Positions 1 to 63,844 of a stretch of 63,844 bases of DNA are shown piece after piece. The stretch comes from Bacteroidales bacterium (GTDB taxonomy: Bacteria; Bacteroidota; Bacteroidia; Bacteroidales; Muribaculaceae). The notes beneath the pieces are model-generated. The model saw nothing but the letters and a program-made list of their open reading frames with translations. It ran no database searches and was not told where the DNA came from. The DNA lies in assembly GCA_910575615.1 (NCBI GenBank), contig CAJTEX010000016.1, forward strand, positions 1 to 63,844, read 5' to 3'. The position numbers and the translations under genes are program-made. Each line of letters begins with the position of its first letter. The stretch's first letter is position 1.

Positions 1-230
1 GTTCAAACGGCTTATGTTTGAATCTTATCTCGCCTCAACAATTATTTCGACTTGCGGAAAATCTCCGCATCTCAAAATAATTCAGAAAATAAATCATCGG
101 TTGGCTCAGTTAGCGGCTTAGCCAAGACTGAACAACCTCAAATTTTACCGAATCATTGTGATTGGAAACCTGAGAAAATTTCCATATATATCCATAACTA
201 TCCTGATTATCAGCAATATTTGCAGAGTAG

Positions 231-256
231 AGTGTACTAATAGTGTACTTTTGGGG
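231..256 (+). repeat. Candidate left attachment site (attL) of the island
   Basis: Two GTAC tetramers 11 bp apart are followed by TTTT. The same arrangement and spacing recurs at 12426-12451, with about 20 of 26 positions identical including the core GTGTACTTTT (243-252 and 12438-12447). The two copies are in the same orientation and bracket the restriction-modification operon and the integrase, as expected for direct repeats made by site-specific integration. The motif is short, so chance is not excluded. Confidence 0.5.
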
Positions 257-518
257 AAGCTGGCGGCAATCAAGAGAAAATGGATTTGAAATATTTGTCA
301 TCCGTTAGAGTTTTTTAACTGCGATGATTTGTGTCTTTTTACCAAATGTGCGTCCTATTCAACAGCATTAGAAGGACTCTTAGACAAACACCCTTGAAGT
401 ACTTATGCACCGCATGATGAGAGACACGTTGCGTGAGAAAGATGTCGGAAACAATAGTTCGTTTGAATCAATTCGCAGATTTTTAGGATTGCATACCGTT
501 AATCTCACGAAAAATAGC

Positions 519-526
519 TAACTTTG
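519..526 (+). promoter_or_regulatory. -7 box for the restriction-modification operon
   Basis: TAACTTTG matches the Bacteroidetes -7 consensus TAnnTTTG. No clear -33 TTTG is seen at the usual spacing. Transcription would start near 532, giving a leader of about 140 nt that contains the hairpin at 608-666. Confidence 0.55.
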
Positions 527-607
527 CAATATAAGCATCTGATGCGAAATGACCAAGAATATTACAACGACATAACGGCGAAAACCGTAAAACAAAAACA
601 TTGGAAG

Positions 608-666
608 CTCCAACGTAGTCGCTTAAAGGCTTTGGTCGGCCTCGTATAGCTACGCTGGAGTTTTTT
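608..666 (+). promoter_or_regulatory. Attenuator-like hairpin ahead of the mod gene
   Basis: Arms CTCCAACGTAG (608-618) and CTACGCTGGAG (650-660) pair over 11 positions with one A-C mismatch. An inner stem joins 627-630 to 639-642. The 3' arm runs straight into six T residues (661-666), and the mod start codon follows at 674. This is the form of an intrinsic terminator placed inside the 5' leader, so it could limit or condition transcription of the operon. It could instead be the end of an unrelated short transcript. Confidence 0.6.
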
Positions 667-673
667 AATAAAT

Positions 674-3130
674 ATGGCGGCTCTTGATGACCTCATAAAT
701 AAGATTGATAATCCGGAGTTAAAACTTCAGATGCAACACGTTGTACGTAAGCTTCTCAAACAAAAGAAGTTTGGACTTGTATTTGAGGATCATCTCCCCG
801 AATCCACCATCCTTCAAGAACGGGAGGTTCGAGTCGGTTTAACCGTGACCTACAAATCCGAACCACTCAAAGAACGTTTTTTTGTTCGAGCTATCAACAA
901 CGACATAGCTGAGTGCATCTCATTGAATGATACGACTTTGACTCGTGCAATCCCGATTGGCGATTTGGTGCCGTTCGCCACTTTCGGAGAGCCTATATAT
1001 CCGTATCTACAAGTTCAAGATACTATATCAACAGCCCCCGATAGTCCGCTGTGGCATTCTCTTATTCAGGCCGACAATTACCATGCACTACAACTGCTTG
1101 CCTATCTATATCCCGGCAAGGTTGACTGCATCTATATCGACCCGCCCTATAACACTGGCGCTCACGATTGGAAATACAACAATGACTATGTAGACAGCAA
1201 CGACTCATATCGTCATTCCAAATGGCTCTCTATGATGAAGAAGCGTCTGTTGCTCGCGAAAAAACTTCTCAATCCCGCCGACTCAGTCCTTATCGTCACC
1301 ATTGATGAAAAAGAGTACAACCACTTAGGTTGCTTGCTTGAAGAATTGTTCCCAAATGCGTCAACCCAAATGATTAGTACGGTAACTAACCCCAAAGGTG
1401 TTAACCGTAATGGATTCAGAAGATGCGATGAATATGTTTATTTTGTATTGTTTGGAAGTGCCGTTCCTCAGAGGTTAGAGCTTTCTGCTGAATGGTCTCC
1501 ATCAACAAAGAAGGATTCTAATAAATCGAAAAAGAATCTTACACCAGGATGGACATCTATGATGAGAAGGGGGTCACATTCATCAAGATGGGAAAGAGAG
1601 GGCCTTTATTATGCCATATACGCAAATCCAGATACTAAAACGATAGAGCATATCGGCCAACCCATTCCAAGTGATCATACTAAGGATGACGAAATTGCAG
1701 GTTTAGTTCAGATCAGACCCATCAGAACTAATGGTGATTTAGGGTGTTGGCAAGTTGGGCCTGACGAATTAAGGCGTAGAATTAAACAAGGACGAGTAAG
1801 ATTGGGCTCCAAAACAGATTATGGATACGTTGTTAATTATTTACCTGATGGAGAATACTCTAAAATCTTAAATGGACAGTTCTCTATTATTGGATATGCA
1901 GATGACGGTTCTATTATGGCAACACAATCTATTGAGATTGATGACGAGAGCTTGGCACCTTCCTTATGGAAAGTAGCTTCGCATGATGCTTCTGCAAACG
2001 GTTCTACGCTTATCCGAAAGTTTTTATCCGATAAACGCTTTGAATACCCTAAATCGTTATACGCTGTCCACGACACACTCCGTTTCTTCGTCGCCAACAA
2101 GCCCAACGCATTGATTGTTGACTTCTTCGCAGGGTCAGGCACCACGCTTCATGCCGTCAATCTCCTTAATGCAGAGGACGGCGGAAGCCGTCGCTGCATA
2201 ATGGTAACGAATAATGAGGTGGGAGAAACCTCTGAAAAGGATTTGACGGCTAAAGGCTTCAAGCCGGGAGATGAGGTGTGGGAAAATCTCGGCATCGCCC
2301 GTTATGTCAACTGGCCGCGTACAGTGGCTTCCATCACCGGCCTTGATGTCAAAGGGCAACTGATTAAGGGCGAATATCTTACATACCTGACTACCGAAAA
2401 GGAATCTAACCGTCGTTTTCAGCAAATCTCTTTTGTCAATGATTTTTCTTCTCTCAGTCTATCCGAGAAGAAAGACCTCGTGACTGTACTTTCCAAAGGG
2501 TCTATTGCGAAATCAAGCGTGGAAGACGATGCTTCATATATCATTGACAATGACTCGGCCATCGCAATTCTGCTTGATGAAGCATCTGCGTCCGATTGGC
2601 TTGAAGAACTTGAAGGACAGAACGGGATTCGCGACTTCATTATCTGCACCGCCGACAAAAAACTTTTCAACTCTCTAAAAAAGAGAATAACAGAATTGCT
2701 CGGAACTTTCAAGGAGCAAGTACCTCTGACATTGCCAATGTCGGATGGATTCAAGGCAAACGCCATCTTCTTCAAGTTGGGTTTTCTCGACAAGCAAGCC
2801 GTCCAGATGGGTCGACAGTTCACTGAACTTCTTCCGCTACTGTGGATGAAATCGGGAGCTTACGGCGCATGCCCTCAGATAAGTTCCGATTCTATTCCGG
2901 CAATTCTTATTCTGCCACAGAATAAGTTCGCTGTGCTTACCAACGAGAACGAGTTCGGTGCTTTCTACGATGCATTGGTTACTGCCAATGACATCGAAAC
3001 AGTATATATCGTCACTGACTCTGAAAGAGGTTATCGCGAAATGGCGGCTCAACTCAGAGTACGCAACAGCTATCAGCTCTATCGTGATTATCTTGATAAC
3101 TTCACCATCAACACGAAAGGCTCAATATGA
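674..3130 (+). CDS. mod: Type III restriction-modification DNA methyltransferase (Mod)
   Basis: This is the modification and recognition subunit of a type III restriction-modification system, transferring methyl from S-adenosylmethionine to adenine N6. Motif IV, DPPYNTG, is at residues 156-162. The SAM-binding motif DFFAGSGTT is at 483-491. That order (IV, target-recognition region, I) is the beta class used by type III Mod proteins. The roughly 320 residues between them should hold the target-recognition domain, and the DNA there is visibly more AT-rich than the flanks, as is common for exchanged recognition domains. The gene is 818 aa, somewhat longer than many Mod proteins. It overlaps res by 4 bp (ATGA), indicating translational coupling. 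The recognition site cannot be read from the sequence. Confidence 0.93.
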   Translation: MAALDDLINKIDNPELKLQMQHVVRKLLKQKKFGLVFEDHLPESTILQEREVRVGLTVTYKSEPLKERFFVRAINNDIAECISLNDTTLTRAIPIGDLVPFATFGEPIYPYLQVQDTISTAPDSPLWHSLIQADNYHALQLLAYLYPGKVDCIYIDPPYNTGAHDWKYNNDYVDSNDSYRHSKWLSMMKKRLLLAKKLLNPADSVLIVTIDEKEYNHLGCLLEELFPNASTQMISTVTNPKGVNRNGFRRCDEYVYFVLFGSAVPQRLELSAEWSPSTKKDSNKSKKNLTPGWTSMMRRGSHSSRWEREGLYYAIYANPDTKTIEHIGQPIPSDHTKDDEIAGLVQIRPIRTNGDLGCWQVGPDELRRRIKQGRVRLGSKTDYGYVVNYLPDGEYSKILNGQFSIIGYADDGSIMATQSIEIDDESLAPSLWKVASHDASANGSTLIRKFLSDKRFEYPKSLYAVHDTLRFFVANKPNALIVDFFAGSGTTLHAVNLLNAEDGGSRRCIMVTNNEVGETSEKDLTAKGFKPGDEVWENLGIARYVNWPRTVASITGLDVKGQLIKGEYLTYLTTEKESNRRFQQISFVNDFSSLSLSEKKDLVTVLSKGSIAKSSVEDDASYIIDNDSAIAILLDEASASDWLEELEGQNGIRDFIICTADKKLFNSLKKRITELLGTFKEQVPLTLPMSDGFKANAIFFKLGFLDKQAVQMGRQFTELLPLLWMKSGAYGACPQISSDSIPAILILPQNKFAVLTNENEFGAFYDALVTANDIETVYIVTDSERGYREMAAQLRVRNSYQLYRDYLDNFTINTKGSI

Positions 3131-5982
3131 AAGTCCAGTTATTCCCTTTTCAGCAAACAGCATTAGCCAAAATGCGCAAACAGGCGCATCAGGCTCTTTC
3201 GTTGTATAATATCGACACCGAACATCCCCCACAAATAATTTCGTTTACCGCACCGACCGGCGCGGGCAAGACCATTATCATGTCAGGGCTGTTGGAAAAC
3301 ATATACTTTGGCGACGAAATTCTTCCGGCGCAACCTAATGCCGTCACCATATGGCTCAGTGATGATCCCAATCTCAACGAGCAGTCAAAAGAAAAGATTG
3401 AGACACGTGCTGACAAATTCACACTTGGTCAATGCGTAACCATCTCGGAAGATTCTTTTGACTGCGAAGTACTTGAAGATGGGAAAATATATTTCCTGAA
3501 TACTCAGAAGCTATCCAAGACAGGCAAACTCACCAGGCATTCCGATAGCCGACAATACACTATTTGGGAAACTCTTCAAAACACTATTCTCGAAAAGAGC
3601 GACCGATTATACTTCATCATAGACGAAGCCCATCGAGGTGCAAAGCCTTCGGAGTCAGGCAAAGCTACATCTATCATGCAGAAATTCATACTCGGAGATG
3701 AGAGCGTAGGATTGTCGCCCATGCCTTTGGTTATCGGCATGAGTGCCACCATAGAACGTTTCAATAGTCTTATCGGCAACTCGAACTCTACCGTCCACAA
3801 GACGGCGGTTTCTCCTACCGAAGTAAGACGGTCGGGATTGCTCAAAGAGTGGATTATCATAAACTATCCCGATCAACAGATTGCCAACAAGGACATGGCG
3901 GTTTTGCAGGCAGCAACCGATGAATGGCGAGACAAATGGAAACGATGGTTTGTGTATTGTCAGGAACAACACTACGCCCACGTTTACCCGATAATGCTTG
4001 TGCAGGTAGAGAACGGCACTGCCGGACGCATATCCAATACCGATTTGGCTGACTGTATCAGCAAAATAGAATCTCGCGTCGGCACACCGTTCAAAGACGG
4101 TGAGATAGTCCATGCTTTCGGGTCAAAAGGCAACCTTGAAATCAATGGTCGCAAAATTCCTTATGTAGAACCTGCTTCAATCGCAGGCAACCGTGATATA
4201 AAAGTGGTCTTTTTCAAAGACTCACTTTCCACTGGCTGGGATTGTCCGCGAGCTGAAACCATGATGTCGTTCCGTCGAGCTTCCGATTCTACCTATGTAG
4301 CACAGCTATTGGGTCGAATGATTCGCACTCCTATGCAGATGCGCATCGAAAAAGACGAGACCTTAAACGATGTAAAGCTTTTTCTGCCTCATTTTGATAA
4401 AGATACTGTTTCTTCCGTTATCGAAGCTCTTAAAAATATTGAGGGGGGAGAATTACCCTCTGATATCTCTGGGCAACAGATAGGAGGCGGAAACACACAA
4501 ACGCTCACCGTACATCGCCCAACGCCTGTGACAACATCCGCACAGCCTGTGGTGATTGTTTCATACGCGAACCAAAGCACTCCGCCTCATGTTGCCGTTT
4601 CGTCTCATCCACAAGCGACATCGCAGGTTTCTCCACAAACTGGTGTGTCAAACTCTGAGACTGCCTCAAAGGACAGCAACGTATTTAATGAAGCGAGCGA
4701 CTTTAATGAAACCAACGTGTTTGATACACCAAGCACTAACGATGTCGCACAACCCTCGCTCGCAAGTTCCGGCGAAAACGTTGCTGTTTCTGCCGAACAT
4801 GATACGTTTGCGAGTGCGCCCATTGCCTCGTTTGACAGAGTATCTGTCATGGAGGCTATAAACGACATGGCACTGCTCAACTTCTCCGTTCGCCCTATAC
4901 GTATAAAAGATTACTTTTATTCCTATTTCGCACTCTGTCGTCTGTTGGTCCAGTCAGAGGTGAAAACAGATGCGTACACCATTGCTGTCACTGAAATAGG
5001 CGATTTTATCGAATCATACATAAGCGAACTGAAATCTCGTGGCGAGTATGACAGTCTTGTCAAAAAGGTGCAGGAGTTCAAGATGGCTTCTCAGATTTTT
5101 GATGCCCTCGGCGAAAGTATCGAAAATCAAGTGAGTAGCAACCTGTTCACGACAACCGACTCCGACATAGAGCGTCAGTTCAACCTTGCCGAATCGAAAC
5201 TCGGCAGTGAGGGGATAGGAAATAAATACGTTAACCGAGACGCTGATTTATTCAACCATACACAACGGAAAATTGATGTTATCCTATTCGCTTCCAATTC
5301 CAATGAATTGGAGAGGATGCAACAATTTTCTAAGGGACGCTTCTATAATCTTAAGGATATGTTTCGTCTTACTTTTGCTCACATGGAAGAAAAATGGCGC
5401 AAAAGATACGAGAATATCGTTGCTGACGGCGACCCTGTCAGTCAGAAATCATTCCACCTTCCTGATTATATCTCCATTCAGTCAAGCGAAGACGGAACGT
5501 CTTTCTCTGACCATCTCTTTGTAGACGAAGCGATCGGCGCGGCCACCTTCAAACTCACTTCCTGGGAAGATAAGACACTAAAAGAAGAACAGCAAAGAGA
5601 TGACTTCGTAACATGGCTAAGAAATCCAGCCCGCGGGTCATGGGCGTTGTGTATTCCTTACGTCATGAATAACGAGAACAAGGCAATGTATCCCGATTTT
5701 GTTATCGTTCGCAAAGCGAATGACAACTACGTTCTCGATATTCTTGAACCGCATAACTCATCACTCAAAGACAATTTGCCTAAGGCAAAAGGTCTTGCCG
5801 AATACGCGCAGCGAGAACCTAAAATAGGTCGCGTGCAGCTTATCCGCCTCGTCTCTGCGCATGGTGTTGATAAACTTGTTCGATTGGACTTGAACAGTTC
5901 CCTCGTTCGCGAGAAAGTGATTCAAGCTAATACAGAAAGTGAGCTTGACCATATCTTTGATATAGACGGGATTGTTGAATAA
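3127..5982 (+). CDS. res: Type III restriction enzyme, helicase-nuclease subunit (Res)
   Basis: This is the ATP-dependent translocase and endonuclease subunit that cleaves DNA in complex with Mod. The superfamily 2 helicase motifs are in order: Walker A TAPTGAGKT at residues 41-49, the DEAH box at 166-169, and STGWDCPRAE followed by QLLGRMIR as motifs V and VI. A low-complexity Ser/Thr/Pro/Gln/Asn linker follows the helicase core. Near the C-terminus, YPDFVIV (Asp 857) and LDILEPH match the PD-(D/E)xK-type nuclease region of Res proteins. All key residues are present, so the enzyme should be active. It is 951 aa, a usual length, and is joined to mod by a 4-bp overlap. Confidence 0.93.
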   Translation: MKVQLFPFQQTALAKMRKQAHQALSLYNIDTEHPPQIISFTAPTGAGKTIIMSGLLENIYFGDEILPAQPNAVTIWLSDDPNLNEQSKEKIETRADKFTLGQCVTISEDSFDCEVLEDGKIYFLNTQKLSKTGKLTRHSDSRQYTIWETLQNTILEKSDRLYFIIDEAHRGAKPSESGKATSIMQKFILGDESVGLSPMPLVIGMSATIERFNSLIGNSNSTVHKTAVSPTEVRRSGLLKEWIIINYPDQQIANKDMAVLQAATDEWRDKWKRWFVYCQEQHYAHVYPIMLVQVENGTAGRISNTDLADCISKIESRVGTPFKDGEIVHAFGSKGNLEINGRKIPYVEPASIAGNRDIKVVFFKDSLSTGWDCPRAETMMSFRRASDSTYVAQLLGRMIRTPMQMRIEKDETLNDVKLFLPHFDKDTVSSVIEALKNIEGGELPSDISGQQIGGGNTQTLTVHRPTPVTTSAQPVVIVSYANQSTPPHVAVSSHPQATSQVSPQTGVSNSETASKDSNVFNEASDFNETNVFDTPSTNDVAQPSLASSGENVAVSAEHDTFASAPIASFDRVSVMEAINDMALLNFSVRPIRIKDYFYSYFALCRLLVQSEVKTDAYTIAVTEIGDFIESYISELKSRGEYDSLVKKVQEFKMASQIFDALGESIENQVSSNLFTTTDSDIERQFNLAESKLGSEGIGNKYVNRDADLFNHTQRKIDVILFASNSNELERMQQFSKGRFYNLKDMFRLTFAHMEEKWRKRYENIVADGDPVSQKSFHLPDYISIQSSEDGTSFSDHLFVDEAIGAATFKLTSWEDKTLKEEQQRDDFVTWLRNPARGSWALCIPYVMNNENKAMYPDFVIVRKANDNYVLDILEPHNSSLKDNLPKAKGLAEYAQREPKIGRVQLIRLVSAHGVDKLVRLDLNSSLVREKVIQANTESELDHIFDIDGIVE

Positions 5983-6003
5983 TTATAATTACAGAATAAT
6001 CCA

Positions 6004-8355
6004 ATGTTTGAAAATTTCAAAAAAATAACAATCAAAGGAGGCTGTTTTAGTTCAGACACCGAATTAGAACTTTTTAATAAAGAAGCTCTTAGTGTTATTT
6101 ATGGTCGTAATGGAAGTGGTAAAACCACAATAGCCCATTGCATTGGTGAATTAGTAAAATCGGAAGAAGAAAAAAACGCTGATTTTACTGTGACTTCATA
6201 TGAATCAATAACGATAGACAAGAGGGATTCAGTATTTATTTTTAATGAAGATTTTGTGCGAGACCACGTTAGAGTGGAGAATGATGGTATAAACACCATT
6301 ATTATGCTGGGAGAACAGGTTGAGTTAGACGAGTTGATTGCGGAAAAGAAAAAACTCCTCATTGGACTTAAAGAAGAGTATATCAAATTGGAGGAGGAAC
6401 GAAAAAGACTAGACAATGCTAAAGATAATATTTCGCCGTTATATTATTATAATTTAATACGAGATGCGCTTCGTGCGGATGGAGGATGGGCTGATACTGA
6501 TCGAGATATAAAAGGGAATACAGTAAAAAGTCGAGTTTCCGAAGATTTAGTCCACACTTTGTTGGGTCTTACTGAACCAATAGAGAATTATGATACTTTG
6601 CGCAGCCGAGTAATCGACAATCTAAATCTTTATAAAGAGTCTGAAGATGCCCAAGAACTGGATTGGGTTAGAGATAATGTATCACTACCTGAAGGTCTTG
6701 AACAACTAAATGAATTGTTAATAAAACCGTTGGATACGCCTAAGTTGACAGACCGTGAACGTAGGCTTTTGGCTTTATTAACACAGCATCCACAGTATTC
6801 AACAGACGAAACCAAGCGAATGATGGCAGAAAATTGGCCTTTCTGTCCTATGTGTTTGCGTGAAATAACAGAATCTGACAAGAATATCATTGCCCAAACT
6901 TTAACCTGCATATTGAATGAAGAGGCAAATCAATATGAAGCATTGCTACGCGTTGAATTGGAGAAGTTTTCCATGATTGGAACATCTCTTCCGACTTTTA
7001 GAGGCAGCTTAAATGAACGGGAGTTGAAGAGTGCGCAAACAGCAAAGACAAATCTTAATTCCATCCTGCATAAGATACAACAAATAATCATTCAACGTAA
7101 GAATGACATTTACACATCTCTAATAAATCCATTCTCGGAAGAAGACTATTTAGCATATAAAAGTTCTGTTACTGCATGGGAAAAGGCTTTGGACGCTATG
7201 GAGCTATGCGTAAAGCGCTTCAACGATTCCGTTACTAAACGGAATAAGTTATATAGACAGTTACGGATAGATAATAATTTATTGGCGAGAAAACAACATT
7301 CAGCATTATTGGCTAGTTACAAACTGGCTAATGAATATAGTGAAAAAAATCAAGCTCAAATAGAATCCAAGCGTAAAGAGCAGGAGACAATTCTGCTAGA
7401 AATCAAATCACTAATTTCCCAGAAAGAGCGTACGGATATAGCATTAGACTATATTAATCAAGAATTACAATATGTATTTTTCAGCAAACGTAAGGTGATG
7501 CTGGAACCAGGCAATGGCTGTTATAAACTTCGGATTAATGGCAAAGCTGTTAAACCAAAGAAAATTAGTGTCGGAGAAAGAAATGTATTAGGATTATGTT
7601 ACTTTTTTGCTAAGCTGTTTGGTGGCAAGACAGTAATATCCAAATACACTTCTGAATATCTTATTGTGATTGATGATCCGGTATCAAGTTTTGATTATGG
7701 CAATCGTGTTGGAGTTATGTCGTTGCTGCGATTCCAATTCGGAAATATCCTTAAAGGAAATTCTAACAGTCGAATATTGGTCTTATCTCATGATTTACAA
7801 TCAATTTTTGACCTTATGAAGATTCGTAATGAAGTAACCGATAAAAAAGATCCCACTTTTGTTGAGTTAGTAAATCTCAGTCTAAAAGTACATAAGTTAA
7901 AGAACGAATATAAAAAATTATTGGAGAGCGTATTTGAATACGCTTCTTCTGCGACAACATTTGACTCTGATGATATTCGTGATATTAGTATTGGAAATAC
8001 TATGCGAAGATTACTAGAAGCTTTCTCCAGTTTTTGCTATGACATGAACTTTGAAAAAATGCTTAGAAAAGAGGATATTCTTTTAGAAATCCCAGAAAAT
8101 AGACGGAATTATTATGGAAATTTCATGTATAGGCTCACTCTAAACTCTGAAAGCCATATGGAAGAGAATATCTATACCCTTAATGGAATTACTGCAAGAT
8201 TCACAAAGGAAGAAAAGATCCAAACAGCAAAGAGCATACTTCTCTTTTTGCAATATATAAATAAGCCGCATCTTAATGCCTATCTCTCTGAACATATGGC
8301 AGAGATTGAGAGTTGGAAAGCAGATGAAGAGGAATGGGTTCTTCCAACAATATAA
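6004..8355 (+). CDS. RloC/PrrC-like AAA_13 ATPase, probable anticodon nuclease
   Basis: The protein has a split SMC/Rad50-type ATPase. Walker A GRNGSGKTT is at residues 34-42, the signature-like ISVGERN near 521, and Walker B IVIDDPVSSFD near 555-565. The central part is charged and coiled-coil-like and carries a single CPMC (281-284) that could form a zinc hook. The C-terminal 180 residues contain R668-x3-E672 and later H718 in NSESH. RloC and PrrC anticodon nucleases use an Arg-x3-Glu plus His triad behind an AAA_13 ATPase, and RloC has a zinc hook, so the architecture fits RloC well. Such tRNA nucleases are known as back-up defences linked to restriction systems. The gene starts 21 bp after res. 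Nuclease function is inferred; another restriction-linked ATPase is possible. Confidence 0.72.
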   Translation: MFENFKKITIKGGCFSSDTELELFNKEALSVIYGRNGSGKTTIAHCIGELVKSEEEKNADFTVTSYESITIDKRDSVFIFNEDFVRDHVRVENDGINTIIMLGEQVELDELIAEKKKLLIGLKEEYIKLEEERKRLDNAKDNISPLYYYNLIRDALRADGGWADTDRDIKGNTVKSRVSEDLVHTLLGLTEPIENYDTLRSRVIDNLNLYKESEDAQELDWVRDNVSLPEGLEQLNELLIKPLDTPKLTDRERRLLALLTQHPQYSTDETKRMMAENWPFCPMCLREITESDKNIIAQTLTCILNEEANQYEALLRVELEKFSMIGTSLPTFRGSLNERELKSAQTAKTNLNSILHKIQQIIIQRKNDIYTSLINPFSEEDYLAYKSSVTAWEKALDAMELCVKRFNDSVTKRNKLYRQLRIDNNLLARKQHSALLASYKLANEYSEKNQAQIESKRKEQETILLEIKSLISQKERTDIALDYINQELQYVFFSKRKVMLEPGNGCYKLRINGKAVKPKKISVGERNVLGLCYFFAKLFGGKTVISKYTSEYLIVIDDPVSSFDYGNRVGVMSLLRFQFGNILKGNSNSRILVLSHDLQSIFDLMKIRNEVTDKKDPTFVELVNLSLKVHKLKNEYKKLLESVFEYASSATTFDSDDIRDISIGNTMRRLLEAFSSFCYDMNFEKMLRKEDILLEIPENRRNYYGNFMYRLTLNSESHMEENIYTLNGITARFTKEEKIQTAKSILLFLQYINKPHLNAYLSEHMAEIESWKADEEEWVLPTI

Positions 8356-8390
8356 AAGACCTAAGAAAGACTGATGATGCTTACTGCCCT

Positions 8391-9920
8391 ATGACTATTG
8401 ACGATATAAAGGCATTGATTGCAGCGGACGAGTCGCGAACTCTGGAGCTGAAAAGGACTACCGGCGAACTGAAAGACGGTATGCACTCGGCGTGTGCGTT
8501 TCTCAACACAGATGGTGGTTGGTTGATTTTTGGAATTACGCCGACAGGATTGAAGATTCTTGGGCAGCAGGTTACGGAAACGACTAAACGTGAGATTGCA
8601 CAAGCCATTGCCGGATTGGAGCCCGCTGTCGATGTGAAGATTCATTATGTGGAAGTGCCAGACCGTCCGGGAAACAAAGTTATTGCCATGCACTTTGATG
8701 GCTGGGTATGGGGAGAGCGACCGCATACCTTCCACGGATGCCCTTATTATAAAGTCGAAAGCACAACGAAGGTAATGCCGCACGAGATGTATGATGAACG
8801 AATCCGGGCGCATCAGCCTCAGATGTATGCGTGGGAGCGTCAGATGGCAGATGGTGTTATGCTTGCCGACTTGAACGAGAAGCATATCAGAGGGTGCATC
8901 CGGCTTGGCGTTGAGGGCGGTAGAATTCCCGCAAGCGCAATGAGTGCGCCGATCGATGACACATTGGCGAAATGGAATCTTCTGAAAAACGGCAATCCGA
9001 CCAATGGAGCGGTGATGCTTTTCTCGAACAATATCGAAGAGTATCCGCAGTTTCGGCTTCGGATGGCTCGCTTCTTGGGTAACGATAAGAATGAGTTTAT
9101 CGACAACCAACGTGCAGAGGGCAACTTCTTCGACTTGCTTGACGCTGGCATGGCATTCTTCTTCAAGCACCTCAATTTAAGCGGAAAGATTACAAGCCAC
9201 AGCCTTCAGCGCGAGGAACGCCTTGAAGTGCCGTATCACGCTTTGCGCGAAGCATTGATTAACAGTCTGTGCCATCGTCAATGGGAGAAGCATAATCTGA
9301 CCGGAAGTATCGCAATCTACGATGACCGCATAGAGATTGCCAATCCCGGCATATTCCCTCCTCAAATCTCACCCGAATCCATCAAGGAGCCGCACGAGTC
9401 CTACCCATACAATCTTAAGATTGCCGAAGCCCTGTATAAGTCAACCTATCTGGAAAGCTGGGGTTCCGGAGCCAAGCGTATAATGGATGCTTGCCGCGAA
9501 CAAGGCGTAGATGAACCCACATGGCGTTGGGACGGAGGCTTTGTAATCGTAACCTTCAAACGACCGACAAGGAACGTGGCTTCCCAAGAAGCCATCAAAT
9601 CGAGTGGCGGAGGAAACGGCATACAAACAGGCTATTCTGCCAAAGAAACTAAAGAAACCAAAGAAAATCCCAAAGAAACCAAAGAACTCCCCAAAGAAAT
9701 TATTGACGCAATCAATAATCGCGATTTGACGGAAGTTCAATGCAATTTGCTGTCTCTGATTATAGCAATGCCCTCTATAACCTTGTCCAAGATGGCGGAA
9801 GAATTGAATCTGACCATAGATCAGGTGCGGACTTTGAGAAAAAAAATGGAAAATAAAGGTGTATTTCTTTGCCGTATAGGAGCCACAAAGAAAGGTTCCT
9901 GGGAAATAAAATTTGAATGA
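8391..9920 (+). CDS. AlbA_2 (Schlafen-type) / HATPase / winged-helix protein
   Basis: The N-terminus (ESRTLELKRTTGELKDG, then CAFLNTDGGWLIFGI) is an AlbA_2 putative DNA/RNA-binding domain. The middle (REALINSLCHRQW, then DDRIEIANPG) is the GHKL-ATPase-like domain found behind AlbA_2 in proteins often mislabelled RecG-like. A lysine/glutamate/threonine repeat built on KETKE precedes a C-terminal winged helix. I start it at 8391, where the family begins with MTIDDIKALI; an in-frame ATG at 8334 would overlap the upstream gene by 22 bp. Position in the operon suggests regulation of, or assistance to, the restriction/anticodon-nuclease genes. The mechanism is unknown. Confidence 0.85.
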   Translation: MTIDDIKALIAADESRTLELKRTTGELKDGMHSACAFLNTDGGWLIFGITPTGLKILGQQVTETTKREIAQAIAGLEPAVDVKIHYVEVPDRPGNKVIAMHFDGWVWGERPHTFHGCPYYKVESTTKVMPHEMYDERIRAHQPQMYAWERQMADGVMLADLNEKHIRGCIRLGVEGGRIPASAMSAPIDDTLAKWNLLKNGNPTNGAVMLFSNNIEEYPQFRLRMARFLGNDKNEFIDNQRAEGNFFDLLDAGMAFFFKHLNLSGKITSHSLQREERLEVPYHALREALINSLCHRQWEKHNLTGSIAIYDDRIEIANPGIFPPQISPESIKEPHESYPYNLKIAEALYKSTYLESWGSGAKRIMDACREQGVDEPTWRWDGGFVIVTFKRPTRNVASQEAIKSSGGGNGIQTGYSAKETKETKENPKETKELPKEIIDAINNRDLTEVQCNLLSLIIAMPSITLSKMAEELNLTIDQVRTLRKKMENKGVFLCRIGATKKGSWEIKFE

Positions 9921-10141
9921 CTATGACTATTGAACAACAAATAGACCAAGCGGTAGAAGACTTAAAAAGTATTTTGTGTCAATCCGCGAAATCTCGCCAA
10001 GAAGCCCAACGCATAAGCGACATATTAGACTCAATTGGCTATCAGCTTAAATCAGCAAATTCCACATTGACAGGAAACTTTTCCAAGGCAACTTTGGAAA
10101 GTATGGTTTCAAAGATGTATTCCGAGAAATCAAGGTTATAA
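9917..10141 (+). CDS. Small hypothetical protein of the restriction island
   Basis: This is a 74-aa, mostly helical, charged and soluble-looking protein with no recognised family. Its ATG overlaps the TGA of the AlbA_2 gene (ATGA), so it is very probably translated by coupling and works with that gene. It is the last gene of the operon. A small helical last gene could be a partner or inhibitor subunit, but nothing in the sequence proves this. Confidence 0.7.
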   Translation: MTMTIEQQIDQAVEDLKSILCQSAKSRQEAQRISDILDSIGYQLKSANSTLTGNFSKATLESMVSKMYSEKSRL

Positions 10142-10191
10142 TGGTTGAATTGTTCACCATAGAATAATCTTCCACGGATTGATTGTTCCTG

Positions 10192-10213
10192 CAATCAGTC
10201 ATCTGACTGATTG
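10192..10213. terminator. Dyad after the restriction-modification operon
   Basis: CAATCAGTCA (10192-10201) and TGACTGATTG (10204-10213) are perfect inverted copies with a 2-bp spacer. TGATTG at 10180-10185 can also pair with CAATCA at 10192-10197, giving a competing hairpin. The dyad lies 50 bp after the last operon gene, which fits a terminator, but there is no T tract. A protein-binding palindrome is equally possible. Confidence 0.4.
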
Positions 10214-10304
10214 GCAGATCAGCAAGACTTTCTAACGGCAATCCTTTCGGTCATTCATCCATAAGGCTTGACACCCATCTGCTCATAAGTTCATTCAGTC
10301 ATCT

Positions 10305-10360
10305 GTTCATACGTATGAACATCAATACGTTAGTACGTTCATACGTCAATACGTACTAAC
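10305..10360. repeat. Cluster of ACGT-centred palindromes
   Basis: GTTCATACGTATGAAC (10305-10320) is a perfect 16-bp palindrome. It is followed by an inverted pair, GTTAGTACGT (10329-10338) and ACGTACTAAC (10351-10360), with TCATACGT and AATACGT repeats between them. Such spacing looks like arrayed operators or recombinase arm-type sites rather than a single terminator. Confidence 0.5.
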
Positions 10361-10637
10361 AGCATCTTTGCAATCAAGACTTCGATAAGCAACTATCTGT
10401 AGCAATGTGCGTTAACCAAATTACAATCTCGAAAGCATTATATAGCGCATATTGATATATCAACTGCCTTTCGTCAAATCATGTTCTACCTCATTGCAGA
10501 AGTTGGATGTTGCCGATGTTACAGATAATTGAAATTCTCGGCTATCCCGATTACAATAGCCTTTTCTGTATGTAACCTATTGTAATTTGGTTCTATCAAG
10601 CCTTCTGATTCTGTAGGTCGCAACGGAATCCGTCGGG

Positions 10638-10700
10638 ATTCTGCAAGGTATGTTTTGAGCTGCACGAAACTGATTTTGCAGCTCAAAACCCTTGCAGAAT
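10638..10700. repeat. Long two-step hairpin near the integrase 3' end
   Basis: ATTCTGCAAGG (10638-10648) pairs with CCTTGCAGAAT (10690-10700). Inside it, TTTTGAGCTGC (10653-10663) pairs with GCAGCTCAAAA (10678-10688). The loop is 14 nt, and the bulge has 4 nt on one side and 1 nt on the other. The 22 paired positions are perfect, which is far beyond chance. It could be a terminator for the integrase transcript, a structured RNA or a recombination site. Confidence 0.55.
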
Positions 10701-10849
10701 ATTGGTTGGTCTTACTCCAAAGTCGTAATCCCCGTTGCCGATTTCACACTCCGATTTTTCCCTTTTTGTTTCTCATTGTGATTTGCAGAGAAGGAAAAAG
10801 CTGACAAATCATTGTTGACTTATCGGCTTAGGATATGACGGTTGGGACC

Positions 10850-12097
10850 TTACATCGGCACATAGTTGATTTCACCGAGGGAGTTGATAGCATCCTGTTT
10901 CAGACTGTCAACGACATGGAGATATCGCTCTGTCATCTTTATGGAGGTATGTCCGAGGAGGCTTGACACCGTTTTTATATTCGCTCCTTTGGTAAGGACG
11001 TTCACCGCGAAGCTGTGCCGGGCGCAATGCCATGTGATTTTCTTCTTAATGCCTGCCGCCTTTACCCATTTACGAAGATACAGGTTGCAGATGTTGTAAT
11101 GCGGAACTTTGAATATCCGGTCATCATAGTTGTCGTTATCCGGCTCACCGATCAGACGGATAAGGGTGTCGTTCAATGGAACGATTACCCAGCTCCGGCT
11201 GCTGTGGTCTTTTGTCTTTTGCTGCTGGAAACGCAATGTTTGGGTTGTGTAATCCACATTGCGATAGGTGAGCTGGCTCGTGTCGCACCATCGCACACCG
11301 GTATAAAGAGCGAAGATGAACGCACGATGAATCTCCGGCTTCTCTCCCTCAAAATGTGTAGCCACAAGCTGCTGTATTTCCTCCGGCAGAAGAATCTCCT
11401 TTTGAAGCGTCATGTTGTCGTTCTTCAACACGAATCCCCGACACGGATTTTTCTTGATTAGGTCTTTGTCAACAGCCGCCGTAACCATACGCTTGAACAT
11501 CCGGAAATAGATTTTGGGGCCGTCGCCTGTTCCGTTCTCTTTCAGATACTCAACATAAGCCGCCACCATGTCAACCGTCAGTTGCGTCATCTTCAGATTT
11601 TTCTTATAAAGGGAATATCTCGGCGTATCGGCAAGAAAGGTCATAAACTTTTGCAGACCGTGCCCGAGCGTTATGCGGGTGTATTTAGTGAGCGACGGGG
11701 ATTTGATGAACTCCTTGTAGAACTCAAGAAAGTCCTCATCCATATCCTTGCGGAGTCGATAGCCCTCCCTGTCCTCAAGGAAAGATTGCTCACGTTCAAA
11801 ACGTATCTTTTCAGCAAGGGCAAGAGTATTCTTGTTCTGCAAACGCTCCTGCTGGTTGCGGGGATGAAGCCAGATATACAGGTTGAGGTTTTCTTTCTTG
11901 CGGGAGTGTTTGATTTGATATTTCGGTTTACCCGCCATCGCTCCCTCGGTGTAAAACACCTGATTGCCGTCCTCGTCAAGCACGGGCGATTCAGTCCGTC
12001 CGAGATAATATTCAAGGAAAAGGCTGGCGCGACCATCGCTCAACTCCGATTGCCGTAGCTTGGGATTCTGCTTCTTGCGATTTTCTATTTTTGCCAT
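10850..12097 (-). CDS. Tyrosine recombinase/integrase of the island
   Basis: This is a Bacteroidales-type site-specific integrase with an N-terminal arm-type DNA-binding region, a SAM-like core-binding domain and a catalytic domain. The catalytic residues visible are Arg 269 in YTGVRWCD, the HCARH box (His and Arg), LLGHTSIKMTE and the nucleophile Tyr 392 in ERYLHVVD, so it should be active. I start it at 12097 (MAKIENRKK), which gives 415 aa. A longer frame to 12166 begins inside the MITE inserted just upstream and would add 23 unrelated residues. It faces the restriction-modification operon and lies about 330 bp inside the candidate right attachment site. Confidence 0.93.
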   Translation of the reverse strand: MAKIENRKKQNPKLRQSELSDGRASLFLEYYLGRTESPVLDEDGNQVFYTEGAMAGKPKYQIKHSRKKENLNLYIWLHPRNQQERLQNKNTLALAEKIRFEREQSFLEDREGYRLRKDMDEDFLEFYKEFIKSPSLTKYTRITLGHGLQKFMTFLADTPRYSLYKKNLKMTQLTVDMVAAYVEYLKENGTGDGPKIYFRMFKRMVTAAVDKDLIKKNPCRGFVLKNDNMTLQKEILLPEEIQQLVATHFEGEKPEIHRAFIFALYTGVRWCDTSQLTYRNVDYTTQTLRFQQQKTKDHSSRSWVIVPLNDTLIRLIGEPDNDNYDDRIFKVPHYNICNLYLRKWVKAAGIKKKITWHCARHSFAVNVLTKGANIKTVSSLLGHTSIKMTERYLHVVDSLKQDAINSLGEINYVPM

Positions 12098-12104
12098 ACA
12101 ATTA

Positions 12105-12324
12105 TATTGCTGTCCGGTAAAACTTTGACATGATAGGAAATGGACTATTTTTATCTCATACAGCATGAAACAGACTCGTATAGATGTCTTTTAAGGGCTT
12201 TTTGATGCTTAATGCTACCAATTTCACATCGCCTCAAATGACAAGCCCTTTTTCGTAAAACAGGTGTAACTTATTATATTTGTAGAGAATATATGATTTT
12301 GTCTTTTTTTACCGGACAGCAATA
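12105..12324. mobile_element. MITE with IS4/DUF4372-like ends
   Basis: This 220-bp element has perfect 18-bp terminal inverted repeats, TATTGCTGTCCGGTAAAA at 12105-12122 and its complement at 12307-12324. It is flanked by a 9-bp duplication, ATACAATTA (12096-12104 and 12325-12333). It has no transposase. Internal GGGCT and AGCCC tracts can form a hairpin. Its ends closely resemble the left end of the IS at 63650 (TATTACTGTCCGCTAAAC), so an element of that family probably moves it. It separates the integrase start codon from the -7 box at 12344-12351. Confidence 0.85.
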
Positions 12325-12343
12325 ATACAATTATAATTTTGCG

Positions 12344-12351
12344 CAAAGATA
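12344..12351 (-). promoter_or_regulatory. Original -7 box of the integrase
   Basis: TATCTTTG on the minus strand matches TAnnTTTG. Removing the MITE and one copy of its target duplication would place this box about 18 nt before the integrase ATG. It now lies about 250 bp away. Confidence 0.55.
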
Positions 12352-12425
12352 ATCCGAGGCATATTAATCTGAAAATCGCCGTTTACAGACCTTAACATTT
12401 ACCCTCTGACTACAGTCCATAATTG

Positions 12426-12451
12426 AGGGTACAAAAGGTGTACTTTTTGAG
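12426..12451 (+). repeat. Candidate right attachment site (attR) of the island
   Basis: This is the partner of the repeat at 231-256: GTAC at 12429-12432 and 12440-12443 with the same 11-bp periodicity, then TTTT. It lies upstream of the integrase, which is where element ends usually are. Confidence 0.5.
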
Positions 12452-12576
12452 AAAATCGGGTCAAAAGCAGGAAAATCGTCGCACCTCCAATAATGCTTAT
12501 TGCACTGAAAATAAGCATTGTTAGCTAATTAGGCTTGTCTATGATTTTCTATCAAAGAAATCTGGAAACTTTCAAA

Positions 12577-12695
12577 TTAGCACAAGGATTAGCATAGTGG
12601 TTCTCACGTCATATGCGTGGGCTGCTATTTCCATATCCGTGCTAAGGGTTTTCTCAGGACCTCCAATCAGAGCGTGGCATAGTCAGTTCCACGCT
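12577..12695 (+). ncRNA. Candidate structured RNA beside the island end
   Basis: TTAGCAC (12577-12583) and GGAT (12586-12589) pair with ATCC (12635-12638) and GTGCTAA (12639-12645). Further stems inside are ATAG/CTAT (12594-12597 with 12625-12628) and CTCACG/CGTGGG (12603-12608 with 12616-12621). A second hairpin pairs AGCGTGG (12671-12677) with CCACGCT (12689-12695). No protein reading is apparent. I do not recognise the RNA family, and the strand is assumed. It could be a small RNA gene, a leader of the operon that starts at 12749, or the integration target itself. Confidence 0.45.
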
Positions 12696-12748
12696 TCATT
12701 GTATATATATTTGGCCGACAAGGGACTGTGAAGGCCTATTGTCAACCA

Positions 12749-13342
12749 ATGCCATACAAATACATCACCTTTCTACTGGTCATATTCGCAAGTATGGTGT
12801 CATGCTCAATGTTTCGGCAATCCAGCCACATAGAGCCAAAGAACACCTCGACCACTCCTCCGCAACGCGTCATCTACAGCGATTCCATCGACAACATAAT
12901 CTTACACGCGAACAGTGTCTGTTGGTGGGAAGTAGAGGGAATGACTGAGTTCCCTGATTCTGTTCCCTCTGATGAACCAGTATTCATCTTTGGCTACCCC
13001 GTGGAGACGCGTCACGAACCATATGCGGATAGCGTGCTATCATTCATCATATCTGATTATGACTGGTATATCCGAGATTATCCACCGGTCAAACAGATGT
13101 TTCATCCTGATGTGATTTTTTTGTTCACCAATAATATTTCCAACGAAAATGCGGGAATGTTTGTGTCTTTCGGAACCGGGGAGGTTGCTATATTCGACAC
13201 AACCGACATACAAAATCTTTCGGATAGTGTGCCAAATGACAATCTCAAATACTATCTGATGCGAGACCCACGGCTCCTGGCCAGATGGACAGCGGGGAAA
13301 TTACCCCAAAATGAATATTATCAAACCCTTTTGAAACTCTGA
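12749..13342 (+). CDS. Hypothetical lipoprotein, first gene of the caspase operon
   Basis: This 197-aa protein has a hydrophobic signal segment ending in SMVSC, a lipobox, so it should be anchored in the envelope. The rest is soluble and not assignable to a family. I chose the ATG at 12749; a GTG at 12728 would add seven residues before the signal peptide. It is followed 2 bp later by the caspase-like gene and is clearly in one operon with it. Confidence 0.7.
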   Translation: MPYKYITFLLVIFASMVSCSMFRQSSHIEPKNTSTTPPQRVIYSDSIDNIILHANSVCWWEVEGMTEFPDSVPSDEPVFIFGYPVETRHEPYADSVLSFIISDYDWYIRDYPPVKQMFHPDVIFLFTNNISNENAGMFVSFGTGEVAIFDTTDIQNLSDSVPNDNLKYYLMRDPRLLARWTAGKLPQNEYYQTLLKL

Positions 13343-13344
13343 GC

Positions 13345-14538
13345 ATGAAAAAACTCGCCATCATTATCATCTTTCTGTCATTGCTTTCCATAAGGTCGTC
13401 GGCCTCCACTTTCCATGCCATCATCTTCGCGAACACCGATGACTCACACATTGGAAAATCCGTTTATATCGACTTGAAACGTATGGAAGTGGAAATGACC
13501 GCCATATCCAAATCCATCGGATATTCCATCAAGAAATATTTCTATTATGGAGATGCCGCCAGATTCAATCGTGACAATCTCGAGTCTGTGATTGACAATC
13601 TAAATTGCGGGCCAGACGACATCATTTTCTTTTATTACTCCGGTCACGGAGGACGCGCCGAGAACGAAAACACCCAATTCCCGGAAATGTGCCTGACTGT
13701 CAACGAACCCCTCACACGTTCCTCCCAGCTCTGTCCTTTGCATAACGTCTACTCACGTCTCCGCAACAAGAATCCTCGTCTTACGATTGTGATGGGGGAT
13801 TTGTGCAATTCTATCATACGAGGATACAAGCGTAACGACAACCTGGCATCAAAAGGGGCCACGATACTATCAAAAGGAGCATACAACGTTTATAGAAATC
13901 TCTTTGTCAATGTAAAGGGCGGACTTCTCGCTGCTTCAAGCCAGCCCGGCCATACCTCCGGTTGCTATCAGATCCACGAGGATGGACAAACATATGAAGC
14001 CGGAGGATATATGACCCATTCATTCCTGACCATGTTGCAATATTGTGTCAGCCAAAGCCGGGAAGTCAGCTGGGACGGATTGATGAAAGGCACCATCACC
14101 TTGACACAGGAACTGACCTCAGCAGCTCCAACTCCTCAGACTCCCATCTACAAGTCCGAAATAACCATAGCTACCCCTCCCGCCATAAGCAACAACATAA
14201 ACACACCACCGCAGCAGCCGGCCCTGTCAAACGACGACGCAACTAACCAACGCGACAAACTCGCTTATTCGTTATCAATGGTCTGCAGCCAAGAGGTGCC
14301 GAAACTCGACAGAATCCACAACATCGACGCCGCAAAGAAATATTTCGCGGGGTCGCAGGCCCGTGTTCAGGTCATCGGAGCAGACAACCGGACAATAGTC
14401 AACACCTGCGGCATAGACAGTTATCTCAATTACCTCAGTATAGCGACAAATATGACCCAGGTAATGGTACTTGAGACCAAGGAAAACGAATCCGAGAAAA
14501 TCACATACCTGAAAGTTCACGAACTCCACTATAAATAA
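13345..14538 (+). CDS. Secreted caspase-like peptidase (C14 family)
   Basis: After a signal peptide (about 20 residues ending SSA) the protein shows the caspase-like hemoglobinase fold. It has an early strand AIIFANTDDS, the catalytic His 101 in YYSGHGG and the catalytic Cys 154 in VMGDLCNS. Both dyad residues are present, so it should be an active cysteine peptidase in the periplasm or at the cell surface. The C-terminal 130 residues after a Pro/Thr-rich linker are a separate domain I do not recognise. It is 397 aa and sits in a five-gene run of exported proteins. Its substrate is unknown; processing of a neighbour protein is a reasonable guess. Confidence 0.85.
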   Translation: MKKLAIIIIFLSLLSIRSSASTFHAIIFANTDDSHIGKSVYIDLKRMEVEMTAISKSIGYSIKKYFYYGDAARFNRDNLESVIDNLNCGPDDIIFFYYSGHGGRAENENTQFPEMCLTVNEPLTRSSQLCPLHNVYSRLRNKNPRLTIVMGDLCNSIIRGYKRNDNLASKGATILSKGAYNVYRNLFVNVKGGLLAASSQPGHTSGCYQIHEDGQTYEAGGYMTHSFLTMLQYCVSQSREVSWDGLMKGTITLTQELTSAAPTPQTPIYKSEITIATPPAISNNINTPPQQPALSNDDATNQRDKLAYSLSMVCSQEVPKLDRIHNIDAAKKYFAGSQARVQVIGADNRTIVNTCGIDSYLNYLSIATNMTQVMVLETKENESEKITYLKVHELHYK

Positions 14539-14543
14539 GACCA

Positions 14544-15155
14544 ATGAAAAAAACAATCATCACGACACTGCTTATCTGCATCGCGCCATTCATTCTCATG
14601 GCCCAACAGACCAACGACCTCTCTCCGGAAGAAATCGACGCGTTCAAAATCCAATGCCAAGAACGAGTCGACGCGTTCCAGATGGGGCTTGAAGTCATCG
14701 CCGACAAAAGCCAGAATGCAGACATCAAGTCTCACTATATCAAAACAATCCCTGAAATGTTCATGGGTGAGGGAGACCCGTGGACAGACACCAACGGTGG
14801 GAAACATGCCGCCGTAAAGATGCAGGTCTCATCCATCTCCTCGGGAAAAACCACAGACATCCCGCTGAAGCAATATCTGCAAAGACTACGTAATATGCCC
14901 TACACCTCAGTGGAACTTAAAAAAGCAAAGACCTGCATGATAAGCAACCTCTACAAGGTCAGCGACAATCTCTATATGGGAACATGCACTTTCTTCCAGT
15001 ATTTCACCGGACAATCGGGCGACAACGTGGTCTATCGCGATTATACCCAAAAGGAGGTGGATGTATACATCCGTCGTGTGGCCGATGGCAGTCTTGGAAG
15101 CTACTGGGATATGAAGTTTGGAGACATCAATGTCACCGAGACACAGAAATTGTAA
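14544..15155 (+). CDS. Secreted hypothetical protein
   Basis: This 203-aa protein has a clear signal peptide (KKTIITTLLICIAPFILMA, then QQ). The mature part is mixed alpha/beta, with a repeated theme of conserved aromatic residues near the end. I recognise no family. It begins 5 bp after the caspase-like gene and precedes another secreted protein, so it belongs to the same exported set. Confidence 0.7.
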   Translation: MKKTIITTLLICIAPFILMAQQTNDLSPEEIDAFKIQCQERVDAFQMGLEVIADKSQNADIKSHYIKTIPEMFMGEGDPWTDTNGGKHAAVKMQVSSISSGKTTDIPLKQYLQRLRNMPYTSVELKKAKTCMISNLYKVSDNLYMGTCTFFQYFTGQSGDNVVYRDYTQKEVDVYIRRVADGSLGSYWDMKFGDINVTETQKL

Positions 15156-15171
15156 TCCAATACCATTCAAT

Positions 15172-15987
15172 ATGAAATCCAGGATATTTTTCTTGATTAT
15201 GCTCACAGTGCTATCCGTCAGCCATTCCAGCGCATTTATCTTCACACAGGCAGTCGATGAGGAGGCACTGATGAGCAAGGTCAAACAAATCGATGAATTT
15301 TTCAGCCGTTTCAATCTGGAGACAGGCTGCAACGGAAATCCCATAGACTCAGCATCCATAACCATCGACTCCATCCCGTCAGATTCAATAATGCGATTCA
15401 GGAATCTCGCGTCACTCCTTCATATCGAAAATTTCGTGAACGAGAAAAACGAGCCAGACTCCCTCGCCTGGGAATTTATAGGTTATGTGGCCAGAAACAA
15501 TAAGCGGATACATTACGCCGATACGACATGGCATGCCGAAGCGATAGCATCCTTTCTCCACTCCGGCAAGACTTACCCGATACGCATTTTCCTCAAGACT
15601 GAAAATGTGAGGGATGTCATCTACAAGTGGGTGATAACCGACATCGACACTCCGCTTATCTCTGAGACCGACAGCATCAACCACAGCATTTCAATAATGC
15701 CCGGTGCTCATAGCAGCTCATTCATCACTCTGCCCGAGACTATAAACCTTAACTCTCGGGAGATAGAGTCGCTCTTCAAAAAAGATTATAAGCCAAATCG
15801 TCTCGCCGTGTTCGCGTGGCTTGTGTCATCCGATAAGATAAAAATGAAAAACGTGACCAATGTCAAATACCATTTCACACTTGACGACTACCAATTCACT
15901 GTCGAGCGGATTGAAAATGACAACACCGGAAACAACGGATGGCTTATAAATGAAATTCATACCGAAACCAAACAATCCAGACAATGA
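15172..15987 (+). CDS. Secreted hypothetical protein
   Basis: This 271-aa protein starts at the ATG at 15172, which is followed directly by a signal peptide (KSRIFFLIMLTVLSVSHSSA). An upstream in-frame ATG at 15118 would lie inside the previous gene and spoil the signal. The mature region is acidic with no family that I recognise. Its stop overlaps the next ATG (ATGA), so the two are coupled. Confidence 0.7.
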   Translation: MKSRIFFLIMLTVLSVSHSSAFIFTQAVDEEALMSKVKQIDEFFSRFNLETGCNGNPIDSASITIDSIPSDSIMRFRNLASLLHIENFVNEKNEPDSLAWEFIGYVARNNKRIHYADTTWHAEAIASFLHSGKTYPIRIFLKTENVRDVIYKWVITDIDTPLISETDSINHSISIMPGAHSSSFITLPETINLNSREIESLFKKDYKPNRLAVFAWLVSSDKIKMKNVTNVKYHFTLDDYQFTVERIENDNTGNNGWLINEIHTETKQSRQ

Positions 15988-16634
15988 GAGCATTACTTTT
16001 GTTTCTGACAGGGTTGATTGCCCTGGCATCTTCAGCACAGAATCTTACCCAGGCACAAAAACAGGAAGCGCTTCAGTGCGCGACCAAGTTCTGCGAGCTG
16101 CTGACACGCTTCAGCAATGGCGAGCGCACCCTCAACACTCAAATCAACGCCTTATGCTCGGGGGCGGATTGCTCCGCGTTCGACGACATCAAGACCAACA
16201 AGGAGATAACCCTACGAAACTACCTGCTGGCCATCCAGACAAAATATCCACATAAACTCTCTATGGCCATCACTACTCCCACCCTCTCCGACAGCAAAGT
16301 TTACGCCGAACCAGTAATGGGGATGTCACTTGAATGGGGGAAAATAGATGATTCTGCCGGGGAGGCAGCTACAGGCACAATGTTAGGATTGTCTGTCGAC
16401 CAGATAAGCAATTACTATGTAGTCTTCAATGTCAGACAAGATTATACGTCACTCGGTCGCAGTGTCAATAAAAAACTCATATACGATGCGGCCAATCAGA
16501 AAATCACTGCTTTCATCACCGACAACGGATCTTATATCTGCTTTCTGAACAGCCTGTCAACATTCTCCAAAAAAGATTACAAGAATGCGATATACTGGGC
16601 AGATATGGGTAGTAAAAATTCTCGCTCTCATTGA
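15984..16634 (+). CDS. N-terminal part of a split exported protein
   Basis: The frame encodes a signal peptide (RALLLFLTGLIALASSA) and about 195 further residues, then ends abruptly at a TGA inside a stretch that reads like a helical repeat (FSKKDYKNAIYWADMG). The downstream frame continues with helical repeats and ends as an outer-membrane beta-barrel but has no signal peptide. The two frames are most simply one gene broken by a single-base change. An extra A in the A5 tract at 16614-16618, or a -1 slip there, joins them without a stop. Confidence 0.7.
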   Translation: MRALLLFLTGLIALASSAQNLTQAQKQEALQCATKFCELLTRFSNGERTLNTQINALCSGADCSAFDDIKTNKEITLRNYLLAIQTKYPHKLSMAITTPTLSDSKVYAEPVMGMSLEWGKIDDSAGEAATGTMLGLSVDQISNYYVVFNVRQDYTSLGRSVNKKLIYDAANQKITAFITDNGSYICFLNSLSTFSKKDYKNAIYWADMGSKNSRSH

Positions 16635-18187
16635 CAAAAAAGTGTCATGCCGTAGCATTATTAAGCGCCACATATTCCGGAGATTTTGCACAAGGGATAA
16701 AATATGCCGAGCTTTATGGTGACAGACTGTATATTGCGTTTCTCAATGCCATTCAATTAATGTTGTCTGAAAATTTCAGCCAAATGCCCCCATATGTCAG
16801 AGAGTTGGAATCCTTGTTGGAAACCCGAACAGATATGGGCAATATCGCAAAAGGAAATTTGTATTGTAGTTTGGGCAATATTTTCGCATCCCCTCTATAT
16901 CCCGGTCAGAATATGGATAAAGCGTTGGCGTATATGAAAAAGGCCATACAATTAGATTGTCCCAACGCAGGCTATCTGATTTATATTTATTATACTCTAT
17001 TTGGAGAAAATTTTGCATCGGCAGACATAGCTTTGACCGCACTTGAAATTTCTGTCAATTTAGGTTATCCCCCTTCTTTTTATCCATACGCAGTCCTGCT
17101 GGAGGGAAATGATTATATTGATGATGCCAAGACATACTACGAGAAATCTGCGAAATCGGGAAATTACATCGCAATGGCATGTCTGGGACGACTTCTTATA
17201 AATCAAGGGGATAAGGCCAATGGTGTGAATTGGTTAAAAAAGGCGTTGTCTTGCGATAATCTTGACGAAAAGATTGAGCTGGAAGGAACAGGGTGGTGGC
17301 CTAAATCACGCGCCGACGTGCAGGCTCTTCTGAACAAATACAATAACTCCACTACAAGCTCATATTCATCATCCCCGTCATATTCTTCCCACTCAGCCAG
17401 CACCTCTTCCTCGACATCATCTTCATCCGGTAGCTCCTACTCCTCAGCCTCCTCATACACCCCGTCAAGCAGTTATCATACCTCTTCCTCCAGCTCATCA
17501 GGTAGTTACTCCAGCTATTCAAGTTACAACTCATATAGCAGCCATAGGTTCAATGAAGCCAAAGATGACTTCTGCATGGGGCTTTCGGCCGGATACGTCA
17601 GGAAAGAATGGCTCTATAACGACGGCTCTTCAAAAGAGAATCTTGATGTCTTCTGGGAAGACAAATACACCAACGGCATCCAGGTCGGACTGCGCGTTGA
17701 TTGCCAGTTCGGTTACGGATTCGGCCTTAACAGCGGACTGTTTTATGAATATTACTTCGACAAAAGTGAGGATTTTGTCGATAATGACATAACATTTTAT
17801 TACCGGATGAAAGAGCATTCACTATATCTTCCCGTTCATTTCAAATATAACCTCAATTTCAGCAGATGGTTTCAAATCGGCCTATACGGAGGTATCGGTC
17901 TGGATTGCGGACTAAGCGGTAAATATATCCTGTGTTCACCCGAAGAGCTGTACTCCGGCGATGAAATGTTTTCTCCCGGAGACACCCTCGACTCTTTTTC
18001 TATGTATAGCGATGAATATGACCTCAAACGGTTCAACGCGTCATTGGAATATGGAGCGTCCATAAGGATACGCCGTCTTCAGCTAAACTTCACAATCTCT
18101 AAAGGATTGGTAAATATGTCAGGGAGTGACGAGTACACCGTAAAACAAAACAAGGTTATGAGCTTGACAGCGTCGCTCTGTTTTTGA
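16631..18187 (+). CDS. C-terminal part of the split protein: repeats and beta-barrel
   Basis: This 518-aa frame opens with a TTG and has no signal peptide. The first 220 residues are helical repeats of the TPR/Sel1 kind (LGNIFASPLYPGQNMDKALAY and AKTYYEKSAKSGNYIAMA are repeat-like). A Ser/Tyr-rich linker of about 80 residues follows. The last 200 residues alternate polar and hydrophobic positions and end in SLTASLCF, typical of an outer-membrane beta-barrel with a terminal Phe. A barrel without a signal peptide cannot be exported, which supports joining this frame to the one ending at 16634. Confidence 0.7.
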   Translation: MTKKCHAVALLSATYSGDFAQGIKYAELYGDRLYIAFLNAIQLMLSENFSQMPPYVRELESLLETRTDMGNIAKGNLYCSLGNIFASPLYPGQNMDKALAYMKKAIQLDCPNAGYLIYIYYTLFGENFASADIALTALEISVNLGYPPSFYPYAVLLEGNDYIDDAKTYYEKSAKSGNYIAMACLGRLLINQGDKANGVNWLKKALSCDNLDEKIELEGTGWWPKSRADVQALLNKYNNSTTSSYSSSPSYSSHSASTSSSTSSSSGSSYSSASSYTPSSSYHTSSSSSSGSYSSYSSYNSYSSHRFNEAKDDFCMGLSAGYVRKEWLYNDGSSKENLDVFWEDKYTNGIQVGLRVDCQFGYGFGLNSGLFYEYYFDKSEDFVDNDITFYYRMKEHSLYLPVHFKYNLNFSRWFQIGLYGGIGLDCGLSGKYILCSPEELYSGDEMFSPGDTLDSFSMYSDEYDLKRFNASLEYGASIRIRRLQLNFTISKGLVNMSGSDEYTVKQNKVMSLTASLCF

Positions 18188-18229
18188 TATTCCGGTTTCA
18201 ACCATCAATATAACTTCGCATCCGGAGGT

Positions 18230-18278
18230 GTCTCACGCAGATTCCGCAGATACGCGGAATCTGCGTGAGACCGTTTTT
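18230..18278 (+). terminator. Strong intrinsic terminator after the caspase operon
   Basis: Perfect 18-bp arms (18230-18247 and 18254-18271) with a 6-nt loop are followed by CG and TTTTT. The palindrome contains a 27-bp sequence that recurs exactly at 56824-56850, so it is also a member of a dispersed repeat family. Confidence 0.85.
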
Positions 18279-18342
18279 AATATATGCTGCAAGGTGTCCG
18301 CGGAATCCTCAAAAACTTTTTCGCGGGAATAAATTCTGCCAA

Positions 18343-18374
18343 TTTGTTGTTTATCAAGATTTTTACTATATTTG
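18343..18374 (+). promoter_or_regulatory. Promoter of the GH26 gene
   Basis: TTTG (18343-18346), a 20-bp spacer and TATATTTG (18367-18374) make a near-perfect Bacteroidetes promoter. The start codon is 42 bp downstream. Confidence 0.8.
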
Positions 18375-18415
18375 CAAGACTAATTCCTTACTTAGACATA
18401 TTTCAGACGATAACC

Positions 18416-19996
18416 ATGAGAAAAATGTTTTTGGGCCTGGCGGCGGCGCTGGTGGCGCTGTGTGGCCAGGCGAGAGAGATTGTGTTGCTCGAGGGGCCGT
18501 TCGAGGCCGACTGGAGCGACAAGCATTGTGTCGACCCGATGCAGATGGTCGGTGTGGCCGCGGGCGACATAATCCATGTCTATACCAGCGATGTGAAGAA
18601 CTACGCCGTGGCGTATATCCGCACCAAGAGCAATGGCTGGGCGGCCATCAGCAGCGACTATGACAATATCCGCATCACGGGCGACTTCGAGTGTCGCCTC
18701 GACGAGACACTGATTGATGTGATCGACAACGAGACCCTGATGTTTGGCGGCAGCGGCTACACCATCGAGAAGGTGACGCTGATCACTGACCGCCCCGAAG
18801 ACACCCGCGTGGGTTACGATGACCTGTCAAACCCCGACGCGACGGAGGCCACCCGGCAGATTTATGACCTGCTGCGCAATTGCTATGGCAACCGCTCCAT
18901 ATCCTGCTCCATGGCCGAGGTCAACTGGAACCACAAGGAGGCGGAGTATGTCAAGGCGTGGACCGGGAAGTATCCGGCGATGAACGGATATGACTACATC
19001 CACCTGACTTATGACTGGGAGCCATACGGCGACATCAGCCCCGTCAAGGAATGGTGGGACATGGGTGGCCTCGTGACCATCTGCTGGCACTGGCGCGCCC
19101 CTGACAGCGAGGCTGTCTGGGAGGCATACAAGCGCGACAACAACGACAACACCGTCTTCGAGGGTTTCTACGCCCCAGGCGGCGGCTCCCCCAGCACCAC
19201 ATTCAGCCCGGCCAACGCGGTGGTTGACGGCACATGGGAGAACGAGTTCGTCTGGTCAGACATCGAGAAGGTGGGCCAGCGGCTCAAGCTGCTCCAGGAT
19301 GAGGGCATAGTGGTAATCTGGCGTCCTTTCCACGAGGCGGCGGGAAACAGCACCATTTACAGCGACGGCAAGGCATGGTTCTGGTGGGGAGCCGACGGGG
19401 CTGCCCCCTGCGTGACTCTCTGGAAGATGATGTATGACTATTTCCGGGAAATCGGCCTCAACAACCTGATATGGGTGTGGACCTCGCAGACCAAGGACGG
19501 GGCCTGGTATCCCGGCGACGACTATGTCGACATGATCGGACGCGACCTCTACAACTACAAGACCTCAGACGCGTCTTACAATTTCGATTACCTGACGGCG
19601 TATTACCCTCACAAGATGATCGCCCTGTCGGAATGCGGCTACTCCGGTGGCACAAGCCCTTACATCAGCGAGCAATGGGAGGTCGGGGCCAAATGGAGCT
19701 TCGCCATGCCCTGGTATCATTATGGGTACAAGCTCGGGGGCAACCACCAGTATGCCAACAAAGACTGGTGGCAAGACTGGTTTGGCCTCGACCACGCCAT
19801 CACGATGGAGGAGATGAAGGCGCTGAAGGAGGAATACCTCTCGCGCTCGTCGGTCGACGCGCTACCGGGTGCTGACAGCGCCCCGGGCTACGACTACCCA
19901 GCCGTATGGCACAACCTACAGGGCATAAGAATCGCCCAGCCCACACAGCCTGGCATTTATGTCAAGGATGGCCGCAAGGTTGTGATACGTCCGTGA
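18416..19996 (+). CDS. GH26 beta-mannanase, secreted
   Basis: This is a glycoside hydrolase of family 26, most of which cut beta-1,4-mannan. The acid/base Glu 307 is in WRPFHEAAGN and the nucleophile Glu 406 is in IALSECGYS. It starts at 18416 with a signal peptide (RKMFLGLAAALVALCGQA). About 130 residues of a beta-rich N-terminal domain precede the catalytic barrel. The last 30 residues (NLQGIRI, then GIYVKDGRKVVIRP) look like the short C-terminal tail of Bacteroidales exported proteins, fitting T9SS or surface sorting. It has its own promoter and is not part of a visible polysaccharide utilisation locus. It is 526 aa, longer than the single domain because of the extra N-terminal part. Confidence 0.9.
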   Translation: MRKMFLGLAAALVALCGQAREIVLLEGPFEADWSDKHCVDPMQMVGVAAGDIIHVYTSDVKNYAVAYIRTKSNGWAAISSDYDNIRITGDFECRLDETLIDVIDNETLMFGGSGYTIEKVTLITDRPEDTRVGYDDLSNPDATEATRQIYDLLRNCYGNRSISCSMAEVNWNHKEAEYVKAWTGKYPAMNGYDYIHLTYDWEPYGDISPVKEWWDMGGLVTICWHWRAPDSEAVWEAYKRDNNDNTVFEGFYAPGGGSPSTTFSPANAVVDGTWENEFVWSDIEKVGQRLKLLQDEGIVVIWRPFHEAAGNSTIYSDGKAWFWWGADGAAPCVTLWKMMYDYFREIGLNNLIWVWTSQTKDGAWYPGDDYVDMIGRDLYNYKTSDASYNFDYLTAYYPHKMIALSECGYSGGTSPYISEQWEVGAKWSFAMPWYHYGYKLGGNHQYANKDWWQDWFGLDHAITMEEMKALKEEYLSRSSVDALPGADSAPGYDYPAVWHNLQGIRIAQPTQPGIYVKDGRKVVIRP

Positions 19997-20053
19997 CCCT
20001 TAGCTTACCCCACACTAATCCGGAATCGAATCTATACCTGCCTGCATTGAATC

Positions 20054-20082
20054 CGTCCACGAATCTTACGGATTCGTGGACG
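20054..20082. terminator. Hairpin after the GH26 gene
   Basis: CGTCCACGAATC (20054-20065) and GATTCGTGGACG (20071-20082) form a 12-bp perfect stem with a 5-nt loop. There is no T tract on the plus side. Similar GATTCGTGG fragments occur near 57080 and in the repeats at 56574-56617. Confidence 0.5.
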
Positions 20083-20132
20083 AACCATACATATGGGTAT
20101 TATTAGGGGAAATCAATTAGTATTGCCCATAA

Positions 20133-20297
20133 TCATACGATTGACACGATGAGCAATGCGATAGACAGGATGACTATAAGAGCTACAATAATGCCCCAAA
20201 ACCACTTGGCGGTGTCGGGGTCAGTGGCCATATCCTTCAATCCACCAAATATATCTTCCAACAGGGTAATACCCATGAATATGTCGAAGTAGCTCAT
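20133..20297 (-). CDS. Small membrane protein
   Basis: This 54-aa protein has a soluble N-terminus (MSYFDIFMGITLLEDIFGG) and one C-terminal transmembrane helix (about residues 33-54, FWGIIVALIVILSIALLIVS). It is downstream of proA on the same strand, with a weak -7-like CAATTTTG at 20316-20323. No family is recognised. Its size and clear membrane segment suggest a genuine small protein, but the reading is not certain. Confidence 0.55.
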   Translation of the reverse strand: MSYFDIFMGITLLEDIFGGLKDMATDPDTAKWFWGIIVALIVILSIALLIVSIV

Positions 20298-20324
20298 AGA
20301 ACTCTGTTTGATTTGCAAAATTGA

Positions 20325-21587
20325 TCAGGGGCGCAGCTGGCCATCTCCGGTGAGGAGGTAGCGGGTGGTGGTGATCTCGCGCAGACCCATCGGGCCGCGC
20401 GGCCCGAGCTTCTGTGTGGAGATGCCGATTTCAGCCCCGAGGCCAAACTGGGCGCCGTCGGTGAAACTTGTGGGGAGGTTGACATAGACGCAAGAGGCAT
20501 CGACCATCCGGCGGAACCGGTCGGCGGCGACGGGGTCAGCGGTGATGATGCTCTCGCTGTGGCCCGAGCCGTGGCGGGCAATGTGGTCTATGGCCTCGTC
20601 GATGCCGCCGACTACACGCAGCCCCATCTTGTAGTCCATCCACTCAGTGTCCCAGCAATCCCCGGCAGCCACCAGCAGCGAATCGGGATAGCTGCCCCTC
20701 AGCGCGTCCATTGCCTCGGAGTCGGCATGTATCTCCACCCCCTTGGCGGCCAGTGGGGCACACAGGGCGGGAAGGTCGCCCAGGCGGCCACGATGGACCA
20801 GCAGGGTATCGAGGGCGTTGCAGACGCTCACACGCCGGGTTTTGGCGTTGGCCACTATGCCACGCCCCATCTCCAGGTCGGCGGTGAGGTCGAAGTAGGC
20901 ATGCACTACCCCCGCGCCGGTCTCGATGACCGGCACCCTGGCGTTGTCGCGCACGAAGTCAATCAGCCTGCGGCCTCCGCGCGGGATGCAGACATCCACA
21001 AACCCTACCGCTCCGAGCAGGGCGGCGGTTGCCTCATGGGTGGAAGGCAACAGCGCGGCCATATCGGTTGACAGGCCGTTGAGGCGTAGCGCCTCATGAA
21101 TCAGGGCAATGGCCGCACGGTTGGAGTCATCTGCGTCGCGCCCCCCTTTCAGTATGCAGGCGTTGCCGCTCTTGAGACAGAGCGAGAAGACATCGAAAGT
21201 GACATTCGGACGAGCCTCGTATATAACTCCAATCACCCCGAACGGCACCCTGACCCGGCGCAGGTCGATGCCGTTGGGCAGTCGGCGATGCTCCACATCC
21301 TCCCCCACCGGGCATGGCAGCGCCGCCACATGGCGCAGGTCATCGGCTATCCCGGCCAGACGCTCAGGGGTGAGCTGCAGGCGGTCGTACAGCGGATTTG
21401 ACGGTTCCATGCGGCTGAGGTCGCGGGCGTTGGCCTCCAGCAGATCGGCCTGACGGCTCTCGATCAGCGAGGCAAGGGTGGTTATCGCGGCCGAGCGCCG
21501 CTGGTCGTCGACAGCCAGCAACGCGCGTGAAGCCTCGCGCGACCGTCGGAATATGTCGTTGAGATTTTCCATATTGCAAGATTTCAT
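20325..21587 (-). CDS. proA: Glutamate-5-semialdehyde dehydrogenase
   Basis: This enzyme makes glutamate-5-semialdehyde from glutamyl-5-phosphate with NADPH, the second step of proline synthesis. The aldehyde-dehydrogenase-like sequence is full length at 420 aa. The family stretches PFGVIGVIYEARPNVT and ETGAGVVHAYFD are present, and the catalytic Cys is in SVCNALDTLL. Its ATG overlaps the TGA of proB by ATGA, so translation is coupled; an alternative start is MENLNDI at 21572. It is the last of the three proline genes. Confidence 0.95.
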   Translation of the reverse strand: MKSCNMENLNDIFRRSREASRALLAVDDQRRSAAITTLASLIESRQADLLEANARDLSRMEPSNPLYDRLQLTPERLAGIADDLRHVAALPCPVGEDVEHRRLPNGIDLRRVRVPFGVIGVIYEARPNVTFDVFSLCLKSGNACILKGGRDADDSNRAAIALIHEALRLNGLSTDMAALLPSTHEATAALLGAVGFVDVCIPRGGRRLIDFVRDNARVPVIETGAGVVHAYFDLTADLEMGRGIVANAKTRRVSVCNALDTLLVHRGRLGDLPALCAPLAAKGVEIHADSEAMDALRGSYPDSLLVAAGDCWDTEWMDYKMGLRVVGGIDEAIDHIARHGSGHSESIITADPVAADRFRRMVDASCVYVNLPTSFTDGAQFGLGAEIGISTQKLGPRGPMGLREITTTRYLLTGDGQLRP

Positions 21588-22681
21588 TTGTTGGCCGACT
21601 CCTCGAGATAGAGGTAGTCGTAATGAATGAGCGGGCGTTGGCCGTGGCGGCCTATGGCGGCGGCGGCGGCGACGCTGTCGGTAGCGGCACGCCCCACGGC
21701 GACACGCTCGCCGGAGGGGGAAAGCACCGAGACGATGTCACCCTCCTCCCACTCTCCGCAGACCGCCGTCACCCCGACCGGGAGCAGGCTGACCGCCCGG
21801 TCGCTGCGGAGAATCCCAACGGCCTCGTCATTGACATGGATTTCCCCCTTGGCGAAAGAACCGCTGTGGGCAATCCACCGCTTGATGGTGCTGAGCGGGG
21901 CGGCAGATGGCTCGAAGAGGGTGTGTGGCACAGAGTCGGGGTTCTCCACAAGGTCGACCAGCACCCCGGGGCGGTCTCCCCGGGCAATCATCACCGCCAC
22001 ACCCTCGGCCGACACCTTGCGGGCGATGCCGCATTTGGTGCCCATCCCGCCCCGTCCGAAACCGCTCTTGGCGGCCACGACATGGGCCGAAGGGTCTTCC
22101 CTCGGGGCCACACGGGGAATCAGCACCGAGGCGGGGTCGGCCGGCGAGCCGGTGTAGATGCCGTCGATGTTTGACAGAATCACCAGCAGGTCGGCATCGA
22201 GCATCGTGGCGATAAGCCCCGACAGCTCGTCATTGTCGGTGAACATAAGTTCGGTCAGGCTCGCCGTGTCATTCTCGTTGACAACCGGAATCACCCCGTT
22301 GTCAATCATCGTCAGCATGCAGGCCCGCTGGTTGAGGTAGAGGTCTCGCGAGGAGAAATTCTCCTTCTGGGTCAGCACCTGCCCCACGAGTATCCCATAC
22401 TCGCCGAAAAGCTGGTTGTACAGGTTGATGAGCCTTATCTGCCCTATCGAGGAATAGAGCTGTCGCGAGGCCACACTGTCGAGGGCCAGGGGGCGGCTGA
22501 CCGCGCCACGTCCGCAGGCCACGGCCCCGCTTGACACCAGCACAATCCCGTGGCCCCGGGCGTGGAGCCTCGCGATCTGGTCGACCAGGGCCGACATGTT
22601 GGTGACATTGGGTTTGCCGTCGGGGCGGGTCAGCACATTGCTGCCGACCTTCACCACTATCCGTTTCTTTGCTTCATCCAT
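21584..22681 (-). CDS. proB: Glutamate 5-kinase
   Basis: This enzyme phosphorylates glutamate at the gamma-carboxyl, the committed and usually proline-inhibited step of proline synthesis. The amino acid kinase fold is clear: VVKVGSNVLT, LVSSGAVACGRG and VVNENDTAS, then GFGRGGMGTKCGIA. The last 80 residues (HVNDEAVGIL, then GEWEEGDIVSVL) form a C-terminal PUA domain. It is 365 aa, the usual length for the PUA-containing form. It lies between proC and proA. Confidence 0.95.
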   Translation of the reverse strand: MDEAKKRIVVKVGSNVLTRPDGKPNVTNMSALVDQIARLHARGHGIVLVSSGAVACGRGAVSRPLALDSVASRQLYSSIGQIRLINLYNQLFGEYGILVGQVLTQKENFSSRDLYLNQRACMLTMIDNGVIPVVNENDTASLTELMFTDNDELSGLIATMLDADLLVILSNIDGIYTGSPADPASVLIPRVAPREDPSAHVVAAKSGFGRGGMGTKCGIARKVSAEGVAVMIARGDRPGVLVDLVENPDSVPHTLFEPSAAPLSTIKRWIAHSGSFAKGEIHVNDEAVGILRSDRAVSLLPVGVTAVCGEWEEGDIVSVLSPSGERVAVGRAATDSVAAAAAIGRHGQRPLIHYDYLYLEESANK

Positions 22682-22692
22682 CGCCTTGACAG

Positions 22693-23472
22693 TCAGTTTA
22701 CGGCGCGGCCCGCTTTCAGTCCGGCTATCACCGAGGCTGAGAATCCGGCCTGCTCCATCGCGTTGAGTCCTTTTATGGTGATGCCTCCGGGGGTGGTCAC
22801 CTTGTCTATCTCGCTCTCCGGATGGACGCCCGGCAAGGCCAACAGCGACGCGGCCCCCTTGAGCGTCTCCACCACTATGGCCTGGGCCTCAGAGGCACGG
22901 AATCCAAGTTCCACACCACCCTCGACGGCTGCGCGGACATAGCGCATCGCGTAGGCGATGCCACACGAGGCCAGGGCGGTCGCCGCCGGAAGCAGTTTCT
23001 CCTCGATTTTCATTACCTTGCCAAGCAGCGAGAACGCTTTCACGGCGCGGTCAGCCCCGCCGACGACCTCCACCACGAAGGTCATCGACTCGCGCAGCAC
23101 CATCGCCGTGTTGGGCATGACCACCGACAGGTCGGGATAGCCGTCGGCCTTGCGGAACATCCCTTTCAGTTCCTCACCGGAGACCCCGGCGACAATCGCC
23201 GCCACCTCCTGTTTGTCGTAATCGAGGGTGTCGCGGAGTTCCTCAACCACGTCTGGGAGAATCCATGGCTTCACGGCCAGAATCACCAGGTCAGCATCCT
23301 TGACCGCCTCTCGGTTGTCTGTGAATGTATTGATTCCCAGCGCATCAAGCGGCACGAGTTTCCCGGCTGAGGGGTTGGCCACGGAGATAGCAGCCGCAGG
23401 CATACCCGCCTCGACAAGCCCCCTGGCAGCCGCGCCACCCATGGCCCCGGCTCCGATGACGGCTATTTTCAT
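22693..23472 (-). CDS. proC: Pyrroline-5-carboxylate reductase
   Basis: This is the final enzyme of proline synthesis, reducing 1-pyrroline-5-carboxylate with NAD(P)H. The N-terminal dinucleotide-binding motif is AVIGAGAMGG. The C-terminal helical domain carries the family signature around VTTPGGITIKGLNAM. I start at MKIAVIGAG (23472); MNDMKI at 23481 is also possible. With proB and proA directly downstream this makes a complete glutamate-to-proline operon. Confidence 0.93.
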   Translation of the reverse strand: MKIAVIGAGAMGGAAARGLVEAGMPAAAISVANPSAGKLVPLDALGINTFTDNREAVKDADLVILAVKPWILPDVVEELRDTLDYDKQEVAAIVAGVSGEELKGMFRKADGYPDLSVVMPNTAMVLRESMTFVVEVVGGADRAVKAFSLLGKVMKIEEKLLPAATALASCGIAYAMRYVRAAVEGGVELGFRASEAQAIVVETLKGAASLLALPGVHPESEIDKVTTPGGITIKGLNAMEQAGFSASVIAGLKAGRAVN

Positions 23473-23510
23473 ATCGTTCATTTCTATGATTTTCAAATTT
23501 TCCCACAAAA

Positions 23511-24464
23511 TTACAAAGAATTGTCAACATTACCCGCAGCAATCTCCTCGGCCAGGGCATTCAGCCTCATTGACAGCTCACGGGTCAGCTTCCCTCCCGC
23601 CGCAGGAGCGTCGGCCGGGACAATCTGCAGCAGCCTCCCCCGACAGCAAAGCTCAAAGCTCTCGCCCGACGGCTTGTATCTCTCAGGGAATCCGCATGGC
23701 ATCACTTGTATCACTTTCCCTCCGTTGGCAATAGTCCAGTCCCTGACCCTCTTTTCGGCCTGACTTATGAATGGAGAAACCAGTACCCCGCCGTTCTCAA
23801 CGGTTGCGAGCCATTGCCGCTTCCGCCGGGTCAGCTCGGCGGGGGTGAAGCTGCGGCTCACACGCACCGCCGCCTTTTGCGGATCACCCAACAGGAAGAG
23901 GTTGCCGTAGGCCGACAACCGCCTCCCTCCGACGGTCAGACTGTTTACCCTCCGGAAGAAGTCGGGACTGGCACGCCTGACAAGCAGCCTGCGAGGGTTG
24001 TCATCGACGTAACGGAGGAAATTATCCAGTGGGATGTCACGGAACAGAATCCGGTCATTGAAATTTTTCTCGAACACAGGCTGCTGCCTTGATGAGAAAT
24101 CCGCCTGAGGCATCATCTCCCAGGCGGTTCTCGAGCATGCGCCTTTCAATGCCGCGATGTAATAACCAATCTGGCGCGGAAGCCGCTCGCGGGCATAAAT
24201 TACCAGGTGGATATGGTCGGGCATTACAACCCGCCTTATGATGGTGACCGCCGGGAATTCCTGCCGGAACCGGCAGATGGCTTTCTCGATGGCCTCCCCT
24301 ACTGTCAGCAATACCGTCCTGGGCCTCTCGGGGGACTGGCGGGGAGCTTCGGGATTGCCCGTCACCAACGAGAAGTCAGGGACGCCGGGAGCTTTTGTCA
24401 TCGTAATCAGATAGAAGCAACGGGCGCAATAATCGTGACAGAAGGCCCGGCGGGTCATTGGCAT
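23511..24464 (-). CDS. REP-associated tyrosine transposase (RAYT, Y1_Tnp)
   Basis: This protein of about 317 aa has a Y1/HUH transposase core. The HUH pair is in VVMPDHIHLVIY, and the candidate nucleophile tyrosine is in the following helix, IGYYIAALKGACSR. A further roughly 170 residues form a C-terminal extension of a kind seen in Bacteroidales relatives. I start at MPMTRR (24464), because upstream is purine-rich, palindromic and non-coding. The gene is single and has no IS200 partner, which fits domesticated RAYTs that act on REP palindromes. A perfect 20-bp inverted repeat lies just upstream. Confidence 0.75.
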   Translation of the reverse strand: MPMTRRAFCHDYCARCFYLITMTKAPGVPDFSLVTGNPEAPRQSPERPRTVLLTVGEAIEKAICRFRQEFPAVTIIRRVVMPDHIHLVIYARERLPRQIGYYIAALKGACSRTAWEMMPQADFSSRQQPVFEKNFNDRILFRDIPLDNFLRYVDDNPRRLLVRRASPDFFRRVNSLTVGGRRLSAYGNLFLLGDPQKAAVRVSRSFTPAELTRRKRQWLATVENGGVLVSPFISQAEKRVRDWTIANGGKVIQVMPCGFPERYKPSGESFELCCRGRLLQIVPADAPAAGGKLTRELSMRLNALAEEIAAGNVDNSL

Positions 24465-24523
24465 AGCGGGGGTGGGTTTGAGGGTTGGCTTTGGTTTTGG
24501 CTTGGAAGCCCGCGCTCCGCTCG

Positions 24524-24636
24524 GCCACAACACCCGCCGCCTCCGGGCCGGGAAGGGCGCAAAGCGGGGGAGAGAGAGGAAAGCGGGGAGGGGAGAGGGA
24601 GAGGGGGGAGTAGGGAGAGGCGGCGGGTGTTGTGGC
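24524..24636. repeat. REP-like inverted repeat with a purine-tract centre
   Basis: Arms at 24524-24543 and 24617-24636 are perfect 20-bp inverted copies, and weaker complementarity continues outward for about 15 bp. The 73 bp between them are almost purely A/G on the plus strand, with runs of four to six G, so they could form a G-quadruplex or triplex. It lies between the RAYT and the COG0523 gene, both on the minus strand. Confidence 0.65.
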
Positions 24637-24688
24637 TGAGCGCAGCGAAGCGCGGAAGTGAAGGGGAGAGAGGGGAGAGGCGGGGCCA

Positions 24689-25933
24689 TCAGTGGGGCTC
24701 CAGGCAGGAGTCGAGGGCGGCTGTCAGGGCCTCGCGGTCGAGATGCTGGCCGATGAAGACAAGTTTCACCATACGGTCGCCGTAGCGGTCGTCCCAGTCG
24801 CGGCGCAGACCCGGCTCCATGGCCATCAGGCGCTCCAGCTCCTCGGCGGGGGCGGTGGCATACCAGAGGCCGGCCTGTGTCAGCTGCTTCTGCACCCCGG
24901 CCTGCTCGAAGAGGAACGACATGTCGCGGTTGTGGCTGAAATACAGCACCCCCTTGGCGCGTATGACATTGCGGGGCCACGACGAGGCTATGAATCGGTC
25001 GAATTTGCTGAGGTCGAATCCCGGACGGCGGCAATACACCATCGTCTCTATGCCATACTCCGAGGCGTGGCCTCCATCGTGGTGGTGATGATGGTGGCAG
25101 TGGCCGCAGGTACAACCGTCGGGATGGTGGTGATGGTGATGATGATGGTGGTGGTCATCGTCATCATCATCATCATCCTCTTCATCATCATGATGATGCC
25201 CCTCGATCTCGCGGACCCATGTCGCGGAGGTTGCGACATCCTCGAAGTCAAACATTCCTGTGCCGAGGATTTCGTCGAAATCCACATCGGCGTAGTTGCA
25301 GTCGATGATTTTCGCCTTTGGCTGGATGGCGCGGATAATGGCGCGTATGCGCCCCGCCTCCTCGGGAGTGACCTCGGAAATCTTGTTGAGGAGTATCACA
25401 TTGCAGAACTCAATCTGCTGTATCACAAGATTTTCGATATCCTCCTCACCCTTGACGGCGCTCTTCAGCCCGTCGCCGCAGTCAAACTCGCTCTGCATCC
25501 TGAGCGCGTCGACCACGGTAACTATGCAGTCGAGGCGCGGCAATGCGCCCCCCTGGGCTGTGTCGGCCATTCCCGCCATCGCGCAGATGGTCTGGGCTAT
25601 GGGGGCTGGCTCGCAGATGCCGCTCGCCTCGATGACGATGTAGTCAAACCTGCCCGACCGGGCCAGCTGAGAGAGCTGGTCGATGAGGTCGGTCTGCAGG
25701 GTGCAGCAGATACATCCATTCTGCAGGGCAACGAGGTCTCCGTCATCCTCCTTCTTCCCTACCACGCCCCCTTTCTGGATAAGCGACGCGTCAATGTTGA
25801 TCTCGCCGATATCGTTGACAATCACCGCGAAACGTATTCCTTTCTCATTGCGCAGTATCCTGTTGAGCAGGGTGGTCTTGCCGCTGCCGAGATACCCCGT
25901 GAGCAGCAACACCGGTATTTCTTTCCTTTCCAT
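24689..25933 (-). CDS. COG0523/CobW-family GTPase, His-rich metallochaperone
   Basis: This is a G3E P-loop GTPase of the kind that delivers zinc, cobalt or nickel to client proteins. Walker A is TGYLGSGKTT (residues 12-21) and the family metal site GCICC is at 73-77. LNK-type base recognition is in ILLNKIS, and a CobW C-terminal domain ends the protein. Between the domains is a metal-binding loop with runs of Asp and about ten consecutive His, then CTCGHC and six more His. I start at MERKEIP (25933). It is monocistronic with its own promoter. The metal is not decided by sequence, though His-rich loops usually point to zinc or nickel/cobalt. Confidence 0.9.
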   Translation of the reverse strand: MERKEIPVLLLTGYLGSGKTTLLNRILRNEKGIRFAVIVNDIGEINIDASLIQKGGVVGKKEDDGDLVALQNGCICCTLQTDLIDQLSQLARSGRFDYIVIEASGICEPAPIAQTICAMAGMADTAQGGALPRLDCIVTVVDALRMQSEFDCGDGLKSAVKGEEDIENLVIQQIEFCNVILLNKISEVTPEEAGRIRAIIRAIQPKAKIIDCNYADVDFDEILGTGMFDFEDVATSATWVREIEGHHHDDEEDDDDDDDDHHHHHHHHHHPDGCTCGHCHHHHHHDGGHASEYGIETMVYCRRPGFDLSKFDRFIASSWPRNVIRAKGVLYFSHNRDMSFLFEQAGVQKQLTQAGLWYATAPAEELERLMAMEPGLRRDWDDRYGDRMVKLVFIGQHLDREALTAALDSCLEPH

Positions 25934-25962
25934 TATCATCTATGGTTTTGTTTCTGCAGACA

Positions 25963-25970
25963 AAGTTACC
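25963..25970 (-). promoter_or_regulatory. -7 box of the COG0523 gene
   Basis: TAACTTTG on the minus strand lies about 30 bp before the start codon. The -33 element is only partial (ATTG at the expected distance). No Zur-like palindrome was identified. Confidence 0.6.
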
Positions 25971-26134
25971 CTTTTAATACAATCCGCCAATTGTTAATTA
26001 CGGTTTGAGAATCCACCTATTAATATATTTTAACAATTGAGCAACCTGTATTACAACCTCCACGGACAGCGCATGAATGAAAGCCTCCCCGGCTTCCATC
26101 ACTGGCCCTGTTTTCTTATTCCGCGCAAAAAGCA

Positions 26135-26142
26135 TATCTTTG
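26135..26142 (+). promoter_or_regulatory. -7 box of purN
   Basis: TATCTTTG lies 20 bp after TTTT (26111-26114), a weak -33. The start codon follows 19 bp downstream. Confidence 0.65.
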
Positions 26143-26161
26143 CAAGATAAAGTTCCGCCGG

Positions 26162-26737
26162 ATGAAACGAATCGCCATTTTTGCCTCAGGCAACGGCTCA
26201 AACGCCGAAAACATCATAAGGTATCTCAGGGACTGCCCCGCTCGGGAAGCGACGGTGGCCGTGGTGGTGTGCAACAACCCCTCGGCGGGGGTGATAGGCC
26301 GCAGCCGGGCGCTGGGAGTCGCGGTGGAGGTGATGAGCCGCCAGGAAATCAACGACCCGACCATAATGGGGCCGGCCCTTGAACGCCACGGGGTAGACGC
26401 CATAGTCCTCGCCGGGTTCCTACTGATGCTGCCTGGATTCCTCACCTCCGCCTACCGCGACAGGATAATAAACATCCATCCCTCTCTGCTGCCAAAATAC
26501 GGAGGGAAAGGGATGTATGGCTGTCACGTCCATGAGGCCGTTGCCGCCGCCGGGGAGAGGGAGACCGGCATCACCATCCACCTGGTCAACGAGAGATATG
26601 ACGAAGGGCGCGTCATATTCCAGGCCTCCACACCGTTGGAGCCGGGCGACACCCCCGAGACAATCGAGGCGAAGGTACACCAGCTCGAACGCCGTCATTT
26701 CCCCGCCGTCATTTCACGGTGGCTCGCGGATTTTTGA
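26162..26737 (+). CDS. purN: Phosphoribosylglycinamide formyltransferase
   Basis: This enzyme transfers formyl from 10-formyltetrahydrofolate to GAR in purine synthesis. The family motifs are present: ASGNGSN at the N-terminus (phosphate binding), the catalytic Asn and His in INIHPSLLPKY, and the Asp-containing segment GITIHLVNERYDEGRVI. It is 191 aa, the usual length, transcribed alone from its own promoter. Confidence 0.95.
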   Translation: MKRIAIFASGNGSNAENIIRYLRDCPAREATVAVVVCNNPSAGVIGRSRALGVAVEVMSRQEINDPTIMGPALERHGVDAIVLAGFLLMLPGFLTSAYRDRIINIHPSLLPKYGGKGMYGCHVHEAVAAAGERETGITIHLVNERYDEGRVIFQASTPLEPGDTPETIEAKVHQLERRHFPAVISRWLADF

Positions 26738-26780
26738 AAAATATCGCCTCCACCGGAATGGAGAAACGGAGAAAAATCCG

Positions 26781-26788
26781 TAATTTTG
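26781..26788 (+). promoter_or_regulatory. -7 box of the DUF1846 gene
   Basis: TAATTTTG lies only 9 bp before the ATG at 26798, implying a very short or leaderless transcript. No -33 is evident, so it is a tentative call. Confidence 0.4.
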
Positions 26789-26797
26789 CAACCCGTT

Positions 26798-28264
26798 ATG
26801 AAGTATGGTTTTGACAACGAGAAATATCTCAGGATACAGTCCGAACACATAAAGGAACGTATCGCCCAGTTTGGCAACAAGCTCTACCTCGAGCTCGGGG
26901 GGAAACTGTTTGACGACCACCACGCGAGCCGCGTCCTGCCGGGATTCCAGCCCGACAGCAAGCTCAGGATGCTGCAACAGCTCAGCGACCACGCCGAGAT
27001 TGTGATTGTCATCAGCGCTGTCGACATAGAGAAAAACAAGGTGCGCAACGACCTTGGCATCACCTACGACATGGATGTGTTGCGCCTGCGTGACGAGTTC
27101 CAGAAGCGAGGTTTCCTGGTAGGCTCAGTGGTCATCACCCACTACAACGGCCAAAGCAGCGCCGTGGCCTTCCGCCAGCGTCTCGACCGCCTGGGCATCA
27201 AGACCTACTGCCACTACACCATCGAGGGTTATCCCAACAATGTAGCCCTCATCGACTCAGACGAGGGTTTCGGCAAGAACGACTACATCGAGACCTCCAG
27301 GCCGCTGGTGATCGTCACCGCCCCCGGACCCGGCAGCGGCAAGATGGCCGTATGCCTCAGCCAGCTCTACAACGAACACAAGCGCGGCGTAGAGGCCGGA
27401 TATGCCAAGTTCGAGACCTTCCCCGTATGGAGCCTGCCGCTCAAACATCCGGTCAACATCGCCTACGAGGCGGCCACCGCCGACCTCAACGATGTCAACA
27501 TGATCGACCCTTTCCACCTGGAGGCCTACGGCAAGACGGCCATCAACTACAACCGCGACATCGAGATTTTCCCTGTCCTCGACGCCCTCTTCGAGGGCAT
27601 CTACGGCCACAACCCCTACAAGTCGCCCACCGACATGGGGGTCAATATGGTCGGGTTCTGCATCAACGACGACGAGGTCTGCCGCGAAGCCTCCAAGGAT
27701 GAGATAATCCGCCGTTACTACACCGCCCTCAACCGCCTGGCCCAGGGGGGTGACAATGAGAGCGAGGTCAACAAGATTGCCTTGCTGTTCAAACAGGCCC
27801 ATATCGACACCACCTACCGCCGCACCACCGTCGCCGCCCGCGAAAGGGCAGAGAAGAGCGGCGTCCCCTCCTCCGCCATCGAGCTGGCCGACGGCACCAT
27901 CATCACGGCCGAGACCTCGGCGCTGCTGGGCCCGAGCGCGGCGCTGATTCTCAACGCCATCAAGCACCTGGCCGGGATAGACCACTCTGTGAAGCTGATT
28001 CCGCGCGACATGATCGAGCCGATACAGTTCACCAAGACCAACTACCTGAGAAGCGTCAACCCGCGCCTCCACACCGACGAGGTGCTGGTGGCCCTGTCTG
28101 TCCTCTCGACCCACGACGACAACTGCCGCCGCGCCCTCGAGAAGCTTCCCGAGCTTTACGGATGCCAGGTACACTCCACGGTGATGCTCGGCGAGGTAGA
28201 CCACAAGATTTTCAAGAAACTCGGCGTGGGCCTCACCTGCGATCCCGCCAAGAAAAAGAAATAA
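26798..28264 (+). CDS. DUF1846 (UPF0371) family protein
   Basis: This is a full-length DUF1846 protein of about 488 aa, beginning MKYGFDNEKYLRIQ. The glycine-rich APGPGSGKMAVCLSQL at about residue 175 is a phosphate-binding-like loop. The family is conserved in many bacteria and has a solved fold, but its reaction is not established to my knowledge. I chose the ATG because a TTG four codons upstream overlaps the promoter box. It is transcribed alone. Confidence 0.88.
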   Translation: MKYGFDNEKYLRIQSEHIKERIAQFGNKLYLELGGKLFDDHHASRVLPGFQPDSKLRMLQQLSDHAEIVIVISAVDIEKNKVRNDLGITYDMDVLRLRDEFQKRGFLVGSVVITHYNGQSSAVAFRQRLDRLGIKTYCHYTIEGYPNNVALIDSDEGFGKNDYIETSRPLVIVTAPGPGSGKMAVCLSQLYNEHKRGVEAGYAKFETFPVWSLPLKHPVNIAYEAATADLNDVNMIDPFHLEAYGKTAINYNRDIEIFPVLDALFEGIYGHNPYKSPTDMGVNMVGFCINDDEVCREASKDEIIRRYYTALNRLAQGGDNESEVNKIALLFKQAHIDTTYRRTTVAARERAEKSGVPSSAIELADGTIITAETSALLGPSAALILNAIKHLAGIDHSVKLIPRDMIEPIQFTKTNYLRSVNPRLHTDEVLVALSVLSTHDDNCRRALEKLPELYGCQVHSTVMLGEVDHKIFKKLGVGLTCDPAKKKK

Positions 28265-28681
28265 CCTACGTCACAACATATACAAGAGGATGTCTAACAA
28301 CGAAAGTTAGGCCTCCCTCTTCATATTCAAGGCGGTCGCTCCGCCGTGTCGACAGCCACGCCACACAGCGGCGGCGGATTCTGACACCAGGAGTTGCCAC
28401 AGATATTTTGCAACTTCCGGAAAATTGCCTAATTTTGCATCGTGCAGACCCTCTCAGTGAGGCCCTGCGCGCGACATAACACATCGTAGTAACACGAAAG
28501 TGTCATACTGATTCTCATGTGTCTGAAGTGTGGAAGCTCAGAGACCGAATGCGAGGAAAGGTGGACACTCTTGCGTCGTACATCATACGGCGCGGGGGTC
28601 ATCCTGTCTGTTCCGAGCATTGAAGGCTTCTTCCACCGCCTGGACACATTCGGAACAAACAAATGGCTCCTGCGCATTTTT
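28265..28681. other. Intergenic leader with a promoter
   Basis: The gap holds a short stem (CTAAC/GTTAG near 28292-28308) and a good promoter at 28407-28437. About 240 nt of probable leader follow before the next gene. The leader can be read in frame with the gene from an ATG at 28517, but that part lacks the conserved family start. Confidence 0.5.
28407..28437 (+). promoter_or_regulatory. Promoter of the putative regulator gene
   Basis: TTTG (28407-28410), a 19-bp spacer and TAATTTTG (28430-28437). It is one of the cleanest promoters in the window. Confidence 0.75.
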
Positions 28682-29260
28682 ATGGAAACCCGACAGTTAT
28701 CCTCCCACATACAGTCCCTCAAACAAGAGGTCGCCGGCAAGTATGGACTTCCGCTGGCCACTTCGGCCGACTTCAAACGGCTGTCGTCGGCCATGATGGA
28801 GGCCGGCGCCGGCTATCTGTCACAGTCGACGCTGAAACGGCTGTGGGGATATGTCAAAGACACACAGGCCAAGCATCTGACCACGCTCGACATCCTGGCG
28901 CGGTATGTCGGATGCGATGATTTCCACTCATTCTGCAAAGACCGTTACCCCGGCGACAGCCCCGAGAGCGGATTCGCCTCGGGCGACACCCTCGGAGTCG
29001 AGAGCCTTGTCAGGGGTGAGACAGTCGCGCTCTCCTGGGCTCCCAACCGGGATATGACCCTGAGATACCTCGGGGATATGGCATTCGAGATCGTGGAGTC
29101 GGCCAACACCCGCCTCGCCCCCGGCACACGGGTGAGATGCCTGCGGTTTGTCGCCGACGAGCCGCTGCTGCTCGACCTGGTCTCAGACCATCACGGCGAG
29201 TCGATGGTCTACATCGTCGGGAAGCACGGGGGTATCAGATGGAGTCGCCACGGCTGCTGA
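28682..29260 (+). CDS. Putative DNA-binding regulator, Bacteroidales type
   Basis: This 192-aa protein starts METRQLSSHIQSLKQEV and carries STLKRLWGYVKD and DILARYVGCDDFHSFC. I recognise these as an HTH-like N-terminal module common in Bacteroidales proteins of unknown role. The C-terminal 110 residues are beta-rich (TVALSWAPNRDMTLRYLGD), perhaps a sensor or stalk domain. It converges with a membrane Ser/Thr kinase gene and the two coding ends overlap by 26 bp, which suggests a linked pair. An upstream ATG at 28517 would add 55 residues with no family match. Confidence 0.65.
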   Translation: METRQLSSHIQSLKQEVAGKYGLPLATSADFKRLSSAMMEAGAGYLSQSTLKRLWGYVKDTQAKHLTTLDILARYVGCDDFHSFCKDRYPGDSPESGFASGDTLGVESLVRGETVALSWAPNRDMTLRYLGDMAFEIVESANTRLAPGTRVRCLRFVADEPLLLDLVSDHHGESMVYIVGKHGGIRWSRHGC

Positions 29261-30479
29261 AATCCTCCAGCATCCGCTCAATCCGGCCGCGATGGGATGA
29301 AAGGGCCGGGTCGAAAATCGTGGCCCATCCCGGAGCCTGGCGCGAGATGAAGTCCGTAGGGCATCGTTCCAGCAGGGGAGCGAACGCCGAGGCGATCCTG
29401 CGGTCCATCGCGAGGCATACGCGGCCTATGCGCGCCGACCTCGCATCGCGGGAGAGGGAGTCATCAGAGGCAATCGCGGCGACCGAGTCGCCCGACGCAC
29501 CCAGCTCCACAAGAAGCACCTTGACGATGGCGTCATGGTCGGCAATCAATCCGGCATATTCCCGGGAAACCACATCCGCCTGAATGGCGGCGGAGGGACA
29601 TGGCGCGATTCCACCCTGCGACACCTGCCCGGAATCTGCCGGCTCCGCTCCACGCCTGGCCTGGAAGCATGCCGCCACTGCGGCGGGGATTGCCATTCCT
29701 TCACCACCTCTTTCAGCACCGCGCGGAACCAGGAGGGCAACCACACCTGTCACCGCCACGGCCACACCAAGGGCCATAAGGGCGACGCGCCGCCTTGCCC
29801 GCGCGGCAATCCCAAGCAACACACCGGCGTCGGCGGGGCGGCGCGCGCAATCGGCGGTCATCGCCTTGCGGGCGGCCACGCGGAGAGACCAGCCGGGGCG
29901 CATCCAGGCCATCATCTTCCCCAGGCTCCACACATCCGCCCTGGGATCACAGCGGTAGCCGGCCTCAAACTGCTCGGGCGCGCCGTAGCGGCGGTTGCCG
30001 CCAACGCTCTTGAACATCGCCTCCCCCGCGCAGTCGGCCATTCCGAAGTCGATGATTTTCACCACCGGGCCATCGCCGTGGCCGCTGACCATCACATTCT
30101 CAGGCTTGAGGTCGAGATGGCATACCCCCTTTGAATGCATGTATGCCGCAGCCTGGAGCAACCTCACGGCCGCAGCCGAACGCTCGCGGCGCGTGGCACG
30201 GCCTGCAAACTCCCCCAGCGTCTCCCCCTCGACCAGCTCCATCAGTATCACAGGGCCGGTATGGACGGTATCCTCCATCGCCGCCACCCTCACGATGCCG
30301 GGATGATTGAGCCTGAGCATTATCTGGTATTCCTTGCGCAGCCTAAGGCGGCACTCCGCCAGGCCTCGGTGGCTCTCGTCGAGCCATTTGGCGAACCACA
30401 CCACACCGTGGCGCGTCACCCGCCCCACCACCGACCGGCCGTGACGGCCCGTCTCGGCATAGCGGTCCACGGCAGCCAT
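29235..30479 (-). CDS. Membrane Ser/Thr protein kinase (Hanks type)
   Basis: The kinase core is complete: the lysine strand VVWFAKWL, the catalytic loop HLDLKPENV, the metal-binding IDFGMAD and the APE-like YGAPEQF. A single transmembrane helix (VALMALGVAVAVTGVVALLV) follows, then an Ala-rich tail of about 140 residues that should lie in the periplasm. I start at MAAVDRYAETG (30479). Frames that extend to 30629 run across a TATATTTG -7 box at 30543-30550 and intergenic-type repeats, so they are unlikely to be coding. The partner is probably the regulator encoded convergently. Confidence 0.85.
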   Translation of the reverse strand: MAAVDRYAETGRHGRSVVGRVTRHGVVWFAKWLDESHRGLAECRLRLRKEYQIMLRLNHPGIVRVAAMEDTVHTGPVILMELVEGETLGEFAGRATRRERSAAAVRLLQAAAYMHSKGVCHLDLKPENVMVSGHGDGPVVKIIDFGMADCAGEAMFKSVGGNRRYGAPEQFEAGYRCDPRADVWSLGKMMAWMRPGWSLRVAARKAMTADCARRPADAGVLLGIAARARRRVALMALGVAVAVTGVVALLVPRGAERGGEGMAIPAAVAACFQARRGAEPADSGQVSQGGIAPCPSAAIQADVVSREYAGLIADHDAIVKVLLVELGASGDSVAAIASDDSLSRDARSARIGRVCLAMDRRIASAFAPLLERCPTDFISRQAPGWATIFDPALSSHRGRIERMLEDFSSRGDSI

Positions 30480-30900
30480 GACGGCCACATCATCCTGCCG
30501 ACACAGCTCCGACGAACTTTCTGAAACTGACGAATCCACACGCAAATATACGCATTTACACGGATTCACGCCCACTTTCGTCAAGTATTCTTGCCAAAAA
30601 TGAACCAAAAAAGAACCTGTCGCCACCATTCACCCTGGAATTCTATTTCATAATTTTGCAGACGGATACAAATCCATAATCATTATGCCCCTTGTGTCGC
30701 AGCGTGGAGGCCAGCAAAATCAATGCGAGGCATAATGATTTTTACTGGAAAACAAGGCCCCGGCGGCCATCAAGCCTTATCAAGCCATCGATACCACCAA
30801 AGAGCATAAGAAGAAACAGGCCGTCACTCAGGCCAGCCACCTCCCGCCCGAACCCCGTTCAGGCACGGAATGTGACAGCCATATCGCCGGCCGCCCACCG
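30480..30900. other. Gap between kinase and HTH genes
   Basis: It contains the kinase -7 box (30543-30550, minus strand) within a repeat-like sequence of the ATCCGTGTAAAT type. It also contains a plus-strand TAATTTTG near 30653 that could serve the HTH gene at 30901. After a stop codon near 30735, an open frame leads without a stop into that gene but has no good start codon, so I treat it as leader. Confidence 0.45.
30543..30550 (-). promoter_or_regulatory. -7 box of the Ser/Thr kinase gene
   Basis: TATATTTG followed by CGTG on the minus strand, about 60 bp before the ATG at 30479. No TTTG is seen at the -33 position. Confidence 0.5.
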
Positions 30901-31167
30901 ATGACCCATATCGGCAAAATGGTACGCGAGGTGTTTGACAGGCTCCCCAAAGGCTGCAACATCGGTTGGTTCGCGCGTCAGCTCAACTGCAACCGCAGCA
31001 ACATCTACGACATCTTCAACCGCCCCACCCTCGACACCGAGCTGCTGCGCCGCATCTCCATCATCCTCCATCACGACTTCTTCCGCGACCTCTCCGACCG
31101 CCTGACGCCCGACCTGCAGGTGACAGACCAAGACACCACGCCTGCCAAACCCCTACACAATGTCTAA
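30901..31167 (+). CDS. Small HTH DNA-binding protein
   Basis: This 88-aa protein has one helix-turn-helix (GWFARQLNCNRSNIYDIFNR), then ELLRRISIILHHDFFRDLSDRL, a pattern recurrent in Bacteroidales small regulators. It has no signal or membrane segment. It stands alone before the DUF6175 cluster and could regulate it, but no specific operator was found. Confidence 0.75.
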   Translation: MTHIGKMVREVFDRLPKGCNIGWFARQLNCNRSNIYDIFNRPTLDTELLRRISIILHHDFFRDLSDRLTPDLQVTDQDTTPAKPLHNV

Positions 31168-31232
31168 CAACACGCGACAATCCATACCATTATGTTAGAT
31201 ATGTCCTTTATTAAATTATACAATTTAATCTA

Positions 31233-31240
31233 TACCTTTG
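31233..31240 (+). promoter_or_regulatory. -7 box of the DUF6175 cluster
   Basis: TACCTTTG lies 44 bp before the first ATG. No TTTG is seen at -33. An inverted pair, TCTAACA near 31161 and TGTTAGA near 31193, lies upstream and could be the terminator of the HTH gene. Confidence 0.5.
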
Positions 31241-31284
31241 CAATAAAATAAACCAATACAGAATTCCATAATCTCTTGTAACCT

Positions 31285-32676
31285 ATGGCACGAAAATTTC
31301 TGATCATCCTGACCTTAATCGCATTTTTGACTCTGCCGTCAAATGCAAAACTCAAATTCAATATCTCGGATGAATATATGGTGACGACTTCCGGAACAGG
31401 AGTTGGCGGCACCAAGTTCGTCGTGGTCAAGGCTTATGGCAAAGATGTCAAAGAAGCTATGGCAAAAGCCAAGATGGACGCTGTGGCCGCGGCCATATTC
31501 CGTGGCCTTCCGGCAGGAGGAGGCGCGCAGGCCACACCGGCTTTATCTCCCGACGGCGAACGTCTTTACACCAAATACACCGATTATTTCAACCGCTTCT
31601 TCGATGAGAAATCCGGAGAATACATCCAGTTTGTGAACTTCACAAACAGCGACATCCCCAGCGGAGCAAACAACATACAGACAAGCAAAGGACGACAGGT
31701 GACGGTATTCGTGCAGATAATGCATGACAACCTGCGCAAACGCCTTGAAACTGACGGCATAATAGAATCAACCGCTGAAAAGACAGCCAAGATTGGACGC
31801 AAGCCTATTATTATGGTCATTCCCGAAGCTGCCTGGCTGAAACAGGTGGGATGTGTCGATGAATCAGGAAATGTGGATTTCCGCCGCGCGCTTGACTACA
31901 GCAACGACCTGCGCAACACAATCGGAATCATAGGCAGCCTCATGTCTGAAAAAGGCATGGACCTCACTCTGCTGGAGTCAAAGCTTGACGAGCTTGACGC
32001 GGAAGCCGCGCGCATGGCTGTGGCAACAGGCAAGGATGGAGCCGGACTCCAGACATCCGACCTTGACGAACTGTCAAAGGTGGCCAACGCCGACTTTATC
32101 ATCGAGGTTGGAATCTTCCCCCACGCATACGGGCCCCGCAAGCAATACGAGATACGCATCTCAGGCAAAGACACATCATCGCTGACACAGTTTGACAGCC
32201 AGACCATAAACAGCTCCCCCTCGTCGGCCCCGGTGTCGGAACTGATAAAAGAGGTATTGCTCCAATACATTGATCCATTCGTGGATAAACTCCATGCCAA
32301 ATTTGATGACATATCACGCAACGGACGCGAGGGTTATCTCACTCTGAAACTGACTGAAGGCTCTCCGCTTGATTTCGAGAGCGAGGTGACAATCGGAGGT
32401 GAGACCGGCGAACTTGCCGACGCCATCGACATGTGGCTCGACGAACATACTGTCAACGGACAATACACAAAGTCAACCGGCAACACCACCACTCTGAAGT
32501 ATGAACATGTACGCCTGCCTCTGACCGGCAAGGGGGCTTTCGGCAAGAAGGAGAAAGCCATCGATGCCGAGCAGTTCGGCAAGGATCTGGGCAAGTTCCT
32601 TAGCCAATTCGGGCTCTCTACCCGCGTGGAGAAAATCGCCCTCGGAAAAGCTTACCTCTATATCGACGCTCTCTGA
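31285..32676 (+). CDS. DUF6175 family exported protein
   Basis: This 463-aa protein has a signal peptide (ARKFLIILTLIAFLTLPSNA). The mature N-terminus (TKFVVVKAYGKDVKEAMAKAKMDAVAAAIF) resembles the first domain of FlgT/LPP20-type envelope proteins. The middle (IIMVIPEAAWLK, then NADFIIEVGI) resembles a CsgG-like anticodon-binding-type fold as found in envelope assembly factors. It matches what I know as DUF6175 in Bacteroidetes. It opens a four-gene run that ends in an outer-membrane barrel protein and a multi-pass membrane protein. The function is not known. Confidence 0.75.
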   Translation: MARKFLIILTLIAFLTLPSNAKLKFNISDEYMVTTSGTGVGGTKFVVVKAYGKDVKEAMAKAKMDAVAAAIFRGLPAGGGAQATPALSPDGERLYTKYTDYFNRFFDEKSGEYIQFVNFTNSDIPSGANNIQTSKGRQVTVFVQIMHDNLRKRLETDGIIESTAEKTAKIGRKPIIMVIPEAAWLKQVGCVDESGNVDFRRALDYSNDLRNTIGIIGSLMSEKGMDLTLLESKLDELDAEAARMAVATGKDGAGLQTSDLDELSKVANADFIIEVGIFPHAYGPRKQYEIRISGKDTSSLTQFDSQTINSSPSSAPVSELIKEVLLQYIDPFVDKLHAKFDDISRNGREGYLTLKLTEGSPLDFESEVTIGGETGELADAIDMWLDEHTVNGQYTKSTGNTTTLKYEHVRLPLTGKGAFGKKEKAIDAEQFGKDLGKFLSQFGLSTRVEKIALGKAYLYIDAL

Positions 32677-32700
32677 CACCAACCCCATAAACCCACCGGT

Positions 32701-33681
32701 ATGAAGAATATATTAAAAACCATGGTTGTCGGCTTACTGCTGGCAGCCCCGTCTACAACCCAAGCACAGGCTCCCGATGGAGGGGAAGCCCCCTTGAGCC
32801 TAAATGTCTACATCCCTGACAATGCCGGCCTACCCGAAAAGGCGGCCCGCAGCCTTGAAGCCAAGCTTTCCCACGCCATAGCCGCCAATGGGTTCGGCTC
32901 GCAGAGCGTCGACAACCGTTTCGTCATTGTGCCGCGCGCAGAGGTCAATTCTGTGACAGTCACCCCAACGGCACCACCCAAGACAGTGGTCGAAGGCACC
33001 CTGTATCTCTATGTCGGCGATGGGGTCACATCCACACTCTTCGCGTCGGAGTCATTTCCTGTCAAGGGTATAGGCAGCAATGAGTCGCAGGCATTCATGT
33101 CTGCTTTCACAAAAATAAATCCGCGCGACCGTCGCCTGCAGCAGATGCTCGAGGTTGGTCGCCAAAGGATAAAGGAGTATTACGAGCAGCAGTGGCCCTC
33201 AATGATCAAGGCTGCCGAGGCAGCTTACGGCGAGGGCAACTATGAGAATGCCCTGTCAATACTCTACTCCATTCCTCCTACCTGCTCGGGGTATGACCAG
33301 GCCATAGACCTGGCCACGAAATATGCCGCAGGCTATCGCGACAACACAAACGCCTCTCTTCTGACCCAGGCCAGGGCGGCCTGGAGCCAGGCACCCAACG
33401 AGCAAGGAGCGGCAGAGGCGATGAAGATCATCGCCCAGATTGATCCCGCGTCATCTTCCGCCGCCGGGGCCACCACCCTTTGCAATGAAATAAAGACACG
33501 CCTCAAGCAGGTGGACGACAGGGTATGGCAAGAAGCCGTGGCAGCCGAAAAAGCCGCCAGGGAGCTTGCTGCCAAGCGAGAGACGAATGCTTCCGCCGAA
33601 CGACGCGCGGCGATAAAGGCTGCCGGAGAAGTTGCCAAAGCCTATGCCTCTCGACCGGTTTACCGCATTGGCTGGTGGTGA
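32701..33681 (+). CDS. Exported helical-repeat protein
   Basis: This 326-aa protein has a signal peptide (KNILKTMVVGLLLAAPSTTQA). The N-terminal half (VYIPDNAGLPEKAARSLEAK, then RFVIVPRAEV) looks like the FlgP/FlgT-like fold of its upstream neighbour. The C-terminal half has TPR-like helices (AAEAAYGEGNYENALSILYSI) and an Ala/Lys/Glu-rich end. It probably works with the DUF6175 protein 24 bp upstream. Confidence 0.65.
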   Translation: MKNILKTMVVGLLLAAPSTTQAQAPDGGEAPLSLNVYIPDNAGLPEKAARSLEAKLSHAIAANGFGSQSVDNRFVIVPRAEVNSVTVTPTAPPKTVVEGTLYLYVGDGVTSTLFASESFPVKGIGSNESQAFMSAFTKINPRDRRLQQMLEVGRQRIKEYYEQQWPSMIKAAEAAYGEGNYENALSILYSIPPTCSGYDQAIDLATKYAAGYRDNTNASLLTQARAAWSQAPNEQGAAEAMKIIAQIDPASSSAAGATTLCNEIKTRLKQVDDRVWQEAVAAEKAARELAAKRETNASAERRAAIKAAGEVAKAYASRPVYRIGWW

Positions 33682-33750
33682 CAGAGGTCATTTTGCCTGT
33701 TTTGAAAATCCAATCTAATATTCCTATATATCACATTCTCTTACAAAATC

Positions 33751-35316
33751 ATGACAAGAAAAAGTTTGCTACTGACACTGGCATTGCTATGGTCATCCCT
33801 CGCGGCATATGCCGGAGGCGAGAAGCTCTATTTCGGAGCCACAGAAACCATTCCTGGTGTCACAATCATCTCAACCCAGGCCAAGGCCGACGCCTCCAAT
33901 CCCAAATATCAGCAGGCCGAGACAATGAAAAGGGCTCAGTTCACTCCTTACTGCGTGTTTTTCAACAACGGTACAGACCAGAAGACGGCTACTCTCCCCT
34001 CCCCCAACTATGTGCTTGGAAAGGTGTATGAGAGCCTCGAAAACCGCGTGTACAGAAGCTCAACCCGCTCGGCCCGTGAAAACGCCAATGCCGTGCAGCT
34101 CGGTAAGATTGACCTCTCGCAGAACATGCAGACCACACAGAGCGTGATGGCCAACAACTATGCCATCGTGCTTGACAACCGTCCCGACGGAAAGAAAGGA
34201 ACCGCATGGACACTTTACCGCCTCGCCGTGCCTGACGACTGCGCCAGCCTGATGATCCAGAACAATGGCTCCACCAGGGGCATTAACGCCAAATGGGTGG
34301 AAGAGAAAACCGGTATATTCAAGGATAGCTGGGATCTTGAGAAAGACCGCGAGAAATTCTCCCAGGCTTGCCCTGTGTTTGCCCTGGGAGCCCAGGTGGT
34401 TGACACCAAGAGCCACAACACCGCCGCCCGAATCGGCACAGGCGACATCGCCTCGCTCTCTTCCGGCGACCGATTCTATGCATACCGCACTGTGCTTGAC
34501 AAGAAGACCGAACAGCCTGTGTCGAAACGTATCGGTGTGATGCGCGCCATCAAGATTTCCAACTCCTCCATGCGTGACACCAACAACGACTCCACCCTCT
34601 TCATGCAGATCGCCGGTCTGCGCACCCCCTCGTCGAACTACGGCGATGTCCTGGTCTACACTCCTGACAAACGTATGGCCACAGGGGTTGCCGGAACATT
34701 CCAGAAAGGCATGGTCGGAGCAAAGGTTGATTTCGACTGGATGGTAAACATGTCCCGTATGGGATTTGCCGGCTATGCCATGGCCACCCTTGGAGTGAAA
34801 GTGCCCTACAAAAACATCGGCAACTGGTATGTGCTTGATGCCGAGGGTGAAAAAGAGCAGAAACACCTTACCGGCCTGGCTTCTAAGGTTGATCACATCA
34901 TCGTGCCTTACCTTCGTCTTGGTTATGGCCTTGGATTCCATTTCTGGCACTGCTTCGAGGTTCGTCCCTATGTGATGATTGGTGCCGAAATTCCTATGCT
35001 TCTCACTGTAAGCGAGACAAAAGAGCTGACAATGGACATGGAACCTGAGATATTCTGCCCCTATGGATATCACAAGGAAGACCCCACTGTTGATGAACTT
35101 TCCCGCACGACAGGTATCAATGTCACCGGAACCGCCGGTGTGCGATTCACCCTCAACATCAACTATCCGCTGCAGGTCTATCTCGGCGCGGAATACACCT
35201 ACGGCTATCCCCTCAGCGACTGGGAAAAGGATCTCAACAGCATGATCCTGAAGCCGATCGGCATCAACCAGCAGTCTAACTTCGGCTTGTATGCCGGCCT
35301 GAAGTGGTGCTTCTAA
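33751..35316 (+). CDS. Outer-membrane beta-barrel protein of the DUF6175 cluster
   Basis: This 521-aa protein has a signal peptide (TRKSLLLTLALLWSSLAAYA) and a mixed N-terminal domain. Its C-terminal half has strands alternating polar and hydrophobic residues (VPYLRLGYGLGFHFWHCFEV, YLGAEYTYGYP), ending in FGLYAGLKWCF. The terminal Phe is typical of barrels inserted by the BAM machinery. No specific transport family is recognised. It follows the previous gene by 69 bp. Confidence 0.7.
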   Translation: MTRKSLLLTLALLWSSLAAYAGGEKLYFGATETIPGVTIISTQAKADASNPKYQQAETMKRAQFTPYCVFFNNGTDQKTATLPSPNYVLGKVYESLENRVYRSSTRSARENANAVQLGKIDLSQNMQTTQSVMANNYAIVLDNRPDGKKGTAWTLYRLAVPDDCASLMIQNNGSTRGINAKWVEEKTGIFKDSWDLEKDREKFSQACPVFALGAQVVDTKSHNTAARIGTGDIASLSSGDRFYAYRTVLDKKTEQPVSKRIGVMRAIKISNSSMRDTNNDSTLFMQIAGLRTPSSNYGDVLVYTPDKRMATGVAGTFQKGMVGAKVDFDWMVNMSRMGFAGYAMATLGVKVPYKNIGNWYVLDAEGEKEQKHLTGLASKVDHIIVPYLRLGYGLGFHFWHCFEVRPYVMIGAEIPMLLTVSETKELTMDMEPEIFCPYGYHKEDPTVDELSRTTGINVTGTAGVRFTLNINYPLQVYLGAEYTYGYPLSDWEKDLNSMILKPIGINQQSNFGLYAGLKWCF

Positions 35317-35450
35317 GCGCAACTTCCAAGATTGCTTTGACAACGTAAACATCCGCAGAGAGAATCCTTGAGGTCAAATATAATGCTTTGAGGATTCCTT
35401 CTGTGGATATTTACATTTGTGACAACAACCTCATATAGACACTACCAATT

Positions 35451-36935
35451 ATGACCCATACAAATCAAATGCAAAAACCATCTTTTGGCATCGGACTTGC
35501 TTTTTGCGGCATCCTTTTGTCCATAATCCTTGGCATTTCCTCAATGCTGTATTACTCGTCGGCCAAAAGTTCATATCAGTCTGAGATGAAGGAAACCGGC
35601 AAGGAGATGAGTTCAAAATTCATGAGTGCCGGACAAGACTACGCGTCAGACATCTACGGGATTGGCTCACAGGCTACCGACGACATAAGCAACGGCACGG
35701 CTGATTTCGGCTCGTATATGGAACAGGGCGCGGACGCAGCAGATACAGCTTTCTCCAAGGGACAACAGGCTATCTCTGACGGAGCCGAATCGATGACCAG
35801 GATTCAGGAGAAGTTCAAAAGAAATTTCATCATAATATCGATAATCAACTATCTGGCCCTGCTGACTGCGTTGGTATCATGTGTGTATGGCATCATACAG
35901 ATTCAGCGACTATCAAAGTCAAGCGCCGGGGCCATTCCTGGCAAGATTTTCTTGCAGCTGACATTCGGAGTCTTCGGCCTGGCCACACTCATCTCTGTAA
36001 GCTCTCCTATAGGACTGTCATACCGCTATATAATAGCCGACGATGAGGGTGAGACATTGACCAAACTGAGCTGCATAGCCGCTATGTTGCTATTTATTGC
36101 CGGATGGGTGTTATGGTTCATCGGCAACAAGAAACTTAACGGGGCTTATCCTCAATACAAGTCAGCCTACATCGGGGCATTGCTTTTATTCTGCTGCCTG
36201 GGAGCGTTCCCTGTGCCTGTGATACTGTTTCTGGTCGCATTCTATTGCATAATAAAGGGGTGGATGACCGCAAACAGGCCAGGGCGAGACAACGTGTCGA
36301 CCGTGACCCAGGTCTTCTCATCCTCACAGACAGAAACTGCATCCGTCAAGATGTCTGTCCCGGCGCCAACATCCAATGTCACAGAGCCGTCTCAGCCAAA
36401 GATTCAGGCAAACGCCCAGTCACGCACTCTGACAATCGTCATAGCGGTGGCCGCGGTCATCATCATCGGACTTCTTTGCGCCATTCTTTTCAAATCCGGC
36501 AACAATCAAGACCAACCCAAAAACCAGGTGGTTCCGGTCGAAGCCAAGCAGACTGTTGACGAGACGGAGAACCAATCACAGGAATCCCCGGCGGCATCAT
36601 CCGCAGACGGTAATCTGGGATGTGGAGAATATGAGCTGCAGGGCACAATCGCAGGCAAGAATGTGGAGATCTCGCTTGAGATCAACGCATTTGGCAATGT
36701 AAGCGGCGCATACATGTACACATCGAGCAACTCACGTGATATGATCCGTCTTAACGGGTCTTATCTCGACTTTTCGAATGCTCTTGTAATTGATGAGTAT
36801 TATGATGATGAACCCACAGGTGTATGGCATCTTTCATATGAGGGAGACAATCACCTGAAAGGCACATTCATAAACGCCAAAGGAAACAGTTATCCCATCA
36901 TGCTTGTCATCACAAGCCACACAAGTTACGAGTAA
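35451..36935 (+). CDS. Multi-pass membrane protein with C-terminal beta domain
   Basis: This 494-aa protein has an N-terminal transmembrane helix (residues 13-35) and then a helical soluble loop with repeated Asp/Ala/Gly. Further hydrophobic spans occur near residues 125-145, 165-185, 210-230 and 240-270. A linker leads to another helix (LTIVIAVAAVIIIGLLCAIL), and the final roughly 110 residues form a beta-rich domain (CGEYELQGTIAGKNVEISLE). No enzymatic motif is seen. It is the last gene of the DUF6175 cluster and may share its promoter, although 134 bp separate it from the barrel gene. Confidence 0.65.
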   Translation: MTHTNQMQKPSFGIGLAFCGILLSIILGISSMLYYSSAKSSYQSEMKETGKEMSSKFMSAGQDYASDIYGIGSQATDDISNGTADFGSYMEQGADAADTAFSKGQQAISDGAESMTRIQEKFKRNFIIISIINYLALLTALVSCVYGIIQIQRLSKSSAGAIPGKIFLQLTFGVFGLATLISVSSPIGLSYRYIIADDEGETLTKLSCIAAMLLFIAGWVLWFIGNKKLNGAYPQYKSAYIGALLLFCCLGAFPVPVILFLVAFYCIIKGWMTANRPGRDNVSTVTQVFSSSQTETASVKMSVPAPTSNVTEPSQPKIQANAQSRTLTIVIAVAAVIIIGLLCAILFKSGNNQDQPKNQVVPVEAKQTVDETENQSQESPAASSADGNLGCGEYELQGTIAGKNVEISLEINAFGNVSGAYMYTSSNSRDMIRLNGSYLDFSNALVIDEYYDDEPTGVWHLSYEGDNHLKGTFINAKGNSYPIMLVITSHTSYE

Positions 36936-37001
36936 TAATCCTCAATCCAGCCATCACAGACTCAGCAGACACGACAGACGGCATCGGGACGCATTTTTCA
37001 G

Positions 37002-37157
37002 TCACGGTGCCGTCTGGGTGTTTATGGGGAGGGGGCAGGCGGGGATGAGCTGCCCTTTGGTGTCGAAGGTAAGTTGCCGCCCGTCGGCGAGGGTGACAGC
37101 GTAACCGACCCGGGGCTCTTTCTTTATCCGGGTGATGACCGGGAGCGCGCCGAGGTG
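37002..37157 (-). pseudogene. PepSY-like gene remnant
   Basis: The minus strand reads HLGALPVITRIKKEPRVGYA and then VTLADGRQLTFDTKGQLI, the pattern of PepSY-like (beta-lactamase-inhibitor-like) periplasmic domains. It is open for only about 50 codons, begins after a stop with no start codon, and an adjacent frame seems to carry more upstream sequence, so it is probably frameshifted. It ends about 80 bp from the first copy of the 40-bp repeat that borders the Fic gene. Confidence 0.45.
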
Positions 37158-37236
37158 TCACAATGCCCTGCTCACAACCATCCCTCAGCGGGAGCCGCAC
37201 CGCCTTGGGCGTGACAACTGTCTTATTTCCGCCAAT

Positions 37237-37276
37237 CCAAACTATTCCAATCTTGCAAACATTGGAATAGTTTGGA
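37237..37276. repeat. 40-bp palindromic repeat, copy 1 (3' of fic)
   Basis: CCAAACTATTCCAAT (37237-37251) and its inverted copy (37261-37275) surround CTTGCAAAC. All 40 bp, including the following A, recur without a mismatch and in the same orientation at 38610-38649. This copy has no -7 box at the proper distance, unlike copy 2. Confidence 0.9.
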
Positions 37277-37278
37277 CT

Positions 37279-38586
37279 TCACGAATACAAAGACTCGACG
37301 TTCTCTTTATATTTCAGCCCTCTGATATATCCCTTTTTTTGTTGATTCAATGAAATCTCCGACAGCAATCCTTTATCAATCAAGCCTAAGATGTCATGCT
37401 TGGCTGTCGTCGGGGTCACCAAAAGAGTTGTGCTGACATCCTTTACAGTAATAACGGCGTTTTCATCCTTAAGCATCATATAAAGGATTTCTGCCTGCCG
37501 CTGTGTTATACCACCTAATTTCAGCAGGCGGTTTTGGTCGTTTTGTTGTGCGGTTTTCCTTGATATATACTTTTTCAATTCTTCAAAAGCCTTCTGAAGG
37601 GCATTCAGATGATAGGTAATGAAATATCCCATATCATTCTCATCGGCCTCTGTGCGAAGAAATGCTTTTTCGTAAGACGCTTTCGTTTTATATATGATTC
37701 TTGATATGGACATGTATTCCGTAAGCCAATACCCCTCTTTGAGCATGTACCAATGGAAGAGCGCCCTTGCGGTTCTACCGTTGCCATCGACAAAAGGATG
37801 AATATATGAGATAAAGAAATGGACGATAATCGCCTTAATGACTGGATGAATGAACATACTGGTGTTGTCACTGTTTGAGAACTCCACAAGCCATTCAATC
37901 GCAGATGGAATTTCAGTGAAGCATGGGGGAATATGCACCACCTCATGGGTGATTGCATTCTCAACGACAACGTCATTGTTCTGCCTGAACCTTCCGCAGT
38001 CTTCCGGATTATCCAACGTGTTCTTTGTCATGAGCTCATGAATATGGAGAATCATCTCTGTTGACAACGGTTCTCCCGTATGAGTCGACAAGTATTGGAT
38101 CGTCTGGAAATTATTATATATCATTCTTTGGGATTTATCCTTGGGAGTGATATTTTTGCGTAACATCTCCTTGGCCACCTTACGGGTTGTTGACGCTCCC
38201 TCCATTTGACTGGAAGAAATTGCTTCTTCAATAATCGACCCAACCAGAAATCTATTGGAATTATTCCTGGGAAGAATCGATTCACTTCCCCAGGAGCCGC
38301 CAAAGTTCATATCAAAAATATGACACAACTTCATCATATAGTTGGTCAATGAAAAATGCAGTCCATACTTGGAGGACACTTCGATTGATTTGGCTGCTCG
38401 TATGGACTTAATGAGGTTCCAGGTTGCTTCTGCGTCAGGAAGCCCTTTAATTTGTTTATATTTTACCTCACTCCAGTATGCATAAGAATCTTGCAGCTTA
38501 TTGATGGCTTCAGTCACTAACTGATTGTGAAACATTTGCGACTGCGGCATATTTTCAGTGCAATATTTAGGCGGTTGTTCAATCAT
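37279..38586 (-). CDS. Fic family adenylyltransferase-like protein with wHTH
   Basis: The Fic core motif HPFVDGNGRTAR is intact, so AMP transfer (or a related modification or removal) is expected. SSQMEGA near the N-terminus matches the inhibitory helix motif (S/T)xxxE(G/N), placing it in the group regulated by its own N-terminal helix. The C-terminus (TQRQAEILYMMLKDENAVITVKDVSTTL) is a winged helix that could bind its own promoter. I start at MIEQPPKY (38586), since further upstream lies the promoter; MPQSQMF at 38550 is also possible and would give a less short leader. It is about 435 aa. Identical 40-bp repeats flank the gene. Confidence 0.88.
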   Translation of the reverse strand: MIEQPPKYCTENMPQSQMFHNQLVTEAINKLQDSYAYWSEVKYKQIKGLPDAEATWNLIKSIRAAKSIEVSSKYGLHFSLTNYMMKLCHIFDMNFGGSWGSESILPRNNSNRFLVGSIIEEAISSSQMEGASTTRKVAKEMLRKNITPKDKSQRMIYNNFQTIQYLSTHTGEPLSTEMILHIHELMTKNTLDNPEDCGRFRQNNDVVVENAITHEVVHIPPCFTEIPSAIEWLVEFSNSDNTSMFIHPVIKAIIVHFFISYIHPFVDGNGRTARALFHWYMLKEGYWLTEYMSISRIIYKTKASYEKAFLRTEADENDMGYFITYHLNALQKAFEELKKYISRKTAQQNDQNRLLKLGGITQRQAEILYMMLKDENAVITVKDVSTTLLVTPTTAKHDILGLIDKGLLSEISLNQQKKGYIRGLKYKENVESLYS

Positions 38587-38600
38587 ATCAAGTCTTTTTG

Positions 38601-38632
38601 CAAAGATAACCAAACTATTCCAATCTTGCAAA
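38601..38632 (-). promoter_or_regulatory. Promoter and likely operator of fic
   Basis: On the minus strand TTTG (38629-38632), a 20-bp spacer and TATCTTTG (38601-38608) form a consensus promoter. The -33 lies in the centre of the repeat at 38610-38649, so a protein bound to its two 15-bp arms would block the promoter. The Fic protein's own wHTH is the natural candidate. Confidence 0.75.
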
Positions 38633-38649
38633 CATTGGAATAGTTTGGA
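38610..38649. repeat. 40-bp palindromic repeat, copy 2 (fic operator)
   Basis: Identical to 37237-37276 and in the same orientation. Its arms are 38610-38624 and 38634-38648. It overlaps the fic -33 element. Confidence 0.9.
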
Positions 38650-38725
38650 TATGTGTCCCTCGATGTTTCCCTTCTGCTGAACCCTATGCCGGGGCATATG
38701 TTCTTTCTATAAAAAGCGCAGAGGT

Positions 38726-39727
38726 ATGTTACTCGATATCCTGTTATTTCTCCTGGGACTGGCGCTGGTCGTGGCCGGCGGCAATTATCTTACTGACGGG
38801 GCTACGGTCATTGCCCGCAGGCTGCATGTCTCGGGGCTGGTGATAGGTCTGACGGTGGTGGCTTTCGGCTCTTCCGCCCCCGACCTGGTGGTATGCCTGA
38901 TGTCGACCATCAGGGGGCATTCGCAGCTGGCTCTGGGCGATGTGGTGGGGGCAAATATCTTCGACATTCTTCTGGTGGTGGGTATTGTTGCCGTGATAAG
39001 ACCAGTCTCGATAACCGCCGACATGCAGTGGAAAGGATTGCCGATGGTAGCGCTCGCTTCGCTTGCCCTGTTTTTCTGCGGCGACGACAGGCTCTTCGAC
39101 GGAGCAGCAACAGACAGCATTGACCGTACAGACGGACTGTTGTTGCTTCTCTTCTTCGCGATATTCATGGTCTACACCTTCGATTTGAGCCGCCGGGCAC
39201 CGGCAGGCCCGGCAACCCCGAAAGCTCAGAAAGGGCAGGCCGACGGCACACCTGTAAGCCGCCGCCAGCTCATCATCGCCACGGCAAGCGTGGTGGCGAG
39301 TCTCGCGGCACTTTTCTTCGGTGGGGACTGGCTCGTCGACGGGGCTTCGGGAATCGCGCGCCGTGCAGGGCTCTCCGAGGGGTTGATAGGTCTGACAGTC
39401 GTGGGGTTCGGCGGCTCGGTGCCCGACCTCGTCACATCGGTGGCGGCGGCCATAAAGCGACAGCCAGGACTTGCCCTGGGCAACGTGGTCGGCACATGCG
39501 TGTTCAATATCTTTTTCGTCCTCGGCATATGCACCACAGTCAAGCCGCTCGACACAGGCTCAATATCACTCTTCGATTTCTCGGCCCTTGTGGTCGGAGC
39601 CATCGCGGTATGGGTGTTCGGCGCCATGACGGGGCCCAAGGTAATCAGCCGCCGCGAGGGCGCTGTCCTCATACTCTTCTACGCCATCTTCGCCACAAAG
39701 CTGATTCTCGGCCTGGTCAATCACTGA
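38726..39727 (+). CDS. Calcium/sodium antiporter (CaCA family, YrbG-like)
   Basis: This 333-aa protein has about ten transmembrane helices arranged as two inverted repeats, with the alpha-repeat motifs VVAFGSSAPDL and GDVVGANIFDILL in the first half and VVGFGGSVPDL and GNVVGTCVFNIFF in the second. It should exchange cations, usually Na+ for Ca2+, across the inner membrane. In most relatives the alpha motifs read GTSxPE. Here both ion-binding Glu positions are Asp (Asp 53 and Asp 234), so ion preference may differ. It is transcribed away from fic, starting 77 bp after repeat copy 2. Confidence 0.88.
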   Translation: MLLDILLFLLGLALVVAGGNYLTDGATVIARRLHVSGLVIGLTVVAFGSSAPDLVVCLMSTIRGHSQLALGDVVGANIFDILLVVGIVAVIRPVSITADMQWKGLPMVALASLALFFCGDDRLFDGAATDSIDRTDGLLLLLFFAIFMVYTFDLSRRAPAGPATPKAQKGQADGTPVSRRQLIIATASVVASLAALFFGGDWLVDGASGIARRAGLSEGLIGLTVVGFGGSVPDLVTSVAAAIKRQPGLALGNVVGTCVFNIFFVLGICTTVKPLDTGSISLFDFSALVVGAIAVWVFGAMTGPKVISRREGAVLILFYAIFATKLILGLVNH

Positions 39728-39805
39728 CACGCGTCCATCGCTCCTAACATTGGCAACATCGGGGGGAACGCTCCCACTGTCTTCAGGGGGCCGTGGGCTG
39801 AATGT

Positions 39806-41467
39806 TCAGACGAAACACAGCACCAGGAGCTGGACAATGACCACGCGGGCGAACATCGACAGGGGGTAGGTCGTCGCGTAGGCCACGGGGGCGTCGTCGC
39901 CAGGGGTGATTTCGTTGGCGTAGGTCATTGACATGGGGTTGGCCATGGCTCCGCTGACCATGCCGGCGGCGGTGCCGAAGTCAAGGCGCCACCAGCGCAT
40001 CGCCGCTATGGTCATCGCCAGCGACGGCAGCAGGGTGATGATGAACCCGGCGGCAATCCAAACCAGTCCGTCGGCGCGCATGATTGTCTCAAGGAATTTG
40101 CCGCCCGCGTCAAGGCCGAGGCAGGCCAGGAAGAGCGACAGGCCGATGCCGCGCAGCATCAGGTTGGCGCTCCGGGTGGTGTATGTGACCATATGGAACT
40201 GTGGGCCGAAGCGGCCAATGAGTATCCCCACCACGATGGGGCCTCCGGCCAGGCCGAGCTTTATCGGCACCGATATGCCGGGGATTGAAATCGGTATAGA
40301 CCCTACGATGAGCGACAGCACCATGCCGATGAAGATGGCCGCGAGGTTGGGGTCTTTCAGGTCGGTGACGGAGTTGCCCACAAGCGCGCCGACCTTGTTG
40401 ATTGACTCTGGTGAACCGACGATTGTAAGGCGGTCGCCGAGCTGCAGCACCAGGTCGGGACGGGCAAGGAGGCGCACTCCCGAACGCGACACTCGCGAGA
40501 TGTTGACCGAGTAGTGCTTGCGCAGTTTCAGCGAACCGAGCCTGCGGCCATTCAGCTGTGGCTTGCTTATGGTGATGGTGCGCGAGACAAGATGCTTGTC
40601 GAGTGTGTCCCAGTTGATGTCGGGCTTGTTCCAGTCTCGCTGGCTGATTTCGCCGAACAGCACCGTCAGGCGCGACACTTCATCCTCGGTGGTGATCACC
40701 AGCACCCTGTCGCCGATGTGCAGCACGTCGTCAGGCCCGGGTATCGACACCTCCTCGCCATGCCATATGCGCGAGACCACGAAGTTTCTCGTGACGAGCT
40801 TGTTTATCTCACGCAAGGTCAGCCCGTCGATTCCGGGATTGGTGACATGAAACTCAGCCACGAACGTGTGGTCGGCCTCCCCCTGGTGGTGAGGCTCATA
40901 GTCGGTCTTGCGGGCCACGAACTTCCTGACCAGCAGGAAGGCCAGTATCACCCCCACCACGCCGAGCGGATATGTCACGGCACAGCTCAGGGCGGCCCCC
41001 TCGGCCGGAAGCCCGAGCTGGTTGATGGCCTGCTGGGCGGCGCCGAGCGAAGGGGTGTTGGTGGTGGCCCCGCTGAGGATGCCGACCATGTCGGTCATCG
41101 GGATGGCCAGCAGATAGCTGAGGGCGATGGCTGTGGCCGTCCCGGCAAGCACAAGCCCCAGCCCCAGCATGTTGAGCTTTATTCCCCCGGTGCGGAACGA
41201 GCTGAAGAATCCCGGGCCCACCTTAAGGCCAAGCTCGTAGACAAACAGCATGAGGCCGAAGTCCTCGGCGTATTTCAATATCGCCGGGTCGATGGCCAGG
41301 CCGAAGTGTCCGGCCACGATACCGGTGAAGAACACAAACGTGACCCCCAGCGAGATGCCGCAGACACGCAGCTTCCCCAGTCCAAGCCCGATGGCGATGA
41401 TGACCGAGATGACACACACGGCCTGCAGGGCCGACTGCTCGAAAAACAGACTCTCAAACCAATTCAT
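39806..41467 (-). CDS. AspT/YidE-type transporter with TrkA_C domains
   Basis: This 553-aa inner-membrane protein of the aspartate:alanine exchanger fold has two membrane halves (each with an Asp-Ala/YbjL-like duplication) flanking two soluble TrkA_C (RCK_C) domains, for example HIGDRVLVITTEDEVSRLT and QLGDRLTIVGSPESINKVG. The substrate cannot be told from sequence; Bacteroidales relatives are annotated only as putative transporters. Length and domain order are complete. It is monocistronic and convergent with the antiporter gene. Confidence 0.9.
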   Translation of the reverse strand: MNWFESLFFEQSALQAVCVISVIIAIGLGLGKLRVCGISLGVTFVFFTGIVAGHFGLAIDPAILKYAEDFGLMLFVYELGLKVGPGFFSSFRTGGIKLNMLGLGLVLAGTATAIALSYLLAIPMTDMVGILSGATTNTPSLGAAQQAINQLGLPAEGAALSCAVTYPLGVVGVILAFLLVRKFVARKTDYEPHHQGEADHTFVAEFHVTNPGIDGLTLREINKLVTRNFVVSRIWHGEEVSIPGPDDVLHIGDRVLVITTEDEVSRLTVLFGEISQRDWNKPDINWDTLDKHLVSRTITISKPQLNGRRLGSLKLRKHYSVNISRVSRSGVRLLARPDLVLQLGDRLTIVGSPESINKVGALVGNSVTDLKDPNLAAIFIGMVLSLIVGSIPISIPGISVPIKLGLAGGPIVVGILIGRFGPQFHMVTYTTRSANLMLRGIGLSLFLACLGLDAGGKFLETIMRADGLVWIAAGFIITLLPSLAMTIAAMRWWRLDFGTAAGMVSGAMANPMSMTYANEITPGDDAPVAYATTYPLSMFARVVIVQLLVLCFV

Positions 41468-41646
41468 ACCGCGAATTTACACATTATCTTCCTCATGCCT
41501 GCCTTCCACACACGAAAATTATGGATTTGCCGTCATTTTCTGCCGGAATTCAACCAACACCCCCTTGCCAATGTTTTAAATGGTGTGTGTGTTGACAGCG
41601 TCACGGCTGCAAACATTTCAACCTATAACCAAAAAACAAACGCGTT

Positions 41647-42186
41647 ATGAAGAAATTATTACTGATGGCAGTGATGGCTGTCGCAACGTTAGGCGCATCG
41701 GCAAGCGACTGGTATGCCGGCGGCCAGGTGACATTCGGACGCACAACCGACTCGACAAGCGGAGTCAAGACCACACAGGTGACCGTCCTTCCCGAATTAG
41801 GCTACAACCTGAGCGAACGCTTCGCCGTCGGCTCAGTCCTCGGTGTCTCCTACCGCAAATCGGGCGGAGAGGAGAAGACCGTGTTCCAGATCAATCCATA
41901 TGCCCGCTACACCTACCTCAAGGCCGGCAAGGTCAACCTGTTTGTGGATGGCTGCGTCGACCTCGGCATAGGGCGCGCCCATGGCGACACAGCCGTTGAA
42001 TATGGCATCGGCCTCCGCCCGGGCGTCTCGCTCAACCTGACCGAGCATTTCAGCCTCGTGGCCCACGTAGGTTTCCTCGGCTACCAGAGCGGCAACGACG
42101 CGGCCAAACGCAACGGTTGCCCCGAGAACTGGGGCCTCAACCTCAACAGCAACAACCTGATGTTTGGTTTCTATTACAGCTTCTGA
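41647..42186 (+). CDS. Small outer-membrane beta-barrel protein
   Basis: This 179-aa protein has a signal peptide (KKLLLMAVMAVATLGASA, then SDWYAGGQ) and alternating strands suggesting an 8-stranded barrel (porin/OmpA-like family), ending FGFYYSF with a terminal Phe. It has no extra periplasmic domain. It is a single gene followed by a strong hairpin. The role is unknown; such proteins are often stress- or surface-related. Confidence 0.8.
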   Translation: MKKLLLMAVMAVATLGASASDWYAGGQVTFGRTTDSTSGVKTTQVTVLPELGYNLSERFAVGSVLGVSYRKSGGEEKTVFQINPYARYTYLKAGKVNLFVDGCVDLGIGRAHGDTAVEYGIGLRPGVSLNLTEHFSLVAHVGFLGYQSGNDAAKRNGCPENWGLNLNSNNLMFGFYYSF

Positions 42187-42207
42187 CATCTCGCCGCCAA
42201 CAGCAAC

Positions 42208-42245
42208 CAAGGCGCTGCGTCTCATCCCCGACACGCAGCGCCTTG
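42208..42245 (+). terminator. Terminator after the beta-barrel gene
   Basis: Thirteen-bp perfect arms (42208-42220 and 42233-42245) with a 12-nt loop, followed by CTTGTCT. GC-rich, with a poor T tract. Confidence 0.7.
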
Positions 42246-42335
42246 CTTGTCTCCCATCCCCCGGAGCGGCCCGAGGCGATTACAGGCCAAATGGCCAGAC
42301 ATTGGCGAATCCAGACAATTCCAGCAATGAGGTCA

Positions 42336-43001
42336 TTAAACCCATTTGAAGCTTTTTAGCTTTTCTCCATTGTCTTTGACCGGAACAATACCCACATCTT
42401 CCAGGCACTCATCATAATCATTCCATACTTCACGCCAACATTTACCGTCTTGCCTATACTCCCCTTCATATTCATATCCATCAATGATGGTTTTATACAA
42501 AGTCCCCTCTCCGGTATAGTAGACAAGAGCCTCCCCAACCTTATTCCATGAAGCTCCGGGGATTTCAGCAATAGTTGCATCCGACTTGAAATGCAGCTTT
42601 TTATCATTATCATACTCTGCTATCGCGACAATCCCGTTTAGTTCATCCTGATTAGCCGCAATGTCTTCTTGTGGGGATGAATCAATCACATCCATGACAG
42701 CCCCCATTAAATTGAACAATTGCGGAATTTCTTCATCATCATCTTCCCATTTTACAAAAATCTGCTTTATATCGGGCGACACATAGTAATGATAACAATA
42801 CAGTTGAGAAACGCCGTAGTCGTTATTCGCCCTGAATTTATGTGTCACGTTCCAACCGGCAAAATCTTCAGATTTAGATTCCACTATCTTGTCTGCCAGC
42901 TGGCGGAATAAAGATTCTGACTTGTCAGCCATCTCAGCCAACTGAGAATTTGCATTGGCAATTTCATTGTCCAATCGTTTACTCTCTTTAGCCGAAAGCA
43001 T
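42336..43001 (-). CDS. Hypothetical acidic soluble protein
   Basis: The protein is about 221 aa when started at MLSAKESKRLDNE (43001); frames extending to 43052 add poorly conserved-looking residues. A helical N-terminus is followed by an acidic, aromatic-rich alpha/beta region (SQLYCYHYYVSPDIKQIFVK). It has no signal peptide, so it is cytoplasmic. It is more AT-rich than its neighbours, a sign of possible transfer. The size and acidity recall immunity proteins, but no toxin gene is adjacent, so this is not claimed. Confidence 0.6.
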   Translation of the reverse strand: MLSAKESKRLDNEIANANSQLAEMADKSESLFRQLADKIVESKSEDFAGWNVTHKFRANNDYGVSQLYCYHYYVSPDIKQIFVKWEDDDEEIPQLFNLMGAVMDVIDSSPQEDIAANQDELNGIVAIAEYDNDKKLHFKSDATIAEIPGASWNKVGEALVYYTGEGTLYKTIIDGYEYEGEYRQDGKCWREVWNDYDECLEDVGIVPVKDNGEKLKSFKWV

Positions 43002-43649
43002 GATTATTACATATCCACGGGCATCTACCGCTGCCTTGCCCTTGACGACCAAATGAAACTTTACGAGAATTTCAAGCAGTCAAGAAACAAGCGCTTTGTA
43101 AACGCTTTCTTATGTATTTTCATCACTTCCCGTCATGCTGTCCCCCACGCCGGGGCTTGACTCCGGTGAACCTCACCCTACTGGCGTGGACTGCGAGACG
43201 GTCTGCAGATGCAAAGACAATAATTAATTTAAGTTTTTTAACCAATTATGCTGAAAAACATATTTCTCAACTTGACACATCAAACCTCAAAACCCTCTGG
43301 CAACACAGCTTCCTCCTCTTGACCCAATGGGATTGACCATACCCGCCGCCAACAACAAGACATCGAATGATGATCGGAATTTAACCAAGAATATCGCTTA
43401 AATTGGCCAAGAAAGCTCTTTCCCTTCTTGACCATTAATCATTAGATGATTACATGAATTTCATCACTTAGTAGTCCTCCTTGTTGAAAAGATGCCTTAT
43501 CCCCCCATTATATCAGCAAGTTACGCAATTTGCAATGAAAAGTGGACAAACAAACAAACCGCGACATCTGAGGTCATAAAACAACATGGGACAAACAAAT
43601 TATCTTTTGCTTATCCCATGATTATATGGCGGTTATGTAAGTTTATCTT
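43002..43649. other. AT-rich gap, mostly without recognisable features
   Basis: No intact gene is seen. On the minus strand at about 43470-43494 the sequence reads HLFNKEDY followed by a stop, resembling the end of the DUF2795 gene next door, so this may be the eroded end of a second copy. A TGTCTTTG sequence on the minus strand near 43214-43222 could be a promoter. Confidence 0.4.
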
Positions 43650-43871
43650 TCAGTATTCCTCCTCGTTGAAGAAGAAGTCTTCTTTGGAGGGGTAGTCGGG
43701 CCAGATGTCTTCGATGGATTCGTAGGGTTCGCCTTCGTCTTCGATTTCCTGGAGGTTCTCGATGACCTCGAGGGGGGCGCCGCTGCGCTGGGCGTAGTCT
43801 ATAAGCTCTTCGCGGGTGGCGGGCCAGGGTGCGTCTTCGAGCTTTGATGCGAGTTCAAGTGTCCAATACAT
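43650..43871 (-). CDS. DUF2795 domain protein
   Basis: This 73-aa acidic protein (MYWTLELASKLEDAPWPATREELIDYAQR) is a complete DUF2795 protein, a small helical domain widespread in Bacteroidetes and Actinobacteria with no known activity. It is soluble. It could be the last member of the minus-strand run above it, although 193 bp separate it from the cobalamin adenosyltransferase gene. Confidence 0.88.
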   Translation of the reverse strand: MYWTLELASKLEDAPWPATREELIDYAQRSGAPLEVIENLQEIEDEGEPYESIEDIWPDYPSKEDFFFNEEEY

Positions 43872-44064
43872 AGCTTTGTGTATCTATGAGGTTTTGGTTA
43901 AAAATTTCGGAATTCGGCACGGATGGCCGGCTGTCGCAGGGAGATGTGTCGCCAGGGATGGCAACCGGTGTCTGCAGGCCGCTGACTCCGCGTTTTTTCG
44001 TTAAACGCGATTATTCTTTTTTTATTATGGCCTAGGTGGAGATTTTTTGCAGAGGGATGGGAGC

Positions 44065-44613
44065 TCAAGGCTGCCAGGATTGCTCGGGCGTGGAGGAGAG
44101 GTGGTTGAGATGGCGGCCGAGGTCGAAGAGGTAGTCGCTCAGGCGGTTGAGGTAGCCGATGGCGAGGGGGTTGACCGGGGCGGTCTCCGACAGGGCGATT
44201 ACCCGGCGTTCGGCACGCCGGCAGACGGTGCGGGCGATGTTGGCCTGGCATGCGGCCTGGCACCCTCCGGGAAGGATGAATGAGTTAAGGGCCGGAAGAG
44301 ACTCCTCAAGGCGGTCAATCTCGGTCTCCATTGCCTGGATTTCCGCCTGGGCGATGCCGGACGGAGCTATGGAGATGTCGGTGTTGTCAGTGGCCAGGTA
44401 TGCCCCGAGGTTGAAAAGCTTGTTCTGGATTGCGCGGACGAAAGTGGCAGAGTCAGGGTCTATCGGCCCGGCGCATGCCGCGAGCAGTCCGAGATGGGAG
44501 TTTAATTCGTCGACCGTGCCGTATGACTCAAGTCTGACTGACGACTTGCTGACACGTTTGCCTCCGACGAGCGAGGTCTGTCCGGCATCGCCGGTGCGGG
44601 TGTAGATTTTCAT
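44065..44613 (-). CDS. Cob(I)alamin adenosyltransferase, PduO type
   Basis: This enzyme attaches the adenosyl group from ATP to reduced corrinoids, making coenzyme B12. The N-terminal ATP-binding motif is TRTGDAGQTSLVGGKRVSK, and the helical core motifs SYGTVDELNS and CRRAERRVIAL are present. It is 182 aa, the usual length for the trimeric PduO/MMAB type. No B12 riboswitch was seen nearby. It is 2 bp downstream of the LOG-family gene, so the two are co-transcribed. Confidence 0.94.
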   Translation of the reverse strand: MKIYTRTGDAGQTSLVGGKRVSKSSVRLESYGTVDELNSHLGLLAACAGPIDPDSATFVRAIQNKLFNLGAYLATDNTDISIAPSGIAQAEIQAMETEIDRLEESLPALNSFILPGGCQAACQANIARTVCRRAERRVIALSETAPVNPLAIGYLNRLSDYLFDLGRHLNHLSSTPEQSWQP

Positions 44614-44615
44614 AT

Positions 44616-45158
44616 TCAGATGTTTTTGGAGAGTTGTCCAAGGGCTGCGGTCATCGATTCCACGTCAGGGTGGAAGCGGAGCATCTCCGTCGCCGGGGTA
44701 GTGGCGAGCCCCTTCTGCTCCATATTCTCGATGAGCTGCTGCAGAGGGGCATACAGGCCGTCGCGGTCGAGCAGGTGTATCTCCTTCGGCTGCTTGAAAA
44801 AGGTAGATGACGCGAGCGCCGAGAATACCTCGTCGAGGGTGCCTATCCCCCCTTCGAGGGCCACGAACACGTCGGCGTTCTCCTCCATCATCTGCTTGCG
44901 CTGGTGGAGGTCGGGGACGAGGAGGCTCACCGTGTTGGCCGGATGCTGGTCGGCGATTCTCGACTCGGGGACGATTCCCATCACTTTGCCTCCGGCATCG
45001 GCGGCCGCCTGGGCGACATCACGCATCATGCTGTATCTTAGGCCGCCGTAAACAAGCGTGTGGCCGTTCTCCCCCATCCATTTGCCGAACGCGACAGCGT
45101 CATCATGATAGCATGAGGGGATATGCGGACGTGCCGAGCAATAGACTGCGATTCTCAT
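44616..45158 (-). CDS. LOG-family (TIGR00730) Rossmann-fold protein
   Basis: The family hydrolyses nucleoside 5'-monophosphates to base and ribose 5-phosphate (cytokinin-activating type). The catalytic Arg 87 in HQRKQMM and Glu 110 in GIGTLDE are both present. The usual PGGxGT motif reads EGGIGT here (Glu at 102 in place of Pro), and the GGGxxGLMG element is GGLRYSMMR, so the substrate pocket is somewhat divergent. It is 180 aa, full length, and lies in the minus-strand run between DUF2752 and the adenosyltransferase. Confidence 0.85.
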   Translation of the reverse strand: MRIAVYCSARPHIPSCYHDDAVAFGKWMGENGHTLVYGGLRYSMMRDVAQAAADAGGKVMGIVPESRIADQHPANTVSLLVPDLHQRKQMMEENADVFVALEGGIGTLDEVFSALASSTFFKQPKEIHLLDRDGLYAPLQQLIENMEQKGLATTPATEMLRFHPDVESMTAALGQLSKNI

Positions 45159-45167
45159 AATCTTGTT

Positions 45168-45566
45168 TCAAAATTTAATTCCGGCCATAAAAGGGAGGTT
45201 GCGAAGCACCCACCAAGCCATCACCACACCCAGCAGGCTCCATATTGCCGCCGGGGATGTCAGGGCCGCGTGAATCCTCTCCGCCCGCCTGTCCCCCCAA
45301 AGCGGAAGCAGTACCAGGGCCATCAGGTAGATGACCACCGGCGGCAGAATCAGGTTGTAGCCCCAGGCATCCATAGGATGGCCGTGAAGAAGGCTGTGCA
45401 ACGCCCGTTGCGAGCCGCATCCGGGGCAGTCAAGCTCCGTGACCCATTTGAACGGACACCGGGGCATAGCGCCGCTGTATTCGCAGAACAGGATGTAAAC
45501 TGCCAGAGCCGCCACTGCCGCGGCCGCCACCAGCAGGTTACGCTTTGTCAGCCCCCGGCTCTTCAC
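45168..45566 (-). CDS. DUF2752 membrane protein
   Basis: This 132-aa protein has an N-terminal transmembrane helix, the family motif CPGCGSQRALHSLLHGHP and two more membrane segments. The Cys pair suggests metal or redox binding, but the role is unknown. It begins at a GTG directly after the TGA of the upstream GYF/CD225 gene (TGAGTG), so translation is coupled and the two membrane proteins likely work together. Confidence 0.88.
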   Translation of the reverse strand: MKSRGLTKRNLLVAAAAVAALAVYILFCEYSGAMPRCPFKWVTELDCPGCGSQRALHSLLHGHPMDAWGYNLILPPVVIYLMALVLLPLWGDRRAERIHAALTSPAAIWSLLGVVMAWWVLRNLPFMAGIKF

Positions 45567-46235
45567 TCAGACACCCATGAACGCGAGCTGGACGGGGAGA
45601 GCCATCAGCCCGAGGACTATCGAGATTATGATGAGCCACTGGGCCCATTCCGACATCTTCTTGGCCTTGGCGAGGTTGCCACGGCCATAAGCCTGCTTGG
45701 TCTGGGCCGAGCATATTATGGCGGCGATGCCAAGCACCTGGCAGCAGAGTATGGTGACGATTATCGACCAGACGAGATACGCCGGGGGGCAAGGCTCGTC
45801 AGGCACCATCGCCTCGCGCTGCCAGTCCCACACTGGCTGGGGTTGCGGCTGAGGGGCGAAACGCGGATCAGCAGGGGCTTGCTGAGCCGGGCCCTGGGGA
45901 TAATATCCCTGCTGGTGGTATCCATATCCCTGGCCGGGCATCGGCTGGTTTGTGTCAGCTTCCTCCACAGGGTTGCCTGGCTGCTCCACGGCGGGAATCT
46001 GCGGCTCCTCTGCCACGGCGGCCGGCTCCTCATCGACAGCCACCTCGGTGGCAGGCCGCATGGCGCGGTCACGCGCCTCCATCGCCGCTTTCAGTTCTTC
46101 AATCTCACAGGCTTCCACCCAGTCGGGCAGCCCCGATGTCCAGACGGGAGAATCAGGCTTTATGCACATTCCGATTAACTCGTCGGCAGAGTAAGGGCCG
46201 GCGTGACGGTCGTCGATTATGGTCCAGTATTCCAT
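45567..46235 (-). CDS. GYF_2 and CD225/dispanin membrane protein
   Basis: The N-terminus (EYWTIIDDRHAGPYSADELI, then VWTSGLPDWVEA) is a GYF_2 (DUF4339) domain. A Gln/Pro/Tyr-rich linker follows. The C-terminus has two membrane helices with the CD225 pattern (YLVWSIIVTILCCQVLGIAA, then AKAKKMSEWAQWLIIISIVL). I start at MEYWTII (46235), because upstream frames have no domain. It is about 222 aa. Bacterial proteins of this type are membrane adaptors of unknown partner. Confidence 0.85.
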   Translation of the reverse strand: MEYWTIIDDRHAGPYSADELIGMCIKPDSPVWTSGLPDWVEACEIEELKAAMEARDRAMRPATEVAVDEEPAAVAEEPQIPAVEQPGNPVEEADTNQPMPGQGYGYHQQGYYPQGPAQQAPADPRFAPQPQPQPVWDWQREAMVPDEPCPPAYLVWSIIVTILCCQVLGIAAIICSAQTKQAYGRGNLAKAKKMSEWAQWLIIISIVLGLMALPVQLAFMGV

Positions 46236-46331
46236 GTTTGCGGTGATTAACGATTGGGGGAAGAATGAGTTGACAGGGTGTCGCCGGTCTGTCAGTCGAG
46301 ACATGCGGCCGGCGACCCCCCTGGAGTTTTT

Positions 46332-47219
46332 TCAGAAGAACTTGGTCTCGGTGCCGAAAATCGCGGTCAGCAGGTTGTTGGCCAGACCGGAAGCGCCGAT
46401 ACGGAAATATTCGTTTGTGAGCCACTTGTCACCCAGGATTTCCTTGACCAGGCAATAGTAGCCCACGGCATCCTCGGGGGTGCGCACACCACCGGCGGGC
46501 TTGAAGCCCACCATACGGCCTGTCTGCTCGTAATACTCCTTGATGGCCTGCATCATGACGTAGGCGGCAAAATGGCTCGCGCCGGGATATTCCTTGCCTG
46601 TCGAAGTCTTGATGAAGTCGGCTCCGGAATACATCGAGAGAATCGACGCGTTGCGGATGTTCTCGGCGGTCTTGAGCGCGCCGGTCTCCAGAATCACCTT
46701 CAGACGGGCCTCGCGGCAAGCCTCCTTCAGCTCGGCTATCTCGTCGCACACCTCCTGGTAGTCGCCGTCAAGGTAGTTGCCGACATTGAGGACGATGTCG
46801 ATCTCGTCGGCACCGCCGTCAACGGCCAGCGCCGTCTCGGCCACCTTCACCTCGGGGAAGGTCTGCGAAGAGGGGAAACCGCCCGACACGCAGGCGATGT
46901 CGACCTCCGAGACCTCGAGGACAGCCCTCACCACCTGGGCGAAGTTGGGGTAGACGCATATGGCGGCCACGTTGGGCATCTCGGGATGCTCGGTCTCAAA
47001 CTGATTTACCTTCTCGGTGAAGTCGGCCACCGACCTGGGGGAGTCGGTCGACTGCAGCGTGGTCAGGTCGATGCAGTTGAAGAGGAACTTGTAGACCTCC
47101 TCGGTTGAGTATTTCTCGCGGTTCTCGTCGATGATACGTTTCACCTCGGCGGCCACGAACTCGTCGTCAATAGTCACTGCGGAGCGGCTGAGCGCCTCGC
47201 GGTATTTGTCTTCAGCCAT
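46332..47219 (-). CDS. deoC: Deoxyribose-phosphate aldolase
   Basis: This enzyme splits 2-deoxyribose 5-phosphate to acetaldehyde and glyceraldehyde 3-phosphate, in deoxynucleoside salvage. The Schiff-base Lys is in GADFIKTSTGK and the second conserved Lys in GFKPAGGVR. It is 295 aa, longer than the E. coli enzyme but usual for this order. It lies between a carboxynorspermidine dehydrogenase and the GYF/CD225 gene on the same strand. Confidence 0.94.
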   Translation of the reverse strand: MAEDKYREALSRSAVTIDDEFVAAEVKRIIDENREKYSTEEVYKFLFNCIDLTTLQSTDSPRSVADFTEKVNQFETEHPEMPNVAAICVYPNFAQVVRAVLEVSEVDIACVSGGFPSSQTFPEVKVAETALAVDGGADEIDIVLNVGNYLDGDYQEVCDEIAELKEACREARLKVILETGALKTAENIRNASILSMYSGADFIKTSTGKEYPGASHFAAYVMMQAIKEYYEQTGRMVGFKPAGGVRTPEDAVGYYCLVKEILGDKWLTNEYFRIGASGLANNLLTAIFGTETKFF

Positions 47220-47238
47220 AGCTTAAGTAGGTTTTATG

Positions 47239-48471
47239 TTAGTATTTGTCGACTTCCAGGGGAACGTTGACGATTTCCTCCCAGGGAAGGCCCTGGAGGG
47301 GAAGCTGCTCCATGAAAGGATCCGGGTCAAACTCTTCAACGTTGTGGACACCCGGTTTGTTCCACTTGCCGGTGAGGAACATCATCGCGCCGATCATGGC
47401 GGGCACGCCAGTGGTGTAGCTCACAGCCTGCATGCCAGTCTCGCGGTAAGCCTCCGAGTGGGAGCAGTTGTTGAAGATGTAGTATGTCATTTCCTTGCCG
47501 TCCTTCCCCTTGCCTGAGATGCGGCAGCCGATGGATGTCTCCCCGGTGTAGTTCTCGCCGAGGTCCTGCGGATTGGGCAGCACGGCCTTGAGGAACTGCA
47601 GGGGCACGATTTTCTGGCCGTTGTAGTCGATTTCGTCGATGCGGGCCATGCCGATGTCCTGAATCACACGCAGGTGGGTGAGGTATTCCTGGCCGAAAGT
47701 CATCCAGAAACGGGCGCGCCTGATGGTCGGGAAATTCTGCACCAGCGACTCAAGCTCCTCATGGTAGAGCAGGTAGCTCTCACGCTCCCCGATGCGGGGA
47801 TAGGTCAGCGGGGCGTGAACCTCGAGCGGGCCTGTGGTCACCCACTGGCCATCCTGCCAGTAACGGCCGTTCTGTGTGATTTCGCGGATGTTGATTTCAG
47901 GGTTGAAGTTGGTGGCGAAAGCCTTGCCGTGGTTTCCGGCATTGCAGTCGACGATGTCGAGGGTCTCCATCTCCGAGAAATAGTGCTTGGCCGCGTAAGC
48001 GGTGAACACCCCTGAGACCCCGGGGTCGAATCCGCAGCCCAGGATTGCCGTCAGACCCGCTTTCTCGAACTTCTCGCGGTAGGCCCACTGCCAGGAATAC
48101 TCGAAATGGGCCACGTCGCGCGGCTCATAGTTGGCCGTGTCGAGATAGCTGACGCCGCATTCCAGGCAGGCATCCATGATAGTGAGGTCCTGATAGGGCA
48201 GCGCCAGGTTCATCACCAGGTCGGGATTGTGACGGCGCAACAGGGCGCAGAGTTCCTCCACCGAGTCGGCGTCGACACGGTCGGTCTCAATCACCGGGGC
48301 CTTGCGTCCATGCTTTTCGGCCTCCCTGAGGATGGCCTCCTTTACGGCGTCGCATTTCTCGCGGCGTCGCGAGGCGAGGACTATCCCGGTGAACACATCG
48401 GGATTCTGGGCGCACTTGTGGGCGGCCACTGTGCCGACACCTCCGACGCCAATGATAACAACTTTTGCCAT
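47239..48471 (-). CDS. Carboxynorspermidine/saccharopine dehydrogenase-like
   Basis: The protein starts MAKVVIIGVGGVGTVAAHK with a Rossmann GxGxxG and has the family C-terminal domain (GCGFDPGVSG, DCNAGNHGK, YTTGVPAMIGAMMF). In Bacteroidetes this subfamily makes carboxynorspermidine or carboxyspermidine from aspartate semialdehyde and a diamine with NADPH, a step in polyamine synthesis. The sequence fits that better than lysine saccharopine enzymes. It is 410 aa. I start at 48471, since upstream is promoter-like. The decarboxylase partner is not adjacent. Confidence 0.88.
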   Translation of the reverse strand: MAKVVIIGVGGVGTVAAHKCAQNPDVFTGIVLASRRREKCDAVKEAILREAEKHGRKAPVIETDRVDADSVEELCALLRRHNPDLVMNLALPYQDLTIMDACLECGVSYLDTANYEPRDVAHFEYSWQWAYREKFEKAGLTAILGCGFDPGVSGVFTAYAAKHYFSEMETLDIVDCNAGNHGKAFATNFNPEINIREITQNGRYWQDGQWVTTGPLEVHAPLTYPRIGERESYLLYHEELESLVQNFPTIRRARFWMTFGQEYLTHLRVIQDIGMARIDEIDYNGQKIVPLQFLKAVLPNPQDLGENYTGETSIGCRISGKGKDGKEMTYYIFNNCSHSEAYRETGMQAVSYTTGVPAMIGAMMFLTGKWNKPGVHNVEEFDPDPFMEQLPLQGLPWEEIVNVPLEVDKY

Positions 48472-48561
48472 TTTTAAATTATCGGGTTGGGAATGGTTCT
48501 TTACTGAGATTGTAACAGTTGCGGGCATGAGAATGGCCGCGCCGCGACTGCCATAAAAACG

Positions 48562-48569
48562 CAAAATTA
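48562..48569 (-). promoter_or_regulatory. -7 box of the carboxynorspermidine dehydrogenase run
   Basis: TAATTTTG on the minus strand, preceded by T-rich sequence. The leader to the ATG would be about 85 nt. Confidence 0.5.
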
Positions 48570-48624
48570 GCAAAAAAAATCAAAAAGCCATCTCTTTTGC
48601 CGCATCTTATCGTCCGGCAAGGGG

Positions 48625-49293
48625 TCAATCCTTGGTGCCGTAGGCGAGGTCGCCCGCGTCTCCGAGGCCCGGGACGATGTATGAGTGGGAGTTGATTTCA
48701 GGGTCGATGGCCCCGATCCAGACGGTGGTCTTCTCCTCCGGGAAACGGCTGCGGATGAAGTCGACGGCCTGCTGCGAGGCGATGACCGAGGCCACATGTA
48801 TGTGGGCCGGGGTGCCCTTGGTCAGCAACGCGCGGTAGCTCAGCTCCATCGACGCGCCGGTGGCGAGCATCGGGTCGGCCAGCACGAGGGTCTTCCCCTC
48901 TATCGACGGCGAGGCCAGATACTCGATGCAGACATCGAAATCGTCATGGTCTTTGTAAGTCTTCTCCTTGTAGCGGCGGTAGGCCGACACGAAAGCGTTC
49001 TCCGAGTGGTCGAAATAATTGAGGAACCCCTGGTGGAACGGGACTCCGGCACGGAATATGGTGGCCAGCACCAGCGGCGTGGCCAGCTCAAGGCTCTCGG
49101 TCATCGCCAGCGGGGTCTGCACCTGGCGGCGGCGGTAGTCGAGGGTCTTGGATATCTCGTAGGCCATTATCTCGCCGATGCGCTCGAGATTGCGGCGGAA
49201 GCGGAGCATATCTCCCTGGATGTCAACAGCGCGCAGCTCGGTCATATATTGGCCCACCAGCGAGGGGGTCTCTGCAAAATTTATGACTTTCAT
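48625..49293 (-). CDS. upp: Uracil phosphoribosyltransferase-like
   Basis: This enzyme salvages uracil to UMP with PRPP. The PRPP-binding loop is VLADPMLATGAS. The uracil-binding end is in the segment DPEINSHSYIVPGLGDAGDL. It is 222 aa from MKVINFAETP (49293), a typical length. It is transcribed divergently from the RelA/SpoT gene, and the two promoters overlap. Confidence 0.93.
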   Translation of the reverse strand: MKVINFAETPSLVGQYMTELRAVDIQGDMLRFRRNLERIGEIMAYEISKTLDYRRRQVQTPLAMTESLELATPLVLATIFRAGVPFHQGFLNYFDHSENAFVSAYRRYKEKTYKDHDDFDVCIEYLASPSIEGKTLVLADPMLATGASMELSYRALLTKGTPAHIHVASVIASQQAVDFIRSRFPEEKTTVWIGAIDPEINSHSYIVPGLGDAGDLAYGTKD

Positions 49294-49316
49294 GGTGGTT
49301 TTTGTGTTTAGAGACT

Positions 49317-49355
49317 CAAAGTTAGCGATTTTTCCGGGGAAATTTACTATTTTTG
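49317..49355. promoter_or_regulatory. Overlapping divergent promoters of upp and relA/spoT
   Basis: TAACTTTG on the minus strand (49317-49324) serves upp, and TATTTTTG on the plus strand (49348-49355) serves the RelA/SpoT gene. The two -7 boxes are only 23 bp apart, so each promoter's -33 region falls on or beyond the other's -7 box and the two polymerases should interfere. Neither has a clear TTTG -33. Confidence 0.55.
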
Positions 49356-49425
49356 TGGAAAATCCTCCAAAAACACCCCCGCAGAGCAAACTCTCCCTGA
49401 CGGATTCACCAATACTCCACAGACA

Positions 49426-51708
49426 ATGTCGCACGAAAAGACCACCACACCCGTGCCGGCCCAGCCGTCGCCCCGCAACAACTTCACCACCCCTGAGGAA
49501 GACCGCATAATCGAGGCCGCCTTCCAGGAGGTGCGCGACGGCTATCTCAAGTCAAACCACCGCAAGAAAGTCGAAATCATCGAGCGGGCCTACCGCTTCG
49601 CCAAGGAGGCCCACAGCGGCATACGCCGCCGCTCGGGGGAGCCATACATACTCCACCCCATCGCGGTGGCGAAAATCGCCAGCCAGGAAATCGGCCTGGG
49701 ATCCACATCGATATGCGCCGCACTGCTCCACGACGTGGTAGAGGACACCGACTACACCGTCGAGGACATCGAGCAGAACTTCGGCAAGAAGATTGCCCAG
49801 CTCGTCGCGGGGCTGACAAAAATCTCAGGCGGCATCTTCGGCGACAAAGCCTCGGTGCAGGCCGAGAACTTCCGCAAGCTGCTGCTGACCATGAGCGAGG
49901 ACATCAGGGTGGTGCTCATCAAGATGGCCGACAGGCTCCACAACATGCGCACCTTGGGATCGATGGCCCCCAACAAGCAATACAAAATCGCAGGGGAGAC
50001 ACTCTACATATACGCCCCCCTGGCCCACAGGCTCGGGCTTTTTGAGATAAAGACCGAGCTTGAGAACCTCAGCTTCAAATATGAGCATCCCGAGGCTTTC
50101 GAGCGCATCTCTCGCCAGATCGCCGAGAGCGAGAAACACCGCACCGGGATATACAATGACTTCGCCGCCCCGATACGCGAGCGCCTCGACGCGATGGGCC
50201 TGAAATACAGCGCCAAGGCCCGCGTCAAATCGGTCTATTCCATCTGGAACAAGATGGAGACCAAACACATACCCTTCGAGGAGGTATACGACCTCTACGC
50301 GGCCCGCATCATATTCGAGTGTGACGACCCGGCCATGGAGAAAAGCATCTGCTGGCAGATATACTCGGCCATCACCGACATATACCGGCTCCACCCCGAC
50401 CGCACCCGCGACTGGATCTCAAACCCGAAAGCCAACGGCTACCAGGCCCTCCACCTGACGGTGATGGGCCCCGACGGCAACTGGGTGGAGGTGCAGATAC
50501 GCTCGCGACGGATGGACGAAATCGCCGAGAAGGGATTCGCCGCCCACTGGAAATACAAGGTAGGCGAGGGGGACGAGGAGTCGGAACTCAACGCCTGGCT
50601 CCACACCATCAAGGACATCCTGGCCGACCCGGAGCCCAACGCGCTCGACTTCCTCGACACCCTCAAGCTCAACCTCTTCTCCTCGGAAATCGTGGTCTTC
50701 ACCCCCAAAGGTGAACTTATCACGCTCCCCAACAACGCCACTGTCCTCGACGTGGCCTTCCACCTGCATTCACAAATCGGATGCCATTGCATCGCCGGCA
50801 AGGTCAACCACAAGCTCGTGCCGCTCAGCCAGCGGCTCAACTCAGGCGACCAGGTGGAGGTGCTGACCTCGCAGTCACAGCAGCCCAAGCCCGAATGGGT
50901 CGACTTCCTGGCCACCGCCAAAGGAAAGACACGCCTGCGCCAGGCCCTGCGCAAGCTCCAGCAGCCGGCCGTGGCCAAAGGTCGCCTGATATTCGAGGAG
51001 TTCCTCCGCGACAACGACATCAAGGATGACAATGTGGCCATCACAAAGGTAATGGGACTCTACAAAGCCCAGACCCGCGACGAATTCTACTACCTGCTGG
51101 GCAACGACGAGATTGCCCTCAACGAATATGTCGTCAAGACCCTCCGCAAAGAAAGCTCGAAGACAAAACGGCTATTGCTCAAATGGATAGGAATGGGCGA
51201 CAAAGAGCAGCCCGCGGATGCCCCACAGCCCGCGGAGAAAAAGAAAATCAACACCAAGGAGACCTACATACTGCGCTATGACGAGAGCGGGGCCACCAAC
51301 TTCCGCTTCGCCGACTGCTGCAGCCCCATCCCCGGCGACGACGTGCTGGGCTACATCGACGACGACGGCGAGGTTGTTGTCCACAATCTCGACTGCCCGC
51401 GAGCTTCAGTGCTGAAAGCCTCTTACGGCCCGCGCATCGTGGCGGCCAGATGGGAAGTCAACGGCGGACGCTTCCTGGCCCACATCCGTATCGAAGGCAT
51501 CGACCGCCAGGGAATCCTCCACGAGCTGATATCGCTGATTTCCACCCACCTGTCGCTCAACATACGCGACCTCGACATCCACGCCGAGAAGGAGGTCTTC
51601 ACCTGCGACCTCTCCCTGCTTGTGTCTGACGTCGAAGGGGTCAACGACCTATGCGCCAAGGTGAGGAGGATTCCGGGCATACAGAAGGCAACACGCATAA
51701 ATGTATGA
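49426..51708 (+). CDS. Bifunctional (p)ppGpp synthetase/hydrolase (RelA/SpoT)
   Basis: This is the stringent-response enzyme. The N-terminal HD hydrolase domain has HDVVEDTD at about residues 102-109 (metal-binding His-Asp and Glu-Asp). The RelA/SpoT synthetase domain follows (VKSVYSIWNKMETK, then NGYQALHLTVMGP). A TGS domain (VFTPKGELITLPNNATVLD) and a C-terminal ACT domain (RIEGIDRQGILHELISLIS) complete a full-length 760-aa protein. The intact HDxxED suggests active hydrolysis, i.e. the bifunctional Rel type. It probably shares transcription with mtnN 29 bp downstream. Confidence 0.95.
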   Translation: MSHEKTTTPVPAQPSPRNNFTTPEEDRIIEAAFQEVRDGYLKSNHRKKVEIIERAYRFAKEAHSGIRRRSGEPYILHPIAVAKIASQEIGLGSTSICAALLHDVVEDTDYTVEDIEQNFGKKIAQLVAGLTKISGGIFGDKASVQAENFRKLLLTMSEDIRVVLIKMADRLHNMRTLGSMAPNKQYKIAGETLYIYAPLAHRLGLFEIKTELENLSFKYEHPEAFERISRQIAESEKHRTGIYNDFAAPIRERLDAMGLKYSAKARVKSVYSIWNKMETKHIPFEEVYDLYAARIIFECDDPAMEKSICWQIYSAITDIYRLHPDRTRDWISNPKANGYQALHLTVMGPDGNWVEVQIRSRRMDEIAEKGFAAHWKYKVGEGDEESELNAWLHTIKDILADPEPNALDFLDTLKLNLFSSEIVVFTPKGELITLPNNATVLDVAFHLHSQIGCHCIAGKVNHKLVPLSQRLNSGDQVEVLTSQSQQPKPEWVDFLATAKGKTRLRQALRKLQQPAVAKGRLIFEEFLRDNDIKDDNVAITKVMGLYKAQTRDEFYYLLGNDEIALNEYVVKTLRKESSKTKRLLLKWIGMGDKEQPADAPQPAEKKKINTKETYILRYDESGATNFRFADCCSPIPGDDVLGYIDDDGEVVVHNLDCPRASVLKASYGPRIVAARWEVNGGRFLAHIRIEGIDRQGILHELISLISTHLSLNIRDLDIHAEKEVFTCDLSLLVSDVEGVNDLCAKVRRIPGIQKATRINV

Positions 51709-51737
51709 CAGACAGCCGATTTTTTAACAGACAGACA

Positions 51738-52415
51738 ATGAAGACAGGAATCATAGTGGCGATGGAGAGCGAGCTTGACATGCTCCTCCCCCTCGTCGAA
51801 GACATGAAAGAGACAACCGTCAACGGCTACACGATACGACAGGGACGGATGGGCGCAAACGAGGTGGCCATAATGCAGACCGGCATCGGCAAGGTCAACG
51901 CCGCCGTCGGGGCGATTTCCCTGATCGACACCTTCAACCCAGACCTGGTGGTCAACACCGGCATCGCCGGAGGCACCGGCCAGGGAGCTGGAATCCTCGA
52001 CGTGGTCATCGCCGACCGCATCGGCTACCATGACGTCTACTGCGGCCCGGGCAACGCCCGCGGACAGGTGCAAGGGCTTCCCGAGCTGTTCACATGCCGG
52101 GGCGACCAGCTTGTCAACCTCGCCGCCGTCAGCGCCAACCCCGCCGTGCGCCGCGGACTGATAGCCTCCGGCGACCTTTTCGTCTCCACCCCCGCCGAAC
52201 TGCGGGCCGTGCTGGAGGTGCAGCCCGAGGCTGTCGCCGTCGACATGGAGTCGGGGGCCATCGCCCAGGTCTGCCATCTCAGGGATGTGCCGTTCCTGGC
52301 CATCCGGGTGGTGTCAGACACCCCCGGCGTGGAAAACCATCACGAACAATACGGCGAGTTCTTCACCATCGCACCCCGCTCAACATTCGAGGTCGTCAGG
52401 GCGTTACTCTCTTAA
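51738..52415 (+). CDS. mtnN: 5'-methylthioadenosine/S-adenosylhomocysteine nucleosidase
   Basis: This enzyme removes adenine from MTA and SAH, in methionine salvage and the activated methyl cycle. The conserved segments are GIIVAMESELD, VNTGIAGG, VAVDMESGAIAQVC and RVVSDTPG. The catalytic Glu lies in the DMESGA segment and the Asp in SDTPG. It is 225 aa, usual length, starting at 51738. Confidence 0.93.
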   Translation: MKTGIIVAMESELDMLLPLVEDMKETTVNGYTIRQGRMGANEVAIMQTGIGKVNAAVGAISLIDTFNPDLVVNTGIAGGTGQGAGILDVVIADRIGYHDVYCGPGNARGQVQGLPELFTCRGDQLVNLAAVSANPAVRRGLIASGDLFVSTPAELRAVLEVQPEAVAVDMESGAIAQVCHLRDVPFLAIRVVSDTPGVENHHEQYGEFFTIAPRSTFEVVRALLS

Positions 52416-52446
52416 ACAGAAGAGGGAACCAATAAAGTCCAGAGCG

Positions 52447-53112
52447 ATGTACAAAGACCTCCAGGCAATACGCGGAAAATTCTACATCCACCGCCTCATC
52501 GACGAGGGGGAACACGAGCATCAGGATTTCAAGTTCAAGATTTCCGACGCGCGGAAAATCGCCCATTCCATATCCGCCTTCGCCAACAACGACGGAGGCC
52601 GGCTGCTCGTGGGGGTGAAAGACAACGGCGTGGTGGCCGGCATCCGCTCCGAGGAAGACCTCCACGTCATCGAGGCCGCGGCGACGGTCTTCTGCCGCCC
52701 GTCGGTCGAGGTGGAGATGCAGGCATTCCTCTGCGAGGAAGGCGCGGTGGTGCTGAGGGCATCCATCCCTAAAGCCTCGCGACGCCCCGTGGAATGCAAG
52801 GAGGCCGACGGCAGCTGGAGGGCCTATTACCGGGTTGCAGACGAGAACATCGTGGCCCATCCCCTGATGGTCAAGGCCTGGAGGCTTATGGAAGAGAGCG
52901 CCGACTCTGGCGGAGTGGCCTACTCGGCCCCGGAAGGGGCATTGCTGGCGGCCCTCGGCCGCCGTGGCCCCTCATCAGTCGAGGAGCTTATGGTCGACAC
53001 CCATCTCTCGCGCCAGACAGCCGAGGACATCATCGTCAGGATGGCCTCGATGGGCATGATTACCTTTGAGTACCACTCCCCCTGCTTCCTCCTGACCCTC
53101 AACAATCAATAA
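52447..53112 (+). CDS. AlbA_2 (Schlafen-type) DNA-binding domain protein
   Basis: This 221-aa protein carries an AlbA_2 domain: HEHQDFKFKISDARKIAHS, then SAFANNDGGRLLVGVKDNGVVAGI. A C-terminal winged helix (SSVEELMVDTHLSRQTAEDIIVRMAS) follows, so it is a likely transcriptional regulator. It lacks the HATPase part present in the island protein at 8391-9920. It is 31 bp after mtnN and 6 bp before uvrC in the same direction, probably one transcript. Confidence 0.85.
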   Translation: MYKDLQAIRGKFYIHRLIDEGEHEHQDFKFKISDARKIAHSISAFANNDGGRLLVGVKDNGVVAGIRSEEDLHVIEAAATVFCRPSVEVEMQAFLCEEGAVVLRASIPKASRRPVECKEADGSWRAYYRVADENIVAHPLMVKAWRLMEESADSGGVAYSAPEGALLAALGRRGPSSVEELMVDTHLSRQTAEDIIVRMASMGMITFEYHSPCFLLTLNNQ

Positions 53113-53118
53113 ACCACC

Positions 53119-54939
53119 TTGGGCAAGCACAGCAAAGACAAATCACCCGAATTGCGCGAGAAAATCTCGCTTCTCCCCGAGACCCCCGGAGTCTACATGT
53201 ATTACGACTCTGAGGGGACGGTCATATATGTGGGCAAAGCAAAGAACCTCAAGCGGCGCGTGTCGAGCTATTTCAACCGCACCCACGATGTGTTGCGCAC
53301 CAACCTGCTGGTGCGCGCCATCGCCGACATGAGCTACATCGTGGTGCCAACCGAGGCCGACGCTCTCAACCTTGAGAACTCTATGATCAAGGAGTACAAG
53401 CCCCGCTACAATGTCTTGCTCAAGGATGACAAGTCATACCCCTGGATATGCGTCACCAAGGAGATGTTTCCACGCGTCTTCATGACCCGTCAGCGGCTGC
53501 GCGACGGCTCGAAATATTTCGGCCCGTACACCGACGCCGGGGCCGCCCGCGCGGTGCTGGCGCTCATCCATGAGCTCCACCCCATCCGCGGATGCCGCAT
53601 CCCCATCACCCCTGCCTCGCTCGCCCGAGGCAAAGGCCGCCTCTGCCTCGAATACCACCTGCGGCGTTGCGCCGGATGCTGCGTCGGGAAAATCCCCGAG
53701 GAGGAATACGCCGCCTACATCGACAATGTCAGGCAGATACTGCGCGGCGACACCGGCGAACTGCTCGCCCATCTGCGCTCACAGATGGAGGAACTTGCCT
53801 CGCAGCTGCGTTTCGAGGAAGCCCAGGAGCTTAAGGAGCAATACCAGAAAGTGGAGCGCTACCAGGCCAAAAGCGTTATCGTCAATCCGGCGCTCGACAG
53901 CGTGGATGTCTTCGGCGTGGACGACGACGGCTCAAACGACGTGTACATCAACTACATGCACGTCCGCCGCGGGGCCGTGGCCCGTTCGCTCACCCTCCAG
54001 TACAAGAGACGGCTCGAGGAGACCCGCCCCCAGCTCCTGTCATACGCCATGCAGGAGATACGCCAGCGTTTCAACATCAGCTTCGACGAAGTGATAGTCG
54101 CTGAGGCCCCCGACATGGAGTTCCCCTCGATGACCGTCACCATCCCCCAGAGGGGCGACAAATTCAAGCTCCTCGACGTGTCGGCCCGCAACGCCCGGCA
54201 ACACCGCCTCGACGCGCTCAAGCATCTCGAGAAGGTCGACCCCGAGAAACGCGCGATGAAGACCCTCGAGCGCATCAAGGCCGACTTCAGGCTCAACGAG
54301 CTGCCGCGCCACATCGAGTGTTTCGACAACTCCAACATACAGGGCACCAACCCGGTGGCCTCATGTGTGGTGTTCCGCGACGCGAAACCATCAAAAAAAG
54401 ACTACCGCCATTTCAACATCAAGACCGTCGAAGGCCCCGACGACTTCGCATCGATGAAGGAGGTGCTGACCCGACGATACACACGCATGATGGAGGAAGC
54501 CCCCGACGACCTCCCCCAGCTGATAGTCGTCGACGGCGGCAAAGGGCAGCTCTCATCAGCCGTGGAGGCCCTCGATGAAATCGGCCTGCGCGGCAAGATA
54601 GCCCTCGTGGGGATAGCCAAACGACTGGAGGAGATATATTTCCCGGGCGACTCGGTGCCGTTATACATTGACAAGAACTCAGAATCGCTGAAGGTGGTGC
54701 AGCACCTACGCGACGAGGCCCACCGCTTCGGCATCACACATCACCGCAACCGGCGCTCAAAGACCCAGATTGTCAGCGAACTGTCGACAATCCCCGGCAT
54801 CGGGCCGGCCACGGAGCAGGCTCTGCTTTCACGGTTCAAAAGCGTGAAACGCATCTCGGCGGCCACCCTCGACGCGCTCGCCGAGGTTGTCGGCCCCGCC
54901 AAGGCACGGCTCATCCGCGACCACTTCACCAGGCCCTGA
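53119..54939 (+). CDS. uvrC: Excinuclease ABC subunit C
   Basis: This is the nucleotide-excision-repair incision nuclease. The N-terminal GIY-YIG domain (LPETPGVYMYYDSEGTVIYVGKA) makes the 3' incision. A UVR domain (ASQLRFEEAQELKEQY) binds UvrB. The C-terminal RNase H-like domain has CFDNSNIQGTNPVAS and VVDGGKGQL, and a helix-hairpin-helix (LSTIPGIGPATEQALLSRFK) ends it. The only plausible start is a TTG at 53119, which gives MGKHSKDKSPELREKI; no ATG precedes the conserved LPETPGVY. A weak start codon could lower the level of this nuclease. It is 606 aa, full length. Confidence 0.95.
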   Translation: MGKHSKDKSPELREKISLLPETPGVYMYYDSEGTVIYVGKAKNLKRRVSSYFNRTHDVLRTNLLVRAIADMSYIVVPTEADALNLENSMIKEYKPRYNVLLKDDKSYPWICVTKEMFPRVFMTRQRLRDGSKYFGPYTDAGAARAVLALIHELHPIRGCRIPITPASLARGKGRLCLEYHLRRCAGCCVGKIPEEEYAAYIDNVRQILRGDTGELLAHLRSQMEELASQLRFEEAQELKEQYQKVERYQAKSVIVNPALDSVDVFGVDDDGSNDVYINYMHVRRGAVARSLTLQYKRRLEETRPQLLSYAMQEIRQRFNISFDEVIVAEAPDMEFPSMTVTIPQRGDKFKLLDVSARNARQHRLDALKHLEKVDPEKRAMKTLERIKADFRLNELPRHIECFDNSNIQGTNPVASCVVFRDAKPSKKDYRHFNIKTVEGPDDFASMKEVLTRRYTRMMEEAPDDLPQLIVVDGGKGQLSSAVEALDEIGLRGKIALVGIAKRLEEIYFPGDSVPLYIDKNSESLKVVQHLRDEAHRFGITHHRNRRSKTQIVSELSTIPGIGPATEQALLSRFKSVKRISAATLDALAEVVGPAKARLIRDHFTRP

Positions 54940-55116
54940 CCACCATTCTGGCGCTACTGGCTGCCTCCTGACCACGCCGCCTCCGATTTATGGACGCAAG
55001 CGCAATAAGGGAGCGGTTATCACGTTAATAATTAGCAGATAGCCCTCTGACCGACAGCATACGTCCAAGGCCCCGCGCATATGGTCAACGCATATGGTCA
55101 ATCCGGATTTCCCATT

Positions 55117-56556
55117 ATGAAAAGATTCAAGATATTTTTCTCCCTCCTCGCAGGGTTGCTCGCCATATCGGCGACCCTCACCTCCTGCATCCAGGACGCA
55201 GTCTCCACCTCAGCCGCCGACCAGCCGACATTCTCGACCGACACAGTCAGGATGGGTTCGCTGCTGACCCTCGGCCCGTCTCCGACAAGCCGTTTCATCG
55301 TCTACAACCGCCACGACAAGATAATGAACATCAGCGACATCGCATTCCGCGACGACGAAGCCGGCCAGTTCCGCATCAACGTCGACGGCATGAGCGGTCG
55401 CCGTTTCAGCAATGTCGAGATACGCCCCAACGACTCGATTTTCGTATTCGTGGAGGCCACCCTGGCCGAGAACGGCCAGGACCTCCCTGTCAACGTGCTG
55501 GCCCATATCGATTTCCGCGTCAACGGGGTCACATCCTCCATGCCCGTGAAAGCCAGCGGCCAGGATGTCACCCGCCTGAGCGGCGACACCCGTTTCGCCG
55601 CCGACGCCTCCCTGTCGCCCGGCAAACCCTACCTGGTCTGCGACTCGATAGTCGTGGAGGAGGGGGCCACCCTCTCTTTGCCTGCCGGAACACGGCTGCT
55701 TATGCACGACAAGGCTGAGATAATCGTCCACGGCACCCTTCTCGTCACAGGCTCAACGGAGAAACCAGTGGAAATCACCGGTGACCGCTCAGGATTCGTG
55801 GCCGCATCGATTCCCTACGAGGTGATGTCAGGCCAGTGGGGCGGCATTCGCTTCTCCCCCACCTCAACAGGCAATGAGATCCACCAGGCATCAATCCGCA
55901 ACTCGGAATGGGGCATAATACTCGACCACTGCGGCGGCTCCCGCCAGGCCCCGGCGCTGATACTCCACAACTCCGTGGTGCGCAACACCAAGAACTATGT
56001 CGTGGAGGCCATCCACTCCTCGCTGACCGCCGTCGGCTGCGAGCTGTCCGACGCGTCACTCGGAATCCTGCGCCTGGTAGGCTCTGAACACCTCGTGTCA
56101 CAGTCAACTCTGGCCAACTATTACCTCTTCACCGCCATCGGAGGCCCCGCCCTACAGTTTGAGCATCTCGATCCCGAAAACGAGTCTGTTTCCGAGCCAT
56201 CCGACGATGACACACTGCCGTGGATGTCAGACACCGAAATCCACAACTCCATAATATATGGTCTCGGACCCGACCTGTCACACGGCGACCTCGAAGGCCT
56301 CCCCGTCACTATCGTCAACTGCCTGCTGAAGTCAGCCGGTTCTGACGACTTCAACTTCATCAACTGCCTGTGGGACACAGACCCCCTCTTCGGAGTCTCC
56401 CGCGAAGACTACATCTTCGACTACCGCCTGGCATCAGACTCCCCCGCCATCGGCGCGGGAGACACCGACCGCCACTACCCCCTGGCCGACACCGACATGT
56501 ACGGCGACAGCCGCCTCCCCCTCCCCACCCTCGGTGCCTACCAGCAACCCCGCTGA
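55117..56556 (+). CDS. Surface or periplasmic lipoprotein with beta-helix fold
   Basis: The protein starts at MKRFKIFFSLLAGLLA (55117) and has a lipobox LTSC at about residue 24. A beta-rich domain resembling the N-terminal parts of T9SS cargo precedes repeats of a right-handed parallel beta-helix (ILHNSVVRNTKNYVVEAIHS). The end (DSPAIGAGDTD, then MYGDSRLPLPTLGAY) matches the choice-of-anchor Q-type ending. It is 479 aa. It is probably carbohydrate- or surface-related; no catalytic residues could be identified. Two copies of GCATATGGTCAA lie upstream (55078-55101), overlapping an earlier possible start at 55081. Confidence 0.8.
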   Translation: MKRFKIFFSLLAGLLAISATLTSCIQDAVSTSAADQPTFSTDTVRMGSLLTLGPSPTSRFIVYNRHDKIMNISDIAFRDDEAGQFRINVDGMSGRRFSNVEIRPNDSIFVFVEATLAENGQDLPVNVLAHIDFRVNGVTSSMPVKASGQDVTRLSGDTRFAADASLSPGKPYLVCDSIVVEEGATLSLPAGTRLLMHDKAEIIVHGTLLVTGSTEKPVEITGDRSGFVAASIPYEVMSGQWGGIRFSPTSTGNEIHQASIRNSEWGIILDHCGGSRQAPALILHNSVVRNTKNYVVEAIHSSLTAVGCELSDASLGILRLVGSEHLVSQSTLANYYLFTAIGGPALQFEHLDPENESVSEPSDDDTLPWMSDTEIHNSIIYGLGPDLSHGDLEGLPVTIVNCLLKSAGSDDFNFINCLWDTDPLFGVSREDYIFDYRLASDSPAIGAGDTDRHYPLADTDMYGDSRLPLPTLGAYQQPR

Positions 56557-56756
56557 CCTATCCCCGAACCCACGTTGGAATCCACCCACGAGAATCCAAG
56601 TTGGAATCCACCCACGAATCAGTAGGATTCACAGTCCCGCTGTTTAAATCCGTGTAATCAATCACAATAATAGAAATCCGTTTAAATCTGTGAAATCTGT
56701 GGAATCTGCGAGACCTCCCGGGAGCGAAGCGACCCCATATTATCTGCGGGAAATCT

Positions 56757-56850
56757 GCGTATCTGCGGAATCTGCGTGAGACCCTTTTGTAGATTAGGCC
56801 GTCAGCAAGCAAGCAGGTAAAAACTCACGCAGATTCCGCAGATACGCGGA
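56757..56850. repeat. Dispersed palindromic repeat family, inverted pair
   Basis: The 24-bp arms 56757-56780 and 56824-56847 are perfect inverted copies. Positions 56824-56850 equal 18232-18258 without a mismatch over 27 bp, so this sequence is a dispersed intergenic repeat that at 18.2 kb also acts as a terminator stem. Confidence 0.8.
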
Positions 56851-57029
56851 TTTTCACGGATGTTTTGGATGATATAAGATTTATCGGGATTGGTGGAGAT
56901 GGGGCTCACAGATTACACAGATTTCACAGATTTCACAGATTACACAGAGGCCATCCGGACGGCACACTTCACTTTCACAAGCCGACATCTATAAAAGATT
57001 CTTTCAGAATCCCACATCTGACACATTTA

Positions 57030-57064
57030 CCTGGGGTTGCTGGCACAAGGCCACCAACCCCAGG
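57030..57064 (-). terminator. Second hairpin downstream of porU
   Basis: CCTGGGGTTG (57030-57039) and CAACCCCAGG (57055-57064) form a 10-bp stem with a further inner TGG/CCA pairing. The T tract is weak. Confidence 0.5.
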
Positions 57065-57097
57065 CTAATAATTGATGAATCCTCCGGATTCGTGAGG

Positions 57098-57143
57098 ATG
57101 GTTTCCATAATTCCGGTAGAATGGTTTCCATAATCCCGGTGGA
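57098..57143 (+). repeat. 23-bp tandem repeat
   Basis: Two copies of a unit beginning ATGGTTTCCATAAT (57098-57120 and 57121-57143) differ at two positions. Non-coding. Confidence 0.8.
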
Positions 57144-57146
57144 ATA

Positions 57147-57183
57147 CACGCTGCGCCCGGGCAGGATACTCGGGCGCAGCGTG
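57147..57183 (-). terminator. Terminator of porU
   Basis: CACGCTGCGCCCG (57147-57159) and its perfect inverted copy (57171-57183) make a 13-bp GC-rich stem with an 11-nt loop, 28 bp past the porU stop. No long T tract, as is usual here. Confidence 0.65.
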
Positions 57184-57210
57184 ACAAGAGGGGGAAAGAG
57201 GAGGTGGGAA

Positions 57211-60200
57211 TCAGTTGGCGGTTACGGCCAGGCGGCGCGAGGCAGTGGAGGTCTTCTCGCCGGAATTGTCGTCGGAGACAGTGGCGCGGTAGAGGTAGAT
57301 GCCCCGGCCCACACGGTGGCCTCCATAGTCGGTGAGGTCCCAGGTGATGGGCTGGCTCTGGAACATGTCGCTGCGCCCCTGCTGGGTAGCCTGCCACAGA
57401 CGGCGGCCCATCATGTCAAACACCTCGATGGTCACTGTCAGGGCGCGGTCGGGACGGTCATGCGACACATAGAAATTGGCCTCAACCGAAGCGGGGTTGC
57501 AGTCGGTGTAGACATCGTATATCGTGGGGGTTATCTCCTTGGCCACGAAGAAATCGACAGTGGCCTCGGCCGAGTTTGGCGCGGTGTCCCAGACACGCAG
57601 GCGCAGGGTATGTGCCCCCACAGGGAGCCTTTCGATGGGATATGCTATGGTACCGCCCGGCACACCATTGGTGTAGGGGGTGAAATAATCAGCGACATCG
57701 GTGTAGCTCTTCGAGCCGTTGTCAAGATAAAGCCCCATCTGGTGGCCCACACCGGCGGTGGAGAGGTTTATGGCGCGGTCGTCGGAAATCTCAGCTATCA
57801 CCATCGGGGAATTGTTGACCTCGTCGCCCGACACGAACGACGGATGGTTGATGTAGAACGCGTCGATTGACGGAGGCACCACGTCAGGTTCGGCGTCAAA
57901 GTCTGTGCCATAGACATAGAAGTCGCGGTTGATGCCGACCGCCTCGTTGCCCTCATCATCATATGCGTAAAGGTTTATGGCGGCGTTGCGGTAGTTGTTG
58001 ACCACCTCAGACGGCATATTGACCGGGAGGATGAAGCGGCCATCCTTGACATCAGTGTTGCCTACCACCAGGCGGCCTCCCTGCTGGTCGAATGTCGTCG
58101 GCTGCCCGGCGCCATAGCCCTGGGTTGTCACCGACTGCTCGGCATCATAAATCGTGGCGACAAGACGGCCGTTGAATCCCGAGACGGGGGTGCCGTCAGG
58201 ATTCTCTATATGTCCGGCGATGGTTGTCTGCTGCCGGGCCATCAGGCATGGCGGCTCCTGGTCGGGAGCCACAGGCAGGTCAGTCTCGTGGATGCGGTCA
58301 ACCACCACCCTCGACGAGGGCATCATCAGCCTGAGCGCAGGGTTTCCCATAAGCACATAGCGGAGCTTGTTGGAGTCGGGACACGGAATCGGATCCCGGT
58401 TGTCCTGGGCATCTTTGTGGTTCTCGTCCATGTAGTCGTTCTTGGTGAGCATGTATATCTCCCCAAGGGTCATATATTTGCCATCCTCGCCACGCTGGAG
58501 GAAATGACGGCCGAGCGAAGCCGAGAGGTTGCCGTTGTTGGTGATGTAAACCGCTCTGGAGGCCGAGATGGCAGCAATCACACCGCCATTTGGATTCTTG
58601 AAAAGAATTTCCGCGCCCGATATCGACGGAGCATCCCAGCGCAGGAAGTTACAGGTGGCCCCGTAGACCACCGGCCAATGGCGCAGGTAGAGATTGTTGA
58701 GGTCGGAATATGTCACAAGGCTCTCGCCGGTGAGCGACGTGGAGTTGGCGTGGCCGGTGTAGAACCACAGCAGCGCCCCCTCGTCGAGATAGCGGTAAAA
58801 CACCTGGCGCGCCTCCTCGCAGATGTTTGAGGTGCGCTCATACTGGTCGATGTACAGCTTCTTGACGAAACCGTTCTCACCGCCGTCGCTGGCGGCAAGG
58901 TACTCGCTGAACCATTCGGCGTGGGTCATATGTATGCCCGCATCCTCATCGTCGGCGGTCACCAGGATATTGTTCTTCCAGTTGGAGCGGGGCATCTTGG
59001 TGTAATAGCGCTCCATCTTGTCGATGGCTGACTTCACATCGGCCTGCGACATTGCCGGGATGCGGCCCACGGCGATGCGCAGCTTGTCGGAGGAGGTAGT
59101 CACCCCCGAGTTGTCGTCAAGGAAGCCGAATATGTCGTCGGTCATGTAGGCATCGTTGTCATACAGGCCGTTGTCGCTGAACCACGCGGGCAGAAAGGTG
59201 TTGCCAAGCGACTTGCCGTATTCCGTCACCTGGCGTATGTCGCATACCGGACGGCTCAGGAACAGGGCGTAGCGCAATGGATTGCCGCTTGCCGACTGCC
59301 TGTCATAAAACATCTTCAGCAGCTTGCGGAACGACTGCACGTCGGGCGCACCTGATGAAAACTCGTTGTAAACCTCCTGCGGGGTCAGCACCGTGACATG
59401 CAGCGGGTCCACCGCATCCTTGCGGTGGAAGTCGGCCAGACGTTCGGCCTGGTATTTCCATGCCGGGAGGGTGAAAATCACCATCTCAGTGGCCGGGAGC
59501 GAGTGGAGGTTCTGGTTTTTCACCTCACCGACAAGGGTGGCTTCAAGGAACGGGGCCGAAGGCTTCCAGGCGGCGAAACGCCTCACGCCGGTGCGGCTCA
59601 GGCTCCAGGTCGAGCTACCTCCTGACGGAGCCGACAAATCCATCGCAGTGGCCTCCATCGGGGAAGTGATGTCCCACACCCGGGTGTCGGCATCAGCTCC
59701 GTGGAGCTGGAAACCCGACGTGCTGCCCGAAGCGTGGAAAATCTTGTTGCCATCCTCCAGGGTGAGCCGGCGGCTGTATGTCAGGGCGATATAGTTGAGG
59801 TTGGCCGACGTGACAGTTGAGGGACATGTGAAATTGACCCCTATCTGCACATTCTCCGAACTCACCTGGAAATCCTTGCGCGACAATCCCTCGATTCCAT
59901 GTCTCTCGCTGTCGGAGGTCGACGAGATACGGTCGCTGGAGGTGGTCGGAAGCGTGACCCCATTTGCTGTATAAATTATGGTAGAGGGGTCAGACAGCGT
60001 CTTTGCCACAAACGAGGCCTCCATCGACACCGGCGATGAGGTGTCGATGCCGGGCATGGCAATCTGGAACGTGCGCGAGCGGGTGTATTTGAAGTCCTCC
60101 CCGACCATCAGGAACCCGGCATACCCGGGCGACACCAGCTCCTGCTCGTGATAGGCCAAAGCCTGGTAGGTCTTGGCGGGAGCCGACGCGTAAGGGTCTG

Positions 60201-60705
60201 AGGCCGCATCGAGCTGAGGCACCAGACGCTCGTCATCGGTCTCCGACAGGAAATAATATCCAAGGAGGGTGAACGGGTTCTGCACCGGGCGCAGATATTT
60301 CGTAGCCGGGTTGCCAACCGTCACTGGCCCTTCGCCGAAGAACACGATTCCCCTCCCCGCCAGATACTCCGACGGGGCCTGGGGCAGGTCGTCGAGATAA
60401 GAGTTGTCGAGACGTTCGGGAAGACGCATCGCGCCATAGCCGTAGACTTTGACCCGCGAGGGATCGGAGAATCCCCACTGGCGCAGCTGCTGGTCGGAGA
60501 GCATGTGCATACCCGACTGGCTGACGGCGATTTTCACCCAGCGGCCCGAGGCAAGACGCGACGAGGAGGCGTAGGTGTCGGGGGAGAGCGCCGACACTGG
60601 CTGCCGGCCTGCGGCCCACATGAGCAATATGATCAACAGGGCGTAGAGAGAGCGACCGTGTTTGCGCCCGTATGATGATTTGCGGTAAATATATTTCATA
60701 GCCAT
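57211..60705 (-). CDS. porU: Type IX secretion system sortase PorU
   Basis: PorU is the gingipain-like (C25) peptidase at the cell surface that cuts the C-terminal signal of T9SS cargo and joins the cargo to A-LPS. The catalytic His 652 is in FYTGHANS and Cys 685 in YGATCNFLRWD, with a large N-terminal beta-rich region and a complete C-terminal signal-like domain (VTIEVFDMMGRRLW, then GIYLYRATV). It has a signal peptide and is 1164 aa, the usual size. It lies downstream of a large T9SS-type cargo on the same strand. Other T9SS genes (porV and so on) are outside the window. Confidence 0.93.
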   Translation of the reverse strand: MAMKYIYRKSSYGRKHGRSLYALLIILLMWAAGRQPVSALSPDTYASSSRLASGRWVKIAVSQSGMHMLSDQQLRQWGFSDPSRVKVYGYGAMRLPERLDNSYLDDLPQAPSEYLAGRGIVFFGEGPVTVGNPATKYLRPVQNPFTLLGYYFLSETDDERLVPQLDAASDPYASAPAKTYQALAYHEQELVSPGYAGFLMVGEDFKYTRSRTFQIAMPGIDTSSPVSMEASFVAKTLSDPSTIIYTANGVTLPTTSSDRISSTSDSERHGIEGLSRKDFQVSSENVQIGVNFTCPSTVTSANLNYIALTYSRRLTLEDGNKIFHASGSTSGFQLHGADADTRVWDITSPMEATAMDLSAPSGGSSTWSLSRTGVRRFAAWKPSAPFLEATLVGEVKNQNLHSLPATEMVIFTLPAWKYQAERLADFHRKDAVDPLHVTVLTPQEVYNEFSSGAPDVQSFRKLLKMFYDRQSASGNPLRYALFLSRPVCDIRQVTEYGKSLGNTFLPAWFSDNGLYDNDAYMTDDIFGFLDDNSGVTTSSDKLRIAVGRIPAMSQADVKSAIDKMERYYTKMPRSNWKNNILVTADDEDAGIHMTHAEWFSEYLAASDGGENGFVKKLYIDQYERTSNICEEARQVFYRYLDEGALLWFYTGHANSTSLTGESLVTYSDLNNLYLRHWPVVYGATCNFLRWDAPSISGAEILFKNPNGGVIAAISASRAVYITNNGNLSASLGRHFLQRGEDGKYMTLGEIYMLTKNDYMDENHKDAQDNRDPIPCPDSNKLRYVLMGNPALRLMMPSSRVVVDRIHETDLPVAPDQEPPCLMARQQTTIAGHIENPDGTPVSGFNGRLVATIYDAEQSVTTQGYGAGQPTTFDQQGGRLVVGNTDVKDGRFILPVNMPSEVVNNYRNAAINLYAYDDEGNEAVGINRDFYVYGTDFDAEPDVVPPSIDAFYINHPSFVSGDEVNNSPMVIAEISDDRAINLSTAGVGHQMGLYLDNGSKSYTDVADYFTPYTNGVPGGTIAYPIERLPVGAHTLRLRVWDTAPNSAEATVDFFVAKEITPTIYDVYTDCNPASVEANFYVSHDRPDRALTVTIEVFDMMGRRLWQATQQGRSDMFQSQPITWDLTDYGGHRVGRGIYLYRATVSDDNSGEKTSTASRRLAVTAN

Positions 60706-60800
60706 TCGATAATGACGGGATGTGCAACCGGATATAATCCCGCTAACATATTAACGGCTCTGACAGCGGTTTATTGCATCTGCCGCGCATACATGACATA

Positions 60801-60837
60801 CGGGATGCCGGCGGCAATACAGCCTGCCGGCACCCCG
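60801..60837 (-). terminator. Terminator between the SGNH gene and porU
   Basis: CGGGATGCCGGC (60801-60812) and GCCGGCACCCCG (60826-60837) form a 12-bp stem with one mismatch. It lies 23 bp past the end of the SGNH gene, so porU probably has its own promoter. Confidence 0.6.
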
Positions 60838-60859
60838 TGCATATCGTTGAGGCACACCC

Positions 60860-63592
60860 TCACCTGACAGCCACCCTGACGTTGTTGACCAGGTATATCC
60901 CCGCGGGCAGGCTGAAATCGGCGGTGGCGTTCACTTGGCGGTCATACATGAGCCGTCCGTCGACCGAGCGCACTGCCACGGCCTGGGGGCTGGCGACCAC
61001 CACACGCGCCAGGCCTTCAAGGCCGTACACGCGGAAAGGGACTGTGTCCTCCTCCTCTGTCACTGCGGCCACGCCGGATGTCTGGCCGGGAATGACCACT
61101 GCCTCTGTCATCGCCTGGGCGTCATTGCGGGACGGGGCATCCTGGTCGTCGAAGGGGAGGTAGACCTCGAGGCTCGACTGTATCATCTGCCCGTCGACGA
61201 TGGCCTTTACCTCATCGGCGTTGAGCGCCGAGCGGTAGAACATCACTTCCGAGAGGTCGGTCTTTCCATCGCCAGGCAGGATTGTGACCTTGGCGGGAAT
61301 CTCCTTGGAGGCCAGCTCGCCAAGCAGCTCCTCCCCGGCATAAAGGAGGGTGCGTCCCTGGGCGTGGTAATGCGACAGGGTCACATAGAGGGGCGCGGAA
61401 GCCCTCTCGGCAGCGTCGGCGACAGCCCCTGATATTGTCTCACCCGAAGCCGAGGTGTAGGTCACTGTCGAACCGTCGAATGATATGGAGGCCACACCAT
61501 CGGTGGTGGTCACGTTCACGGCCTCACCTTTGGGAATCTCGTTGAGACCCACGACAAGGGCGAAAGGATGCACCTCATCCTCGGGCACAAACTCCACCTT
61601 GCCGTTGGCGGATATCGGCATCGAGTTGCCTGTCTTGCGCACGGGGATGGGTTTCCCGGCCTTAAGCGCGTCGAAGAGCGACGGGGTGATGGCGTGGAAC
61701 AGTTCGGTATGCCCCTTGGTGTCGGGATGGTAGATGTCATCGCCGTTCTGGAAACCGTCGGCCCATCTGCCCGCGCCGTTGTCTATCGCTCCGAGGAGGT
61801 TGACAGAGGGCACATCCCAGCTGTTGATGAGGAGATTCATGCGGCGCACATAACCGTAATCAGAGGCTTCGAAGTCGCCACGGGTGTAGTTGTTCATCAC
61901 CACCGGCACCATGCCGTCCTCGCGGGCCTTGGCGATAAGCAGCCGCATGTTGTTGGCAAACTGGTTGTAGACAGCCTCCTGGTCGGCGGCTCCGTGGATG
62001 CCCTCGTTGCCGAGCGACACCCCGAAGATGACATAGCGGCTGAAATCATTCACCAGCTCGCTGTAACGGTCGAGCAGGTTTATGGTGTTGTTGCCGTTGA
62101 CGGCGATGCTCGACAGGAAGAAAGGATTCTCCGACAGCCCCTCCTGGTGACGGGCGGCCACAAGCTGGTCAAACATCCAGGCGTAGCCCTGGTTGCCGGT
62201 GGCTCCCTGGCCGTTGGAGACAGATGAGCCCATCACCGTGATGCGGTGTTCATCGATGCCGTCGGCAGGCTCGATATGGTAGGCCATATCATTGAGGTTG
62301 AGGGTGATGACATATTTGCCGAAATTCAGGTTGATGTCGGCCAGGGTGTAGTTCTCCCAGGAGAAGCCCACCGAGTTGTCACTGCCGCTCAGCTTCGATA
62401 TCTTGTAGCTCCAGCTGTTGTTGAGGATGAAGTTGAAACGCGAGCGGTCGGTGACCGACGGGCGGTTGGTCAGGGTCACCTCCCCGCGCCACACACCATT
62501 GCCGGCATACGGCAGGTCCTCCACATTCGAGGTGCTCCAGCCATGGACGGCGCTTCCGGTCATCGAGCAGGCTGTGATGGGGATTATGGTGAGGGTTGCG
62601 GCGTTGAAGTCGACACGCACGATCGAGAGCTGCTGGGATTCCACGATGTAGCCGTCATACGAGCCAGCCTCAAGCTTCCCCTCCGGGGTCACGCCATAGC
62701 TCAGCGGCTCATCCTCTGAAGAGACCGCCTCGAAGCTGAAACTGCCCGGCTGGAGCATGGTGAAGCACTGGAACACGCCTGTGTTCTTGCCGTCGGGCGA
62801 GACCATGTGCATCTCGGTCGACTCGCCGTTCTCGGCGGCGGAGCCACGGAGCGTGGCAGACACAACGGTCACGGGAGCGTCAGGACGGCGGCCTCCGGTG
62901 AATTCCTCCATCTTCATGGCATTCAGCGGGATATATGTGCCGGCGCTGCGGGTGATTGTGAACGCTATTTCTCCGTTGTCGTCAGGGAAGACATAGTCAG
63001 ACACCAGTATTTTGTCAGTGTTCTGGTTTTCCCCGTCATGCCCGATGCCGCTGCCTGCGGCCTGGAGCGTCCCGGCGGAAGTGTTGATGCCATCCATGGT
63101 GTAGATGCCGGTACGGGTGTCATTGGCTTTTCGCGAGCCGAAAATATGGAAGCGGTAGGAGTGCTGCGGATCGAGACCCGAGATGGTGAACTCCCCTTTT
63201 GGCTGGTCAGCCTCGAAGAAGAAATAGTCTTCGGTGGCTGTGGCCACGGCCAGGTCGCCAAGCAGCTCGGCGGAGGGGGTAATCAGGCCGCCTCCCCCGC
63301 TCTTGCCATTGGTCGAGAAACGGGTGTCGAGCGTTATGCGGTAGCCTACGGGCTGGTTGTCGGCGTTGACAAGGTTGTCATAGACGGTGCCCTGGGCGGC
63401 ATATTTGTTGCCGTCGGTGTTGTTGGTGATGTTGTTCCAGTGATGGCCGTTGGCATCCTCACCCTCCGTTACCGTGCCTTGCGAGGCGGTGATGGTACCG
63501 AAGTCGAAGTAGAGGGTCTGGGAAAGCTCCTGGGCGGAGACTCCCCAGACCGTTCCTGCGGCGATGATGACAGACAAAAAGGATTTGTTCAT
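60860..63592 (-). CDS. Large exported SGNH hydrolase with T9SS-type tail
   Basis: This 910-aa protein has a signal peptide (NKSFLSVIIAAGTVWGVSA). A beta-sandwich region of about 430 residues (carbohydrate-binding-like) precedes an SGNH/GDSL-type esterase domain. In it the block I serine is Ser 456 in VMGSSVSNG (the usual GDS reads GSS), with GVSLGNEG as the block III Asn and DIYHPDTKGH as block V with Asp and His. After it come further beta domains and a C-terminal sorting-like end (VRSVDGRLMYDRQVNATADF, then GIYLVNNVRVAVR). The neighbour porU would process such a tail. Its likely action is removal of acyl groups from a glycan. An IS lies 57 bp upstream of its start. Confidence 0.82.
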   Translation of the reverse strand: MNKSFLSVIIAAGTVWGVSAQELSQTLYFDFGTITASQGTVTEGEDANGHHWNNITNNTDGNKYAAQGTVYDNLVNADNQPVGYRITLDTRFSTNGKSGGGGLITPSAELLGDLAVATATEDYFFFEADQPKGEFTISGLDPQHSYRFHIFGSRKANDTRTGIYTMDGINTSAGTLQAAGSGIGHDGENQNTDKILVSDYVFPDDNGEIAFTITRSAGTYIPLNAMKMEEFTGGRRPDAPVTVVSATLRGSAAENGESTEMHMVSPDGKNTGVFQCFTMLQPGSFSFEAVSSEDEPLSYGVTPEGKLEAGSYDGYIVESQQLSIVRVDFNAATLTIIPITACSMTGSAVHGWSTSNVEDLPYAGNGVWRGEVTLTNRPSVTDRSRFNFILNNSWSYKISKLSGSDNSVGFSWENYTLADINLNFGKYVITLNLNDMAYHIEPADGIDEHRITVMGSSVSNGQGATGNQGYAWMFDQLVAARHQEGLSENPFFLSSIAVNGNNTINLLDRYSELVNDFSRYVIFGVSLGNEGIHGAADQEAVYNQFANNMRLLIAKAREDGMVPVVMNNYTRGDFEASDYGYVRRMNLLINSWDVPSVNLLGAIDNGAGRWADGFQNGDDIYHPDTKGHTELFHAITPSLFDALKAGKPIPVRKTGNSMPISANGKVEFVPEDEVHPFALVVGLNEIPKGEAVNVTTTDGVASISFDGSTVTYTSASGETISGAVADAAERASAPLYVTLSHYHAQGRTLLYAGEELLGELASKEIPAKVTILPGDGKTDLSEVMFYRSALNADEVKAIVDGQMIQSSLEVYLPFDDQDAPSRNDAQAMTEAVVIPGQTSGVAAVTEEEDTVPFRVYGLEGLARVVVASPQAVAVRSVDGRLMYDRQVNATADFSLPAGIYLVNNVRVAVR

Positions 63593-63649
63593 GGTAGTTG
63601 GATAAGTCTGTGGTTAGGGATGTATTTCAATTATTCCTTAATTTTGAAA

Positions 63650-63844
63650 TATTACTGTCCGCTAAACTTTTTTTGAGCGATTGAAAAATTAGGGCTGGCA
63701 CCTATTGCAGGAGTCAGCCCTAAATGGTTATTTTGGTGTCGCCAAACAATCCATGAATAACCATGAGTAAAAGTAGTAATTTCTTCGGACAGCCGATATA
63801 TGGACAGCTGATAAAATCACTCAATCGTGAAAAAATTGTTGAAT
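63650..63844 (+). mobile_element. Left end of an IS4/DUF4372-type insertion sequence
   Basis: The terminal inverted repeat begins TATTACTGTCCGCTAAAC at 63650. A hairpin of 9 bp (TTAGGGCTG 63689-63697, CAGCCCTAA 63715-63723) precedes the transposase start; such hairpins in IS ends commonly block read-through from outside. The element runs off the window, so the right end and target duplication are not visible. Confidence 0.85.
63763..63844 (+). CDS. IS4-family transposase, N-terminal fragment (DUF4372)
   Basis: The open frame reads MSKSSNFFGQPIYGQLIKSL and continues without a stop to the window edge (27 residues visible). This is the characteristic start of DUF4372-containing IS4-family transposases in Bacteroidales. 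Only the beginning is visible, so completeness and the DDE residues cannot be checked. Confidence 0.8.
   Translation, partial: MSKSSNFFGQPIYGQLIKSLNREKIVE

Follow-up and report, generated by a model that had tools for sequence, protein, structure and literature searches.

An RloC-family gene directly downstream of a type III restriction-modification pair in a Muribaculaceae contig

Background

Does an RloC-like gene that directly follows a type III restriction-modification (R-M) pair serve that pair as a second line of defense, or is it a separately acquired neighbor? The question is raised by positions 6004..8355 of contig CAJTEX010000016.1 from a Bacteroidales bacterium of the Muribaculaceae (assembly GCA_910575615.1). 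The whole contig of 63,844 nt was analyzed and is called the window here; the view thus starts at the contig edge, at position 1. A first-pass annotation of the window, made from the sequence alone, had read the gene as encoding an RloC-like anticodon nuclease and had proposed that, together with the R-M genes, it may form a two-layer defense in which the nuclease guards restriction against phage inhibitors. This guard model is the model of PrrC.

In the accessible portions of the 2008 description of the family, RloC is defined by ABC motifs and a coiled-coil insert with a CxxC, in proteins of 658-897 aa, and by a triad of the form R-x3-E-x36-52-H, in which a Ser often precedes the His (PMC2610378). 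In the available text on the RloC of Acinetobacter baylyi, a DNA-break inducer activates the protein in hsd mutants as well (PMC3874168, PMC2610378), and the available part of a 2025 review restates the DNA-break trigger for RloC (PMC12707154). A 2025 study of Streptococcus thermophilus names, in the text available, the loss of type I R-M as what RloC responds to, a statement given there without a test (PMC12322248). Within the literature covered, part of it in excerpt, we found no test of a type III-linked RloC, and nothing was found that joins AAA_13, restriction-modification and HEPN.

Results

The R-M genes directly upstream of the RloC-like gene, both on the forward strand, were borne out as a type III pair by profiles and motifs. 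Mod (674..3130, 818 aa) carries DPPY at residue 156 and FxGxG at 485 and matches N6_N4_Mtase (1.8e-17) and the PADLOC profile MTase_III (1.2e-146); Res (3127..5982, 951 aa) carries helicase motifs and PDF...DILEPH and matches ResIII (5.4e-14) and the PADLOC profile REase_III (4.5e-9). The PDF...DILEPH stretch, considered as a possible PD-(D/E)xK endonuclease site, occupies residues 856-876 (5692-5754), where the Res of locus L070 has FDTK, and PDF...(E/D)PH is present in all nine Res of the window's kind that were compared. The RloC-like gene (rloC hereafter) starts 21 bp past the res stop, on the same strand; the usual type III pair does not include it.

Downstream on the forward strand lies a gene for an AlbA/Schlafen protein with a HATPase_c_4 domain (8391..9920; SLFN_AlbA_2 7.3e-14, HATPase_c_4 5.9e-20). 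Its start is probably Met20 (8391) of the ORF at 8334-9920, because relatives begin near that Met, and this start would abolish the overlap with rloC. Of 198 genomes of the bacterial family, 117 have matches to this gene. At the 12 loci opened, where the relatives are 59-92% identical, four adjoin methyltransferase or R-M genes of several kinds (L211, L214, L217 and L219), and the RloC profile matched at only one, weakly (L211, 19 bits). The AlbA gene looks independent of the rloC/Mod-Res locus. A phage-type integrase was found by profile search on the reverse strand (10850-12166). GC content, taken in 1-kb windows, stays within 0.34-0.49 over the first 18 kb and lies at 0.58-0.65 from 19 to 24 kb; rloC itself has 35.2% GC and 30.1% GC3, against 44.1-47.7% and 44.2-51.4% for the Mod, Res and AlbA genes. 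A 397-aa ORF at 13345-14538 contains YYSGHGG, which resembles a caspase-type peptidase motif.

The rloC ORF runs from ATG to TAA on the forward strand (6004..8355) and encodes 783 aa. All motifs named in the first-pass annotation were located: Walker A, GRNGSGKT, at residues 34-41 rather than the 34-42 given (6103..6126), in which all 89 aligned rows share N36 and K40; CPMC at 281-284 (6844..6855), the sole CxxC of the protein and presumably a zinc hook, both Cys being kept in 89 of 89 rows; a late Walker B, LIVIDD, at 553-558, which with the D-loop spans residues 553-564 (LIVIDDPVSSFD, 7660..7695); and the putative catalytic triad, formed by R668-x3-E672 (8005..8019) and by H718 with the preceding S717 (8152..8157). 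The gap from E672 to H718 is 45 residues, within the published 36-52. Further features that fit the RloC reading are S717, the ABC signature SVGERN at 522-527 (7567..7584), and H596 (7789..7791), His in 88 of 88 aligned rows. By position we take H596 to be the switch histidine, a label partly drawn from ABC proteins in general.

In the predicted structure, long helices span residues 290-321, 338-367, 379-431 and 433-491, and the head is Rad50-like, its top structural matches being Rad50 and SMC heads; a BFVD search likewise led to Rad50/SMC-like proteins. The predicted structure and the PrrC profile match point to a C-terminal helical domain at about residues 635-770 (7906..8313), a putative HEPN-type nuclease. 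R668 and E672 lie on one predicted helix and H718 in a loop with pLDDT below 50.

A search for family profiles, suggested as a check, matched AAA_13 (E = 9.8e-50, residues 25-722), PADLOC PDC-S06 (8.9e-35) and PADLOC PrrC (9.7e-8, residues 512-727). On the last profile, two PrrC proteins recovered with it from genomes of the same bacterial family, both adjoining type I restriction and methyltransferase genes, scored 1.4e-141 and 2e-95. Comparison of seven members of the window's clade (see below) with these two proteins by hhalign gave 96.8% and E = 3e-10, with the Arg, Glu and Ser-His in register. The window protein nevertheless differs from PrrC proper: PrrC has 341-416 aa, no hook insert and a type Ic R-M locus, whereas the window protein has 783 aa, the CPMC insert and type III neighbors. 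None of the 18 NCBIfam families listed reached its cut-off for the window protein; searched singly against PDB sequences, the protein had no significant match (best E = 0.12), and among the 60 of 173 matches listed for profile A2 (E up to 1) no entry was named RloC, PrrC or HEPN. Against viral contigs, the single-protein query found no relative, profile A1 found one weak locus and profile A2 at least 43; phage records held two partial matches.

The bare pattern of R-x3-E followed by any His 30-60 residues on was set aside as stand-alone evidence, since 23% of 5000 shuffles carry it within their last 183 residues. Conservation was counted over 93 distinct relatives, drawn from genomes of Bacteroidota, from plasmids and from viral contigs and aligned to a profile, comprising all 35 viral ORFs and the locus ORFs of at least 70 bits, fragments and A2 rows included. 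With rows bearing a letter in the column as denominator, R668 is kept in 77 of 78, E672 in 76 of 78 and H718 in 56 of 71, so the triad proposed at these residues is conserved. A smaller alignment of 20 rows retains R and E in 19 each and H in 17; L043 lacks all three residues, and L037 and L038 lack the His. These three loci were left out of alignment A2, in which the invariance of the triad is therefore partly by choice. Similarly, 17 of the 35 viral ORFs fit the triad pattern and 16 of these entered alignments A4 and A5, where invariance is by choice because viral rows were picked on that pattern.

H718 is missing from 15 rows, of which 14 come from viral contigs, and most of these viral rows cluster together in the tree. 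Viral rows with the Arg and Glu and another residue in the H718 column are L087, L090, L095, L097, L103, L104, L107-L110, L117, L120, L124 and L125; in these 14 viral rows either the stretch is misaligned or the active site has changed. At H756 (8269-8271), all 72 aligned letters are His; more constant than H718, it is a candidate functional residue. At L171-L175 and L177, an RloC-like head and hook are present and no residues align to the nuclease triad. Degraded close relatives were also seen, with stops in L005 and L033 (L009/L033) and a big internal deletion in L006.

The window protein shares the ABC motifs, the helical insert with CxxC, the triad spacing and the size of RloC as given in the accessible portions of PMC2610378 and PMC3874168, and differs in its signature, SVGERN, from the SEGE found in 69 of the 93 relatives. 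SVGE occurs in 10 of the 93 rows, the window included, and the eight of these long enough for the tree fall to the same side of a branch supported at 100, in a tree of 74 rows of at least 700 aa built by a quick method and with long branches. Within this clade, identity to the more distant members is 26-34%; the genes were found in genomes of Bacteroidales and on plasmids of Pusillibacter faecalis and Lacticaseibacillus paracasei. Loci L002 and L003, in Hoylesella timonensis and Prevotella bivia, have near-identical rloC with the same flanking genes, and L036 has a Fic + RloC pair with flanking genes that look similar to theirs; the context of the three hints at a single kind of mobile element with a site for cargo.

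With family profiles, motif conservation, homology to the PrrC region and a Rad50-like predicted head in agreement, the product of the window gene almost certainly belongs, as judged from its sequence, to the RloC family, and this part of the first-pass reading stands. Within that family of bacterial proteins, which can cut tRNA and so stop growth, the gene seems an ordinary case.

The other part, the two-layer defense, would make RloC a dedicated second line of the type III system, held off by or sensing Mod-Res and firing once a phage inhibitor has knocked out restriction, as in PrrC-EcoprrI. The shared strand and the 21-bp gap between res and rloC agree with this, as does the 2008 survey, in which, in the text available, 8 of 73 RloC show linkage to R-M of type I or III, one type III-linked RloC lies next to ArdC, and Davidov and Kaufmann floated the guard idea for RloC (PMC2610378). 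In our census of gene neighbors, a non-random sample of 57 RloC-like loci with flanks that reach about 9 kb at the longest and are often shorter, compared with a small, home-made reference set, type I-like (Hsd) matches were found at 10 loci (L162, L163, L164, L181, L184, L185, L189, L190, L191 and L192), and some of the loci L186-L195 match the profile weakly, at less than about 240 bits. Two pairs of census loci each come from one genome, the partial copies L006 and L007 were left out, and a regex-based triad column, wrong at several loci, was unused.

Type III matches in the same census, however, were confined to the window (1 of 57) and found at none of the 56 other loci, nor in the fetched flanks of any of the nine other clade members; clade locus L032 adjoins RloB and AAA_21 genes, and L033 adjoins an N6_Mtase/HSDR_N_2 gene. 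Seen from the other side, Mod-Res occurs elsewhere on its own. Six plasmid records, examined out of 15 listed among 599 matching ones, hold related Mod-Res pairs; in none of the six is an ATPase gene listed right after Res, in gene tables that are incomplete, and in all six a DEAD/DEAH helicase-type gene comes after the Mod region. Of the three chromosomal relatives closest to Mod, L068 has a resolvase as its next gene, on the opposite strand; G095 and G168 are uninformative on downstream genes because they end at or near contig edges. The lasting linkage expected of a guard pair was thus not seen among relatives: a type III match accompanies 0 of 9 clade members, and an ATPase gene is listed right after Res in 0 of 6 plasmid pairs. 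The deviating base composition of rloC also argues against a second line, as does the activation in hsd mutants of the A. baylyi RloC, the one natural RloC with such a test in the literature covered (accessible text of PMC3874168). We consider the dedicated second line unlikely: adjacency is what ties Mod-Res to rloC, and a functional tie is conjectural. On the simplest reading, rloC is a separately acquired cargo gene that moves between defense contexts.

Discussion

We favor as probable, by analogy with the family, that the window RloC acts as an anticodon nuclease switched by a DNA-sensing ATPase and is encoded by a cargo gene beside Mod-Res. The Rad50-like ATPase head and the zinc-hook coiled coil would sense broken or linear DNA; ATP use would then turn on the C-terminal HEPN-type nuclease (R668, E672, H718); and cleavage of the tRNA anticodon loop would halt translation and so limit phage spread. 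For this protein, the ATPase switch, the binding of zinc, the cleavage of tRNA and the defense against phage are carried over from its family, and a defense role is plausible.

An active HEPN RNase of RloC architecture might instead cut a target other than the anticodon loop, for example another RNA. The clade does stand apart (SVGERN, eight tree rows with support 100, 26-34% identity to distant members), and some other HEPN RNases cut mRNA, as the available part of PMC3710099 reports, but the Arg-Glu-His pattern and its spacing match those of characterized anticodon nucleases, and a different target seems quite unlikely. Less probable again is a head and hook that serve DNA binding or repair only, with a C-terminal domain that is no active RNase here: the best structural matches are indeed Rad50 and SMC heads, L043 has lost the triad residues and L171-L175 are without an aligned C-terminal part, yet the triad is intact in the window and in the eight full-length clade members, and the C-terminal profile match is PrrC-like. 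It is just as improbable that DNA ends made by Mod-Res on phage DNA activate a linear-DNA-dependent RloC, with the AlbA/Schlafen protein as regulator or third layer; translation would then stop while restriction runs, rather than on its failure.

Among known systems, the RloC-like ABC-HEPN genes that the available part of PMC3710099 describes next to Fic/Doc and R-M genes share with the window gene the architecture of the protein and a mobile, R-M-rich setting; unlike those loci, the window has no Fic gene and has the type III pair and the AlbA/Schlafen gene instead. RloC beside restriction genes has already been reported, and the arrangement is not new in kind. Since R-M-linked RloC is rare in print, the present locus, with rloC right behind a type III pair that looks complete, adds a case. 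Apart from this type III linkage, the gene is ordinary for the RloC family, and the locus is a compact one in which to ask whether RloC heeds the neighboring restriction enzyme or DNA breaks only.
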